This document shows, piece after piece, positions 1 through 36,494 of a DNA stretch of 36,494 nucleotides. Below the pieces are notes generated by a model that saw nothing but the letters and a program-made list of their open reading frames with translations, did no database searches and was not told the origin of the DNA. The translations under genes were made by a program, and so were the position numbers. The stretch comes from an uncultured Lachnospiraceae bacterium (GTDB taxonomy: Bacteria; Bacillota; Clostridia; Lachnospirales; Lachnospiraceae): assembly GCA_905235745.1 (NCBI GenBank), contig CAJOMN010000019.1, positions 1 through 36,494 on the forward strand, given 5' to 3'. Every line of letters starts with the position of its first letter. Positions within the stretch are counted from its first letter, which is position 1.

Positions 1-10
1 TTCTACTGCA

Positions 11-102
11 AATCGGAAAAAAAATCAATTTGCGGTCGGAAGATTGTGAGGCTTTAAATCGGATAAATATTTGTTTTTCAATCGGAAGATTGTACCAGTC
101 CC
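11..102. repeat. imperfect 46-bp tandem repeat at left edge
   Basis: Two degenerate units starting at 11 and 57 both begin AATCGGA and share the exact 12-mer TCGGAAGATTGT (36-47 and 82-93) at a 46-base offset. The array may continue to the left of the window. A 61-codon open frame crosses this stretch, but nothing in it looks like a protein family. Bases 103-195 show nothing I can name. Confidence 0.4.
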
Positions 103-195
103 GCCGTCGCCAGCAATTTACAAGCCAACAAAAAAGAGGACCAGGATATCTGAAACTTTGGCTATTGAAGAGCATCTTAAGAAATTGCATTAAAA

Positions 196-230
196 AACTT
201 ATTGTAAAAATATAACTAATAAGTTATAAT
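196..230 (+). promoter_or_regulatory. promoter and palindromic operator of the HigBA-type pair
   Basis: TTGTAA (202-207) and TATAAT (225-230) are separated by 17 bases. An inverted repeat, AACTTATT (196-203) and AATAAGTT (218-225), overlaps both elements. This is the layout expected for an autorepressed toxin-antitoxin operon, where the HTH antitoxin sits on its own promoter. The operator role is inferred. Confidence 0.6.
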
Positions 231-252
231 ATGAGCAGAAAGGAAAGATACT

Positions 253-618
253 TTGTTCGACATATACTTTTACGCAGATGCAAATGGCGTTGAGCCTGTT
301 ACTGAGTTTATCAAAGATTTACAGTAACAAAATGGCAAAGATGCCCGTATTCGCGCAAATAAGGTAAACGATTACATCCAAATTTTAAGCCTATTTGGAA
401 AAGCTGCCGGAGAGCCATATATTAAGCATCTCGACGGCGACATCTGGGAATTGAGACCCACAAGAGATCGAGTGCTATTTGCCGGATGGACGGATAGTGG
501 ATTTGTCCTGTTGCACCACTTTATGAAGAAAACTCAAAAGACTCCAAAACGAGAGATAGAACAGGCAAAAAGAGAACTTGCAGATTGGATAGAAAGAGGT
601 GGCGTTGATGAAAGCTAG
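253..618 (+). pseudogene. RelE/HigB-type toxin interrupted by an in-frame TAA
   Basis: Read from TTG at 253 (preceded by AAAGGAAAG), the frame gives a phage Gp49-like/HigB toxin of about 121 codons. It contains the family-type core [14 protein letters not shown], then DRVLFAGW and a C-terminal Lys/Arg-rich helix ([15 protein letters not shown]). The family acts as ribosome-dependent mRNA interferases. Codon 25 is TAA (325-327, after DLQ), so a full product needs readthrough, a mutation or a sequencing error. An internal restart would lose the first strand and helix. The 3' end overlaps the antitoxin gene by 11 bases, as in intact toxin-first operons. The rest of the frame is well preserved, so inactivation is recent or the stop is an artefact. 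Confidence 0.7.
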
Positions 619-892
619 AAAATGGGATGAAGTAAGAAAAGAATTATTTACTCCTGAGCAAATCGCGGAAAGCGATATGCGTGTATCAATCATGAGCGAA
701 CTGATTAAAGCCCGGAATGAACAGGGCATTACACAGAAGCAACTGGAAGATATGTCCGGAGTGAAACAGCCTGTTATTGCACGGATGGAACACGGAACAT
801 CGAATCCTCAACTAGAAACCGTCTTAAAAGTGTTGGCTCCTTTAGGAAAAACGCTTGCCGTTGTACCTATGGAATCCAGATCCGCAGTATAA
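608..892 (+). CDS. XRE-family (HigA-like) antitoxin
   Basis: This 94-residue DNA-binding antitoxin has a helix-turn-helix at about residues 35-75; the segment [19 protein letters not shown] is a typical HTH_3 recognition region. ATG at 608 is chosen because GAAAGAGG lies 8 bases upstream; GTG 599 is in frame but has no spacing for a ribosome binding site. The gene overlaps the toxin frame, so the two are translationally coupled. It should neutralise the toxin and repress the promoter near 202-230. Because the toxin frame carries a stop, this may now be an orphan antitoxin. Confidence 0.85.
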
Positions 893-1131
893 TGGACAGA
901 CCCATTTTCTACGTACAAACCTATATCTGCTTTTCTGTCTGTAATAATCATTGGAGGAACATAAAAGAAAATCTCCTCATCAATCGCTTTTGCTTCATCC
1001 GATACATAGTTGCATTCTTTAGTCAACAAATCATCTTCCAGTGTCTCATCTGCAATCAGATACTCTTCGCCGTTAATATCAACCCACTTACACAAATATT
1101 TCTTTTCTTGAAATACTATAATATCATCCAA
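808..1131 (-). CDS. small acidic hypothetical protein, possibly frameshifted at its start
   Basis: The 107-codon frame begins at TTG 1131. Its first about 77 codons (to about 900) look like a real compact protein with KKYLCKWVDINGEEYLIADE near the start. The last about 30 codons run antisense through the 3' end of the antitoxin gene and look unnatural. A run of nine A on the coding strand (complement of 1145-1153) follows an ATG at 1156. Removing one A would put that ATG in frame and give the start MKKNIRHTLDDII. The start therefore looks frameshifted, and the end looks like read-through across a recombination junction. I do not recognise the family and propose no function. Confidence 0.4.
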   Translation of the reverse strand: MDDIIVFQEKKYLCKWVDINGEEYLIADETLEDDLLTKECNYVSDEAKAIDEEIFFYVPPMIITDRKADIGLYVENGSVHYTADLDSIGTTASVFPKGANTFKTVSS

Positions 1132-1220
1132 AGTATGTCTTATATTTTTTTTTCATTTTTCTTGTCATAGTCCACAATCTCACATAGGTATATCTATTAT
1201 CCACTGCCCACCATTTGTTG

Positions 1221-1288
1221 TGTCAAAAAGGACGGTTCTTTTTGACAGTTTTCTCCTATGGTGTCAGTAAGAACCGTCCCTTTTGACA
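1221..1288. mobile_element. 68-bp MITE-like perfect-architecture inverted repeat
   Basis: Two 27-base arms, 1221-1247 and 1262-1288, are inverted copies. The left arm reads TGTCAAAAAGGACGGTTCTT and on. The complement of the right arm reads TGTCAAAAGGGACGGTTCTT and on, with three mismatches over 27 bases and a 14-base loop. The ends are TGTCA/TGACA. No transposase is present. It may be a miniature transposable element or a conserved repetitive hairpin. The rest of 1132-1360 shows no gene. Confidence 0.65.
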
Positions 1289-1360
1289 TAAGAAACCAAT
1301 GCATCCACAGCAGTTTCAACTAAGTTCACAAATGATACCTCCCGCACGAAATTTATTATT

Positions 1361-2398
1361 CTATTCTGTTTGAATTCTTATTGTACCGATTCTTCTTGTA
1401 TACACTTCTATATTACTCAAATAATTAGAAATTTCGTCATCTGAAATCTTCAATAATTCACCTAAGTTATACTCCTGTTTCATGTTTTGCTGTATCCCAT
1501 CATTATATATATCAAACACTACCTTCTTGGCAAATATTTCCCCTGCTCCCTCAATCTGTATAATACCATTCCTATTGTTATTCTCTAAACACTCTCTGAA
1601 AAACATTCGAAAATCCCTTGGTGGCATGGTGTCAGGATCTAACATAGTACAAATCCTTGCTCCATATTTACTGTTGTTTTCCCATACCTGATTAAAACTA
1701 CTACTATATGATAAATACTTATCTTCATCTCTCCCTGACGTATCTATGTCATTTAACCCCCATTCTAAAGATATCTCTTCTACTGCTTCCTTAAAAAGCG
1801 CACGCATTTTCTCAGACAAATAATAGAGATTAGAATCATAATATACCCAATCCTTATCTCCTCCTTTCCAACCATTTTCCTTTGCTATTATTTCTCCTCT
1901 TTCGTCACATACCAATTTTGCCATAATTGAGTTTGAGCTTCTAAATTGTTCATAAGTATCCAGTATTATCTGCTTGTTTGCATCTTGATCCACCCCGGAT
2001 ATTTTACGATCTTGAATTAATGTAACTCTCATATCGCAACAGCAGTCCAGAAAGAATTTTTTTATCTCCTCATCATCGATCTGAGCGCCAGAAAGCGTAT
2101 TCTTTATCTTATCATTGATCTTAGCAATCTGGCTGTTTCCATAAGAAGTTCCATAACAATATTTTGGAATTCCGCTTAATGGCTGACAAATACCATTGTA
2201 ATTATTGTATTCTATATGTTTACTATTAACACTTAGTTCACACACATTGTTCTTATCCGCATCGAATCTGTAAGTGTTATTCCTGAGCTTAGTATTTAAT
2301 GATTTATTCATTTCATCCGATGCACCGATAATAGTCCACTTTCCTGATTCAACATCTATGCTGTATGCACCAATACAATTTGAAAAGTTCATACTCAT
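1361..2398 (-). CDS. hypothetical protein, 345 aa
   Basis: I do not recognise this protein. It is soluble, slightly acidic and AT-rich in codon use, with no signal peptide or membrane segment. Visible landmarks are a Cys cluster (DCCCDMRV, about residues 118-125), a Gly/Trp stretch (ENGWKGGDKDWVYYDS, about 174-190) and a helix-rich C-terminus. ATG 2398 is supported by AAAGGA 9 bases upstream. It lies on the same strand as the restriction-modification operon, 233 bases beyond its last gene, so it may be an accessory defence gene or unrelated cargo. Confidence 0.75.
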   Translation of the reverse strand: MSMNFSNCIGAYSIDVESGKWTIIGASDEMNKSLNTKLRNNTYRFDADKNNVCELSVNSKHIEYNNYNGICQPLSGIPKYCYGTSYGNSQIAKINDKIKNTLSGAQIDDEEIKKFFLDCCCDMRVTLIQDRKISGVDQDANKQIILDTYEQFRSSNSIMAKLVCDERGEIIAKENGWKGGDKDWVYYDSNLYYLSEKMRALFKEAVEEISLEWGLNDIDTSGRDEDKYLSYSSSFNQVWENNSKYGARICTMLDPDTMPPRDFRMFFRECLENNNRNGIIQIEGAGEIFAKKVVFDIYNDGIQQNMKQEYNLGELLKISDDEISNYLSNIEVYTRRIGTIRIQTE

Positions 2399-2572
2399 TA
2401 TAATTATTCCTTTCTTTCCAGGTATACCTCATATTATATATCGGCATCGTCCCTTGGGAAATTTACAGAGAGTTGCGGATAACCATAACCCTCAATTATG
2501 TCTGTATGTTCCTGGGGCTTTATCGTTTGTTTTTATCACTTCAAAACTTGTTTCATTTTGAAATGGTTTTGT

Positions 2573-2615
2573 GGTAGTTTTTATGGTAGTATTTGCGGTA
2601 GTTTTTGCGGTAGTT
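2573..2615. repeat. four 12-bp direct repeats (GGTAGTTTTTGC)
   Basis: GGTAGT recurs at 2573, 2585, 2597 and 2609, giving an exact 12-base period with unit GGTAGTTTTTGC and one or two mismatches per copy. On the minus strand this reads as a four-residue repeat (Thr-Thr-Ala-Lys-like) followed by an open stretch to a stop near 2492. It may be the degenerate tail of a lost gene. Alternatively it may be arm-type binding sites left by an integrase at an island edge. The remainder of 2399-2631 shows nothing else. Confidence 0.5.
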
Positions 2616-2631
2616 AAGAAATAAATGCCTT

Positions 2632-3108
2632 TTATATCTTAGGAACAATAGAACTCAAATCGGGAATTCTTTTTTTCACATCCCATATCCCAACTCTCAT
2701 TTTCTTTATTCTTTTTCCGTTTCCAAAATCTAGCAAATCTTCACGATTAAACCCTAATAGCAGCTTTCTTAACGTTCCAAGATCACTTGATGTAAGAAGC
2801 CACGCCTCTTCTGGATCAACCAACTTGCAATATGACCATAACTGTCCCAAATCTCGTAGGGTAAGCTTTGTTTTCTTTGCTTCAATAAAGAACAGTTTTA
2901 CATCGTTCTTTTTTCTCGCAATTCCCAAAACATCTATCTGTATATCAACACCGATAGCCTGTTCTTTAACGACACCGTATTTTTCCAGAGCCTTATCCAA
3001 ACGTTCACTATGCGAATCAACAACTATAACCTCATACCCCTTATAATTATCTTTAAGGTATTGGGCAAGCCACTCGCACATGGGCTCATATAATTCCCAT
3101 TCTAACAT
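2632..3108 (-). CDS. small PD-(D/E)XK nuclease, likely restriction subunit
   Basis: This 158-residue protein carries a PD-(D/E)XK-type catalytic core: Asp59 (GVDIQIDVLG), then Glu76-Ala-Lys78 (FFIEAKK), then a helix with Gln89 (DLGQLWSY). Two hydrophobic strands flank the E-x-K, as in this nuclease fold. The length is short for a free-standing restriction enzyme, so DNA recognition probably comes from a partner. Its start overlaps the upstream LAGLIDADG-like gene by 7 bases, and GAGGAC in that gene serves as ribosome binding site, so the two are made together. It is the last gene of the leftward methyltransferase operon. The role as cleavage subunit is inferred. Confidence 0.8.
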   Translation of the reverse strand: MLEWELYEPMCEWLAQYLKDNYKGYEVIVVDSHSERLDKALEKYGVVKEQAIGVDIQIDVLGIARKKNDVKLFFIEAKKTKLTLRDLGQLWSYCKLVDPEEAWLLTSSDLGTLRKLLLGFNREDLLDFGNGKRIKKMRVGIWDVKKRIPDLSSIVPKI

Positions 3109-4001
3109 TTTGAGTCCTCGTTATATCCAAGTTCATTAGCTATATCCTGCCATGAATCAAAGTGTTTACCTCTGATTTCTTCCGGTATGATCGGATCATC
3201 TTCACCCGGATGAACGGGTTTTTCTCTTCTCTTCCTTGTCAGCTCCCAATAATACCTGTGAACAACATCATTGACGTCCTTGCCCTCTTTTTCAATATAA
3301 GTCTTATGCTCATTAGCAAAATAGTCCAATGCTTCTTGCTTATGTAACACGCCGAAGCCTATACCCTCAAATTCCAAGGCCCATACCTTGACTTGATGCT
3401 CTTTTTTCCAAAAATCCGGTTTCCCTTCGTTATATTTTTTGAGGTTCCCATCTCTCATGTTAGGATGTCCCCAGTCGATGTTCTGAACTGGAATATCAAC
3501 ACTCTTTAGAAGATTGCAAAAATCCACAACCAATTCCCAGTTTTGCGGTATCTCAAAATACACCCTGTACTGGGGTTCCATAAAGAAATAATTGCTTCTT
3601 CGGATATACCCTGTTACATCCGCAAATCCCCTTATAAACTCCCGTCTTTCATCAGTTGTAAAGCTAAAGACCTCTGGTGATATTCTCATATTTGCATGAG
3701 TAGTCGCATTTCCAATATATCTCATAATTTCACGCATCAGATAATCTTCATTTGGTTTCGTGAATGATATATCTGAAACATTATTGCTCTGGCTAAACTT
3801 TAATCCTGTTCCAACCAACGGTTCTATTATTTGTCGGATATCTGTTATGCTGGCCTTAACATATATACCAACGTCCTTCTGAAACTCAGTTTCAAGTTTC
3901 TTATGCGGTATCTCTATAACAACTGTAGTTTCATTTGCTCCACGTTGGATCTCGCCGTTACCGACTATCATGCCAAGTAGATATGCCATTTGAGCATTCA
4001 T
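3102..4001 (-). CDS. LAGLIDADG-like DNA-binding protein, apparently catalytically dead
   Basis: This 299-residue protein has two LAGLIDADG-like helices: YLLGMIVGNGEI (residues 7-18) and FIRGFADVTGYI (122-133). Each is followed by the beta-strand pattern seen in homing endonucleases, for example YRVYFEIPQNWELVVDFCNL after the second. The acidic residue that normally ends each motif (the second D of DADG) is Asn15 in the first and Thr130 in the second. Active-site metal binding is therefore probably lost while the DNA-recognition saddle is kept, as known for the WhiA regulator fold. It sits 1 base after the DUF3883 gene and overlaps the small nuclease gene, which suggests a specificity subunit. 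GGGGGA precedes the ATG. The C-terminal about 80 residues are unassigned. Confidence 0.7.
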   Translation of the reverse strand: MNAQMAYLLGMIVGNGEIQRGANETTVVIEIPHKKLETEFQKDVGIYVKASITDIRQIIEPLVGTGLKFSQSNNVSDISFTKPNEDYLMREIMRYIGNATTHANMRISPEVFSFTTDERREFIRGFADVTGYIRRSNYFFMEPQYRVYFEIPQNWELVVDFCNLLKSVDIPVQNIDWGHPNMRDGNLKKYNEGKPDFWKKEHQVKVWALEFEGIGFGVLHKQEALDYFANEHKTYIEKEGKDVNDVVHRYYWELTRKRREKPVHPGEDDPIIPEEIRGKHFDSWQDIANELGYNEDSKC

Positions 4002-4002
4002 T

Positions 4003-5076
4003 TTACTTTCCCCCGATAATAAATGTTGCTTCTTTCATATGCTTCGGATGGAATAATTCTTCATAAGGATTCATTATAACAATAATGTCCGGGGATTCAT
4101 CCTGTAGAAGCCTTTCAAGATTATTGAGCTTTATCAAGACATAACGGTTCCCTTTTGATTCCATTTCCTGCATTTCTACAGAAGTCATGCTGAAAAAGGG
4201 ATATGATTTCCTGCTTGATTTTACCTCAATCAAGATACTATCTCCGTTGGTAGGAGTAACAACTATATCGCAACCCTTTCCAATGGACTGATCATCCCAA
4301 TTCTTTACAAATTCTCCACAAGAACCGTTTTTTTGAAGATCACGGAAAACAATTCGTTCAGACGCATTTTGAAATCCTTGATTAAACCATTCAACCTCAT
4401 AATTCGAATCTTCAGATAATCCGATCGAATTCAGTAGCGTGGCATCTTTGATGCGAAGCAAATATGCGATGTACTCTTCACCTATCCATCCAAATTCCAG
4501 AATCTGAAACGGGGTATATGCAGAAACCGATCCATCACCGGAAAATATACTTTTTTCTGTACGTTTGGATATCGTCTGTTCTTTGTACTGAAGCAGATTT
4601 GGAAGCGGCAATTCCTCTTCCTTTTTCATATAATCTCCAATTCTCTGCATAAAGACATTATAACCTTTGTAGCCTTTATCAAAAGCCTCTATAAAGGGGC
4701 TTGAAACCTGATTGAAAACTAATTTCCTAATCGAATTGCTATCCTGCGGTTGCTTTGTAAACTTGAATCCATATTCCTTAACAAGTTCATCAATAAATTC
4801 AGTATTGTTTAATCTGTTTCCATATGCCCCATCCAAGTTTTCTCGCAGAAAATCCGGACAACCGTCCGTATCATTCAAATAAATACGAAACTGCTTACCA
4901 TATTTATCCGCTTCATATGGGTACTCATCCGAATATTTATTCTTATATTCTTTTCTGAATTGTTCTTTTTGCCCTTTTGGAACCGTAGCCTCTATAGATG
5001 CTATAACACCGGGAGCTGCCAGATATCCTATCGCTTCGTATTTATCTTCATCTGAAGGCCAGTTCAATTCTGCCAT
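4003..5076 (-). CDS. DUF3883-like PD-(D/E)XK protein
   Basis: This 357-residue protein has a C-terminal DUF3883-type (NO VEIN C-terminal) nuclease-like domain from about residue 195. It comprises a Gly-Glu-Glu helix (FGWIGEEYIAYLL), Asp270 (GKGCDIVV) and Glu284-Val-Lys286 (ILIEVKSS), followed by the strand RYVLIKL. These residues match a PD-(D/E)XK active site. DUF3883 domains are common in restriction and other anti-phage proteins. The N-terminal about 190 residues are helical and unrecognised, perhaps a target-recognition or partner domain. It lies between the cytosine methyltransferase (22-base gap) and the LAGLIDADG-like gene (1-base gap). It may be a second restriction subunit. Confidence 0.75.
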   Translation of the reverse strand: MAELNWPSDEDKYEAIGYLAAPGVIASIEATVPKGQKEQFRKEYKNKYSDEYPYEADKYGKQFRIYLNDTDGCPDFLRENLDGAYGNRLNNTEFIDELVKEYGFKFTKQPQDSNSIRKLVFNQVSSPFIEAFDKGYKGYNVFMQRIGDYMKKEEELPLPNLLQYKEQTISKRTEKSIFSGDGSVSAYTPFQILEFGWIGEEYIAYLLRIKDATLLNSIGLSEDSNYEVEWFNQGFQNASERIVFRDLQKNGSCGEFVKNWDDQSIGKGCDIVVTPTNGDSILIEVKSSRKSYPFFSMTSVEMQEMESKGNRYVLIKLNNLERLLQDESPDIIVIMNPYEELFHPKHMKEATFIIGGK

Positions 5077-5097
5077 GAAATCACTTCTTCCTTTCCC

Positions 5098-6174
5098 TCA
5101 ATCTTCTAATTGTAGTATTTCATCTATCCTATCTGCTATTGCCTTTGCCAAAAGCGGTGGTACTGCATTTCCTATCTGTCGTCCTATCGAACGCTTATCA
5201 CCATAAAACACAAAACAATCGTCAAAGCTTTGTATTCTTGCGGCTTCTCTCGGCGTTATTGCCCTATTAAGAAAAGGGTGATTATTTGTACCATTAGAGG
5301 CGGCATCAAATCTTGTGTCAATTGTTGGAGAAACATCATCCCATTTTAATCTTCCCCATGTTGTTTTGAACTTCTGATTGCCAATCATCTTCTCTGGCAA
5401 AAACTCTTTTCCTTTTTCCGGTGGTATCATCTTTAGCTTATCGATCGCAACTTGCTTATGCTTTGAGGCAGTATGGTTATACAATTTTTTGCTATCATTT
5501 CGCATAAATCTCTGATAAGTACTATCCGCAGGGTTTATATAATCCTGTTCAAACTCACCTTCACCCGATTCGCAATATGCCAAATCTCCGATAGCTTCTC
5601 TTACAGTAACAGTCTTCTTCACCGTAGGCATAGGTAATGTGACCTTGTTATGCTTTGAACAAATAAATATAGTTCTTTCCCTTGCCTGTGGAACTCCAAA
5701 GTCAGAGGCGTTCAAAACCCCAAAATCAACAACATATCCCAATTCATCTATAGCATTAACTATTTCGTCCTTAAACCATCCATTAGAAGCAAGCAATAGT
5801 CCCTTAACATTTTCAATTACAAATACATCAGGCTTAAGCTCCTGTACGAAATTAAGATATTCTCTGAATAGAAAATTCCTCGGATCCTTAAGACCAAGTT
5901 TCTTTCCTTTCATAGAATATCCCTGACAAGGTGGGCCGCCGATGATCATATTAACTCCCTTGTCTTTCGCCATTTTTATGATTTTTTTCTTTGTTTCATC
6001 ACTTGTTATATCGCCTACAATAACTTCGGTCTGTGACATATTTTTCTTAAAAGTATTGCCCGCCTTTACATCATTATCAAGAGCAATGACAGTCTCAAAA
6101 TTAGGGTTTTTCTCCATTCCGTAAGAGAAGCCCCCCGCACCACAGAATAAGTCTAATATTCTAAACTTTGCCAT
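5098..6174 (-). CDS. dcm: DNA cytosine-C5 methyltransferase
   Basis: The full set of C5-methyltransferase motifs is visible in 358 residues. These are motif I (DLFCGAGGFSYG, 8-19), motif IV with catalytic Cys83 (GGPPCQGYS), motif VI (ENVKGL, from 121), motif VIII (QARERT, 163-168), a target-recognition region of about 90 residues, motif IX (WDDVSPTID) and motif X (GRQIGNAVPPLLA). The enzyme moves a methyl group from S-adenosylmethionine to C5 of cytosine. It starts one base after the adenine methyltransferase ends, with GGGGGC as ribosome binding site. It is most likely a protective enzyme of the restriction-modification operon. The target sequence cannot be read from the protein. Confidence 0.95.
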   Translation of the reverse strand: MAKFRILDLFCGAGGFSYGMEKNPNFETVIALDNDVKAGNTFKKNMSQTEVIVGDITSDETKKKIIKMAKDKGVNMIIGGPPCQGYSMKGKKLGLKDPRNFLFREYLNFVQELKPDVFVIENVKGLLLASNGWFKDEIVNAIDELGYVVDFGVLNASDFGVPQARERTIFICSKHNKVTLPMPTVKKTVTVREAIGDLAYCESGEGEFEQDYINPADSTYQRFMRNDSKKLYNHTASKHKQVAIDKLKMIPPEKGKEFLPEKMIGNQKFKTTWGRLKWDDVSPTIDTRFDAASNGTNNHPFLNRAITPREAARIQSFDDCFVFYGDKRSIGRQIGNAVPPLLAKAIADRIDEILQLED

Positions 6175-6175
6175 G

Positions 6176-7411
6176 TTATGCCCCCGCGACTAAACTCTTT
6201 CTTTGTATGAGAATACGCTTAAATTTCAGTTTTCCATCTACGGTAGGCTTAAACAAATCAAATGAGTTATCCGAACCATGATTTGCTTCCCCAACAATAT
6301 CAAACTGCTCAGGATTATGCTTGTTAAGAAATGTAATTGGCACCCCCATAATCCCCTCATAATCCATCGGAATATCCGCAACTTTGGAGACTTCTATTGC
6401 ATCATATTCGTCATATTTAGGATATGATATTGAATCATAAACCTTGCATAATGCCAGTTCCTGATGCCTGCGATTTATGTCAATATTAGTGAGCCACATC
6501 GCATTCCCCAAGCTTCTCCATTTCTGTCCACTCTCATCTACCCAGTATCGTGTATCTCTCGGCTCAGAATCTGCTGGTACTCTAAACTCCATGTCACCAA
6601 ACTGATATCCTATCCACGCTTTATTCTCCTGTATTAACGGAAAAATCTCCTTATAAGTTAGGGCATTCTGGTTTCCAATGACAAGAAATTGTTTATTATG
6701 TTCAACTATAAGCGAGATCAATTCCCTAAAAAGAGAAAAAGGTGGGTTAGTAACAACTATATCTGCCTGATCCAAGTATTCTATGCACTCCCCACTCCTA
6801 AAATCTCCATTACCCTTAAGTTTTTTTACTGCCTTTATCTTCTTCAAAAAACCATGTACGGCTTCATCACTAGATTCTGGTGTAATCCTTTTGGGCACAG
6901 AAGTCAAAGAAAGCACATAGCCGTTATCAGTAGATAACGGCTCATTATACTCGTCAACCAATTCACTCTCGGAACCAATTACTCTTGATGCGTAGTAAGA
7001 GGTGCATATTAAGCCTTTCAAGCCCAAGCTATTGAAGTTTTTTATAAAGTACTTTGAAAAGCTCGACTCAAATGGATCATCACAGTTGCACAATACCACC
7101 TTATCCTTAAACTGTGGAATGTAATGAGCCATCTCACGAGCAACTGTTTCATATGTCGTATAGAATTCATCATTATCCTTTGCAGATTTTGCCTTGTTGA
7201 GAATAGAATTTCCGGCACTTAAGCGCCCAATGATTCTTTCACTAGATAAAATCTTATCTATCATTCCCACCACATAAATAGGCGGTGTTCTTCTATCATG
7301 CTCCCAATCCTGCAAGGTACTGGTAGGAATTTCGAACTTCTCCGCAAAGCTATTTTGTGATAATCCCGATACTTTTCTTAATTCCCTTATCTGCGCATTC
7401 AATGTATCCAT
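6176..7411 (-). CDS. HTH-adenine methyltransferase fusion (EcoRI-methylase family)
   Basis: Residues 1-60 form an XRE-type helix-turn-helix (SQNSFAEKFEIPTSTLQDWE). Residues about 75-411 are an adenine-specific methyltransferase of the EcoRI-methylase family, with the entry motif DEFYTTYE (81-88), an Asp-rich strand (VVLCNCDDPFES) and the catalytic motif TNPPFSLFRE (221-230). EcoRI methylase itself is about 325 residues, so the HTH is an added domain. The fusion may let the methyltransferase repress its own promoter or read methylation status; that is inference. GGGAGTG precedes the ATG. It is the first enzyme gene of the operon, 49 bases after the small HTH gene. Confidence 0.9.
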   Translation of the reverse strand: MDTLNAQIRELRKVSGLSQNSFAEKFEIPTSTLQDWEHDRRTPPIYVVGMIDKILSSERIIGRLSAGNSILNKAKSAKDNDEFYTTYETVAREMAHYIPQFKDKVVLCNCDDPFESSFSKYFIKNFNSLGLKGLICTSYYASRVIGSESELVDEYNEPLSTDNGYVLSLTSVPKRITPESSDEAVHGFLKKIKAVKKLKGNGDFRSGECIEYLDQADIVVTNPPFSLFRELISLIVEHNKQFLVIGNQNALTYKEIFPLIQENKAWIGYQFGDMEFRVPADSEPRDTRYWVDESGQKWRSLGNAMWLTNIDINRRHQELALCKVYDSISYPKYDEYDAIEVSKVADIPMDYEGIMGVPITFLNKHNPEQFDIVGEANHGSDNSFDLFKPTVDGKLKFKRILIQRKSLVAGA

Positions 7412-7459
7412 CTGTCACACTCCCTTCGCAAAACATTATACGGCAGTGCCTTATAGTGG

Positions 7460-7723
7460 TCAATAGCATTTCACTCCATTTTCATCGTAGCTCATGCTCT
7501 TTATGATCTTATGAAGGTCATCCACGGATACATCCAGTACTTCCGACAGCCTTTTGAGATTATCCCGGTCAGGCAGCCCCCTGTCGGTCTCCCACTTTGC
7601 GATAGCGGACTTTGATACTCCGACCATTTTTGCAAGATCATTCGGGGTCAGTTCCCTGAACTTCCACCGGTCGGCTATAAACCTTCCTAAACTTGCATTC
7701 TTTGTCATGTAATTTCCGCTCAT
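7460..7723 (-). CDS. small XRE-family regulator, C-protein-like
   Basis: This 87-residue protein is mostly helix-turn-helix: LTPNDLAKMVGVSKSAIAKWE, followed by the stabilising helix DRDNLKRLSEVLDVSVDDL. ATG 7723 is chosen because AAAGGAG ends 5 bases upstream; the in-frame GTG at 7729 overlaps that site. It leads the restriction-modification operon and has a palindrome over its promoter, as controller (C) proteins of such systems do. Controllers normally delay nuclease production after entry into a new host. Whether it activates or represses is not visible. Confidence 0.85.
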   Translation of the reverse strand: MSGNYMTKNASLGRFIADRWKFRELTPNDLAKMVGVSKSAIAKWETDRGLPDRDNLKRLSEVLDVSVDDLHKIIKSMSYDENGVKCY

Positions 7724-7737
7724 TCCCACTCCTTTCT

Positions 7738-7779
7738 ATGGTATAGGCGCAACCGTCAAATATCAAAGCACTCTTTGAT
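7738..7779 (-). promoter_or_regulatory. promoter with 18-bp palindromic operator for the RM operon
   Basis: Reading leftward, TTGATA (complement of 7761-7766) and TACCAT (complement of 7738-7743) are 17 bases apart. The perfect palindrome ATCAAAG-CACT-CTTTGAT (7762-7779) overlaps the -35 element. The small XRE protein just downstream is the natural candidate binder. Confidence 0.55.
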
Positions 7780-7835
7780 TACCCTGCGTAACCGGATCTT
7801 TGAATTAGCTCTATCGTATCCGCATCCGGACACAA

Positions 7836-7862
7836 AAATGCCCACCAAAATGGTGGGCATTT
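7836..7862. terminator. bidirectional hairpin terminator
   Basis: AAATGCCCACCA-AAA-TGGTGGGCATTT is a perfect 12-bp stem with a 3-base loop, flanked by A and T runs on both sides. It would stop leftward transcription from the nitroreductase region before it enters the restriction-modification operon, and insulates the two units. Confidence 0.85.
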
Positions 7863-7903
7863 TATCGGCGCCGGTACGACCGGACATATAAACTATACTA
7901 TAC

Positions 7904-8040
7904 TTATTCCTCTGCCAGCTGATCCTTCAGCAATTCTCCTTTCTGCTTCCGTCTCTCGGCAAAATGCTTATCCAGATTCTCCTATGGAACCCTGTCATTT
8001 TGCTCCCGGACTGTATTCCTTTGTTGATCTCGGTTAGAGG
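7904..8040 (-). pseudogene. decayed C-terminal gene remnant
   Basis: On the minus strand one frame reads TVREQNDRVP, then TAG (7982-7984), then ENLDKHFAERRKQKGELL and on to Ala-Glu-Glu and stop at 7904. The charged helical style is that of a real C-terminus, for example a mobilisation or coiled-coil protein, but the upstream part is gone. A second frame from an ATG near 8051 is also open across the left half, so the boundary is uncertain. No family is assigned. Confidence 0.35.
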
Positions 8041-8054
8041 TTTTTCCATCGCGA

Positions 8055-8714
8055 TTATCCGCACTTCTTTCCCGATCCGACCTCGAAATGGTATCTGACT
8101 ATCCCCAGATCGACCTTGCTGAAGAACCCGCCTTTATCCGTGAACTTTACGGTCTCATCCGCGTTAAGGCATATCTCGAATTTCTGCTGGTTCATGGCTG
8201 TTGGTGCCAGGAGCGCCATTTCCACGCCTTTATCAAACCATTCCGGCCTGTCTCCTGTTGCTTGACTTACCTGGTCAACGGGTTTGGATTTGTGCTGCTG
8301 CCCTTGATTTTCACCGTATCCGATCGCTATGGATATGACGAGCTTCTCTCCGGGGGCAATGTTGACCGGTATCTTCTTCCTGCTGAAGATCCCCGCCCAG
8401 CATGTATTCAGACCCAGGGTCTGGGCATACAGTACAAGCTTTTCTCCGTAGTATCCCACTTTCTCATCGAGATCGCCGTCGGATTCATTGCCGACGCAGG
8501 CAATTACGCTCGGAGCGGAATCAAGTCCCGCTGTCCGGTTAAGGAGCTTGTTGTACGTCTTGCCGGCATCGTCTATGAGCTGCAGGTGCAGCCCGCTCTC
8601 ACGGTTGATCTCATCAATCATTGCCCGGATCTTGTCCGCTGCTTCCTCCGCTATCCGTTCCGGCTTGTAGTTTCTAACGGAATGTCGTTCTCTGATCGCT
8701 TCTGTCTCTGTCAT
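8055..8714 (-). CDS. nitroreductase family flavoprotein
   Basis: This 219-residue protein of the nitroreductase superfamily (FMN-dependent NAD(P)H oxidoreductases) opens with the FMN-phosphate-binding IRERHSVRNY. The middle part LGLNTCWAGIFSRK is the family's conserved core, followed by a strand VISIAIGYGE. A second helical half (LLAPTAMNQQKFEI) repeats the fold's MNxQxW-like flavin contact. The length and layout match the putative TM nitroreductase group. The ATG has GAGGAG 8 bases upstream. The physiological substrate cannot be told. Neighbours are unrelated cargo genes. Confidence 0.9.
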   Translation of the reverse strand: MTETEAIRERHSVRNYKPERIAEEAADKIRAMIDEINRESGLHLQLIDDAGKTYNKLLNRTAGLDSAPSVIACVGNESDGDLDEKVGYYGEKLVLYAQTLGLNTCWAGIFSRKKIPVNIAPGEKLVISIAIGYGENQGQQHKSKPVDQVSQATGDRPEWFDKGVEMALLAPTAMNQQKFEICLNADETVKFTDKGGFFSKVDLGIVRYHFEVGSGKKCG

Positions 8715-8747
8715 TTCTTCGCTCCTCGTGCAGGATTGTATGTCTTC

Positions 8748-9122
8748 TCAATGATTTTTCAAATACCGGTTCTGCATGTTTATTGCATATACCCCAAAGG
8801 CTATCACAAGGCCCAGTGACACGAAATAGACCGTGGCCGCGAAATTCTCCGGCAGCGCGATATTCATCATCGGCACCACCATCGGGAACAGGCCGCAAAA
8901 CAGCATCAATACCCCGACAAACATCGTCGGCAGGAACATATATTTGATGTATTTATCCTTTTGGGGCGCATTCTCTATTTCGATATTCCGGCTGATAAAC
9001 GATTTCGCGATCTTTCCCGTACTCTTCATGAGCAATCCGGCATAGATCATATATGCGCCGGCGGCCAGTATTATAATATCCATGATATTATTGGAGTTTT
9101 GTAGCGTCTGAGCTTCATTCAT
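8748..9122 (-). CDS. small membrane protein, three predicted helices
   Basis: This 124-residue protein has hydrophobic segments at about residues 14-32 (IMDIIILAAGAYMIYAGLL), 62-85 (FLPTMFVGVLMLFCGLFPMVV) and 96-113. A charged linker (ISRNIEIENAPQKDK) lies between the first two. No family is recognised. GAAGGAG precedes the ATG by 11 bases. It lies 33 bases upstream of the nitroreductase gene on the same strand and is probably co-transcribed with it and with the acetyltransferase. Confidence 0.75.
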   Translation of the reverse strand: MNEAQTLQNSNNIMDIIILAAGAYMIYAGLLMKSTGKIAKSFISRNIEIENAPQKDKYIKYMFLPTMFVGVLMLFCGLFPMVVPMMNIALPENFAATVYFVSLGLVIAFGVYAINMQNRYLKNH

Positions 9123-9167
9123 TTTTGTATTCTCTCCTTCTTTCCTGTGTTTGCGTGCGGCATCTTT

Positions 9168-9665
9168 CTACAGGTCCCATTCATATGCAAGCTTTGTGCC
9201 GCCGTCGAATTGAACCAGTCCGCAATACCTGAATCCTTCCCTTTCCAGTATGTGCTGCATCACTTTATTATCTTCCTGTGTATCCGCGCGGATCGCGTCA
9301 AAATCAGCCGATCTGCATATATCGCTGATGAGCGAGATAGCCTCATGCGACAAGCCGCTTCCCCTGGCAAAGCTCCTGAACGCCATTCGATGTACCACGG
9401 CATATGGCCTGTCTGTTTTCCACTCTCCGTCGATTATCTTATATGCGGATTCCTCGCCGAAGATAATGCAGCAGTAGCCGATGACTTTATTGTCCTTGGT
9501 AAACACATACCCCCTGTTTTGAGCGATGTCATCAAGGATTGTCTGCTGCGTGGGATAGTCGGGATGCCACTGCACAAATCCAAGGGATTTATGGTAGGCT
9601 CTCGCATCTTCGATGCACCTGTAGCAGACCTGTGCCTCACCGGGCGCTGCCAGTCTTAGTTCCAT
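9168..9665 (-). CDS. GNAT-family N-acetyltransferase
   Basis: This 165-residue protein has the GNAT fold. The N-terminal helix CYRCIEDARAYHKSLGF is followed by strands (KVIGYCCIIF), the acetyl-CoA loop AVVHRMAFRSFARGSGLSHE (motif A, where R-x-x-G-x-G/A is replaced by RGSGLS), and motif B IRADTQEDNKVMQHILEREGF. It transfers an acetyl group from acetyl-CoA to an amine; the acceptor is unknown. AAGGAG lies 10 bases upstream of ATG 9665. Its start overlaps the end of a decarboxylase fragment. Confidence 0.9.
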   Translation of the reverse strand: MELRLAAPGEAQVCYRCIEDARAYHKSLGFVQWHPDYPTQQTILDDIAQNRGYVFTKDNKVIGYCCIIFGEESAYKIIDGEWKTDRPYAVVHRMAFRSFARGSGLSHEAISLISDICRSADFDAIRADTQEDNKVMQHILEREGFRYCGLVQFDGGTKLAYEWDL

Positions 9666-9796
9666 TTGCGGCTTTCTCCTTTTGCGATGCCCCGTCCCAT
9701 AAATACGGAGGTCACGATCGTGCTCCTTGTCTTGAGGTCGAGGGCCTCATCGTTCCAGACCTCTCCGAACAAAACATCGTCATTGTATCTTGCTTT
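9656..9796 (-). pseudogene. carboxymuconolactone decarboxylase family fragment
   Basis: In a minus-strand frame ending at TAA 9656-9658, about 46 codons read RYNDDVLFGEVWNDEALDLK, then TRSTIVTSVFMGRGI. This matches the N-terminal helix region of the AhpD/carboxymuconolactone decarboxylase family (LFGEVW and R-S-hydrophobic-T). The conserved Cys-x-x-Cys/His part is missing, and a stop lies directly upstream (9797-9799). It is a truncated relic that fused into the start of the acetyltransferase gene. Confidence 0.6.
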
Positions 9797-9829
9797 CTAA
9801 TAGTTTTGCGGCCAAATCGCAGCCACAGA

Positions 9830-10180
9830 TTACTCTCCCCAGTAATCAGCAGACTCCTGAGTTCGCCCGGAGATTCCAAACAGTTTATACATAAAGTCCT
9901 CCTTCTCTCCGAACATTTCCGCAACAATAATCGTATCTTTATCCTTGTAATAGAACAAGTGATTATGATTTACAAACAGTTCCCTAAAGTCCGTATCAAT
10001 CTCATATTTTGCAGACAAGTCTACACCTATATCCGGATTCTCCTGCAGGTCTCTCGCTCTGTCTGTTATTCTCTTTACCGCAGATTTTGCAAAATCTTCT
10101 CCATACTGTTCCGCAAGATACAATTTCAAGGATTTTAGCTTCCTGCGAACAATCTGTGTGTATTGCAGCTTGTATTTCAT
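9830..10180 (-). CDS. RelE/ParE-family toxin
   Basis: This 116-residue toxin starts at ATG 10180, one base after the antitoxin stop (TAGTATG). The RelE/ParE features are the N-terminal strand YKLQYTQIV, two basic helices (RRKLKSLKLYLAEQYGEDFAKSAVKRI), and the C-terminal strands FRELFVNHNHLFYYKD and TIIVAEMFGEKEDF. Family members cut ribosome-bound mRNA or inhibit gyrase; the branch is not decidable here. The frame upstream of 10180 is antitoxin coding sequence, so the longer reading is rejected. On a plasmid, such a pair would act as an addiction module. Confidence 0.88.
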   Translation of the reverse strand: MKYKLQYTQIVRRKLKSLKLYLAEQYGEDFAKSAVKRITDRARDLQENPDIGVDLSAKYEIDTDFRELFVNHNHLFYYKDKDTIIVAEMFGEKEDFMYKLFGISGRTQESADYWGE

Positions 10181-10181
10181 A

Positions 10182-10436
10182 CTATAGTCCAAGCTCCTTC
10201 TCAAGATCATCCGCAGAGATGGTTCCTTCTTCTCTTGCAGATACCTTTGCTTCAGCTAATTTTGTCATAAGCTGCAAAAGTGCTTTTTGCTTATCAAGTT
10301 CATCAAGCTCTGCTATATCGACCAAAGCGCACTGGCCATGACCATTTTTTGTGAAATATACTCTGTTACCGTAAGAAACTTCATTTACAATACTTGTATA
10401 ATTCTTTAATGCTGAAACAGGTTTTATACTCGGCAT
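10182..10436 (-). CDS. Phd/YefM-family antitoxin
   Basis: This 84-residue protein starts at ATG 10436 with AGGTG upstream. The Phd/YefM N-terminal DNA-binding fold is visible: SIKPVSALKNYTSIVNEV, then GNRVYFTKNGHGQCALVDI. An acidic, flexible C-terminal tail (about residues 55-84) would wrap the toxin. It is the first gene of the pair and should repress the promoter/operator just upstream, more tightly when bound to toxin. Confidence 0.92.
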   Translation of the reverse strand: MPSIKPVSALKNYTSIVNEVSYGNRVYFTKNGHGQCALVDIAELDELDKQKALLQLMTKLAEAKVSAREEGTISADDLEKELGL

Positions 10437-10462
10437 AAGTTCACCTTCTTTCACTTCTTATT

Positions 10463-10496
10463 GATGTATCATATCACACGAAAGATACATCGCCAA
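10463..10496 (-). promoter_or_regulatory. promoter/operator of the Phd/RelE pair
   Basis: Reading leftward, TTGGCG (complement of 10491-10496) and extended -10 TGATATGAT (-10 complement of 10468-10473) are 17 bases apart. The inverted repeat GATGTATC (10463-10470) and GATACATC (10484-10491) covers both elements, matching autorepression by the antitoxin. Confidence 0.65.
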
Positions 10497-10607
10497 TAGT
10501 TTTCCCATAAATTTATCCCTAAATTCACCCCATTATTATCACTCATGTCCAAAATACTTACTGTAAATCTCACATCCGAAAGCATTATTTTTGCAGCTAC
10601 AAGAAAT

Positions 10608-10634
10608 GGGAATCCGCTTTTTTGGCGGATTCCC
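10608..10634. terminator. hairpin terminator beyond the partition operon
   Basis: GGGAATCCGC-TTTTTTG-GCGGATTCCC is a perfect 10-bp stem followed on the plus strand by ACTGTTTTT. It lies 60 bases past the stop of the partition partner gene, and separates the partition operon from the toxin-antitoxin pair. The rest of 10497-10693 shows no gene. Confidence 0.65.
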
Positions 10635-10693
10635 ACTGTTTTTCGTCTGTTCCGGCCCGATTTTGCCGGAAAATCATCCTTAGCCTTTTGTCG

Positions 10694-11113
10694 TTAGAAT
10701 ATCAGGTCCGGAAGCGACTCGTAAGTCTTGCCGTTTTCCATGTAATCCTTCGCGATCAGCGTCCGGATGTACATCGACCCGTTTCCGCCGTATGCTTTTG
10801 ATGCTGTCTTTATCATGTCCAGTATCTCGGGCGTCATGTAGAATGTTGCCGGAGTGCTCTTTCCACCTCCCCGCCGCTTCGGCGCGGTTACTGCCGCTGT
10901 GGGCTCTTCCAGTGTGGTAATTTCCGGTTCGGGAGCCGGTGCCTTTAGTGCCTGCGGCTCTTTCTTTTGTGCCGGCTTTGCGGCGGCTTTTTGTGCCCCG
11001 GCAGGCTTCTTTGCAGGTGCCGCCTTCTTCACGTTCTTCTGGTCTTCAGCCGGTGTATAGTCCTTTTTGATGTTGTCAAACAAAGATATCGCATTCGGTT
11101 TCGAAACTGCCAT
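10694..11113 (-). CDS. putative partition partner, Lys/Ala/Pro-rich with RHH-like C-terminus
   Basis: This 139-residue basic protein has a short N-terminal segment (ISLFDNIKKDY), a low-complexity Ala/Lys/Pro linker (about residues 25-80), and a folded C-terminus with STPATFYMTPEILDMIKTAS and GSMYIRTLIAKDYME. The latter looks like a ribbon-helix-helix DNA-binding domain (strand, helix, turn, helix). It overlaps the end of parA by 3 bases or more. ATG 11113 is preferred because GGGGAG ends 6 bases upstream. A small centromere-binding protein encoded right after ParA is standard for type Ib partition systems, so I infer that it binds AT-rich repeats upstream of parA and recruits ParA. Confidence 0.75.
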   Translation of the reverse strand: MAVSKPNAISLFDNIKKDYTPAEDQKNVKKAAPAKKPAGAQKAAAKPAQKKEPQALKAPAPEPEITTLEEPTAAVTAPKRRGGGKSTPATFYMTPEILDMIKTASKAYGGNGSMYIRTLIAKDYMENGKTYESLPDLIF

Positions 11114-11115
11114 GA

Positions 11116-11892
11116 TCATCTCCCCTTTCTCTTTATCTTCTTCAGAAGCTCATTAAGTGTCTCGGCATAGTCAATTGCGGCATTTGATGTGGGTGCCGTA
11201 TCGAACAGGGACCGTCCCACCGCCTGCGCCTTGCTTATCTCCTGGCATGTCCTTATCGGTTTACGAAATACCGGAAAATCAAGCTCCTTCCCTATCTTCG
11301 GCAGCGTATTCCATATCTCCTTGTGAAGCGCTTTCGTCTGGTTGTAGTTGTTGAGAAGTACCCCGTATATCTTAAGATCGGGATTGGTGTTCTCCTGGGC
11401 ATCCCTTATCGTCTTCAGCAGTGCCCCGAGCCCGTCTATGGCGTATTTGTCCGCAAGTATCGGACAGATGCATCCGTCTGCCGCCGTTATCGCGTTTATC
11501 ATCCATGTCCCGAGGGTCGGCGGCGTATCAAAGAGTATAAAATCATAATCCGCATCAACGCCTGCCAGCTTCTTCTTGAGGATCATGTACCTGTCCATAC
11601 GGGAGTTGATCTTCGAATCGATCTCCGGCAGATCCTTGTCCCCGGGAACTATCGATCCCCTTTCGGTCGTTACGATGCACTCTTCTATCTCGACTTTCTC
11701 ATTGAACACATCATAGATCGTCGGAATGCCTTCCGTGTCCGCTACATACTCTCCCGTCGTGTTGCACTGCGGATCCATGTCCACTATCAGTACTTTAAAG
11801 CCGCAGTATTTCATTGCATCGGCAAGGCACAGCGTCGTCGTAGTCTTGCCGACACCGCCCTTCTGATTGGCTATTGCTATCTTTACAGACAT
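11116..11892 (-). CDS. parA: ParA partition ATPase
   Basis: This 258-residue deviant Walker ATPase of the ParA/Soj/MinD family has KGGVGKTTTT (residues 11-20, with the signature Lys11), Walker A' DMDPQCNTT, Walker B FILFDTPPTLG, and the C-terminal PTSNAAIDYAETLNEL. No N-terminal HTH is present, so it is the short type Ib or chromosomal type. It pairs with the gene overlapping its stop codon and would move plasmid copies over the nucleoid. AAGGAGG lies at ideal spacing. It is transcribed away from the origin and rep. Confidence 0.95.
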   Translation of the reverse strand: MSVKIAIANQKGGVGKTTTTLCLADAMKYCGFKVLIVDMDPQCNTTGEYVADTEGIPTIYDVFNEKVEIEECIVTTERGSIVPGDKDLPEIDSKINSRMDRYMILKKKLAGVDADYDFILFDTPPTLGTWMINAITAADGCICPILADKYAIDGLGALLKTIRDAQENTNPDLKIYGVLLNNYNQTKALHKEIWNTLPKIGKELDFPVFRKPIRTCQEISKAQAVGRSLFDTAPTSNAAIDYAETLNELLKKIKRKGR

Positions 11893-11928
11893 TTTATGCC
11901 TCCTTCATATTATTTATACCCTTTGCAT

Positions 11929-11957
11929 AATATATCATCTTACAGTGCATGCGTCAA
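11929..11957 (-). promoter_or_regulatory. parA promoter
   Basis: Reading leftward, TTGACG (complement of 11952-11957), a 17-base spacer ending in TGA, and TATATT (complement of 11929-11934) form an extended near-consensus promoter. It ends 37 bases before the parA ATG. Confidence 0.75.
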
Positions 11958-11959
11958 CC

Positions 11960-12330
11960 ATATATTACATTATATTGTTATATAATGGGCTATATTGTAT
12001 TATATCGCATTATAATTTTATATGTGTCTATATATTTTATTAGTCATCATCTAAATTACTTATAATTTGTGAACATTATAACATATTATAATGTATTATT
12101 TGTACATTTCGCAAATTATATAAATGTATATCAAACGTCCATAACGTATAATGTATTATAATGTGCACAACATTGTTCAATGTAAAGAGAATATGCGCAC
12201 TGTATATAATTCATATAAAATACATTGATCGCTACAATATATGCAAACATCCACCGGTAGTTGTTTTATTAATATTAAATATCAACATAATCTTAATTAG
12301 TTATTTACAGCCGAAACAGGAATACCAAAA
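11960..12330. other. extreme AT-rich segment, candidate centromere and unwinding element
   Basis: About 370 bases consist largely of TATA/TTATAA words between the divergent parA and rep units. TATTATAATGT-type words recur, for example near 12085, 12150 and 12160, as do TATATTGT words near 11974 and 11990. A region like this commonly holds the DNA unwinding element next to iterons and the partition site next to parA. I see no gene; an open 89-codon frame at 12161-12430 has no protein-like composition. Confidence 0.55.
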
Positions 12331-12443
12331 ACCGCGTAATCTAAAGGATATCGCGCATATCAATCGAGCATTTGCAGTACCAAAAAGGGATATCACGCGG
12401 AGGCAAAAGGGACAACTAAGAGAAAGATAAGGAACAAAGTGCG

Positions 12444-12775
12444 TACCAAATAGGGACAAAGATCATCATGCGTAAGCCAAGACTGGCGCGAAATACGGGA
12501 GAAGAAACGGATAGAAACAGTTATAGATGCGGACGCAATAGGGAACATGCCATACCTAATATGTCCGTCAAATACATAAGACCGCAAAATGATGTGGTTT
12601 TTGCCGGCGATCATATCACCGAATCCCTATTTTGTCCGTAAGTTGCCCCTCCGGAATACGCAGTATAAAATTTTGTTACATTTTCACAAAGGTAGTTGGA
12701 GCAAGGCCCTATTTTGTCCGCAGTTTAATCCCTAAATCGTCCGCAAGTAAAAGGACCATATCCCTAATTTTTCCT
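12444..12775. repeat. iteron array upstream of rep (origin of replication)
   Basis: Copies of a 15-base motif CGGACaaAATAGGGA occur in both orientations. Forward copies are CGGACGCAATAGGGA (12530-12544) and a partial one at 12444-12456. Inverted copies are TCCCTATTTTGTCCG (12624-12638), GCCCTATTTTGTCCG (12706-12720), TCCCTAAATCGTCCG (12729-12743), and weaker ones at 12554-12566 and 12761-12775. They lie between the AT-rich segment and rep, as in Rep_3-type iteron plasmids. Spacing is irregular. Further GGGA words at 12379-12412 may be decayed copies. Confidence 0.8.
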
Positions 12776-12862
12776 TACTTTGCACGTGTTTTGGTAATAT
12801 TTTCTCAAATTCACCATATATTGACTCCAAAAACAATAAAATCATCAAGATATAGTATTTAA

Positions 12863-12926
12863 CGGACGGATTAGGGTTGACATCAGGGCACGAAAAGTAG
12901 TACCTTTTTAACGGACAGATTAGGGA
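12863..12926 (+). promoter_or_regulatory. rep promoter bracketed by two operator iterons
   Basis: TTGACA at 12877-12882 is a perfect -35; the -10 is weak (TACCTT at 12901-12906, 18-base spacer). Iteron CGGACGGATTAGGGT (12863-12877) abuts the -35, and CGGACAGATTAGGGA (12912-12926) lies just after the -10. Both point opposite to the main upstream iterons. Rep binding here should block its own transcription, the usual copy-number control. Confidence 0.6.
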
Positions 12927-12973
12927 CTGTCCGGGGAGCATAAGAGGAAGTATATTTTTAAGAAGGGGATCAT

Positions 12974-14158
12974 ATGGACACATCTATTGTACCGGTAGAA
13001 GAGTATCAGGACGAGAATGACATCTATGCTCGTTCTAATTTTATGATATCCGGAAAGTATAAGAGTTCCTTATACGCCAACCGGCTCATGGCATTGTCAT
13101 TATCCAAGATCAACACAGCCAGTGAAAGTGAAGAGGGATTCCTTACCGTAAGGATCAAGGGACGGGAGATCAAGAATGCATTCGGCAGCAAATCCGGTGA
13201 TTTCTTCCGGCAGCTTGATAATACCGCAAGGGACATGACCGGACAGACCGTAGGCTATACGGATGCGAATTCACAGAGCTTTACGTACATTGCCGCAGTC
13301 ATTAAAGCAAAGTACGAGAACGGCGAGTTTGCGATAACATTCCACAATGAGCTAAAGCCGTATCTTCAGAACCTTTCCCAGAACTATTCAACGTTTTCGC
13401 TCAAGATAATGATGAAGTGGCAGTCAACGCAGACGTTCAGGTTTTATGAGCTTTTGAAGAGCCGCATGTATCACAGGAAGAATGATTATGCGCCCGACAA
13501 TAACCTGTACAAACTGCAGTTTGATATTAACGAGCTGAAGCTGTGCCTCGGGATCGTAAACGCCGAGCTCGCGGATGTCCGGAAGATCCTCAACAAGAGC
13601 AAGGGCACGCCGGAGGACTGGGCAAGAGCCGTCGCGGCATCCCCGGAGAAGACATACAGCACATGGTATGATTTTAAGCGGAAGGTCATAGACAAGGCGA
13701 CCAAAGAGATAAACGCCAATCCGGAATGCGGCGTAAAGATACACAATGTCGAGACACTAAAGTCCGGAAAGGGCGGAAAAGTCTACGCGGTCATCATATA
13801 TGCCGAAAAGACAACACCGGGAAGCCGCAAAAAGACTGTAGTTGACGCTCTGCCCGATTATGACGATCTGAGCGACCAGATCAGGGAGATGATAGGAGAC
13901 ATCCGGACAAAGGAAGCGCGCGCGATAGGAGAAGCTGCCGGATGGAATATCGAAAAGATCAGGCGGAACTACGAGTATTCGAAGGCAAGAGATGTCGAGG
14001 ATATAGTGGGCTACATGATAAAGGCCGTAAAGGAAGACTGGGCGGAGAGTGCCAGACGGCCGCGCAGCAGGGTCAAAACGGCAGGGAGTAACGGATTCGC
14101 GAACTTCAAAGAGCGCACATATGATTATGACGAGCTTGAGGCCGGCATTGCCAGATGA
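12974..14158 (+). CDS. Rep_3-family replication initiator
   Basis: This 394-residue plasmid initiator has a first winged-helix region (about residues 20-160, with SLYANRLMALSLSKI) ending in the family hallmark FRFYELLKSRMYH (about 156-168). A second winged-helix region follows (about 175-270, with FDINELKLCLGI and FKRKVIDKATKEIN). The C-terminal about 100 residues are an additional basic tail. It binds iterons and opens the origin. AGAAGGGG precedes the ATG. Iterons lie on both sides of the gene. This makes the window a plasmid or chromid, or an integrated one. Confidence 0.9.
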   Translation: MDTSIVPVEEYQDENDIYARSNFMISGKYKSSLYANRLMALSLSKINTASESEEGFLTVRIKGREIKNAFGSKSGDFFRQLDNTARDMTGQTVGYTDANSQSFTYIAAVIKAKYENGEFAITFHNELKPYLQNLSQNYSTFSLKIMMKWQSTQTFRFYELLKSRMYHRKNDYAPDNNLYKLQFDINELKLCLGIVNAELADVRKILNKSKGTPEDWARAVAASPEKTYSTWYDFKRKVIDKATKEINANPECGVKIHNVETLKSGKGGKVYAVIIYAEKTTPGSRKKTVVDALPDYDDLSDQIREMIGDIRTKEARAIGEAAGWNIEKIRRNYEYSKARDVEDIVGYMIKAVKEDWAESARRPRSRVKTAGSNGFANFKERTYDYDELEAGIAR

Positions 14159-14167
14159 AATGTCCTG

Positions 14168-14214
14168 CGGACAAAATAGGGATGAAATGGCGCATATAAC
14201 GGACAAAATAGGGA
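14168..14214 (+). repeat. two perfect iterons just after rep
   Basis: CGGACAAAATAGGGA occurs identically at 14168-14182 and 14200-14214, 32 bases apart (about three helical turns), directly after the rep stop. These are the best-conserved copies in the window. They lie within the N-terminal coding part of the next gene or its leader, and the AGGGA of the first serves as that gene's likely ribosome binding site. Possible roles are a copy-control (handcuffing) site or a second part of the origin. Confidence 0.8.
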
Positions 14215-15113
14215 GGCGGCAGATACTGACCAGTACGGTCAATCGGCAGAAAAGGCCGGTATACGGCTGTATCCTTTGCCTTCTGGCAGCGCTCCTTTTA
14301 TCCGGATGCGGTAATAACGGTAATACCGGTGATGTTTCCGGACAGGAGATAGCGGTTGAACTTATAAGCGGCACCGGTAATGAGGCGGCCGAGGGCATTG
14401 AGCCTGCGGACGACATTACCGAACCGGCGGATGACAGTTCCGGACCTGCGGACGAAGAGGGCCGGGAAGGATTTTCTGTAAGTGAGATAACAGATGAGCT
14501 GTTTGATCGGATGAAGGCCGGGAACACTTACAAGGAGGACTGCATCGTCCCCAGGGAGGATCTTCGGTATCTGTCGGTTTTGCACATAGACAAGGACGGC
14601 AATACCCATCACGGGGAAATGGTAGTGAACAGGCTCATCGCGGACGATGTCCTGGAGATCTTCGAGAAGCTCTACGATGCCGGTTATCCGATAGAGAGGA
14701 TGGTGCTCGCGGATGACTATATGGCTGATGACGAGATGATGATGCGCGACAACAACTCATCCTGCTTCAATTTCCGGTTCATATCGCACACGGACAAGGT
14801 TTCGAAGCACGGTCTGGGGATGGCGGTGGATATCAACACGCTGTACAATCCTTTTCACAAAACAGTGACAAATGATGACGGCTCTACGGAAGAGATTACG
14901 GAACCTGCCACGGCAAAAGCATATCTGGACAGGACGAAGGACTTTGATTACAAGATAGAAAAAGGCGATCTGTGCTATACGCTATTTACGGAAAAAGGCT
15001 TCGAATGGGGCGGTGACTGGAAGAACACAAAGGATTACCAGCATTTTGAGCTGCCCGACGAGATAACGGATAAGTACAGCGGCAAGCTCCTGGAGGACGC
15101 AAAAGAGCCATAG
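14187..15113 (+). CDS. M15-family D-Ala-D-Ala carboxypeptidase-like lipoprotein
   Basis: This 308-residue lipoprotein has a long basic start, a hydrophobic segment and the lipobox LLLSGC (Cys41). An acidic low-complexity linker (about 50-95) and an M15 peptidase domain follow. Zinc-site motifs are visible: SKHGLGMAVDI (His208, Asp215) and DYQHFEL (Asp283, His286), plus the GFEWGGDW segment typical of this family. It trims peptidoglycan stem peptides outside the cell. The start is uncertain: ATG 14160 overlaps the rep stop region, while ATG 14187 has an AGGGA at fitting distance. It lies directly behind rep and is probably co-transcribed with it. Confidence 0.85.
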   Translation: MAHITDKIGRRQILTSTVNRQKRPVYGCILCLLAALLLSGCGNNGNTGDVSGQEIAVELISGTGNEAAEGIEPADDITEPADDSSGPADEEGREGFSVSEITDELFDRMKAGNTYKEDCIVPREDLRYLSVLHIDKDGNTHHGEMVVNRLIADDVLEIFEKLYDAGYPIERMVLADDYMADDEMMMRDNNSSCFNFRFISHTDKVSKHGLGMAVDINTLYNPFHKTVTNDDGSTEEITEPATAKAYLDRTKDFDYKIEKGDLCYTLFTEKGFEWGGDWKNTKDYQHFELPDEITDKYSGKLLEDAKEP

Positions 15114-15129
15114 AGCGTGAGGAATGATT

Positions 15130-16032
15130 ATGGAATGGGAAGTAAGACTTATCGGGTGGATGCAGTCGGGGCCTGGCGGCATGGATGTATTTGAGAAGGT
15201 GATGGATTTCTTTAGCGGGGAGACCGGCCTTATGCTGCTTGTGCTCGTTGTCATGTTCTGCTGGAGAAAGGAAGCAGGGCAGAAGATTGCGCTGATCGGT
15301 GTTTCCGTGAACGTATGGCTTCCCATGATCAAATCGGTCGTATGCAGGCCAAGACCTTATATGGGGCATCCCGACAGGGTGAAAGCCCGCGTTCTGGTCG
15401 AAAAGAGCGCATCGGCGCAGAATGTGGCTGCCCAGGGTTATTCCTTCCCGAGCATGCACAGCGCATCTGTCCCCACGTTGTACTTTTCACTGGCAAAGGA
15501 AGCCAAAAAGAAATGGCTGTGGATAGCGGCATCCTGTCTTACCTTGTTGGTGGGGATTTCCAGGGTCGGAGCCGGAATGCATTATCCGACGGATGTTATC
15601 GCAGGATGGGCACTGGGCTTTGCGGTTATCGGGGTATATGCCCTGCTTGACCGCTATGTACATAAGGAGTGGCTGTATTATACGATACTGATAGTATCAG
15701 CCCTTCCGGGTATATTCTATGTGAGGACGAACGATTACTTTACTTCACTGGGATGCCTTATCGGCGTGATAGCGGCGATCAATTTCGAACGAAGACATGT
15801 AAATTATCAGGATACAAGGAAGATCCCCGCAATGATACTGCGCGTTCTCGGCGCGGTTTTGATATATTTTGTCGTAAATACACTGCTGAAGCTCCCTTTC
15901 GACAAGGAATATCTTGCGGGAGCAAGTCTAGGCGCCCTGTTGGTCAGATCTGCCAGATACGCGGTCGTCATGTTCCTGTTAGCAGGCGTATATCCGATGA
16001 TTTTCCCGCTGTACGAGCGTATCGGCAATTAG
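15130..16032 (+). CDS. PAP2-family membrane phosphatase
   Basis: This integral membrane protein of 300 residues carries the three PAP2 phosphatase motifs: KSVVCRPRP, PSMHSAS and SRVGAGMHYPTD. About eight hydrophobic segments surround them. The family removes phosphate from lipid phosphates such as undecaprenyl pyrophosphate or phosphatidic acid on the outer face of the membrane. ATG 15130 is chosen because GAGG lies 7 bases upstream; ATG 15124 is too close. It follows the carboxypeptidase-like gene by 16 bases, so both may act on cell-wall precursors. Its 3' end overlaps the convergent MATE gene by 4 bases. Confidence 0.92.
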   Translation: MEWEVRLIGWMQSGPGGMDVFEKVMDFFSGETGLMLLVLVVMFCWRKEAGQKIALIGVSVNVWLPMIKSVVCRPRPYMGHPDRVKARVLVEKSASAQNVAAQGYSFPSMHSASVPTLYFSLAKEAKKKWLWIAASCLTLLVGISRVGAGMHYPTDVIAGWALGFAVIGVYALLDRYVHKEWLYYTILIVSALPGIFYVRTNDYFTSLGCLIGVIAAINFERRHVNYQDTRKIPAMILRVLGAVLIYFVVNTLLKLPFDKEYLAGASLGALLVRSARYAVVMFLLAGVYPMIFPLYERIGN

Positions 16033-17396
16033 TGCCTTTGTTCCACGACAGCCTTACCCATCCATTTCCGCCTGTACCAGTAGTACATGACGATCAGCCC
16101 GCGGATGCATTCGTCCGTTGCTGTTCCGAGAAAGATGCCGGCGACTCCAAGGCCGAGTACTACACCGGCCACGTAACCTGTTGTAAGTCCCAGCCCCCAA
16201 TTGCACAATATACCCGCGATAAGCGGGAAAATAGTCGCCCCTGCCGCTTTGAGACTGCTGATAAAGATCATATTAAGGCAGCGGCCGGCTTCCAGGAATA
16301 TATCCACGATCATTATCGCCTGACCGAGCGCTATAACGTTCTCGTTGCTCGTAAACAGCCGCAGCGTATACGGACAGAGGACCGCATTGATGGCGGCAAG
16401 CGCTATCGTTATGGGCATCGATGTTCGCAGCGTCCTGAACACTCTTTTGTATGCTTCCTCTGATTTTCCGGCGCCTACGAGGTGTCCGGTTATTATCTGC
16501 GCGGACATGGCGGCGGCGCTCGAGAAGAGCATTGCGAAAGCGATAAGAGAGTTGCAGTAGGCCCGTGCGTTGACCGAATCGTTCCCCATGCTGTTGACAA
16601 ATGAAAGAAGAGTTGTCTGGCACAGGTTGTATGTAAGATTTTCACCGGCTGAGGGAAGACCGATCCTGATCATCTTGCCAAGCAGCCTTCCCGGAAAGGG
16701 CACAAGATACCGCAGCGACAGGCGGCCGGTCTTTGTGACATAAAAGAAGAGAAGAAGTACACCGACAGCAAACAGCCTCGCAAACACGGTGGATATGGCA
16801 ACTCCGGCAACTCCCATGCCAAGGGACTTCCAGGGACCGTACAGGAACAGATAATTGCCGCCTATATTTATGATGTTAATGGCAAAAGTCACCCACATAC
16901 CGATCCGGGTATGTCCGTTGCACCTCAGGATCTGGAGCATGACATTGAAGACCGCGGTAATAAACCCGCCGCCTCCGACGATGTATATGTATATCATGGA
17001 ATAAGGGCGCATTTCCTCTGATACATGCAGGAAATTCATGATCAGGGGATTTGCCAGGCAGAATACCCCGCTGAGTATAATGCCGAAAACAAGGTTGACC
17101 GTGACAGCCAGCGTATAGATCATGTTCATGCTTTCATACTGTTTTGCGCCGAGATACTGTGCAACTACAACGCTTGTAGCCGTCGCTATTACGTTAAAGA
17201 AGATGTTCATCATGAACAGGATGATATTGGCGTTCCCGACTGCCCCTACCGCGTATTCGTCATAGTGACTGAGCATGAGGGTGTCGATATTGTTGAGCAT
17301 GGTGTTCAGGAACAGTTCCAGAAACATTGGCCCTGCCAGTATAAGAAGCGGCGTATTCTCGTCTATTGCGACAGATTGTCTCTTATCGGTCTTCAT
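16029..17396 (-). CDS. MATE-family efflux transporter
   Basis: This 455-residue protein has twelve hydrophobic segments in two similar halves. The first opens with LILAGPMFLELFLNTMLNNIDTL and the second with IRIGLPSAGENLTYNLCQTT, both typical MATE (NorM/DinF-like) openings. It exports drugs or metabolites using a sodium or proton gradient. The start is uncertain. ATG 17396 gives a normal MATE N-terminus. A TTG at 17471 with AGGAAG just upstream would add 25 residues, including a Cys-rich stretch (CDFCNRSC). Confidence 0.9.
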   Translation of the reverse strand: MKTDKRQSVAIDENTPLLILAGPMFLELFLNTMLNNIDTLMLSHYDEYAVGAVGNANIILFMMNIFFNVIATATSVVVAQYLGAKQYESMNMIYTLAVTVNLVFGIILSGVFCLANPLIMNFLHVSEEMRPYSMIYIYIVGGGGFITAVFNVMLQILRCNGHTRIGMWVTFAINIINIGGNYLFLYGPWKSLGMGVAGVAISTVFARLFAVGVLLLFFYVTKTGRLSLRYLVPFPGRLLGKMIRIGLPSAGENLTYNLCQTTLLSFVNSMGNDSVNARAYCNSLIAFAMLFSSAAAMSAQIITGHLVGAGKSEEAYKRVFRTLRTSMPITIALAAINAVLCPYTLRLFTSNENVIALGQAIMIVDIFLEAGRCLNMIFISSLKAAGATIFPLIAGILCNWGLGLTTGYVAGVVLGLGVAGIFLGTATDECIRGLIVMYYWYRRKWMGKAVVEQRH

Positions 17397-17529
17397 ATCT
17401 TCGTACTCAACAAAAGTCCCATGACTTTTACAGCTTCTATTGCAAAAATCACAGGACCTTCGGGTCAACAAAACTTCCTAACAAAGTATTCTATTATTAA
17501 ACCTGCAAAAAATCAAGGAGAAAAGAGCA

Positions 17530-17721
17530 CTATCGATCCGTTTGCTCGGTATGGGAACTTTGGCATATCCCGCACATGGAACAATGGCTGCAGTATGCGC
17601 AGGAAGAATGCTTTCCGTTCTTTCTGCGTTTTATCATGCTCGCAACGATCATTATGACGATCCCGGCAAGGATCAGAGATGCTATGATCGTTCCAAGGTT
17701 TTCCATAAGCCATGTTGTCAT
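17530..17721 (-). CDS. FeoB-associated Cys-rich membrane protein
   Basis: This 63-residue protein has one transmembrane helix (about residues 9-30), a basic stop (KRRKNGK) and the regular Cys series C-x2-C-x2-C-x2-C-x2-C (Cys41 to Cys53), the hallmark of the FeoB-associated family. Such proteins normally sit beside feoB for ferrous iron uptake; no feoB is in this window. AGGAGG lies upstream of ATG 17721 and a TATAAT (complement of 17749-17754) further up. It is divergent from the iron operon, so it belongs to the same iron theme. Confidence 0.85.
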   Translation of the reverse strand: MTTWLMENLGTIIASLILAGIVIMIVASMIKRRKNGKHSSCAYCSHCSMCGICQSSHTEQTDR

Positions 17722-17838
17722 ACCCTAAGACCTCCTACTACTAATTCTATTATAACACTACGGAATTACGGTATACAAGATTTTGAAATCAGACTTCCGG
17801 AATCCTGAATTTATATCATGAATTTATATTTTTTTATG

Positions 17839-17867
17839 TTGACAAAATAAGACCATTTGATTACAAT
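17839..17867 (+). promoter_or_regulatory. promoter of the iron/redox operon
   Basis: TTGACA (17839-17844) and TACAAT (17862-17867) with a 17-base spacer differ from the sigma-A consensus at one base. It is followed at once by the triple-palindrome operator, so strong transcription under repressor control is expected. Confidence 0.85.
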
Positions 17868-17873
17868 TCTTAG

Positions 17874-17915
17874 TTAGCAATAGCTAATTAGCGACAGCTA
17901 ATTAGCATACGCTAA
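17874..17915 (+). promoter_or_regulatory. triple 14-bp palindrome operator TTAGCnnnnGCTAA
   Basis: Three abutting palindromes occupy 17874-17887, 17888-17901 and 17902-17915. Each is TTAGC-N4-GCTAA with different central bases (AATA, GACA, ATAC). Conservation of the arms and not of the centres marks a protein-binding site. The position at about +1 to +45 relative to the promoter implies repression. By context the ligand is iron, so a DtxR/IdeR- or Fur-type repressor is the first candidate; the regulator is not in the window. Confidence 0.75.
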
Positions 17916-17985
17916 CCAACAGGAATGGACTGAAGTATTGTAAAAAGTCTATGCGTATACAAGTTGATGGAAAGAGAGTTTCGAT

Positions 17986-19746
17986 TTGAAAACACATTTA
18001 TATAGGAATCTTATTGTAATTTTCATGATCACGGCTTTGTTTGCGTCATTTTGCCGGATCAAAGCGGCCGCAGCAGATTACTATTCTTCCTGGGATGAAT
18101 ACAAGGCATCTGAAGGTATAAGTGATTTTACCTGCAATGATGTGGTGGATGCTATCGATAACGTACTCGCCGTTGCGGTGGCTGACCATAAGGCGGGTAA
18201 TAATGAGGACGCACTGTCCAAGATATCGGATGCCAAGAACAGGTATTGGGGGCAGTCAGGCTTTAAGATCATGATGCAGAAGCAGCTCCCTAGCGCCGGG
18301 AAAAAGACGATAGAGAGTGACTTCGCTGATATCAACAACCTCATAAAGAACGGGAAAGGCAATGACGAAGTTGCTACCGCTGTTGATGTGCTGTCAGCGG
18401 ATCTAAGGCTCTACGCCAATAAGCTTGACGGAGTAGAGGAAGAGGTTGAAACCATAGCCGAGACGGATACACAGGCGACCGAGCTGTTTAACAACAACTA
18501 CTACGCCACATGGGAGGAATATACACAGGCGGCAGGGCTTCCTGTGGGTGTTACGAAATGGAATGAAGTAGCCGATGCAATGTCCGAGGTATTCAGGACA
18601 GCCAAGGCCAAATATGCGCAAGGGGATGCGGAAGGAGCATATAACTGTATAAATAATGGCTATTACGGTTATTACGAGACTACCGGCTTTGAACGAAATG
18701 CGATGGGTTATATCTCGGGAGCAAGGAAATCCGAAGTGGAGCTCCAGTTCTCGGCCTGCAAGTCGGCAACAAAGGGCGGAAGTACAGAGGAATTCAATAA
18801 AGAAGTTGATGTGCTCCGGACCATGATAAGGACTGATGCCAACAAGCTTGACGGAGTTGATGAAAACGGAGAGGCGACAGGCAACTCCAGATCCGCCTCT
18901 ATGGCCACATTTATTGCGTGCTTTGGAATAATATTAAGGGAGGGCTTTGAGGCGATACTTGTTGTGGGTGCCATCATCGCCTACCTTGTCAAAATATCGG
19001 AGAAGAACGGTGAAAACGGCAGGACAAAGCTTCGCCCTGTTTACGTAGGCGCCGTGCTTGGTATAGTTCTGAGCTTTGTATCGGCATGGGCTCTTAACGC
19101 CCTTAAGCTTGCAAACAGCGCCAGTCAGGAGGTCATCGAGGGTGTTACGGCCCTGATAGCGGTGGTAGTGCTTTTCTATGTGTCCAACTGGATGGTGAGC
19201 AAGTCGGAATCTGAAGCGTGGGATGCTTACATTAAGAGCAAGGTCGGTGAAGCTTCTGAAAGAGGGAGCGGTGTGGCTCTTGCCTTCACGGCTTTTCTGG
19301 CAGTGTACAGGGAAGGGGCGGAGGTGATCCTGTTCTACCAGCCCCTGCTTGCAACGGGAGATAAAAGATCCGTATGGCTGGGTTTTGTGCTGGGTGCCGT
19401 GGTACTGGTATTTGTTTATCTTGCCATCCGTTTGCTGTCAGTAAGGCTTCCGCTTAAGCCATTCTTCCTGGCAACAAGTATATTGATGGCCATAATGTCG
19501 ATATCCTTCCTGGGATCGGGGATCAAGGAGCTTATCGAAGGAGATGTTATTTCGATGACATCGCCCACATGGGTGGCATGGATACCTTCAAATTCATTGC
19601 TGGAGGTACTGGGCATATATCCCTGCGTTCAGACTATAGTGCCCCAGATCATATTGACGGTGATCACGGTGGTTACATTTGTATACTGGCTCAAGAAGAA
19701 TAAACGCCTCGCAGATGAAGCCAGATCGGCGCAGGCGGGATCATGA
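17986..19746 (+). CDS. FTR1-family iron permease with duplicated extracytoplasmic domain
   Basis: This 586-residue protein has a signal peptide (1-30) and two homologous extracytoplasmic repeats, about 31-155 and 172-295. Both begin YYxxW(D/E)EY and end with NKLDGV(E/D). A seven-helix FTR1 permease from about residue 305 carries both iron-binding motifs, REGFEA (318-323) and REGAE (442-446). FTR1 proteins take Fe(III) across the membrane, usually coupled to a redox partner. The start is TTG 17986 behind a weak ribosome binding site. It is the first gene of the operon with P19, DUF2318 and ABC genes, as in the Campylobacter P19 system. Confidence 0.95.
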   Translation: MKTHLYRNLIVIFMITALFASFCRIKAAAADYYSSWDEYKASEGISDFTCNDVVDAIDNVLAVAVADHKAGNNEDALSKISDAKNRYWGQSGFKIMMQKQLPSAGKKTIESDFADINNLIKNGKGNDEVATAVDVLSADLRLYANKLDGVEEEVETIAETDTQATELFNNNYYATWEEYTQAAGLPVGVTKWNEVADAMSEVFRTAKAKYAQGDAEGAYNCINNGYYGYYETTGFERNAMGYISGARKSEVELQFSACKSATKGGSTEEFNKEVDVLRTMIRTDANKLDGVDENGEATGNSRSASMATFIACFGIILREGFEAILVVGAIIAYLVKISEKNGENGRTKLRPVYVGAVLGIVLSFVSAWALNALKLANSASQEVIEGVTALIAVVVLFYVSNWMVSKSESEAWDAYIKSKVGEASERGSGVALAFTAFLAVYREGAEVILFYQPLLATGDKRSVWLGFVLGAVVLVFVYLAIRLLSVRLPLKPFFLATSILMAIMSISFLGSGIKELIEGDVISMTSPTWVAWIPSNSLLEVLGIYPCVQTIVPQIILTVITVVTFVYWLKKNKRLADEARSAQAGS

Positions 19747-19750
19747 TACG

Positions 19751-19789
19751 GTAACAGCCTTAATGTATGTAAAGTACATGAAGGGTTAC
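19751..19789 (+). other. stem-loop between FTR1 and P19 genes
   Basis: GTAACAGCCTTAATGTA (from 19751) pairs imperfectly with TACATGAAGGGTTAC (to 19789) around a short loop. There is no U-run after it, so it looks more like an mRNA processing or stabilising element than a terminator. Confidence 0.45.
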
Positions 19790-19822
19790 AAATAAATATA
19801 TGCTATACAAGGAGGAGAAATG

Positions 19823-20491
19823 ATGAAAAAAAGGATTGTAGCAGCATTGTGCGCAACAGCTCTTGCTTCGATGATGATAGCAGGATGTGGACAGAGTTCA
19901 GAAGCGCCTGCAACAGACGCAGCTTCAACGCAGGAGGAAGATGCCGCAGCGGAAGAAGTTGTTAAAGAGGCAGAGGTTGTTGAGGAGGCAGATGATGCCG
20001 CAGCAGGGGCAGGCTTTACCGAGCACCCCATTTTTGAGGATGAAGAGCTTGCGTTTATCAATCTTTCGGCTGTATATTTCCAGTCAGTACCTATGACAGA
20101 CAGTGAGCAGCAGAATTACAAGGCGGAGGATTACGATATCCATCTTGAGGCAGATATTTCCGCACTCGATAATGAGCTCGGATATGGTGTCGGTGACTGG
20201 GTTCCTTATCTTACGGTTGATTACGCCATAGTTAACTCATCAGACAAGAGCGCCGTAACCGATGGAACCTTCATGCCTATGGCAGCATCTGACGGTCCTC
20301 ATTACGGAAACAACATCAAGCTTGATCCGGGTACATACGATGTTACCTTTACTATCCACAGCCCCGGTGAGAACGGTTATCTTATCCATTCGGATGCTGA
20401 AACAGGCCCCGGCGGATTGCTTGCAGACGTATTCGGCAACGGTCCTCTTACCTATACCTATGAAGGATGGGAATTTGCGGGACTTGAGTAA
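19823..20491 (+). CDS. P19/FetP-type periplasmic-like iron-binding lipoprotein
   Basis: This 222-residue lipoprotein (MIAGC lipobox) has an acidic linker to about residue 60 and a P19/Tp34 immunoglobulin-like domain. Family landmarks are AVYFQSVPM, YDIHLEADISAL, GDWVPYLTVDYAI and FMPMAASDGPHYGNN, with Met and His residues that bind copper/iron in this family. It hands iron to FTR1 and may take part in its oxidation or reduction. ATG 19823 has AAGGAGG at 7 bases; ATG 19820 is also possible. The acidic linker replaces the soluble periplasmic form of Gram-negatives with a tethered version. Confidence 0.95.
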   Translation: MKKRIVAALCATALASMMIAGCGQSSEAPATDAASTQEEDAAAEEVVKEAEVVEEADDAAAGAGFTEHPIFEDEELAFINLSAVYFQSVPMTDSEQQNYKAEDYDIHLEADISALDNELGYGVGDWVPYLTVDYAIVNSSDKSAVTDGTFMPMAASDGPHYGNNIKLDPGTYDVTFTIHSPGENGYLIHSDAETGPGGLLADVFGNGPLTYTYEGWEFAGLE

Positions 20492-20538
20492 TGCATCGGG
20501 ACATTTGCTTTAGCAATGTTTAATACAGAACAATGACA

Positions 20539-20604
20539 GCGGCGCACTTCTTACGGAAGCGCGCCGCATGGTGCGTTTAAAAGGAACCCATCTTTAAACG
20601 CACC
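20539..20604 (+). other. two consecutive hairpins between P19 and DUF2318 genes
   Basis: Hairpin one is GCGGCGC (20539-20545) with GCGCCGC (20561-20567), with an inner CTTC/GAAG stem. Hairpin two is a perfect 12-bp pair, GGTGCGTTTAAA (20570-20581) with TTTAAACGCACC (20593-20604), ending 7 bases before the GGAGG of the next gene. The second lacks a clear U-tract. They may set the high expression of FTR1/P19 relative to the rest of the operon by attenuation or by processing. Confidence 0.6.
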
Positions 20605-20621
20605 AAAATGTGGAGGAAGGC

Positions 20622-21875
20622 ATGTTAAGTTATTTATTATATACCATTAAGGCTGTGCTTCTGGGTTCCGTGATCGGTGGAACGGTTACCGGGTATGAGC
20701 GCATAGAACCGGATCGGAGAAATGAGAGGATAATGTCTGTGGGAGCGCTCGCAGGTCTCCTTATTTCCATCGTGATAGCTTATCTTCGAAATAATACGAA
20801 CAAGGTAAGTACAGCGACGATAAATACAGTTATATATACTTCATCTCTGTGTGCCTTTGTTTTGTTGATCATCCTGTGCATCACGGCATTTATAAAGAAG
20901 GGTAACAGGCTCATTGATATCCTTATTTTCAGTGCTCTTGCGACATTTATCGCTTCGCTGACGGTATATTCACTTCCCGAAGTGCTCATGTATCCGCACC
21001 AGATTATGAACACCGAAAAGAGTATGGTATCAACGGATCTTTTGCTCAAGATGGCCGGAGTTTTATTCGGGCTTGTAATTTCTTTCATAGCCTTCATGAC
21101 GGCACTTAAATGCACATCACGGATAAGTAAGAGTGCTGCAGGTGTTTCGGTGTTTCTGCAGATGCTTTTCCTTGAACTGATAATGCTTTCGGGAATTTTA
21201 TCGGTCAATCTGCAGAATGGGAATATCAAATCAAACCACGCCGTTTTTTCATATGTTGTTTTTGTTAAGAATCATAGGAATTATTTCATATATATTTCCT
21301 TTATCCTGCTATTTGCGGAGGCCGTATACCTGCTGATCAAAAGCCTGCATGTAAATGAGGCATACAGGAATCCGGCAGAGCACAGAAAGATCAGGGCCAA
21401 GTGGAGAAATATAAGAAGATGGGCCGTGACCGCTCTGTGTTCCTTTGTTTTGACGATCATTAATCTTACGGTTGTTGAAGCCTATAATTCCAAGGATGTT
21501 AGCCTGTCGCCCGTTGAGGATACCGAGTATGATGATGAAAATATGTATGTAACCTTCGAACAGGTCAGTGACGGTCATCTTCACAGGTTTGCCTATGAGA
21601 GTGCGGACGGTGTGAGCATAAGGTTTATAGTTATTAAAAAGACCGGTTCATCAACCTACGGGATAGGTCTTGATGCGTGTGATATCTGCGGTGAGACAGG
21701 TTATTACGAGAAGGACGGACAGGTAGTATGTAAGCTGTGTGATGTGGTCATGAATGTGAATACAATAGGGTTCAAGGGTGGTTGTAATCCCATAGTGATC
21801 CCTTATGAAATAAAGAACGGAAGGATAATCGTTCCGATAAGCGGTCTGCTTGAATATGAGAAGGAATTCAGGTAG
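20622..21875 (+). CDS. DUF2318 membrane protein with Cys-rich C-terminus
   Basis: This 417-residue protein has about eight hydrophobic helices over residues 1-275 and a C-terminal extracytoplasmic DUF2318 domain. The domain has two CxxC pairs (CDIC at 353-356, CKLC at 370-373) and a later Cys388 (FKGGCNP). The family is encoded beside FTR1 and P19 in several bacteria (Campylobacter Cj1660-like) and is thought to bind a metal or Fe-S-like centre in electron transfer. ATG 20622 is chosen for GGAGG 5 bases upstream. It is the likely redox element at the membrane. Confidence 0.9.
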   Translation: MLSYLLYTIKAVLLGSVIGGTVTGYERIEPDRRNERIMSVGALAGLLISIVIAYLRNNTNKVSTATINTVIYTSSLCAFVLLIILCITAFIKKGNRLIDILIFSALATFIASLTVYSLPEVLMYPHQIMNTEKSMVSTDLLLKMAGVLFGLVISFIAFMTALKCTSRISKSAAGVSVFLQMLFLELIMLSGILSVNLQNGNIKSNHAVFSYVVFVKNHRNYFIYISFILLFAEAVYLLIKSLHVNEAYRNPAEHRKIRAKWRNIRRWAVTALCSFVLTIINLTVVEAYNSKDVSLSPVEDTEYDDENMYVTFEQVSDGHLHRFAYESADGVSIRFIVIKKTGSSTYGIGLDACDICGETGYYEKDGQVVCKLCDVVMNVNTIGFKGGCNPIVIPYEIKNGRIIVPISGLLEYEKEFR

Positions 21876-21900
21876 AAAAGATTGATAATGGAGAATTCAT

Positions 21901-23190
21901 ATGTTTATACGAATGATAGCCAAGGCATTTTTGAGGCAGTGGAAAAAAATGGTCATGATAGCCTTTACTATAGCTCTTGGAGCGTCCTTAGCCACCGCAA
22001 TGCTGTCAGTTATGATGGATGTGGGGGACAAGGTCAATCATGAACTTAAGGCTTATGGCGCCAATATCAGCGTTGTGCCTAAGAATGCCTCGGTAATCTC
22101 AGAACTATATGATATAGAGGACGGGGATGTTTCGGGTGAATATCTTGCCGAGGATGAACTGGGAAAGATCAAGACCATATTCTGGGCATTCAATATAGTG
22201 GACTATGCTCCCTTTATTAGCACGGAAGCGGTTCTTGATGAGGGCAGTACCGTGACTGTGAAGGGCACCTGGTTTGACCATCATATGGCGCTTCCCACCG
22301 GTGAAGAACTGGATGCCGGTGTCATTTCGATGAGGAGCTGGTGGGAGATCATTGACGGAGACTGGCTGGATGAGCAGAAGCTGGGAAGTGACTTTTGCAT
22401 GGTTGGAACAGGGATTGCACAAAAGGAGGGAATTTCCGCCGGGCAGACTATAAGGCTTAAAGGTCCGAAAGCCGAAAAGGATCTTACAGTGGCAGGAGTC
22501 TTTGACGCAGGGAGCGATGAGGACAATGAGATCTATGTGCCGCTTGATACGGCCCAGGAGATATCAGGGCTTGAGGGTAAAGTCAGCAGCATAGAGGTGT
22601 CTGCCCTGACAACACCTGATAACGAGCTGGCAAGAAAAGCGGCGGAGGATCCCGGGTCTCTTTCGGTATCGCAATATGAGACCTGGTACTGTACGGCTTA
22701 CGTGAGCTCGATCTGCTATCAGATAGAAGAGGTGATAACCGATTCGGTTGCCTCGGCGGTAAGGCAGGTTGCCGATTCGGAGGGCCAGATACTTAACAAG
22801 ACCCAGATGCTTATGATACTGATAACCATACTGTCATTGATAGGAGCGGCTCTGGGAATATGTAATCTTGTAACAGCTTCCGTGATGGAACGATCCCAGG
22901 AGATAGGTCTCATGAAGGCTGTCGGAGCCCACAATCCGGCCATCACCGGGTTGGTACTCACCGAGATAATGTGTACGGCAGTGATCGGCGGAGTTATCGG
23001 TTTCTTCGCCGGTATAGGCTTTGCACAGATCATAGGACATACCGTCTTTCAATCGGCCATAGAAATAAGGGCGATGGTAGTGCCCATAGTTATCGTTCTG
23101 GTCATCGTTGTAACACTGATAGGATGCATACCGGCCATCAAGATGCTGCAGAGCCTGCGTCCGACTGAGGTATTACACGGAAGGGCATAA
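21901..23190 (+). CDS. FtsX/MacB-like ABC permease (P19 operon, first)
   Basis: This 429-residue protein has an N-terminal helix, a large extracytoplasmic MacB-like core (about 45-285), then three helices with the FtsX signature around MERSQEIGLMKAVGAHN (about 326-342). It resembles Campylobacter Cj1661. These proteins do not necessarily carry a substrate; type VII mechano-ABC systems move periplasmic partners by force. GGAG precedes the ATG, 25 bases after the DUF2318 gene. Confidence 0.92.
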   Translation: MFIRMIAKAFLRQWKKMVMIAFTIALGASLATAMLSVMMDVGDKVNHELKAYGANISVVPKNASVISELYDIEDGDVSGEYLAEDELGKIKTIFWAFNIVDYAPFISTEAVLDEGSTVTVKGTWFDHHMALPTGEELDAGVISMRSWWEIIDGDWLDEQKLGSDFCMVGTGIAQKEGISAGQTIRLKGPKAEKDLTVAGVFDAGSDEDNEIYVPLDTAQEISGLEGKVSSIEVSALTTPDNELARKAAEDPGSLSVSQYETWYCTAYVSSICYQIEEVITDSVASAVRQVADSEGQILNKTQMLMILITILSLIGAALGICNLVTASVMERSQEIGLMKAVGAHNPAITGLVLTEIMCTAVIGGVIGFFAGIGFAQIIGHTVFQSAIEIRAMVVPIVIVLVIVVTLIGCIPAIKMLQSLRPTEVLHGRA

Positions 23191-23203
23191 GGAGCAAAGC
23201 GAT

Positions 23204-24346
23204 ATGAATAAGAGAAAAATGTATATAAGGATGATAACGGCCTCCCTGCTGAGAAGAAGATCCCGTATGGTGATCGCTCTGCTTGCCATTGCAATAGGGG
23301 CTACGATATTGTCGGGGCTCGTGACCATATACATAGATGTTCCGAGACAGTTGCGGGCTCAGTTCAGAAGCTATGGGGCAAATATGTTGCTTGCCGCCAC
23401 AGAGAGGACCTTTACAAAGGAGGATGTGGATAAGGCCTTGGCCGTGATACCGGGCGAAGAGATAGTGGGAGTGGCTCCGTACAGGTATGAGACTGTCAGG
23501 ATCAACGACAGGCCTATCCTGGCCGCTGCCACCGATATGGAAGGAGCTAAGGCTTCCAGCCCCTTCTGGAAGGTTGACGGCAGTTGGCCGGCTTCTGATG
23601 AGGAGGTTATGGTAGGTAAAAATGTTGCGGACACCTTCAGGCTGTTTGAAGGTGACAGGATCAGTGTGACCTACAGGCCTGAGGATGCGGGTGAGGAAGA
23701 CCTTGACAACAGTGTTGATCTTACCGTAACCGGTATATTGGATACCGGAGGCAAGGAAGAGGACTATATTTATATGACCATAGCAATGATGGAGGAGCTT
23801 ACGGGTGAGGACAGGGGCTTCAATGTCTGCGAAATGTCGATTGCGTCGGAACAGTCCGACCTGTCAGGCTATGCGGACAGGATATCGGCAGACAGTTCAG
23901 TGCTTGATGCCAAGCTGGTAAAGAGGGTTACCCAGTCGGAGACCACAGTACTCGGAAAGCTGCAGGCCCTCGTTCTTCTTGTTACCATAATTGTCATGCT
24001 GTTGACAATGATCTGTGTCGCAACCACAATGACGGCCGTGGTGACTGAGAGAAGAAAGGAGATAGGGCTGAGGAAGGCTCTTGGCGCCTCGGACAGAAGT
24101 ATAATCAATGAGTTTATGGGAGAGGGGCTTGTTCTCGGTGCTGTGGGTGGCCTGTTGGGAGCTGTACTGGGTTTCTGGTTTGCCCAGGCGGTTTCGATGA
24201 ATGTGTTTAACAGTTCGATAAGCCTCATGCCGTGGTTGCTGCCGGCGACGATGGTGGTGTCTGTGCTGGTTACGGGTATTGCCTGTCTTATACCGATAAG
24301 ATCCGCTACGGATGTTGATCCGGCACTTGTATTGAAAGGAGAATGA
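23204..24346 (+). CDS. FtsX/MacB-like ABC permease (P19 operon, second)
   Basis: This 380-residue partner has the same layout: an N-terminal helix (about 19-40), an extracytoplasmic core and three C-terminal helices, with TERRKEIGLRKALGASD before the last two. It pairs with the preceding permease and the following ATPase to form a heterodimeric transporter like Cj1661-Cj1663. AGGAG precedes the ATG, and the gap to the ATPase gene is 1 base. Confidence 0.92.
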   Translation: MNKRKMYIRMITASLLRRRSRMVIALLAIAIGATILSGLVTIYIDVPRQLRAQFRSYGANMLLAATERTFTKEDVDKALAVIPGEEIVGVAPYRYETVRINDRPILAAATDMEGAKASSPFWKVDGSWPASDEEVMVGKNVADTFRLFEGDRISVTYRPEDAGEEDLDNSVDLTVTGILDTGGKEEDYIYMTIAMMEELTGEDRGFNVCEMSIASEQSDLSGYADRISADSSVLDAKLVKRVTQSETTVLGKLQALVLLVTIIVMLLTMICVATTMTAVVTERRKEIGLRKALGASDRSIINEFMGEGLVLGAVGGLLGAVLGFWFAQAVSMNVFNSSISLMPWLLPATMVVSVLVTGIACLIPIRSATDVDPALVLKGE

Positions 24347-24347
24347 T

Positions 24348-25049
24348 ATGAGTACTTTGTTAGAGCTTAAGAATGTATCTAAAATATATGGGGATCTTCA
24401 CGCTCTGGATCATGTGAATATGAAGGTTGAAAAGGGTGAATGGCTGGCAATCATGGGACCGTCGGGCTCCGGCAAGAGTACTATGATGAACATAATCGGT
24501 GCGCTGGATAAGGCCAGCGAGGGTGAGATATTGCTGGATGGTGAGGATATAGCAAAGAAGAGCGCCAAGGCCCTTACAAATATAAGAAGAGACAAGATAG
24601 GGCTTATATTTCAGCAATTTCACCTTGTAAGCTATCTTACCGCAGTTGAAAATGTTATGCTGGCACAGTATTATCACAGTGTTCCCGATGAAAAGGAGGC
24701 ACTGGAGGCCCTTGAACGGGTAGGGCTTAAGGACAGGGCCAGGCATTATCCCAGTCAGCTGTCGGGCGGTGAACAGCAGAGGGTATGTGTGGCAAGAGCT
24801 TTGATCAATTATCCTGAGATCATTCTTGCCGATGAGCCTACCGGTAATCTGGATGAAGCAAATGAGGAGATCGTTGTGGAGCTGTTCCGCAAGCTTCATG
24901 AGGAGGGAACGACGTTGGTGGTCGTAACCCACAATCCTGAGGTTGCTGAAGTGGCGCAAAGGACCATAGTGCTGAGAAACGGTAAGGTTGATCATGAAAG
25001 CATAAATCCCGATTTTACCGGAAAGATAAAGCATATAACCCTGCAGTGA
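24348..25049 (+). CDS. ABC transporter ATPase (LolD/MacB type)
   Basis: This 233-residue ATPase has Walker A GPSGSGKST (37-45), the Q-loop in IGLIFQQFHL, the signature LSGGEQQRV, Walker B IILADEPTGNLD and the H-loop VVTHNP. It is the cytoplasmic motor for the two FtsX-like permeases just upstream. AAAGGAG of its ribosome binding site lies in the end of the permease gene. Confidence 0.96.
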   Translation: MSTLLELKNVSKIYGDLHALDHVNMKVEKGEWLAIMGPSGSGKSTMMNIIGALDKASEGEILLDGEDIAKKSAKALTNIRRDKIGLIFQQFHLVSYLTAVENVMLAQYYHSVPDEKEALEALERVGLKDRARHYPSQLSGGEQQRVCVARALINYPEIILADEPTGNLDEANEEIVVELFRKLHEEGTTLVVVTHNPEVAEVAQRTIVLRNGKVDHESINPDFTGKIKHITLQ

Positions 25050-25077
25050 CATTATAATAAAAACGTGGAGGAACATT

Positions 25078-25515
25078 ATGAGAAAAATCATCGCAATTCT
25101 GTGCGCCGGTATGCTGCTTGCTCTTGCCGGCTGTGGCAGCGGCACTGCGTATAAGGATGGAACCTATGAAGGCAAGAGTAACGTATATGTGGATGAGAGC
25201 GGAGACGACGCAGGCAACGGCTATGGAGTCGTAACGCTGACTATAAAGGATGGCAGGATAGCCGACTGCACATATCTGACCTATGAGGTTGACGGTACCC
25301 TTAAGGATGAAGAATATGGTAAGGAGGACGGAAGAGTCGCAAACCGTGATTATTACAACAAGGCTCAGAAGGCCAATGCCGCATGTAAGGAATACGCAGA
25401 TATGCTTGTACAGAACGGGCAGCTTAAGGGAATAGACGCGATAAGCGGAGCAACCATTAATTATAATGAATTCGAAGAGGCGGTAAACGATGCCCTTGAT
25501 AAGGCAAAGCAGTAA
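25078..25515 (+). CDS. FMN-binding domain lipoprotein, flavinylation site present
   Basis: This 145-residue lipoprotein has a signal peptide ending in LAGC (Cys19) and an FMN-binding domain with the covalent flavinylation motif DAISGAT (Asp120 to Thr126), where ApbE attaches FMN through phosphate to the last Thr. Similar proteins (PplA, RnfG, NqrC) carry electrons outside the membrane. No apbE is in the window. Its position after the P19/ABC genes suggests it passes electrons to extracytoplasmic iron chemistry. AGGAGG-type ribosome binding site (GTGGAGG) is present. Confidence 0.93.
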   Translation: MRKIIAILCAGMLLALAGCGSGTAYKDGTYEGKSNVYVDESGDDAGNGYGVVTLTIKDGRIADCTYLTYEVDGTLKDEEYGKEDGRVANRDYYNKAQKANAACKEYADMLVQNGQLKGIDAISGATINYNEFEEAVNDALDKAKQ

Positions 25516-26032
25516 TAAGAGGCCGGTCCTTAAGGGCAGCATTGCAAGACATACCTGCATATGTCTTGTAAGTGTGATCCTGCTTGTGGGTCTGCCCGCA
25601 TATTTTTTAAAGATACCCAAGCACTTGATTGCCGGTGCTGATGCTATCACCAGTCCGACGGTGGTTATAGAAAAGCCTTCGGGTGATTATATTGTGCTTA
25701 TCAACAGGGAAGCACATACGGACACGGATAAGCTTTCCACATGGACTGATTTTTTTATGGGTAAGGAGATAGGATATCTTTTTGAAGATATAAGCTGTGC
25801 CGTTCTGACAAACGATATCCAGGGGGTCGATATCGCAAGAAGCTTTGCCAGCAGGCTTCCCGAGAACCAGATGAAGATAAGCTCTTATGATGATGCGACT
25901 CTGCTGCTGTCCAAGGCTTATTACGGACATTTCGATATTATCCTTATGTCTTCGGAGGCATACAGGGCATACGGAGCAGACTGGCTTGCGGGTTTGTCCT
26001 TTATTGAGTATATAAGCAGCAGTAGGGAGTAA
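25490..26032 (+). CDS. membrane-anchored protein of unknown function
   Basis: This 180-residue protein has a basic N-terminus, one hydrophobic helix (about residues 22-43), then an extracytoplasmic domain of about 135 residues with alternating strands and helices (TVVIEKPSGDYIVLI, YGHFDIILMSSEAYRAYGAD). I do not recognise a family. Its start overlaps the flavoprotein gene by 26 bases and its stop lies 3 bases before the cytochrome gene, so it is tightly embedded in the redox module. No Cys pair or His cluster suggesting a cofactor is visible. Confidence 0.75.
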   Translation: MPLIRQSSNKRPVLKGSIARHTCICLVSVILLVGLPAYFLKIPKHLIAGADAITSPTVVIEKPSGDYIVLINREAHTDTDKLSTWTDFFMGKEIGYLFEDISCAVLTNDIQGVDIARSFASRLPENQMKISSYDDATLLLSKAYYGHFDIILMSSEAYRAYGADWLAGLSFIEYISSSRE

Positions 26033-26035
26033 TGT

Positions 26036-26587
26036 ATGAGAAGAGTCAATTCCTTTGTAACCATCGGGATAATCGCATTGTTTTTGGCACATATGATCTA
26101 TGGAGGCTTCATCCTGATGGGATGGGTACAGGGCGGAAATACTGTCTTTAAGCTTCTGTCATACTTCATGCTTGTGCTCATACTTATACATATTGTGATA
26201 GGCTGTATCTTAAGTGCCCGGACTATCGGGGCATCCAAAAAGGCCGGTGTATTTTACATTAAGGACAACGCGCTCTTCCTGATAAGAAGGATATCGGGGG
26301 TTGCCATGGTCATCTTTATGCTTGACCATATATTACTGTTCAGGGGAAGGAGTATCGGAGGCACATATGTGTTGAATGAGTACACTACGTTGCGGTTGAT
26401 AAACCAGATACTGCTGGTAGTATCACTTCTGATACACCTACTTGTAAATATCACTCCGCTTAAGCTGGCTCTTGGTCTTACGGATAAGAGAAATTTCAAG
26501 ACGGATGTGCTTGCTGTGCTCTCGATATTGATGCTTCTTTCGGCGATAGCCTTTATCGTTTACTATTTCCGTTGGATACGAAGGTAA
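26036..26587 (+). CDS. diheme cytochrome b membrane subunit (FrdC/SdhC-like)
   Basis: This 183-residue protein has five hydrophobic helices. One His lies in each of the first four: His19 (FLAHMIYG), His52 (LIHIVIG), His98 (MLDHILL) and His134 (LLIHLLVN). RRISG (84-88) stands where SdhC proteins have R-x-T/S-G. Five helices and four axial His are the plan of the Wolinella FrdC and Bacillus SdhC diheme subunits. It should pass electrons between the quinone pool and FrdAB encoded 2.9 kb downstream, or to the outside. It is separated from frdAB by three other genes, which is unusual. Confidence 0.8.
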   Translation: MRRVNSFVTIGIIALFLAHMIYGGFILMGWVQGGNTVFKLLSYFMLVLILIHIVIGCILSARTIGASKKAGVFYIKDNALFLIRRISGVAMVIFMLDHILLFRGRSIGGTYVLNEYTTLRLINQILLVVSLLIHLLVNITPLKLALGLTDKRNFKTDVLAVLSILMLLSAIAFIVYYFRWIRR

Positions 26588-26599
26588 TCTAAGAGCTTT

Positions 26600-27466
26600 A
26601 TGAGACTTGCGAAAAGAAAGGCCTTTATATTTGCCCTGATCCTTGTGACCATAGTCCTTTTGCTAAGGGGTGATATTGGAAGCGAAAACAGGACGGGAAG
26701 AACATACAGCTTAAAAACCCATGCTGAGATAGTGGAAAGGATACGCTCCGCGCTTAAGAACCGTTCGTATCGTGTGACAATATCATTTGATTCGGACTCG
26801 ACGCCGGATAAAGATAAGCTTAAGGCTCTGGTGGATGACCTTATGGAGCAGGCCCTGTATGAAAGCGATGATCCGTCAGGCGGCGATTATATAAGGTATC
26901 AGCTTGGCGGCTACAGGATGAATTACAAGGTTGAGAACGGGCCGTTTAAGAATAAGATCATAATACGATTGAGGCCCTCATATTACACCTCACGGGATGA
27001 GGAGGAGTATGTTGACCAAATGATCTCTCAGATAGTAAATGAGCTTAAGGAAGAACTGCCGTCTGATGCAGGGGATGCTGACAGGATCAGGCTGGTGCAT
27101 GACTATGTAACCGGGCTTCTTGACTATGATATGGTTCATAAAGGTAACAGATCCAATCACAAGAAGACAACAGCCTATGCGGCGCTTAAATATCACAGGG
27201 TGGTATGTCAGGGATACACTGTACTGACTTACAGGCTTCTGAAGGAGCTGTCGGTCCCCTGCAGGATAGTCACAGGTGACGCGGTGAGAGATGGCAGGAG
27301 CGAGAGGCATGCATGGCTGATCATTAAGCTTGATGATTCGATATATTGCATGGATCCCACCTTTGATGACGTGGATGAATGCTATGACTGGTATCTTAAG
27401 ACTCAGGAGGAGTTCTCCGTGGATCACACACCGGACAAACGATGCGAGACGTTTACGATAGATTAA
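26600..27466 (+). CDS. membrane-anchored transglutaminase-like protein
   Basis: This 288-residue protein has an N-terminal helix (about 8-22), an alpha/beta middle region and a transglutaminase-like domain from about residue 160. The catalytic triad is Cys203 (VVCQGYTVL), His237 (ERHAWLII) and Asp252 (YCMDPTFDD). The family contains proteases, cross-linkers and amidases, and a substrate is not visible. Many relatives sit in the cell envelope. It lies 12 bases after the cytochrome gene with a weak ribosome binding site. The reason for its presence in an iron/redox operon is unknown; maturation of an extracytoplasmic partner is one option. Confidence 0.88.
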   Translation: MRLAKRKAFIFALILVTIVLLLRGDIGSENRTGRTYSLKTHAEIVERIRSALKNRSYRVTISFDSDSTPDKDKLKALVDDLMEQALYESDDPSGGDYIRYQLGGYRMNYKVENGPFKNKIIIRLRPSYYTSRDEEEYVDQMISQIVNELKEELPSDAGDADRIRLVHDYVTGLLDYDMVHKGNRSNHKKTTAYAALKYHRVVCQGYTVLTYRLLKELSVPCRIVTGDAVRDGRSERHAWLIIKLDDSIYCMDPTFDDVDECYDWYLKTQEEFSVDHTPDKRCETFTID

Positions 27467-27482
27467 GAAGGGACAGGTCAAG

Positions 27483-28685
27483 ATGAAACAAACGCTTCTT
27501 TTGGCATATAAGAACGTATTAAGGAGAAAGTCAAGAAGTGCTGTGCTTATTGCCCTGGCGGGCTTTTTGGCTTTTGCGCTTTTTATGACAGCTATGATCA
27601 TATCCGCCCTTTTAAAAGGCTTTACTTCACTGGAGGAGAGACTGGGTGCAGATATCATGGTGGTTCCCTACGAGGCTGCCACCAGATCATCCCTTGAGAA
27701 TATCGTCCTTCAGGGAAACACGGGCTATTTTTATATGAACAGTGATGTACTTGATAAGATATCTGCCATGGATGGCATAGAAAGGATATCGGCGCAGTAC
27801 TACCTTGCCAGCGCAACAAGCAGCTGCTGTTCGATACCCGTAGAGATAATAGGCTTTGACCCGCAGACTGATTTTACCATTTCGCCATGGATAAGGAAGA
27901 GCAACGGTAAGGAGCTTCAATATCTGGATATAGTTGTGGGGAACGATATTAATGCTTTTGTGGGTGATACATTGTCTTTTTACGGTGTGGATGTAAGGGT
28001 GGCCGCCAAGCTTGATAAGACCGGAACCGGCTATGATACGGCGGTATTTACCGGACGGGATACCATTAAGACGCTTATTCAGGCCTCCCTTGATAAGAAA
28101 CTGAATGAGTACGGGAATATAAATGCGGGTAATGTGATCTCCTGTATACTGATAGATGTTTCCGACGATGCCGTTACCGAGGAGGTTCTTAATGACATCA
28201 ACATTCATGTAAAAAAGGTTAAGGCGGTACAGACTAAGGAAATGATATCCGGGATAGCAGGCAGTCTTGCCGGCGCATCCTATATGGGAAGGCTTATCAG
28301 TATATGTATATGGATACTGGCTCTTATGATCATGGCAGCTGCTTTCCTGCTTATGACCGGTGAGAGAAAGAGAGAATTCGCACTGCTCCGGGTGGTGGGG
28401 TCAACAAGGAAGGAACTGGCACTGTTGGTTATAGGCGAGGGAGTCATGGTAAGCCTTTTGGGTGGTCTTTTCGGTATAGCGCTGGGAATGGCTGTATTGC
28501 TTCCTTTTTCGGGTCTGCTTGAACAGACCATGGGACTTCCCTTTCTGCTCCCGTCGGCTGCAAGCATGCTTACAGCTGCGCTTCTGGCACTTATCCTTTG
28601 TGGATTGACCGGAGCCGCAACCTCGGGAATATCGGCCTATAAGATAGCCGGAGCCGATACCGGGACTATGTTGAGAGTAGGGTGA
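27483..28685 (+). CDS. FtsX/MacB-like ABC permease (second system)
   Basis: This 400-residue protein has an N-terminal helix, an extracytoplasmic MacB-like core (about 50-260) and three C-terminal helices around ERKREFALLRVVGSTRKELA. It is a single permease, so it likely works as a homodimer with the ATPase that overlaps its stop codon. A Cys pair (SSCCSIP) lies in the core. It is related to the first two permeases but clearly diverged, so it is not a recent copy. Confidence 0.92.
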   Translation: MKQTLLLAYKNVLRRKSRSAVLIALAGFLAFALFMTAMIISALLKGFTSLEERLGADIMVVPYEAATRSSLENIVLQGNTGYFYMNSDVLDKISAMDGIERISAQYYLASATSSCCSIPVEIIGFDPQTDFTISPWIRKSNGKELQYLDIVVGNDINAFVGDTLSFYGVDVRVAAKLDKTGTGYDTAVFTGRDTIKTLIQASLDKKLNEYGNINAGNVISCILIDVSDDAVTEEVLNDINIHVKKVKAVQTKEMISGIAGSLAGASYMGRLISICIWILALMIMAAAFLLMTGERKREFALLRVVGSTRKELALLVIGEGVMVSLLGGLFGIALGMAVLLPFSGLLEQTMGLPFLLPSAASMLTAALLALILCGLTGAATSGISAYKIAGADTGTMLRVG

Positions 28686-29368
28686 TGCAGATGCTTGTTC
28701 ACGGTAAGAATATTAAAAAGGAATTCATAAGGAAAAAAACGGATACCAATGTTTTCACCGCTGTGAGGGAAACCGATATCAGTCTTGAACCGGGAAAGTT
28801 AACGGTCATAACGGGCAGGTCAGGCTCGGGCAAGAGCACTCTGCTTAATATGCTGTCGGGGATACTTATGCCTGACTCGGGTACTGTATGTTATGATGAC
28901 ATAAACATATATGAAATGAGTGACAGGGACCTGTCCCGTTTCAGAAACAGGAATACAGGCTATATCCCTCAGGGCAGCAGTGCGGTATCTTCGCTTAATG
29001 TCAGGGAGAATATCCTGCTGCCTGCAATGTTTGGCGGTAATGACATAAGGATCGATGACAGGGAGCTTGATGCGATGATGGAGAAGCTGTCTGTATATGA
29101 GCTTGCCGGAGTGATGCCTGATGAGCTGTCCGGTGGGGAATTAAGAAGGATGGCGGTGGCGCGGGCCCTCATTTTAAAGCCTGCGGTCATCTATGCGGAT
29201 GAGCCGACAGGGGATCTGGATGATGAGAATACGAAGATAGTCTTTTCCATGCTCAGGGAAGCTGCAGATGCAGGAGCCTGTGTACTCCTGGTAACACACG
29301 AGAGTGATGCGGCAGGATATGCCGATGTCATGTACCGTATGGATGCGGGAAGGCTTGATAAGTGTTGA
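28685..29368 (+). CDS. ABC transporter ATPase (second system)
   Basis: This 227-residue ATPase of the MacB/LolD type has Walker A GRSGSGKSTL, a Q-loop region TGYIPQGSS, the signature LSGGELRRMAVARAL, Walker B VIYADEPTGDLDD and the H-loop LVTHES. ATG 28685 shares bases with the permease stop (TGATG), indicating translational coupling; the in-frame GTG 28682 is less likely. Confidence 0.95.
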   Translation: MQMLVHGKNIKKEFIRKKTDTNVFTAVRETDISLEPGKLTVITGRSGSGKSTLLNMLSGILMPDSGTVCYDDINIYEMSDRDLSRFRNRNTGYIPQGSSAVSSLNVRENILLPAMFGGNDIRIDDRELDAMMEKLSVYELAGVMPDELSGGELRRMAVARALILKPAVIYADEPTGDLDDENTKIVFSMLREAADAGACVLLVTHESDAAGYADVMYRMDAGRLDKC

Positions 29369-29443
29369 AATACGGTAAGCGGATACTTATGCGGAAAGGC
29401 TATAACAGACAGGTGTTTAAGGGCTAAGGCCGGATGATCGGGA

Positions 29444-31111
29444 ATGGGAACGAAAGATGTAAGGGTCAATATAATAGGAGCGGGACTTGCCGGACTGGCA
29501 GCCGCTATCCGGCTGTCACAGCTGGGCGTGCAATCAAGACTTGTATCCGTACAGCCATCGGAGAGAGCACAGAGCAATCTCGCAGAGGGCGGGATAAACG
29601 CCTGCCTTGATCTTATGGGAGAAGAGGATACGGTTGAGGAGCATATAAAGGATACCCTGCGGGGAGGGTGCTTTTTGGCTGATGAGGCCATGGTGGAGGG
29701 CCTGTGTAAAGAAGCGCCTGAGATAATACGGGAGCTTTCAGGATACGGAGTTGCCTTTGCAAGGGAGAACGGAAGACTCATACAGAGGAATTTCGGGGGT
29801 CAGAAAAAGAAAAGGACCGCTTTTGTCAAGAGTTCTACCGGTAAGGTGATAATGGCCTCAATGATAAAAGAGGTAAGAAAGCATGAACGAAACGGTATGG
29901 TTCAGAGGCTTTTTCATCATGAGTATACGGGACTTATAACGGATAAGACACGGGATGAAAAAGCCCGTGATCCGGGATCTTATATGGTTAAATGCAGGGG
30001 AGTGTATATAAGGGATACATATGATTCTTCTCTGTCTGCCCTGTACGGTCCCGTGATAATAGCTACCGGAGGAATGAACGGTGTATTTGAAGCTATGACA
30101 ACAGGGACCTATGCCAATACAGGAGAAGTCAGTGCGGATCTTTTCATGAGAGGGGTCAGGCTTGCCAATCTTGAATTTATCCAGTACCATCCTACGACAG
30201 TGTCTATTTCCGGTAAAAGAATGCTGATCTCGGAGGCGGCAAGAGGTGAGGGCGGCCGTTTGTTTTATTACGGAGATAATGAAGAGAAGATATATTTTCT
30301 TGAGGATGAGTTCGGCGAAGGCGGAAACCTGATGCCAAGGGATGTTATATCCAAAAGAATGGATATGTGCGGGAAGCAGGTATATCTGGACCTTACACAG
30401 ATAGACGGGGATAAATGGAATAAGAGACTGTCGGATCTGAGGAGAGAGATCATGTATTATCTGTCAACAGACCCCGTAAAGGAGCCTGTGCCCGTATCCC
30501 CCGGGATCCATTTTTTTATGGGTGGCATTAAGGTCGGAAGGGATCATATGACCAATATCAGAGGACTGTACGCAGCAGGAGAGTGTTCATGCGCCTACCA
30601 TGGGGCCAACAGGCTTGGCGGCAACTCGCTTTTGGGAGCAATATACGGCGGTAAGGTGGCGGCAGCAAGTGCTGCAGCCATATATAAAGATGAATACATC
30701 GGTGCTGATGATACCCGGAAGGATGCGGATGACTTTTCGGATGAGCGCATGAAGGCTTACCTTAAGGAGCCCGGTGATAAGGATATGGAATTAAGGGTTC
30801 GCATGAGGAAGCTGCTTGCTTCGGCGTTGTCGGTTGTAAGGAAAGAGGCAGAGATTGAGGCTGCCATACGGCAAACGGACAGCCTCTTAAAGGAGGCGGA
30901 GGATTTGGGTGCGTGTATCAGGACACTTTCACTGCTCATGCTTTCAAAGGCTATGCTCGTAAGTGCTTATGGCAGAAAGGAATCACGCGGTGCCCATAAT
31001 CTGGCCGAATATCCTAAGCAGGCCGAGGAATATGGAAAAAACAGCACTGTTGCCATAGAGGATGGCAGGATCAGGCTTTCTTACGAATACCCCGGAGAAT
31101 ATTGTGAATAG
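29444..31111 (+). CDS. frdA: fumarate reductase/succinate dehydrogenase flavoprotein subunit
   Basis: This 555-residue flavoprotein has the FAD site GAGLAGLAAA (12-21) and all catalytic dicarboxylate residues in context: QYHPTTV, SEAARGEGGR, PGIHFFMGGI and NRLGGNSLLG. It interconverts fumarate and succinate. The His that normally binds FAD covalently (R-S-H-S before the AEGG/AQGG motif) is Gln43 here (RAQSNLAEGG). FAD should therefore be non-covalent, which in studied variants favours fumarate reduction over succinate oxidation. It is encoded last but one in the iron/redox operon, overlapping frdB by 8 bases, and the cytochrome subunit is encoded further upstream. Confidence 0.93.
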   Translation: MGTKDVRVNIIGAGLAGLAAAIRLSQLGVQSRLVSVQPSERAQSNLAEGGINACLDLMGEEDTVEEHIKDTLRGGCFLADEAMVEGLCKEAPEIIRELSGYGVAFARENGRLIQRNFGGQKKKRTAFVKSSTGKVIMASMIKEVRKHERNGMVQRLFHHEYTGLITDKTRDEKARDPGSYMVKCRGVYIRDTYDSSLSALYGPVIIATGGMNGVFEAMTTGTYANTGEVSADLFMRGVRLANLEFIQYHPTTVSISGKRMLISEAARGEGGRLFYYGDNEEKIYFLEDEFGEGGNLMPRDVISKRMDMCGKQVYLDLTQIDGDKWNKRLSDLRREIMYYLSTDPVKEPVPVSPGIHFFMGGIKVGRDHMTNIRGLYAAGECSCAYHGANRLGGNSLLGAIYGGKVAAASAAAIYKDEYIGADDTRKDADDFSDERMKAYLKEPGDKDMELRVRMRKLLASALSVVRKEAEIEAAIRQTDSLLKEAEDLGACIRTLSLLMLSKAMLVSAYGRKESRGAHNLAEYPKQAEEYGKNSTVAIEDGRIRLSYEYPGEYCE

Positions 31112-31802
31112 GCTTATAAGGATAAGACGACAGGAGAATAAGGACAGCCTGCCTTATTATGAGGAATTCTGTTATGAGGTGAATGACGGGGAGGCAAGGA
31201 TATCAACGGTGCTTCTTGAACTTTCAAGGCCGGGTGTGCGTAATAAAGCAGGAGAACAGACTCGTCCCGTAAGCTGGGAACACAGCTGTCATCAGAAACG
31301 GTGCGGCGGCTGTTCCATGATCATCAACGGGGAGCCCCGTCTTGCCTGTGATACAAGACTTTCAGATCTTAAAGGAGATGTGATAAGGCTTGAACCCCTG
31401 AAGAAATTCCCTGTGGTATGTGATCTTCTTGTGGACAGGAGCGCTGTGTTTGAACGCTACAGAGAGCTTGGCCTGTATCTTGAAGAAGAAACGGCTTATG
31501 ACGGATATGATGATGAAACGGTGACAGAGGCGGCCTTCTGTCTTCAGTGCGGTCTCTGCCTTGAGGTATGTCCCAATTATCATCCGGCCGGAGAATTCCT
31601 TGGAATGTCCGGCATGACAGAAATGGCAGGGCTACTGGTGCAGGCTGAGGGAGACAAGGCCGGAGAACTCAAGAAGACATACAGGAGGGATGTATATGAA
31701 GGCTGTGGCAAATCCCTCTCATGCAGAAATATATGTCCGGCAGGACTTGATATGGAAATGCTGCTTGCAAGAAGTAACAGGCGGGCCTGGACCCGCAGAT
31801 AG
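31104..31802 (+). CDS. frdB: fumarate reductase/succinate dehydrogenase iron-sulfur subunit
   Basis: This 232-residue protein has three Fe-S sites. The [2Fe-2S] ligands lie in CHQKRCGGC with a Cys 11 residues later (RLAC). The [4Fe-4S] and [3Fe-4S] ligands lie in CLQCGLCLEVCPN and CGKSLSCRNICP. These spacings are those of SdhB/FrdB. GTG 31104 is the start, with GGAG 6 bases upstream inside frdA; an upstream in-frame ATG at 31062 lies deeper in frdA and has no advantage. It carries electrons between FrdA and the cytochrome b. No terminator is obvious in the 57 bases before the convergent lipoprotein gene. Confidence 0.93.
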   Translation: MNRLIRIRRQENKDSLPYYEEFCYEVNDGEARISTVLLELSRPGVRNKAGEQTRPVSWEHSCHQKRCGGCSMIINGEPRLACDTRLSDLKGDVIRLEPLKKFPVVCDLLVDRSAVFERYRELGLYLEEETAYDGYDDETVTEAAFCLQCGLCLEVCPNYHPAGEFLGMSGMTEMAGLLVQAEGDKAGELKKTYRRDVYEGCGKSLSCRNICPAGLDMEMLLARSNRRAWTRR

Positions 31803-31859
31803 TTTCCTTGCCAGCTCGCTGCTAAGGGCAACCCGGCTGTCCTTTACTTTTCAATCACC

Positions 31860-33485
31860 TTACGGTGTATACGGTTCGTACATAAACAGTACCTTTCCGT
31901 TCTTATCCAGATAAAGCTGCATCAGACGTCCCCAGTCGTCCCAGTCGTCATATCCTTTGGCAAGTGCGGCGAAACCTTCGGCATCCGTGAGCGAATCGAA
32001 GATGTTTTCGGGGAACTGCATATATATCGGGCATTCCGGCACCAGGTCATATTCGGAATAATCATCGTCAAGGTTTCCGAGCGCATAATCATTGACTATA
32101 TCATCGGGATCTATACCGTATTCTTCCAGAAGATCCGTGTCATCTTGCGTGATCCATACGAGCCTTTGAGCCAGAATACTCTTGCCATCATTCGGTTTTA
32201 CATAGGCCAGAACCATGGAATCGGCCTTCTCCTTTCCGGCAGAAGAAAGGTTTTCGGGTGAGCCCGTAAATGAGAGGGAACCGAGATAGAAATTCGCAGC
32301 CTCCCCGGTCATTATCTCGCTCTCGGGATCCCGGGAGATAACATAGATATATGTCCGGCCGGAAGAGGAGGTTATTCTTGCGATATTATACATCATATCC
32401 TCATTGCTGCCGGTGTTCCAGCTTGCGTATACGGAATCTTCACCTGTAAGAAAGACATATTTTCCCATGAGTATGTTGTCCAGATGATCCTTGTCCACGA
32501 TATAAACATCCTCCGGATCCCGGGGACGAAGCTCCCTGGGAAGCTTTTGCAGGGCGTATTCTGCAAATTCGGCAGTGCTCTGCCACATTGCGGGACCGTC
32601 ATCGTATGCCAGACAGATATTTGTCACCCTGTACATTCCCAGCGGGTCGGAATCCACATAATAATATGTGCCGTCATCATTTAACTGTGCCCGGTCGGAG
32701 GTAAGACCGGGGAATCTGGCGGTGTTTATCACGAACTTTTTATTTTTGTCCGAAGTATTTACGGAATAAAAGCCAAGATTTCCATTGGTGTTGAAAAGCC
32801 CGCAGAACGGAAGCCCGACAGGGGAGGATTGGTAATATTTCCCGTAGTCATCGTAAGTGGTTTTTATATATGTGCCATTAGATACAAATGCCCACGAGAG
32901 ATAGTCCTCCGGAAGCTCTTTAACCGGAGTGCCGGGCAGGTAGAGTATAAGGGTATTCGTACCTTCCAGGCCGTAGGGAGTGGAATAAATATAGCGGGTA
33001 TTCCCGACTATTTCTTCCGTGTCGGGAGTCTTTTCGTATTCGGGATCGTCAAAATCCAGCTCATATATATAGGGAGTTTTTTGTCTGTATCCGGTAAACT
33101 GTCCCGTAAAGTCGCATCTATACACTGTGCCGTCGGGATAGTCCGGGGCGGTGTCACCCATATCGGAATCAACAAAAAAGCCTTCAAAGCTGCCGTCGGG
33201 ATTGACGTTAAGTTCGGTTCCCCAGCCGCCTGCGCCGCTTGAAAATTCGAAGCCCCAATCTGAAAGCTCCGTATAGAGCGGGTCTTCTTCGGGAGTTTCC
33301 TCTTCCTGCGAAACCTCGCTATTATTGCCGGTATCTTTGTCCCGGGCTTCGGAAGCATCTTCCGCGACAGGCGTGCTTTCGGCAGCCGCAGACTCCGATT
33401 CTGCGGCATTACCGCCGCACCCTGCAAGCAGTGACAAGCCGAGAGTTGTAAGCAACAGCATGATTAGTAGTTTGTTTGATTTCAT
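31860..33485 (-). CDS. large lipoprotein of unknown function
   Basis: This 541-residue protein has a lipoprotein signal ending in LLAGC (about residue 23), an acidic Ser/Glu-rich linker to about residue 70, and a long domain rich in Tyr, Asp and Gly with beta-strand character. Hints of repeats such as ELNVNPDGSFEGFF and QLYLDKNGKVLFMYEP resemble beta-sheet lipoproteins of Lachnospiraceae. No family is recognised and no catalytic motif is evident. GGAGGC lies upstream of the ATG. It converges on the iron/redox operon and diverges from the Pr6Pr-like gene. Confidence 0.85.
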   Translation of the reverse strand: MKSNKLLIMLLLTTLGLSLLAGCGGNAAESESAAAESTPVAEDASEARDKDTGNNSEVSQEEETPEEDPLYTELSDWGFEFSSGAGGWGTELNVNPDGSFEGFFVDSDMGDTAPDYPDGTVYRCDFTGQFTGYRQKTPYIYELDFDDPEYEKTPDTEEIVGNTRYIYSTPYGLEGTNTLILYLPGTPVKELPEDYLSWAFVSNGTYIKTTYDDYGKYYQSSPVGLPFCGLFNTNGNLGFYSVNTSDKNKKFVINTARFPGLTSDRAQLNDDGTYYYVDSDPLGMYRVTNICLAYDDGPAMWQSTAEFAEYALQKLPRELRPRDPEDVYIVDKDHLDNILMGKYVFLTGEDSVYASWNTGSNEDMMYNIARITSSSGRTYIYVISRDPESEIMTGEAANFYLGSLSFTGSPENLSSAGKEKADSMVLAYVKPNDGKSILAQRLVWITQDDTDLLEEYGIDPDDIVNDYALGNLDDDYSEYDLVPECPIYMQFPENIFDSLTDAEGFAALAKGYDDWDDWGRLMQLYLDKNGKVLFMYEPYTP

Positions 33486-33647
33486 ATATGCCTCCTACCT
33501 TTCTTTTCCGGACTTTCCGTTTGGCGGTATGACAAAAACATGACTATAATGATGTCGTGAACGGATACATGACACATTGTAACATATTTTCCCTATATAT
33601 AATACAGTGTACCGGTCAAGAAAAGTATTTTTGATCTTGAAAGCCGA

Positions 33648-33656
33648 TGATATAAT
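33648..33656 (+). promoter_or_regulatory. extended -10 promoter for the Pr6Pr-like gene
   Basis: TGATATAAT is an extended -10 (TGn plus perfect TATAAT at 33651-33656) lying 33 bases before the ATG. The -35 is poor. Another TATAAT at 33598-33603 is present further upstream. Confidence 0.5.
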
Positions 33657-33689
33657 ACTTTTGAAGGTCGAAAGAGGAGGCAAAACGAA

Positions 33690-34391
33690 ATGATCAAAAA
33701 CAAAACCACACAGATTATATATCAAACAGCGTATATTACACTGGGCCTTGTGGGAGTTGTTGCAAGCCTTGGTTTTTTTGATATGGAATTCAGATGGGAT
33801 TTTTACATCCTGTTTACGGATCTGAGCAACTATTTTTGCATCATAATCATGTTGAAGGAGCTGATACAGACAGTTAAGAGGGACAAAGACGGTTATGTGA
33901 GCGCGACGCCGTTTATGAAATTCTGCGGATTGCTGGGTATACTTCTTACTTTTCTGGTATTCAATCTGCTGCTTGCCCACGCATCGGGAAGAAACCCGGC
34001 TGATAACTATAAAGTAGCCAGTGTTCTGCTTCATATAATGTTGCCGCTGATGTATACGGCTGATTGGATATTATTCTATGAAAAAGGAAAGTGCAGGCTT
34101 TCTTACCCGCTTCTGTCCATACTTTATCCGCTGGTATACCTGGCGTATGTATATATTCATGCGGCAATTCTTCGATTTGATACATCCATATTGAACTATC
34201 ACGGAACCGATCCGCTCATCTATCCTTATTTTTTCCTGAATCCCGAGAGGGTGGGAATTACAGGCGTCATCGGATGGTGTGCCGCTCTTCTGGTTCTGTT
34301 TGCTGTCGGTGGATTTGCTTTTGTGGGGATTGACAGACTTATTATGCACATAAAGGCTAAGACGGGGGTGTCAGGAAGAGAGGAAAGTTAA
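33690..34391 (+). CDS. Pr6Pr-family (FAR-17a/AIG1-like) membrane protein
   Basis: This 233-residue protein has six hydrophobic segments. Conserved-looking points are YFTDLSNYF-like FTDLSNYFCII (about 42-52), LLHIMLPLMYTADWILF (about 112-128) and a Pro-Tyr-rich loop before the last helix. The layout matches the bacterial Pr6Pr group, whose function is unknown. Animal and plant relatives (AIG1/ADTRP) hydrolyse fatty-acid esters, using a Thr and a His that may correspond to those in FTDLSNY and LLHIMLP. AGAGGAGG precedes the ATG. Confidence 0.8.
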   Translation: MIKNKTTQIIYQTAYITLGLVGVVASLGFFDMEFRWDFYILFTDLSNYFCIIIMLKELIQTVKRDKDGYVSATPFMKFCGLLGILLTFLVFNLLLAHASGRNPADNYKVASVLLHIMLPLMYTADWILFYEKGKCRLSYPLLSILYPLVYLAYVYIHAAILRFDTSILNYHGTDPLIYPYFFLNPERVGITGVIGWCAALLVLFAVGGFAFVGIDRLIMHIKAKTGVSGREES

Positions 34392-34484
34392 TGATGTCTT
34401 TTTTGCATAATTGTTGGAAGGACCTTGAGATAGTGATAATATAATCATAGCTAAAATGCGGGCAGGTCTGGAAAGGAGAGCACG

Positions 34485-35420
34485 ATGAAGGTAGCGGTAA
34501 TCGGAAACGGAAATGTAGGAATGGCGACATTCAAAGAACTGCAAAGACAGCGCGAGATTCAGGAACTGGTGCTGATCGGCAGGGATCAGGAGAAGCTGCA
34601 AGCGGAGATAGAGGATTTTCTGGACGCAGAGGCTTTGGCAACATTGCCTACGGCAAAACTTACATTTGGCGGATATGACGCAGCCAAGGGCGCAGATATA
34701 TTGATATATTCGGCGGGAGTCGCCCAAAAGCCGGGTCAGAGCAGACTGGAACTTGTCGAGCAGAATGTAAAGATTACCAGAGATATTTTCACAGAGGTGT
34801 CCAAAGTAAACCAAGGTGCCATAATCATTGTGTTAAGTAACCCTGTGGACATTATCACTGCAGTCGTTCAGGAGACTATGGGGCTCCCGCGGGAGAAAGT
34901 GATCGGGACAGGGACGCTGCTGGATACAGCGAGGCTGAAACGATTTATTGCTTCTATGTTGGATGTGTCTGTGAATTCTACGGATATGTTTGTATTGGGA
35001 GAACATGGGGACAGCTCGTGCGTGATATGGAGTTCTGTCCGGATACTTGGGATGTCGCTGGACGATTATATAGCATTGGATGTGGGCGAAGGAACTTCCG
35101 TCAAGCAGAATAAACTGTCGGAGCATGTCCGATCTGCTGCCGGGAAGATGATCGCAGCGAAAGGATACACGGCCTATGGCGTGGCAGCAGCGGCTGGCAG
35201 AGTAGTGTCTGCGGTGATCAACGACACCCATGAGATCCTTCCGGTGTCGATAAGGCTGAACGGAGAATACGGCGTAGAGGGAATCGCAATCTCGGTGCCT
35301 TGCATGATCGGAAGAAACGGTGTTCTCGCGGTGAAACAGATGCCGTTGACGGAGGACGAGAACGAGGCGTTCCATAAATCTGCAAGTATATTAAGTGAAT
35401 TTGCCAAAAGTGTCCTCTAA
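34485..35420 (+). CDS. L-lactate dehydrogenase-like 2-hydroxyacid dehydrogenase
   Basis: This 311-residue member of the LDH/MDH superfamily has the NAD loop GNGNVG (7-12), a substrate loop with Gln81 (AGVAQKPGQSR), Arg87, Asn119 (LSNPVD), Asp147 and Arg150 (LLDTARLK) and catalytic His174 (GEHGDSS). Gln at position 81 (LDH numbering 102) points to lactate or another neutral 2-oxoacid, not malate. Close alternatives are L-2-hydroxyisocaproate dehydrogenases. It would regenerate NAD+ in fermentation. GGAAAGGAG precedes the ATG; a TATAAT lies at 34440-34445. It appears to stand alone. Confidence 0.93.
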   Translation: MKVAVIGNGNVGMATFKELQRQREIQELVLIGRDQEKLQAEIEDFLDAEALATLPTAKLTFGGYDAAKGADILIYSAGVAQKPGQSRLELVEQNVKITRDIFTEVSKVNQGAIIIVLSNPVDIITAVVQETMGLPREKVIGTGTLLDTARLKRFIASMLDVSVNSTDMFVLGEHGDSSCVIWSSVRILGMSLDDYIALDVGEGTSVKQNKLSEHVRSAAGKMIAAKGYTAYGVAAAAGRVVSAVINDTHEILPVSIRLNGEYGVEGIAISVPCMIGRNGVLAVKQMPLTEDENEAFHKSASILSEFAKSVL

Positions 35421-35530
35421 TGTATACATTTGAGGGCAAGTGAGACATAATAATCTCTTGATGAGAATTCAGTATCAAATCTGACATGGCAGAATATCAA
35501 CAGATACCCAAAAGTCCGAAGGAAAAACAA

Positions 35531-35587
35531 ATGAAACCAAAGAAAAAAGTACCGCAGAGGGCGAAGAAAGAGAGGATAGAGTCATAA
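35531..35587 (+). CDS. 17-codon basic uORF, copy 1
   Basis: The sequence is MKPKKKVPQRAKKERIES plus TAA, with AAGGA 7 bases upstream of the ATG. Its stop overlaps the next ATG (TAATG at 35585-35589), so translating it should feed ribosomes to the double-glycine peptide gene. The product is very basic. It may be a coupling leader with no independent role, or a functional micropeptide. Confidence 0.5.
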   Translation: MKPKKKVPQRAKKERIES

Positions 35588-35850
35588 TGAAAAGAGAAAA
35601 ACGTAAACTGGAGAACCCGGAGCAGTTAGAGGAGGTCACCGGAGGACGCAAGAAAGGGATGCCTCATGGTTATATACCGGAGTGCATTGGTTCGTATGAA
35701 CATGACTTTGTCAAGACGGGCCAGCATAAGGAAGTCCCCCTTTTACCGTTTGGCCTTGGCGGCTGGACAAGTGGACGGGACGAGTATGTGTGCAACCGCT
35801 GCGGAATTACAGTCTGGTCGCATGATAAGCCCCATACAGGTCCACGCTAA
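35587..35850 (+). CDS. double-glycine leader peptide A with Cys/His-rich core
   Basis: This 87-residue protein has a leader of 20 residues ending in the double glycine LEEVTGG, with hydrophobic residues at -4 and -7, as cleaved by C39-peptidase ABC transporters. The 67-residue core has Cys33-x5-His39, VKTGQHKEVP with His47, and C-x2-C-G at Cys69/Cys72, which could bind zinc as a small ribbon. It is a paralogue of peptide B. I infer an exported bacteriocin-like or signalling peptide. No peptidase, transporter, immunity or modification gene is in the window. Confidence 0.8.
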   Translation: MKREKRKLENPEQLEEVTGGRKKGMPHGYIPECIGSYEHDFVKTGQHKEVPLLPFGLGGWTSGRDEYVCNRCGITVWSHDKPHTGPR

Positions 35851-35883
35851 TAGGAGGAACCCAAAAGTCCGAAGGAAAAACAA

Positions 35884-35940
35884 ATGAAACCAAAGAAAAC
35901 AGTACTGCAGAGGGCGAAGAAAGAAAGGATAGAGTCATAA
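35884..35940 (+). CDS. 17-codon basic uORF, copy 2
   Basis: The second copy reads MKPKKTVLQRAKKERIES plus TAA, with the same AAGGA site and the same TAATG overlap (35938-35942). Compared with copy 1 there are two amino-acid changes and one silent change, and no frameshift, so the frame has survived since the duplication. Confidence 0.5.
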   Translation: MKPKKTVLQRAKKERIES

Positions 35941-36188
35941 TGAAAAGAGAAAAACGTAAACTGGAGAACCCGGAGCAGTTAGAGGCAGTCACCGGAGGCG
36001 TTCCACGCAAGAAAGGGGGGCGTCATCTTACCAGTTCGGTGCCTTGCAATCCGGGGATGTCACATGACCTTGTCAAGACGGGCCAGCATAAGGAAGTCCC
36101 CGTCCTGTTCGGCCTTTTCGGCTGGTCAAGTGGACGGGACGAGTATGTGTGCACCCACTGCGGATTTAGATGCTGGTTAGATGATTAG
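35940..36188 (+). CDS. double-glycine leader peptide B with Cys/His-rich core
   Basis: This 82-residue paralogue has a leader identical to that of peptide A except for one residue, again ending at Gly19-Gly20 (LEAVTGG). The core keeps Cys36-x5-His42, VKTGQHKEVP (His50), the segment SGRDEYVC and C-x2-C-G (Cys71/Cys74), plus an extra Cys78. The sequence between the leader and the first Cys is unrelated to peptide A. Conservation of only the leader, the Cys/His residues and the Gly-rich loop suggests a maturation signal plus a metal-binding or disulfide scaffold with a variable segment. Confidence 0.8.
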   Translation: MKREKRKLENPEQLEAVTGGVPRKKGGRHLTSSVPCNPGMSHDLVKTGQHKEVPVLFGLFGWSSGRDEYVCTHCGFRCWLDD

Positions 36189-36270
36189 CCTTAATGCAGG
36201 TGTCGGACTTTCTGCCATATCTTGTGGCATCAACCAAGACATATGATAAAAGGTATACAGGAATGGTATT

Positions 36271-36300
36271 ATGGTGGTCAGCAAAAATGGCCACCATTTT
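36271..36300 (+). terminator. hairpin terminator after the peptide pair
   Basis: ATGGTGG (36271-36277) pairs with CCACCAT (36291-36297) followed by TTTTG. It lies about 80 bases after the peptide B stop. The rest of 36189-36410 has no gene. Confidence 0.55.
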
Positions 36301-36410
36301 GTAATATGACGGAAGTCCACAAAAAATAGCGATTTGCGTCACTCATTCATTCCCAATCGGAATTTGGCGGGAGCTTTCGGGCGCAGAAGAATATAAAACG
36401 AGGTGAATCG

Positions 36411-36494
36411 ATGTCGATTCGACGTAAACTTCTTATTTCAAATATCATATTGGTTTGTGTGCCTGTTGTTCTGGCAATCCTGCTATGGATCGGA
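36411..36494 (+). CDS. start of a membrane protein, possibly sensor kinase (truncated by window)
   Basis: ATG 36411 is preceded by GAGGTG. The 28 codons present read MSIRRKLLISNIILVCVPVV and on, a short basic start followed by one hydrophobic helix with Pro, as in many membrane-bound histidine kinases of Firmicutes. If it is a kinase, it could regulate the adjacent peptides, but the functional domains lie outside the window. Confidence 0.6.
   Translation, partial: MSIRRKLLISNIILVCVPVVLAILLWIG

Follow-up and report, generated by a model that had tools for sequence, protein, structure and literature searches.

Organization of the Locus

The window, a 36,494-nucleotide stretch of contig CAJOMN010000019.1 from an uncultured Lachnospiraceae bacterium (GCA_905235745.1), carries 14 genes, all on the + strand, between 17986 and 31802. 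Intergenic spacing ranges from -50 to +118 bases (75 bases upstream of frdA), in agreement with an initial sequence-only reading of one direction with small gaps or overlaps. Pfam matched 12 of the 14 proteins, the exceptions being those encoded at 25490-26032 and 26036-26587, hereafter UNK and CYB.

17839..17867, + strand: promoter-like TTGACA-17-TACAAT, 11/12 matches, directly upstream of the palindromes
17874..17915, no strand: three tandem 14-base palindromes TTAG-N6-CTAA, putative operator, conserved upstream of relatives' operons
17986..19746, + strand: FTR1 iron permease with a long N-terminal region (PF03239; 76% identity to the copy on contig C26 of the same genome)
19820..20491, + strand: P19/FetP-type protein with a lipobox read by eye (PF10634; solved homologues P19 and FtrA-P19)
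20492..20609, + strand: P19-FtrD spacer, 118 bases, folding into hairpins (-45.4 kcal/mol, z -5.1)
20610..21875, + strand: FtrD-like membrane protein, DUF2318 (PF10080)
21901..23190, + strand: FtsX/MacB-type permease 1 (PF12704 + PF02687)
23204..24346, + strand: FtsX/MacB-type permease 2 (PF02687 + PF12704)
24348..25049, + strand: ABC ATPase 1 (PF00005)
25078..25515, + strand: FMN_bind lipoprotein with ApbE motif DAISGAT (PF04205; motif and lipobox read by eye)
25490..26032, + strand: UNK, anchored protein, single hydrophobic span, start codon uncertain
26036..26587, + strand: CYB, predicted five-helix four-His cytochrome b, FrdC-like anchor (His19, 52, 98, 134)
26600..27466, + strand: transglutaminase-like protein (PF01841)
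27483..28685, + strand: FtsX-type permease 3 (PF02687)
28682..29368, + strand: ABC ATPase 2 (PF00005)
29444..31111, + strand: FrdA/SdhA-type flavoprotein, Gln43 at the covalent-FAD His position (PF00890 + PF02910)
31062..31802, + strand: FrdB/SdhB iron-sulfur protein (PF13085 + PF13183), start codon possibly further 3'

Frames and Pfam agree with the sequence-only reading that the first six genes stand in the order FTR1-P19-DUF2318-FtsX-FtsX-ATPase, the order of Campylobacter jejuni FetMP-FetABCDEF, as expected of a P19/Fet cluster. Gene 7 encodes an FMN-binding protein (PF04205) with the flavinylation motif D-x-x-[ST]-G-A-[ST], in the form DAISGAT, the motif being that given in PMC12052999. 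Such a gene at position 7, shared with the Gram-positive P19 clusters of Liu 2018 and Meheust 2021, defines the Gram-positive form (PMC6083913). The claim that a flavinylated lipoprotein stands here in place of the thioredoxins FetEF of C. jejuni is thus borne out, but not as a novelty, since PMC6083913 and PMC8238504 already describe an FMN protein at that place in P19 clusters. Relative to C. jejuni, UNK-CYB-FrdAB, the transglutaminase-like protein and the second ABC pair are additional. A third FtsX permease also occurs in some Gram-positive P19 clusters (including those of G322, G457, G441, G490, G341, G172, and G662), most of them with a second ATPase, and in 0/15 P19 loci sampled elsewhere in the phylum. 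No cytochrome or FrdAB was seen in the stretch viewed of 21 P19 clusters outside the taxonomic order of the window. We found no publication on UNK, CYB, the transglutaminase-like protein, the second FtsX/ABC pair, or FrdAB in a P19 operon, and the accessible portions of the literature on P19 clusters nowhere mention FrdAB with P19. In two genomes (G551 and G706) the transglutaminase-like gene is the first of the operon. Pfam matches of the operon's proteins include no copper oxidase domain, and a search of the sequence with Rfam gave no match at gathering scores.

The promoter-like element is the best of 24 sites in a promoter scan, although such sites are not rare (23.7 expected in shuffles). 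Where one iron-type operator had been read, an operator-like element is indeed present, corrected here to three tandem palindromes at 17874-17915; TTAG-N6-CTAA stands where C. jejuni carries a Fur site. The palindrome lies upstream of 13 of the 17 P19 operons in the order, against a shuffle mean of 0.15 (the first gene of each operon was set by hand, and L152, 1/15 phylum loci, whose start falls at a contig end, was omitted). The exact form TTAGC-N4-GCTAA has three forward sites in the genome, all at this locus, and it is not a genome-wide regulon motif, because the backwards control equally gave three; with two mismatches, 13 sites were found in the window against 16.4 expected, no commoner than chance. 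GntR-domain regulators beside FTR1 or FrdB (families f4 and f84) were rejected as candidate regulators of this operator, because other operator-bearing operons have no GntR neighbor.

Conservation and Co-occurrence

On contig C26 the genome has a further operon with the same 14 genes in the same order, and UNK-CYB-FrdAB (the module) shares a contig with FTR1/P19 in five further genomes (G147, G706, G551, G597, and G743), this linkage recurring in other families. Given the repeated order on C26 and the linkage shared by other families, the 14-gene arrangement is more than chance; the conserved linkage on which the sequence-only reading had made its proposal depend is present. Across the order (392 genomes), a close relative of CYB was found in 8/13 genomes with P19 and in 8/379 without (p 1.2e-9), weak matches with E above 1e-40 (8/24 matching genomes) being excluded, and the two order searches being assumed to cover the same genomes, as sizes, genus counts, and handles agree. 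Counted by genus the figures are 6/9 and 5/163 (p 1.1e-6), or 5 rather than 6 if g475 is not scored as shared, its P19 (G646) and CYB fragment (G664) lying in different genomes. Five of the 13 P19 genomes of the order have no close CYB relative, and for all 15 P19 genomes taken from elsewhere in the phylum, the stretch fetched around P19 lacks the module. Iron core and module are both present, on different contigs, in G648 and G665. The order also has standalone CYB-FrdA-FrdB loci, and a UNK-CYB-FrdAB type is found downstream of a Zn/Cd-type P-ATPase. In G142, an FMN_bind + FAD_binding_2 fusion of the flavocytochrome c type, its N-terminus signal-like, closes the P19 operon and takes the place of FMN + FrdAB.

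Components of the Putative Electron Path

The proposal of a five-helix four-His cytochrome b agrees with an alignment of five rows in which four His (His19, 52, 98, and 134) are invariant, and with five long helices in the structure model. The CYB profile matched no PDB sequence and the model had no Foldseek match at E 0.001 or better; in a structural second look the six best rows were all complex II anchors, from three different proteins. Judged from sequence and model, CYB is similar to the diheme anchors found in quinol:fumarate reductases, its heme content being predicted. FrdB has the 2Fe-2S and dicluster domains (PF13085, PF13183) and aligns to Wolinella FrdB, its best solved match. For FrdA, the domains matched at full length are FAD_binding_2 and Frd C-terminal, with no separate NAD(P)H domain seen, since short N-terminal Rossmann-type matches overlap the FAD domain. 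Positions H249, E264, R299, H356, and R390, taken as the dicarboxylate site after E. coli FrdA/SdhA, are kept in 32/35 rows, the other three being fragments. The quinol:fumarate reductases of Wolinella and Desulfovibrio gigas and the succinate dehydrogenase of Chloroflexus, complex II enzymes with one diheme anchor, share with the locus the fumarate-site residues of FrdA and the cluster domains of FrdB, and have the kind of five-helix four-His anchor predicted for CYB; unlike them, the locus has no covalent-FAD His, no detected quinone synthesis, an extra UNK, and an iron-operon setting. At the covalent-FAD His position of solved SdhA, FrdA has Gln43, as do all 34 rows covering it, and from this one residue we infer that its FAD is noncovalent. 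Homologues with noncovalent FAD reportedly reduce fumarate and do not oxidize succinate (PMC9557727). Standalone FrdA of the same order likewise has Gln, so that this residue is no adaptation to iron. In a tree, the P19-associated FrdA rows form one side of a starred branch, three same-order module rows included. A flavinylated domain tied to fumarate reduction is also found in the Listeria-type extracellular flavinylated fumarate reductase, of which the G142 fusion is an example, whereas FrdA of the window has no signal sequence and would be wired via a cytochrome.

The "unknown anchored protein" of the sequence-only reading calls for a correction: at residue 51, UNK carries a broken form of a flavinylation-like motif, DAITSPT. 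The strict ApbE motif is present in 0/11 P19-type UNK and 13/16 P-ATPase-type UNK (truncated row L032 left out, the L015/L036 gene counted once). By its sequence, UNK is a divergent relative of DUF6921; it has a solved homologue (3noh, E 1.2e-19), its own structure model is poor (mean pLDDT 45.6), and PF21914 is matched by one P-ATPase-type relative but not by UNK of the window.

Two Frd-type FAD_binding_2 proteins were found in the genome, both in P19 operons, the other 11 matches reaching at most 30 bits. No menaquinone-type prenyltransferase (MenA) occurs among the UbiA-family matches of this 99.5% complete genome; the lone UbiA-family protein found has decaprenyl-phosphate phosphoribosyltransferase as its nearest model, with a score under the cut-off, which makes quinol an unlikely partner. 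A quinone-linked complex II is thus disfavored, with room left for quinone import or another route. Ferrochelatase (PF00762) was not found in the genome, and its single ApbE detected is encoded beside RnfG, within an apparent rnfCDGEAB operon (read by eye).

Proposed Direction of Electron Flow

The earlier proposal is partly supported. A dedicated path for electrons across the membrane, encoded in a P19 operon, suits these sequence data well, given the linkage, the co-occurrence, and the finding of no other Frd-type flavoprotein in the genome. Not every P19 system needs it: 5/13 P19 genomes of the order have no close CYB relative, and the stretches fetched around P19 at the 15 phylum loci show no such path. 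In this anaerobic bacterium the only Frd genes found lie inside two iron-uptake operons, which suggests electron passage between iron outside and fumarate inside during uptake. As to the direction, previously left open, our evidence tilts toward oxidation of iron, with fumarate taking the electrons; published views incline to reduction of iron. We therefore propose, with a little less than even confidence, that the locus encodes an iron importer of the P19/Fet type that has its own exit for electrons across the membrane, fumarate serving as the sink. More tentatively still, this would be an oxygen-independent, quinone-free ferroxidase serving FTR1. The FMN lipoprotein would receive an electron from P19-bound iron(II), either at first hand or by way of FtrD, and give it to the outer heme of CYB, UNK probably docking the flavoprotein to the cytochrome; the inner heme would feed the FrdB clusters, FrdA would reduce fumarate in the cytoplasm, and iron(III) generated at the permease would enter through FTR1. 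The complex would be an analogue of quinol:fumarate reductase, with an extracytoplasmic flavoprotein replacing quinol, and would play for FTR1 the part that Fet3p plays for yeast Ftr1p, fumarate replacing oxygen. In FtrABCD and Fet3p-Ftr1p, too, an FTR1-type permease is thought to use iron oxidation; unlike these, the locus has no copper oxidase domain, and the proposed acceptor is fumarate.

We favor inward flow over the published view of ferric reduction because CYB resembles diheme anchors, no MenA type was found, and the Gln of FrdA fits fumarate-only relatives. The repeated 14-gene order, the module beside FTR1/P19 in further genomes, the shared operator, and the co-occurrence of CYB with P19 also support an electron exit, and the G142 fusion again points to a fumarate-type acceptor. 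Ftr1p reportedly moves only Fe3+ formed in situ by Fet3p (PMC11966278), and an oxidase role in vivo has been suggested for C. jejuni FetEF, yet these are drawn as relaying reducing power (PMC10783030). The flavin state is, on the other hand, read from a single residue that standalone FrdA shares, no ferrochelatase was found to supply heme, behind a Zn/Cd-type P-ATPase ferroxidation would have no obvious role, and five of the 13 P19 genomes of the order manage without the path. Outward flow, in which FrdAB would take cytoplasmic electrons from succinate or another donor and relay them by way of CYB and the FMN lipoprotein to Fe(III) before uptake, seems to us somewhat unlikely, even though diheme complex II anchors can carry electrons in either direction. 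The P19 literature favors it: ferric iron reduction by thioredoxins and FMN proteins of these clusters has been proposed and E. coli FetM is called a ferrous permease (PMC6083913), and the FMN protein has been likened to assimilatory iron reductases (PMC8238504). Yet FrdA has neither a separate NAD(P)H domain nor the His for covalent FAD that goes with succinate oxidation, and the G142 fusion, if secreted, could not alone draw cytoplasmic electrons.

Joint regulation might also bring together iron uptake and a quinone-free fumarate respiration in which UNK-CYB-FrdAB is fed by extracytoplasmic flavoproteins (e.g. Rnf) and iron is not a substrate. The standalone CYB-FrdA-FrdB loci, the module behind the P-type ATPase, and RnfG beside ApbE speak for this arrangement, which we nonetheless judge unlikely: both Frd copies found lie in P19 operons, P19-associated FrdA rows keep to one side of the starred branch, and an Fe-S and heme enzyme would be odd to induce under iron shortage, if such induction is presumed. 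It is very improbable that the iron core and the genes after it form two independent units, fortuitously adjacent and without joint function; the strong hairpins of the P19-FtrD gap, the 75-base gap before frdA, and the split contigs of G648 and G665 would suit it, but a diverged paralogous operon keeps the order, other families show the linkage again, and the co-occurrence is significant.

FTR1-type permeases are believed to depend on oxidation of iron, also in strict anaerobes. A P19 operon with a complex-II-like module of its own, in a genome where no other was found, points to fumarate as a candidate acceptor, and purified parts could show in which redox direction the widespread P19 systems run. 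If the proposal is true, fumarate is the final electron acceptor in a system for iron uptake, and complex II acquires a role beyond respiration and the citric acid cycle in which a flavoprotein replaces the quinone.

Gene Content and Conservation of the Operon

The genome (2.5 Mb, 32 contigs, 99.5% complete; the window lies on contig C19) carries at 17986-31802 a putative operon of fourteen genes, all on the + strand, with intergenic distances of -50 to +118 bases. Pfam matches were obtained for 12 of the 14, in this order:

+ strand: FTR1, P19, FtrD-like, two FtsX permeases, ATPase (ABC1), FMN_bind lipoprotein (FMN)
+ strand: transglutaminase-like, third FtsX permease, second ATPase (ABC2), FrdA, FrdB

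At E 0.01, neither Pfam nor NCBIfam matched UNK, an anchored protein (25490-26032), or CYB, a predicted five-helix four-His cytochrome b (26036-26587). A relative of UNK encoded in a different context has a DUF6921 match, and the solved homologue of UNK, 3noh, is labelled a putative peptide-binding protein; the closest named relative of CYB belongs to an uncultured Butyrivibrio MAG (56% identity). Both the core of six genes and the FMN protein have been described before. By title or abstract start, we found no paper on the linkage of P19 and FTR1 with fumarate reductase (the supplementary P19-cluster tables of PMC8238504 may include individual loci).

A second copy, on contig C26 of the same genome, keeps all fourteen genes in order at 43-93% identity, and all fourteen recur in the related genome G147, with FrdAB (the fumarate-reductase-type FrdA and FrdB) immediately 3' of CYB. 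The Butyrivibrio MAG contig is broken within FtsX2 and continues with ABC1, FMN, UNK, CYB, FtsX3, ABC2, FrdA, and FrdB; on this cut contig no transglutaminase-like match is present. In genomes of two other families (G706 and G551), the transglutaminase-like gene comes first, followed by FTR1, P19, FtrD, FtsX, FtsX, ABC1, and FMN, and then by UNK, CYB, FrdA, FrdB, DUF4418, FtsX3, and ABC2; G551 has a 391-aa frame between FrdA and FrdB, and FtsX1 of G706 is split over two frames. In G597 and G743, UNK-CYB-FrdAB is followed directly by a GntR-domain gene and FTR1-P19, both halves are at contig ends in G760, and the P19 and CYB units occupy separate contigs in G648 and G665. A DUF4418-like frame also precedes FTR1 in the C26 copy (L014 ~1250-1677), where, by eye, an in-frame stop interrupts it; intact DUF4418 genes are present in relatives.

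Distribution of the Module

In the family sample, P19 and CYB each occur in 4/150 genomes: together in one locus in the window's own genome and G147, both but apart in G072, P19 without CYB in G142, and CYB without P19 in G025. Across the order (392 genomes) P19 was found in 13 and a close CYB (matches with E below 1e-40) in 16; 8/13 P19 genomes have a close CYB versus 8/379 others (Fisher p 1.2e-9). The association holds at genus level (6/9 P19 genera versus 5/163 others, p 1.1e-6), with one of the six shared genera, g475, shared only via two different genomes. P19 genomes of the order without a close CYB are G542, G547, G577, G662, and G646, the last with P19 on a short contig. Six further P19 genomes came from the class sample and 15 from the phylum sample; none of them showed UNK, CYB, or FrdAB in the stretch fetched around its P19 gene, and the UNK-CYB-FrdAB module is therefore a local addition to a widespread P19 core.

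Candidate Operator and Spacer

Two elements were recognized at the head of the operon:

17839-17867, promoter-like TTGACA-17-TACAAT, directly before the palindromes
17874-17915, three tandem TTAG-N6-CTAA palindromes (candidate operator)

The window's three copies of this palindrome compare with 0.57 expected. In 13/17 of the order's P19 operons it occurs in the 300 bases before the first gene (mean 0.15, maximum 2 over 200 shuffled sets of these upstream regions), as it does in 1/6 class and 1/14 phylum operons. Elsewhere in the order's loci there are four sites in 244 kb, two of them before the C26 operon, further upstream. These counts support common regulation of the order's P19 operons via TTAG-N6-CTAA, a putative operator for which iron is a candidate signal. 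Candidates for the regulator acting there are GntR-domain proteins, whose genes are:

L082:2720-3829, GntR-domain gene
L117:6584-7891, GntR-domain gene
L119:6445-7707, GntR-domain gene
L120:823-2070, GntR-domain gene
L114:7312-8781, GntR-domain gene
L115:2428-3834, GntR-domain gene
L078:1800-2969, GntR-domain gene

Homologous regulators of this type adjoin FTR1 or FrdB in two families, two of them with an aminotransferase-like match; none was found near other P19 operons.

Strong hairpins are predicted in the window's P19-FtrD spacer (20492-20609) and stable ones in L014, L015, L019, L079, L112, L119, and L120, that is, in 8/8 operons folded, with a shuffle control for the window. The hairpins have no obvious shared sequence among the eight operons. 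Given these predictions, the parts of the operon on either side of the spacer may differ in expression; the authors of PMC10783030 also suspected regulation in this gap in C. jejuni.

Likely Electron Partners

UNK lies just upstream of every close CYB except in the fragmentary L083, and standalone CYB-FrdAB loci (L084-L090) are without it. It has a single hydrophobic span followed immediately by a flavinylation-like heptad. In UNK of the P-ATPase-associated type, the heptad is exact in 13/16 rows, with Val replacing Ala in the other three, and nothing in the stretches fetched around these cassettes matched the FMN lipoprotein. In the P19 type it is exact in 0/11 rows, Ser or Arg replacing Gly; the window's UNK additionally has Pro for Ala. 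For 8/11 P19-type rows an FMN lipoprotein was observed in the same operon or genome, and for the remaining 3/11 the P19 contig or fetched stretch ends before the FMN position. We infer that UNK may once have carried flavin itself and have become a docking partner when a separate FMN lipoprotein had become available.

A PF01040 search found one UbiA-family protein in the genome, closest to decaprenyl-phosphate phosphoribosyltransferase (95 bits, model cut-off 234); its matches to prenyltransferases of quinone pathways are far weaker, and its neighbours are, by eye, unlike a quinone pathway. A menaquinone pool is thus unlikely in this genome and, given an extracytoplasmic flavoprotein encoded in the operon, the most economical interpretation is that this protein would take the place of quinol as partner of CYB-FrdAB. 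The two Frd-type FAD_binding_2 proteins found are both in P19 operons; the other 11 matches reach at most 30 bits. No ferrochelatase-family protein was found in the genome, so heme for the predicted cytochrome must presumably come by another route or from outside.

Proposed Direction of Electron Flow

Electrons might pass inward, from extracytoplasmic iron via flavin and heme to fumarate, oxidizing iron, a reading that we favor only tentatively; the outward path, in which the operon would reduce ferric iron, seems rather unlikely. The Gln that FrdA has at the position of the covalent-FAD His argues for inward flow, as does the P19 operon of G142, which ends in a fusion of the flavocytochrome c type replacing FMN and FrdAB:

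L019:11470-13428, FMN_bind + FAD_binding_2 fusion gene with signal-like N-terminus, last gene of the P19 operon

This gene begins 13 bases after the second ATPase, and no separate FMN gene was seen in that operon. Ftr1p is stated to require iron oxidized in situ (PMC11966278) and FetEF, the thioredoxins of the C. jejuni P19 system, are suggested as oxidases (PMC10783030). Published views also favor outward flow: PMC10783030's own model has FetEF relay reducing power, PMC6083913 and PMC8238504 assign its provision to FMN or thioredoxin members, and PMC6083913 terms E. coli FetM a ferrous permease.

Relationships and Probable Transfer of the Module

In a tree of 21 FrdA rows, the P19-associated, P-ATPase-associated, and standalone proteins form separate groups, each on one side of a starred branch; the P19 group includes three rows of the order with the module apart from P19. 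The window's FrdA (29444-31111) has the longest end branch of the tree, and none of the 11 P19-type rows has a UNK motif more altered than the window's (25490-26032); of the two copies, the one on C26 may thus be closer to the usual form. Standalone CYB-FrdA-FrdB loci of the order (L085, L086, L088, L089, and L090) are also without the covalent-FAD His, and thus complex II of this kind may extend beyond iron operons. A UNK-CYB-FrdA-FrdB cassette shares 97-100% DNA identity over 3.3 kb among 15 loci (L021-L031, L033-L035, and L037) in hosts ranging from Blautia, Eubacterium, and Coprococcus to Peptostreptococcus, Urinicoccus, and Megasphaera, and a Zn/Cd-type P-ATPase precedes the cassette in 4/4 loci with the upstream gene viewed (L016, L018, L076, and L121). 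These observations suggest that a unit of metal-ATPase and fumarate reductase was recently transferred horizontally.
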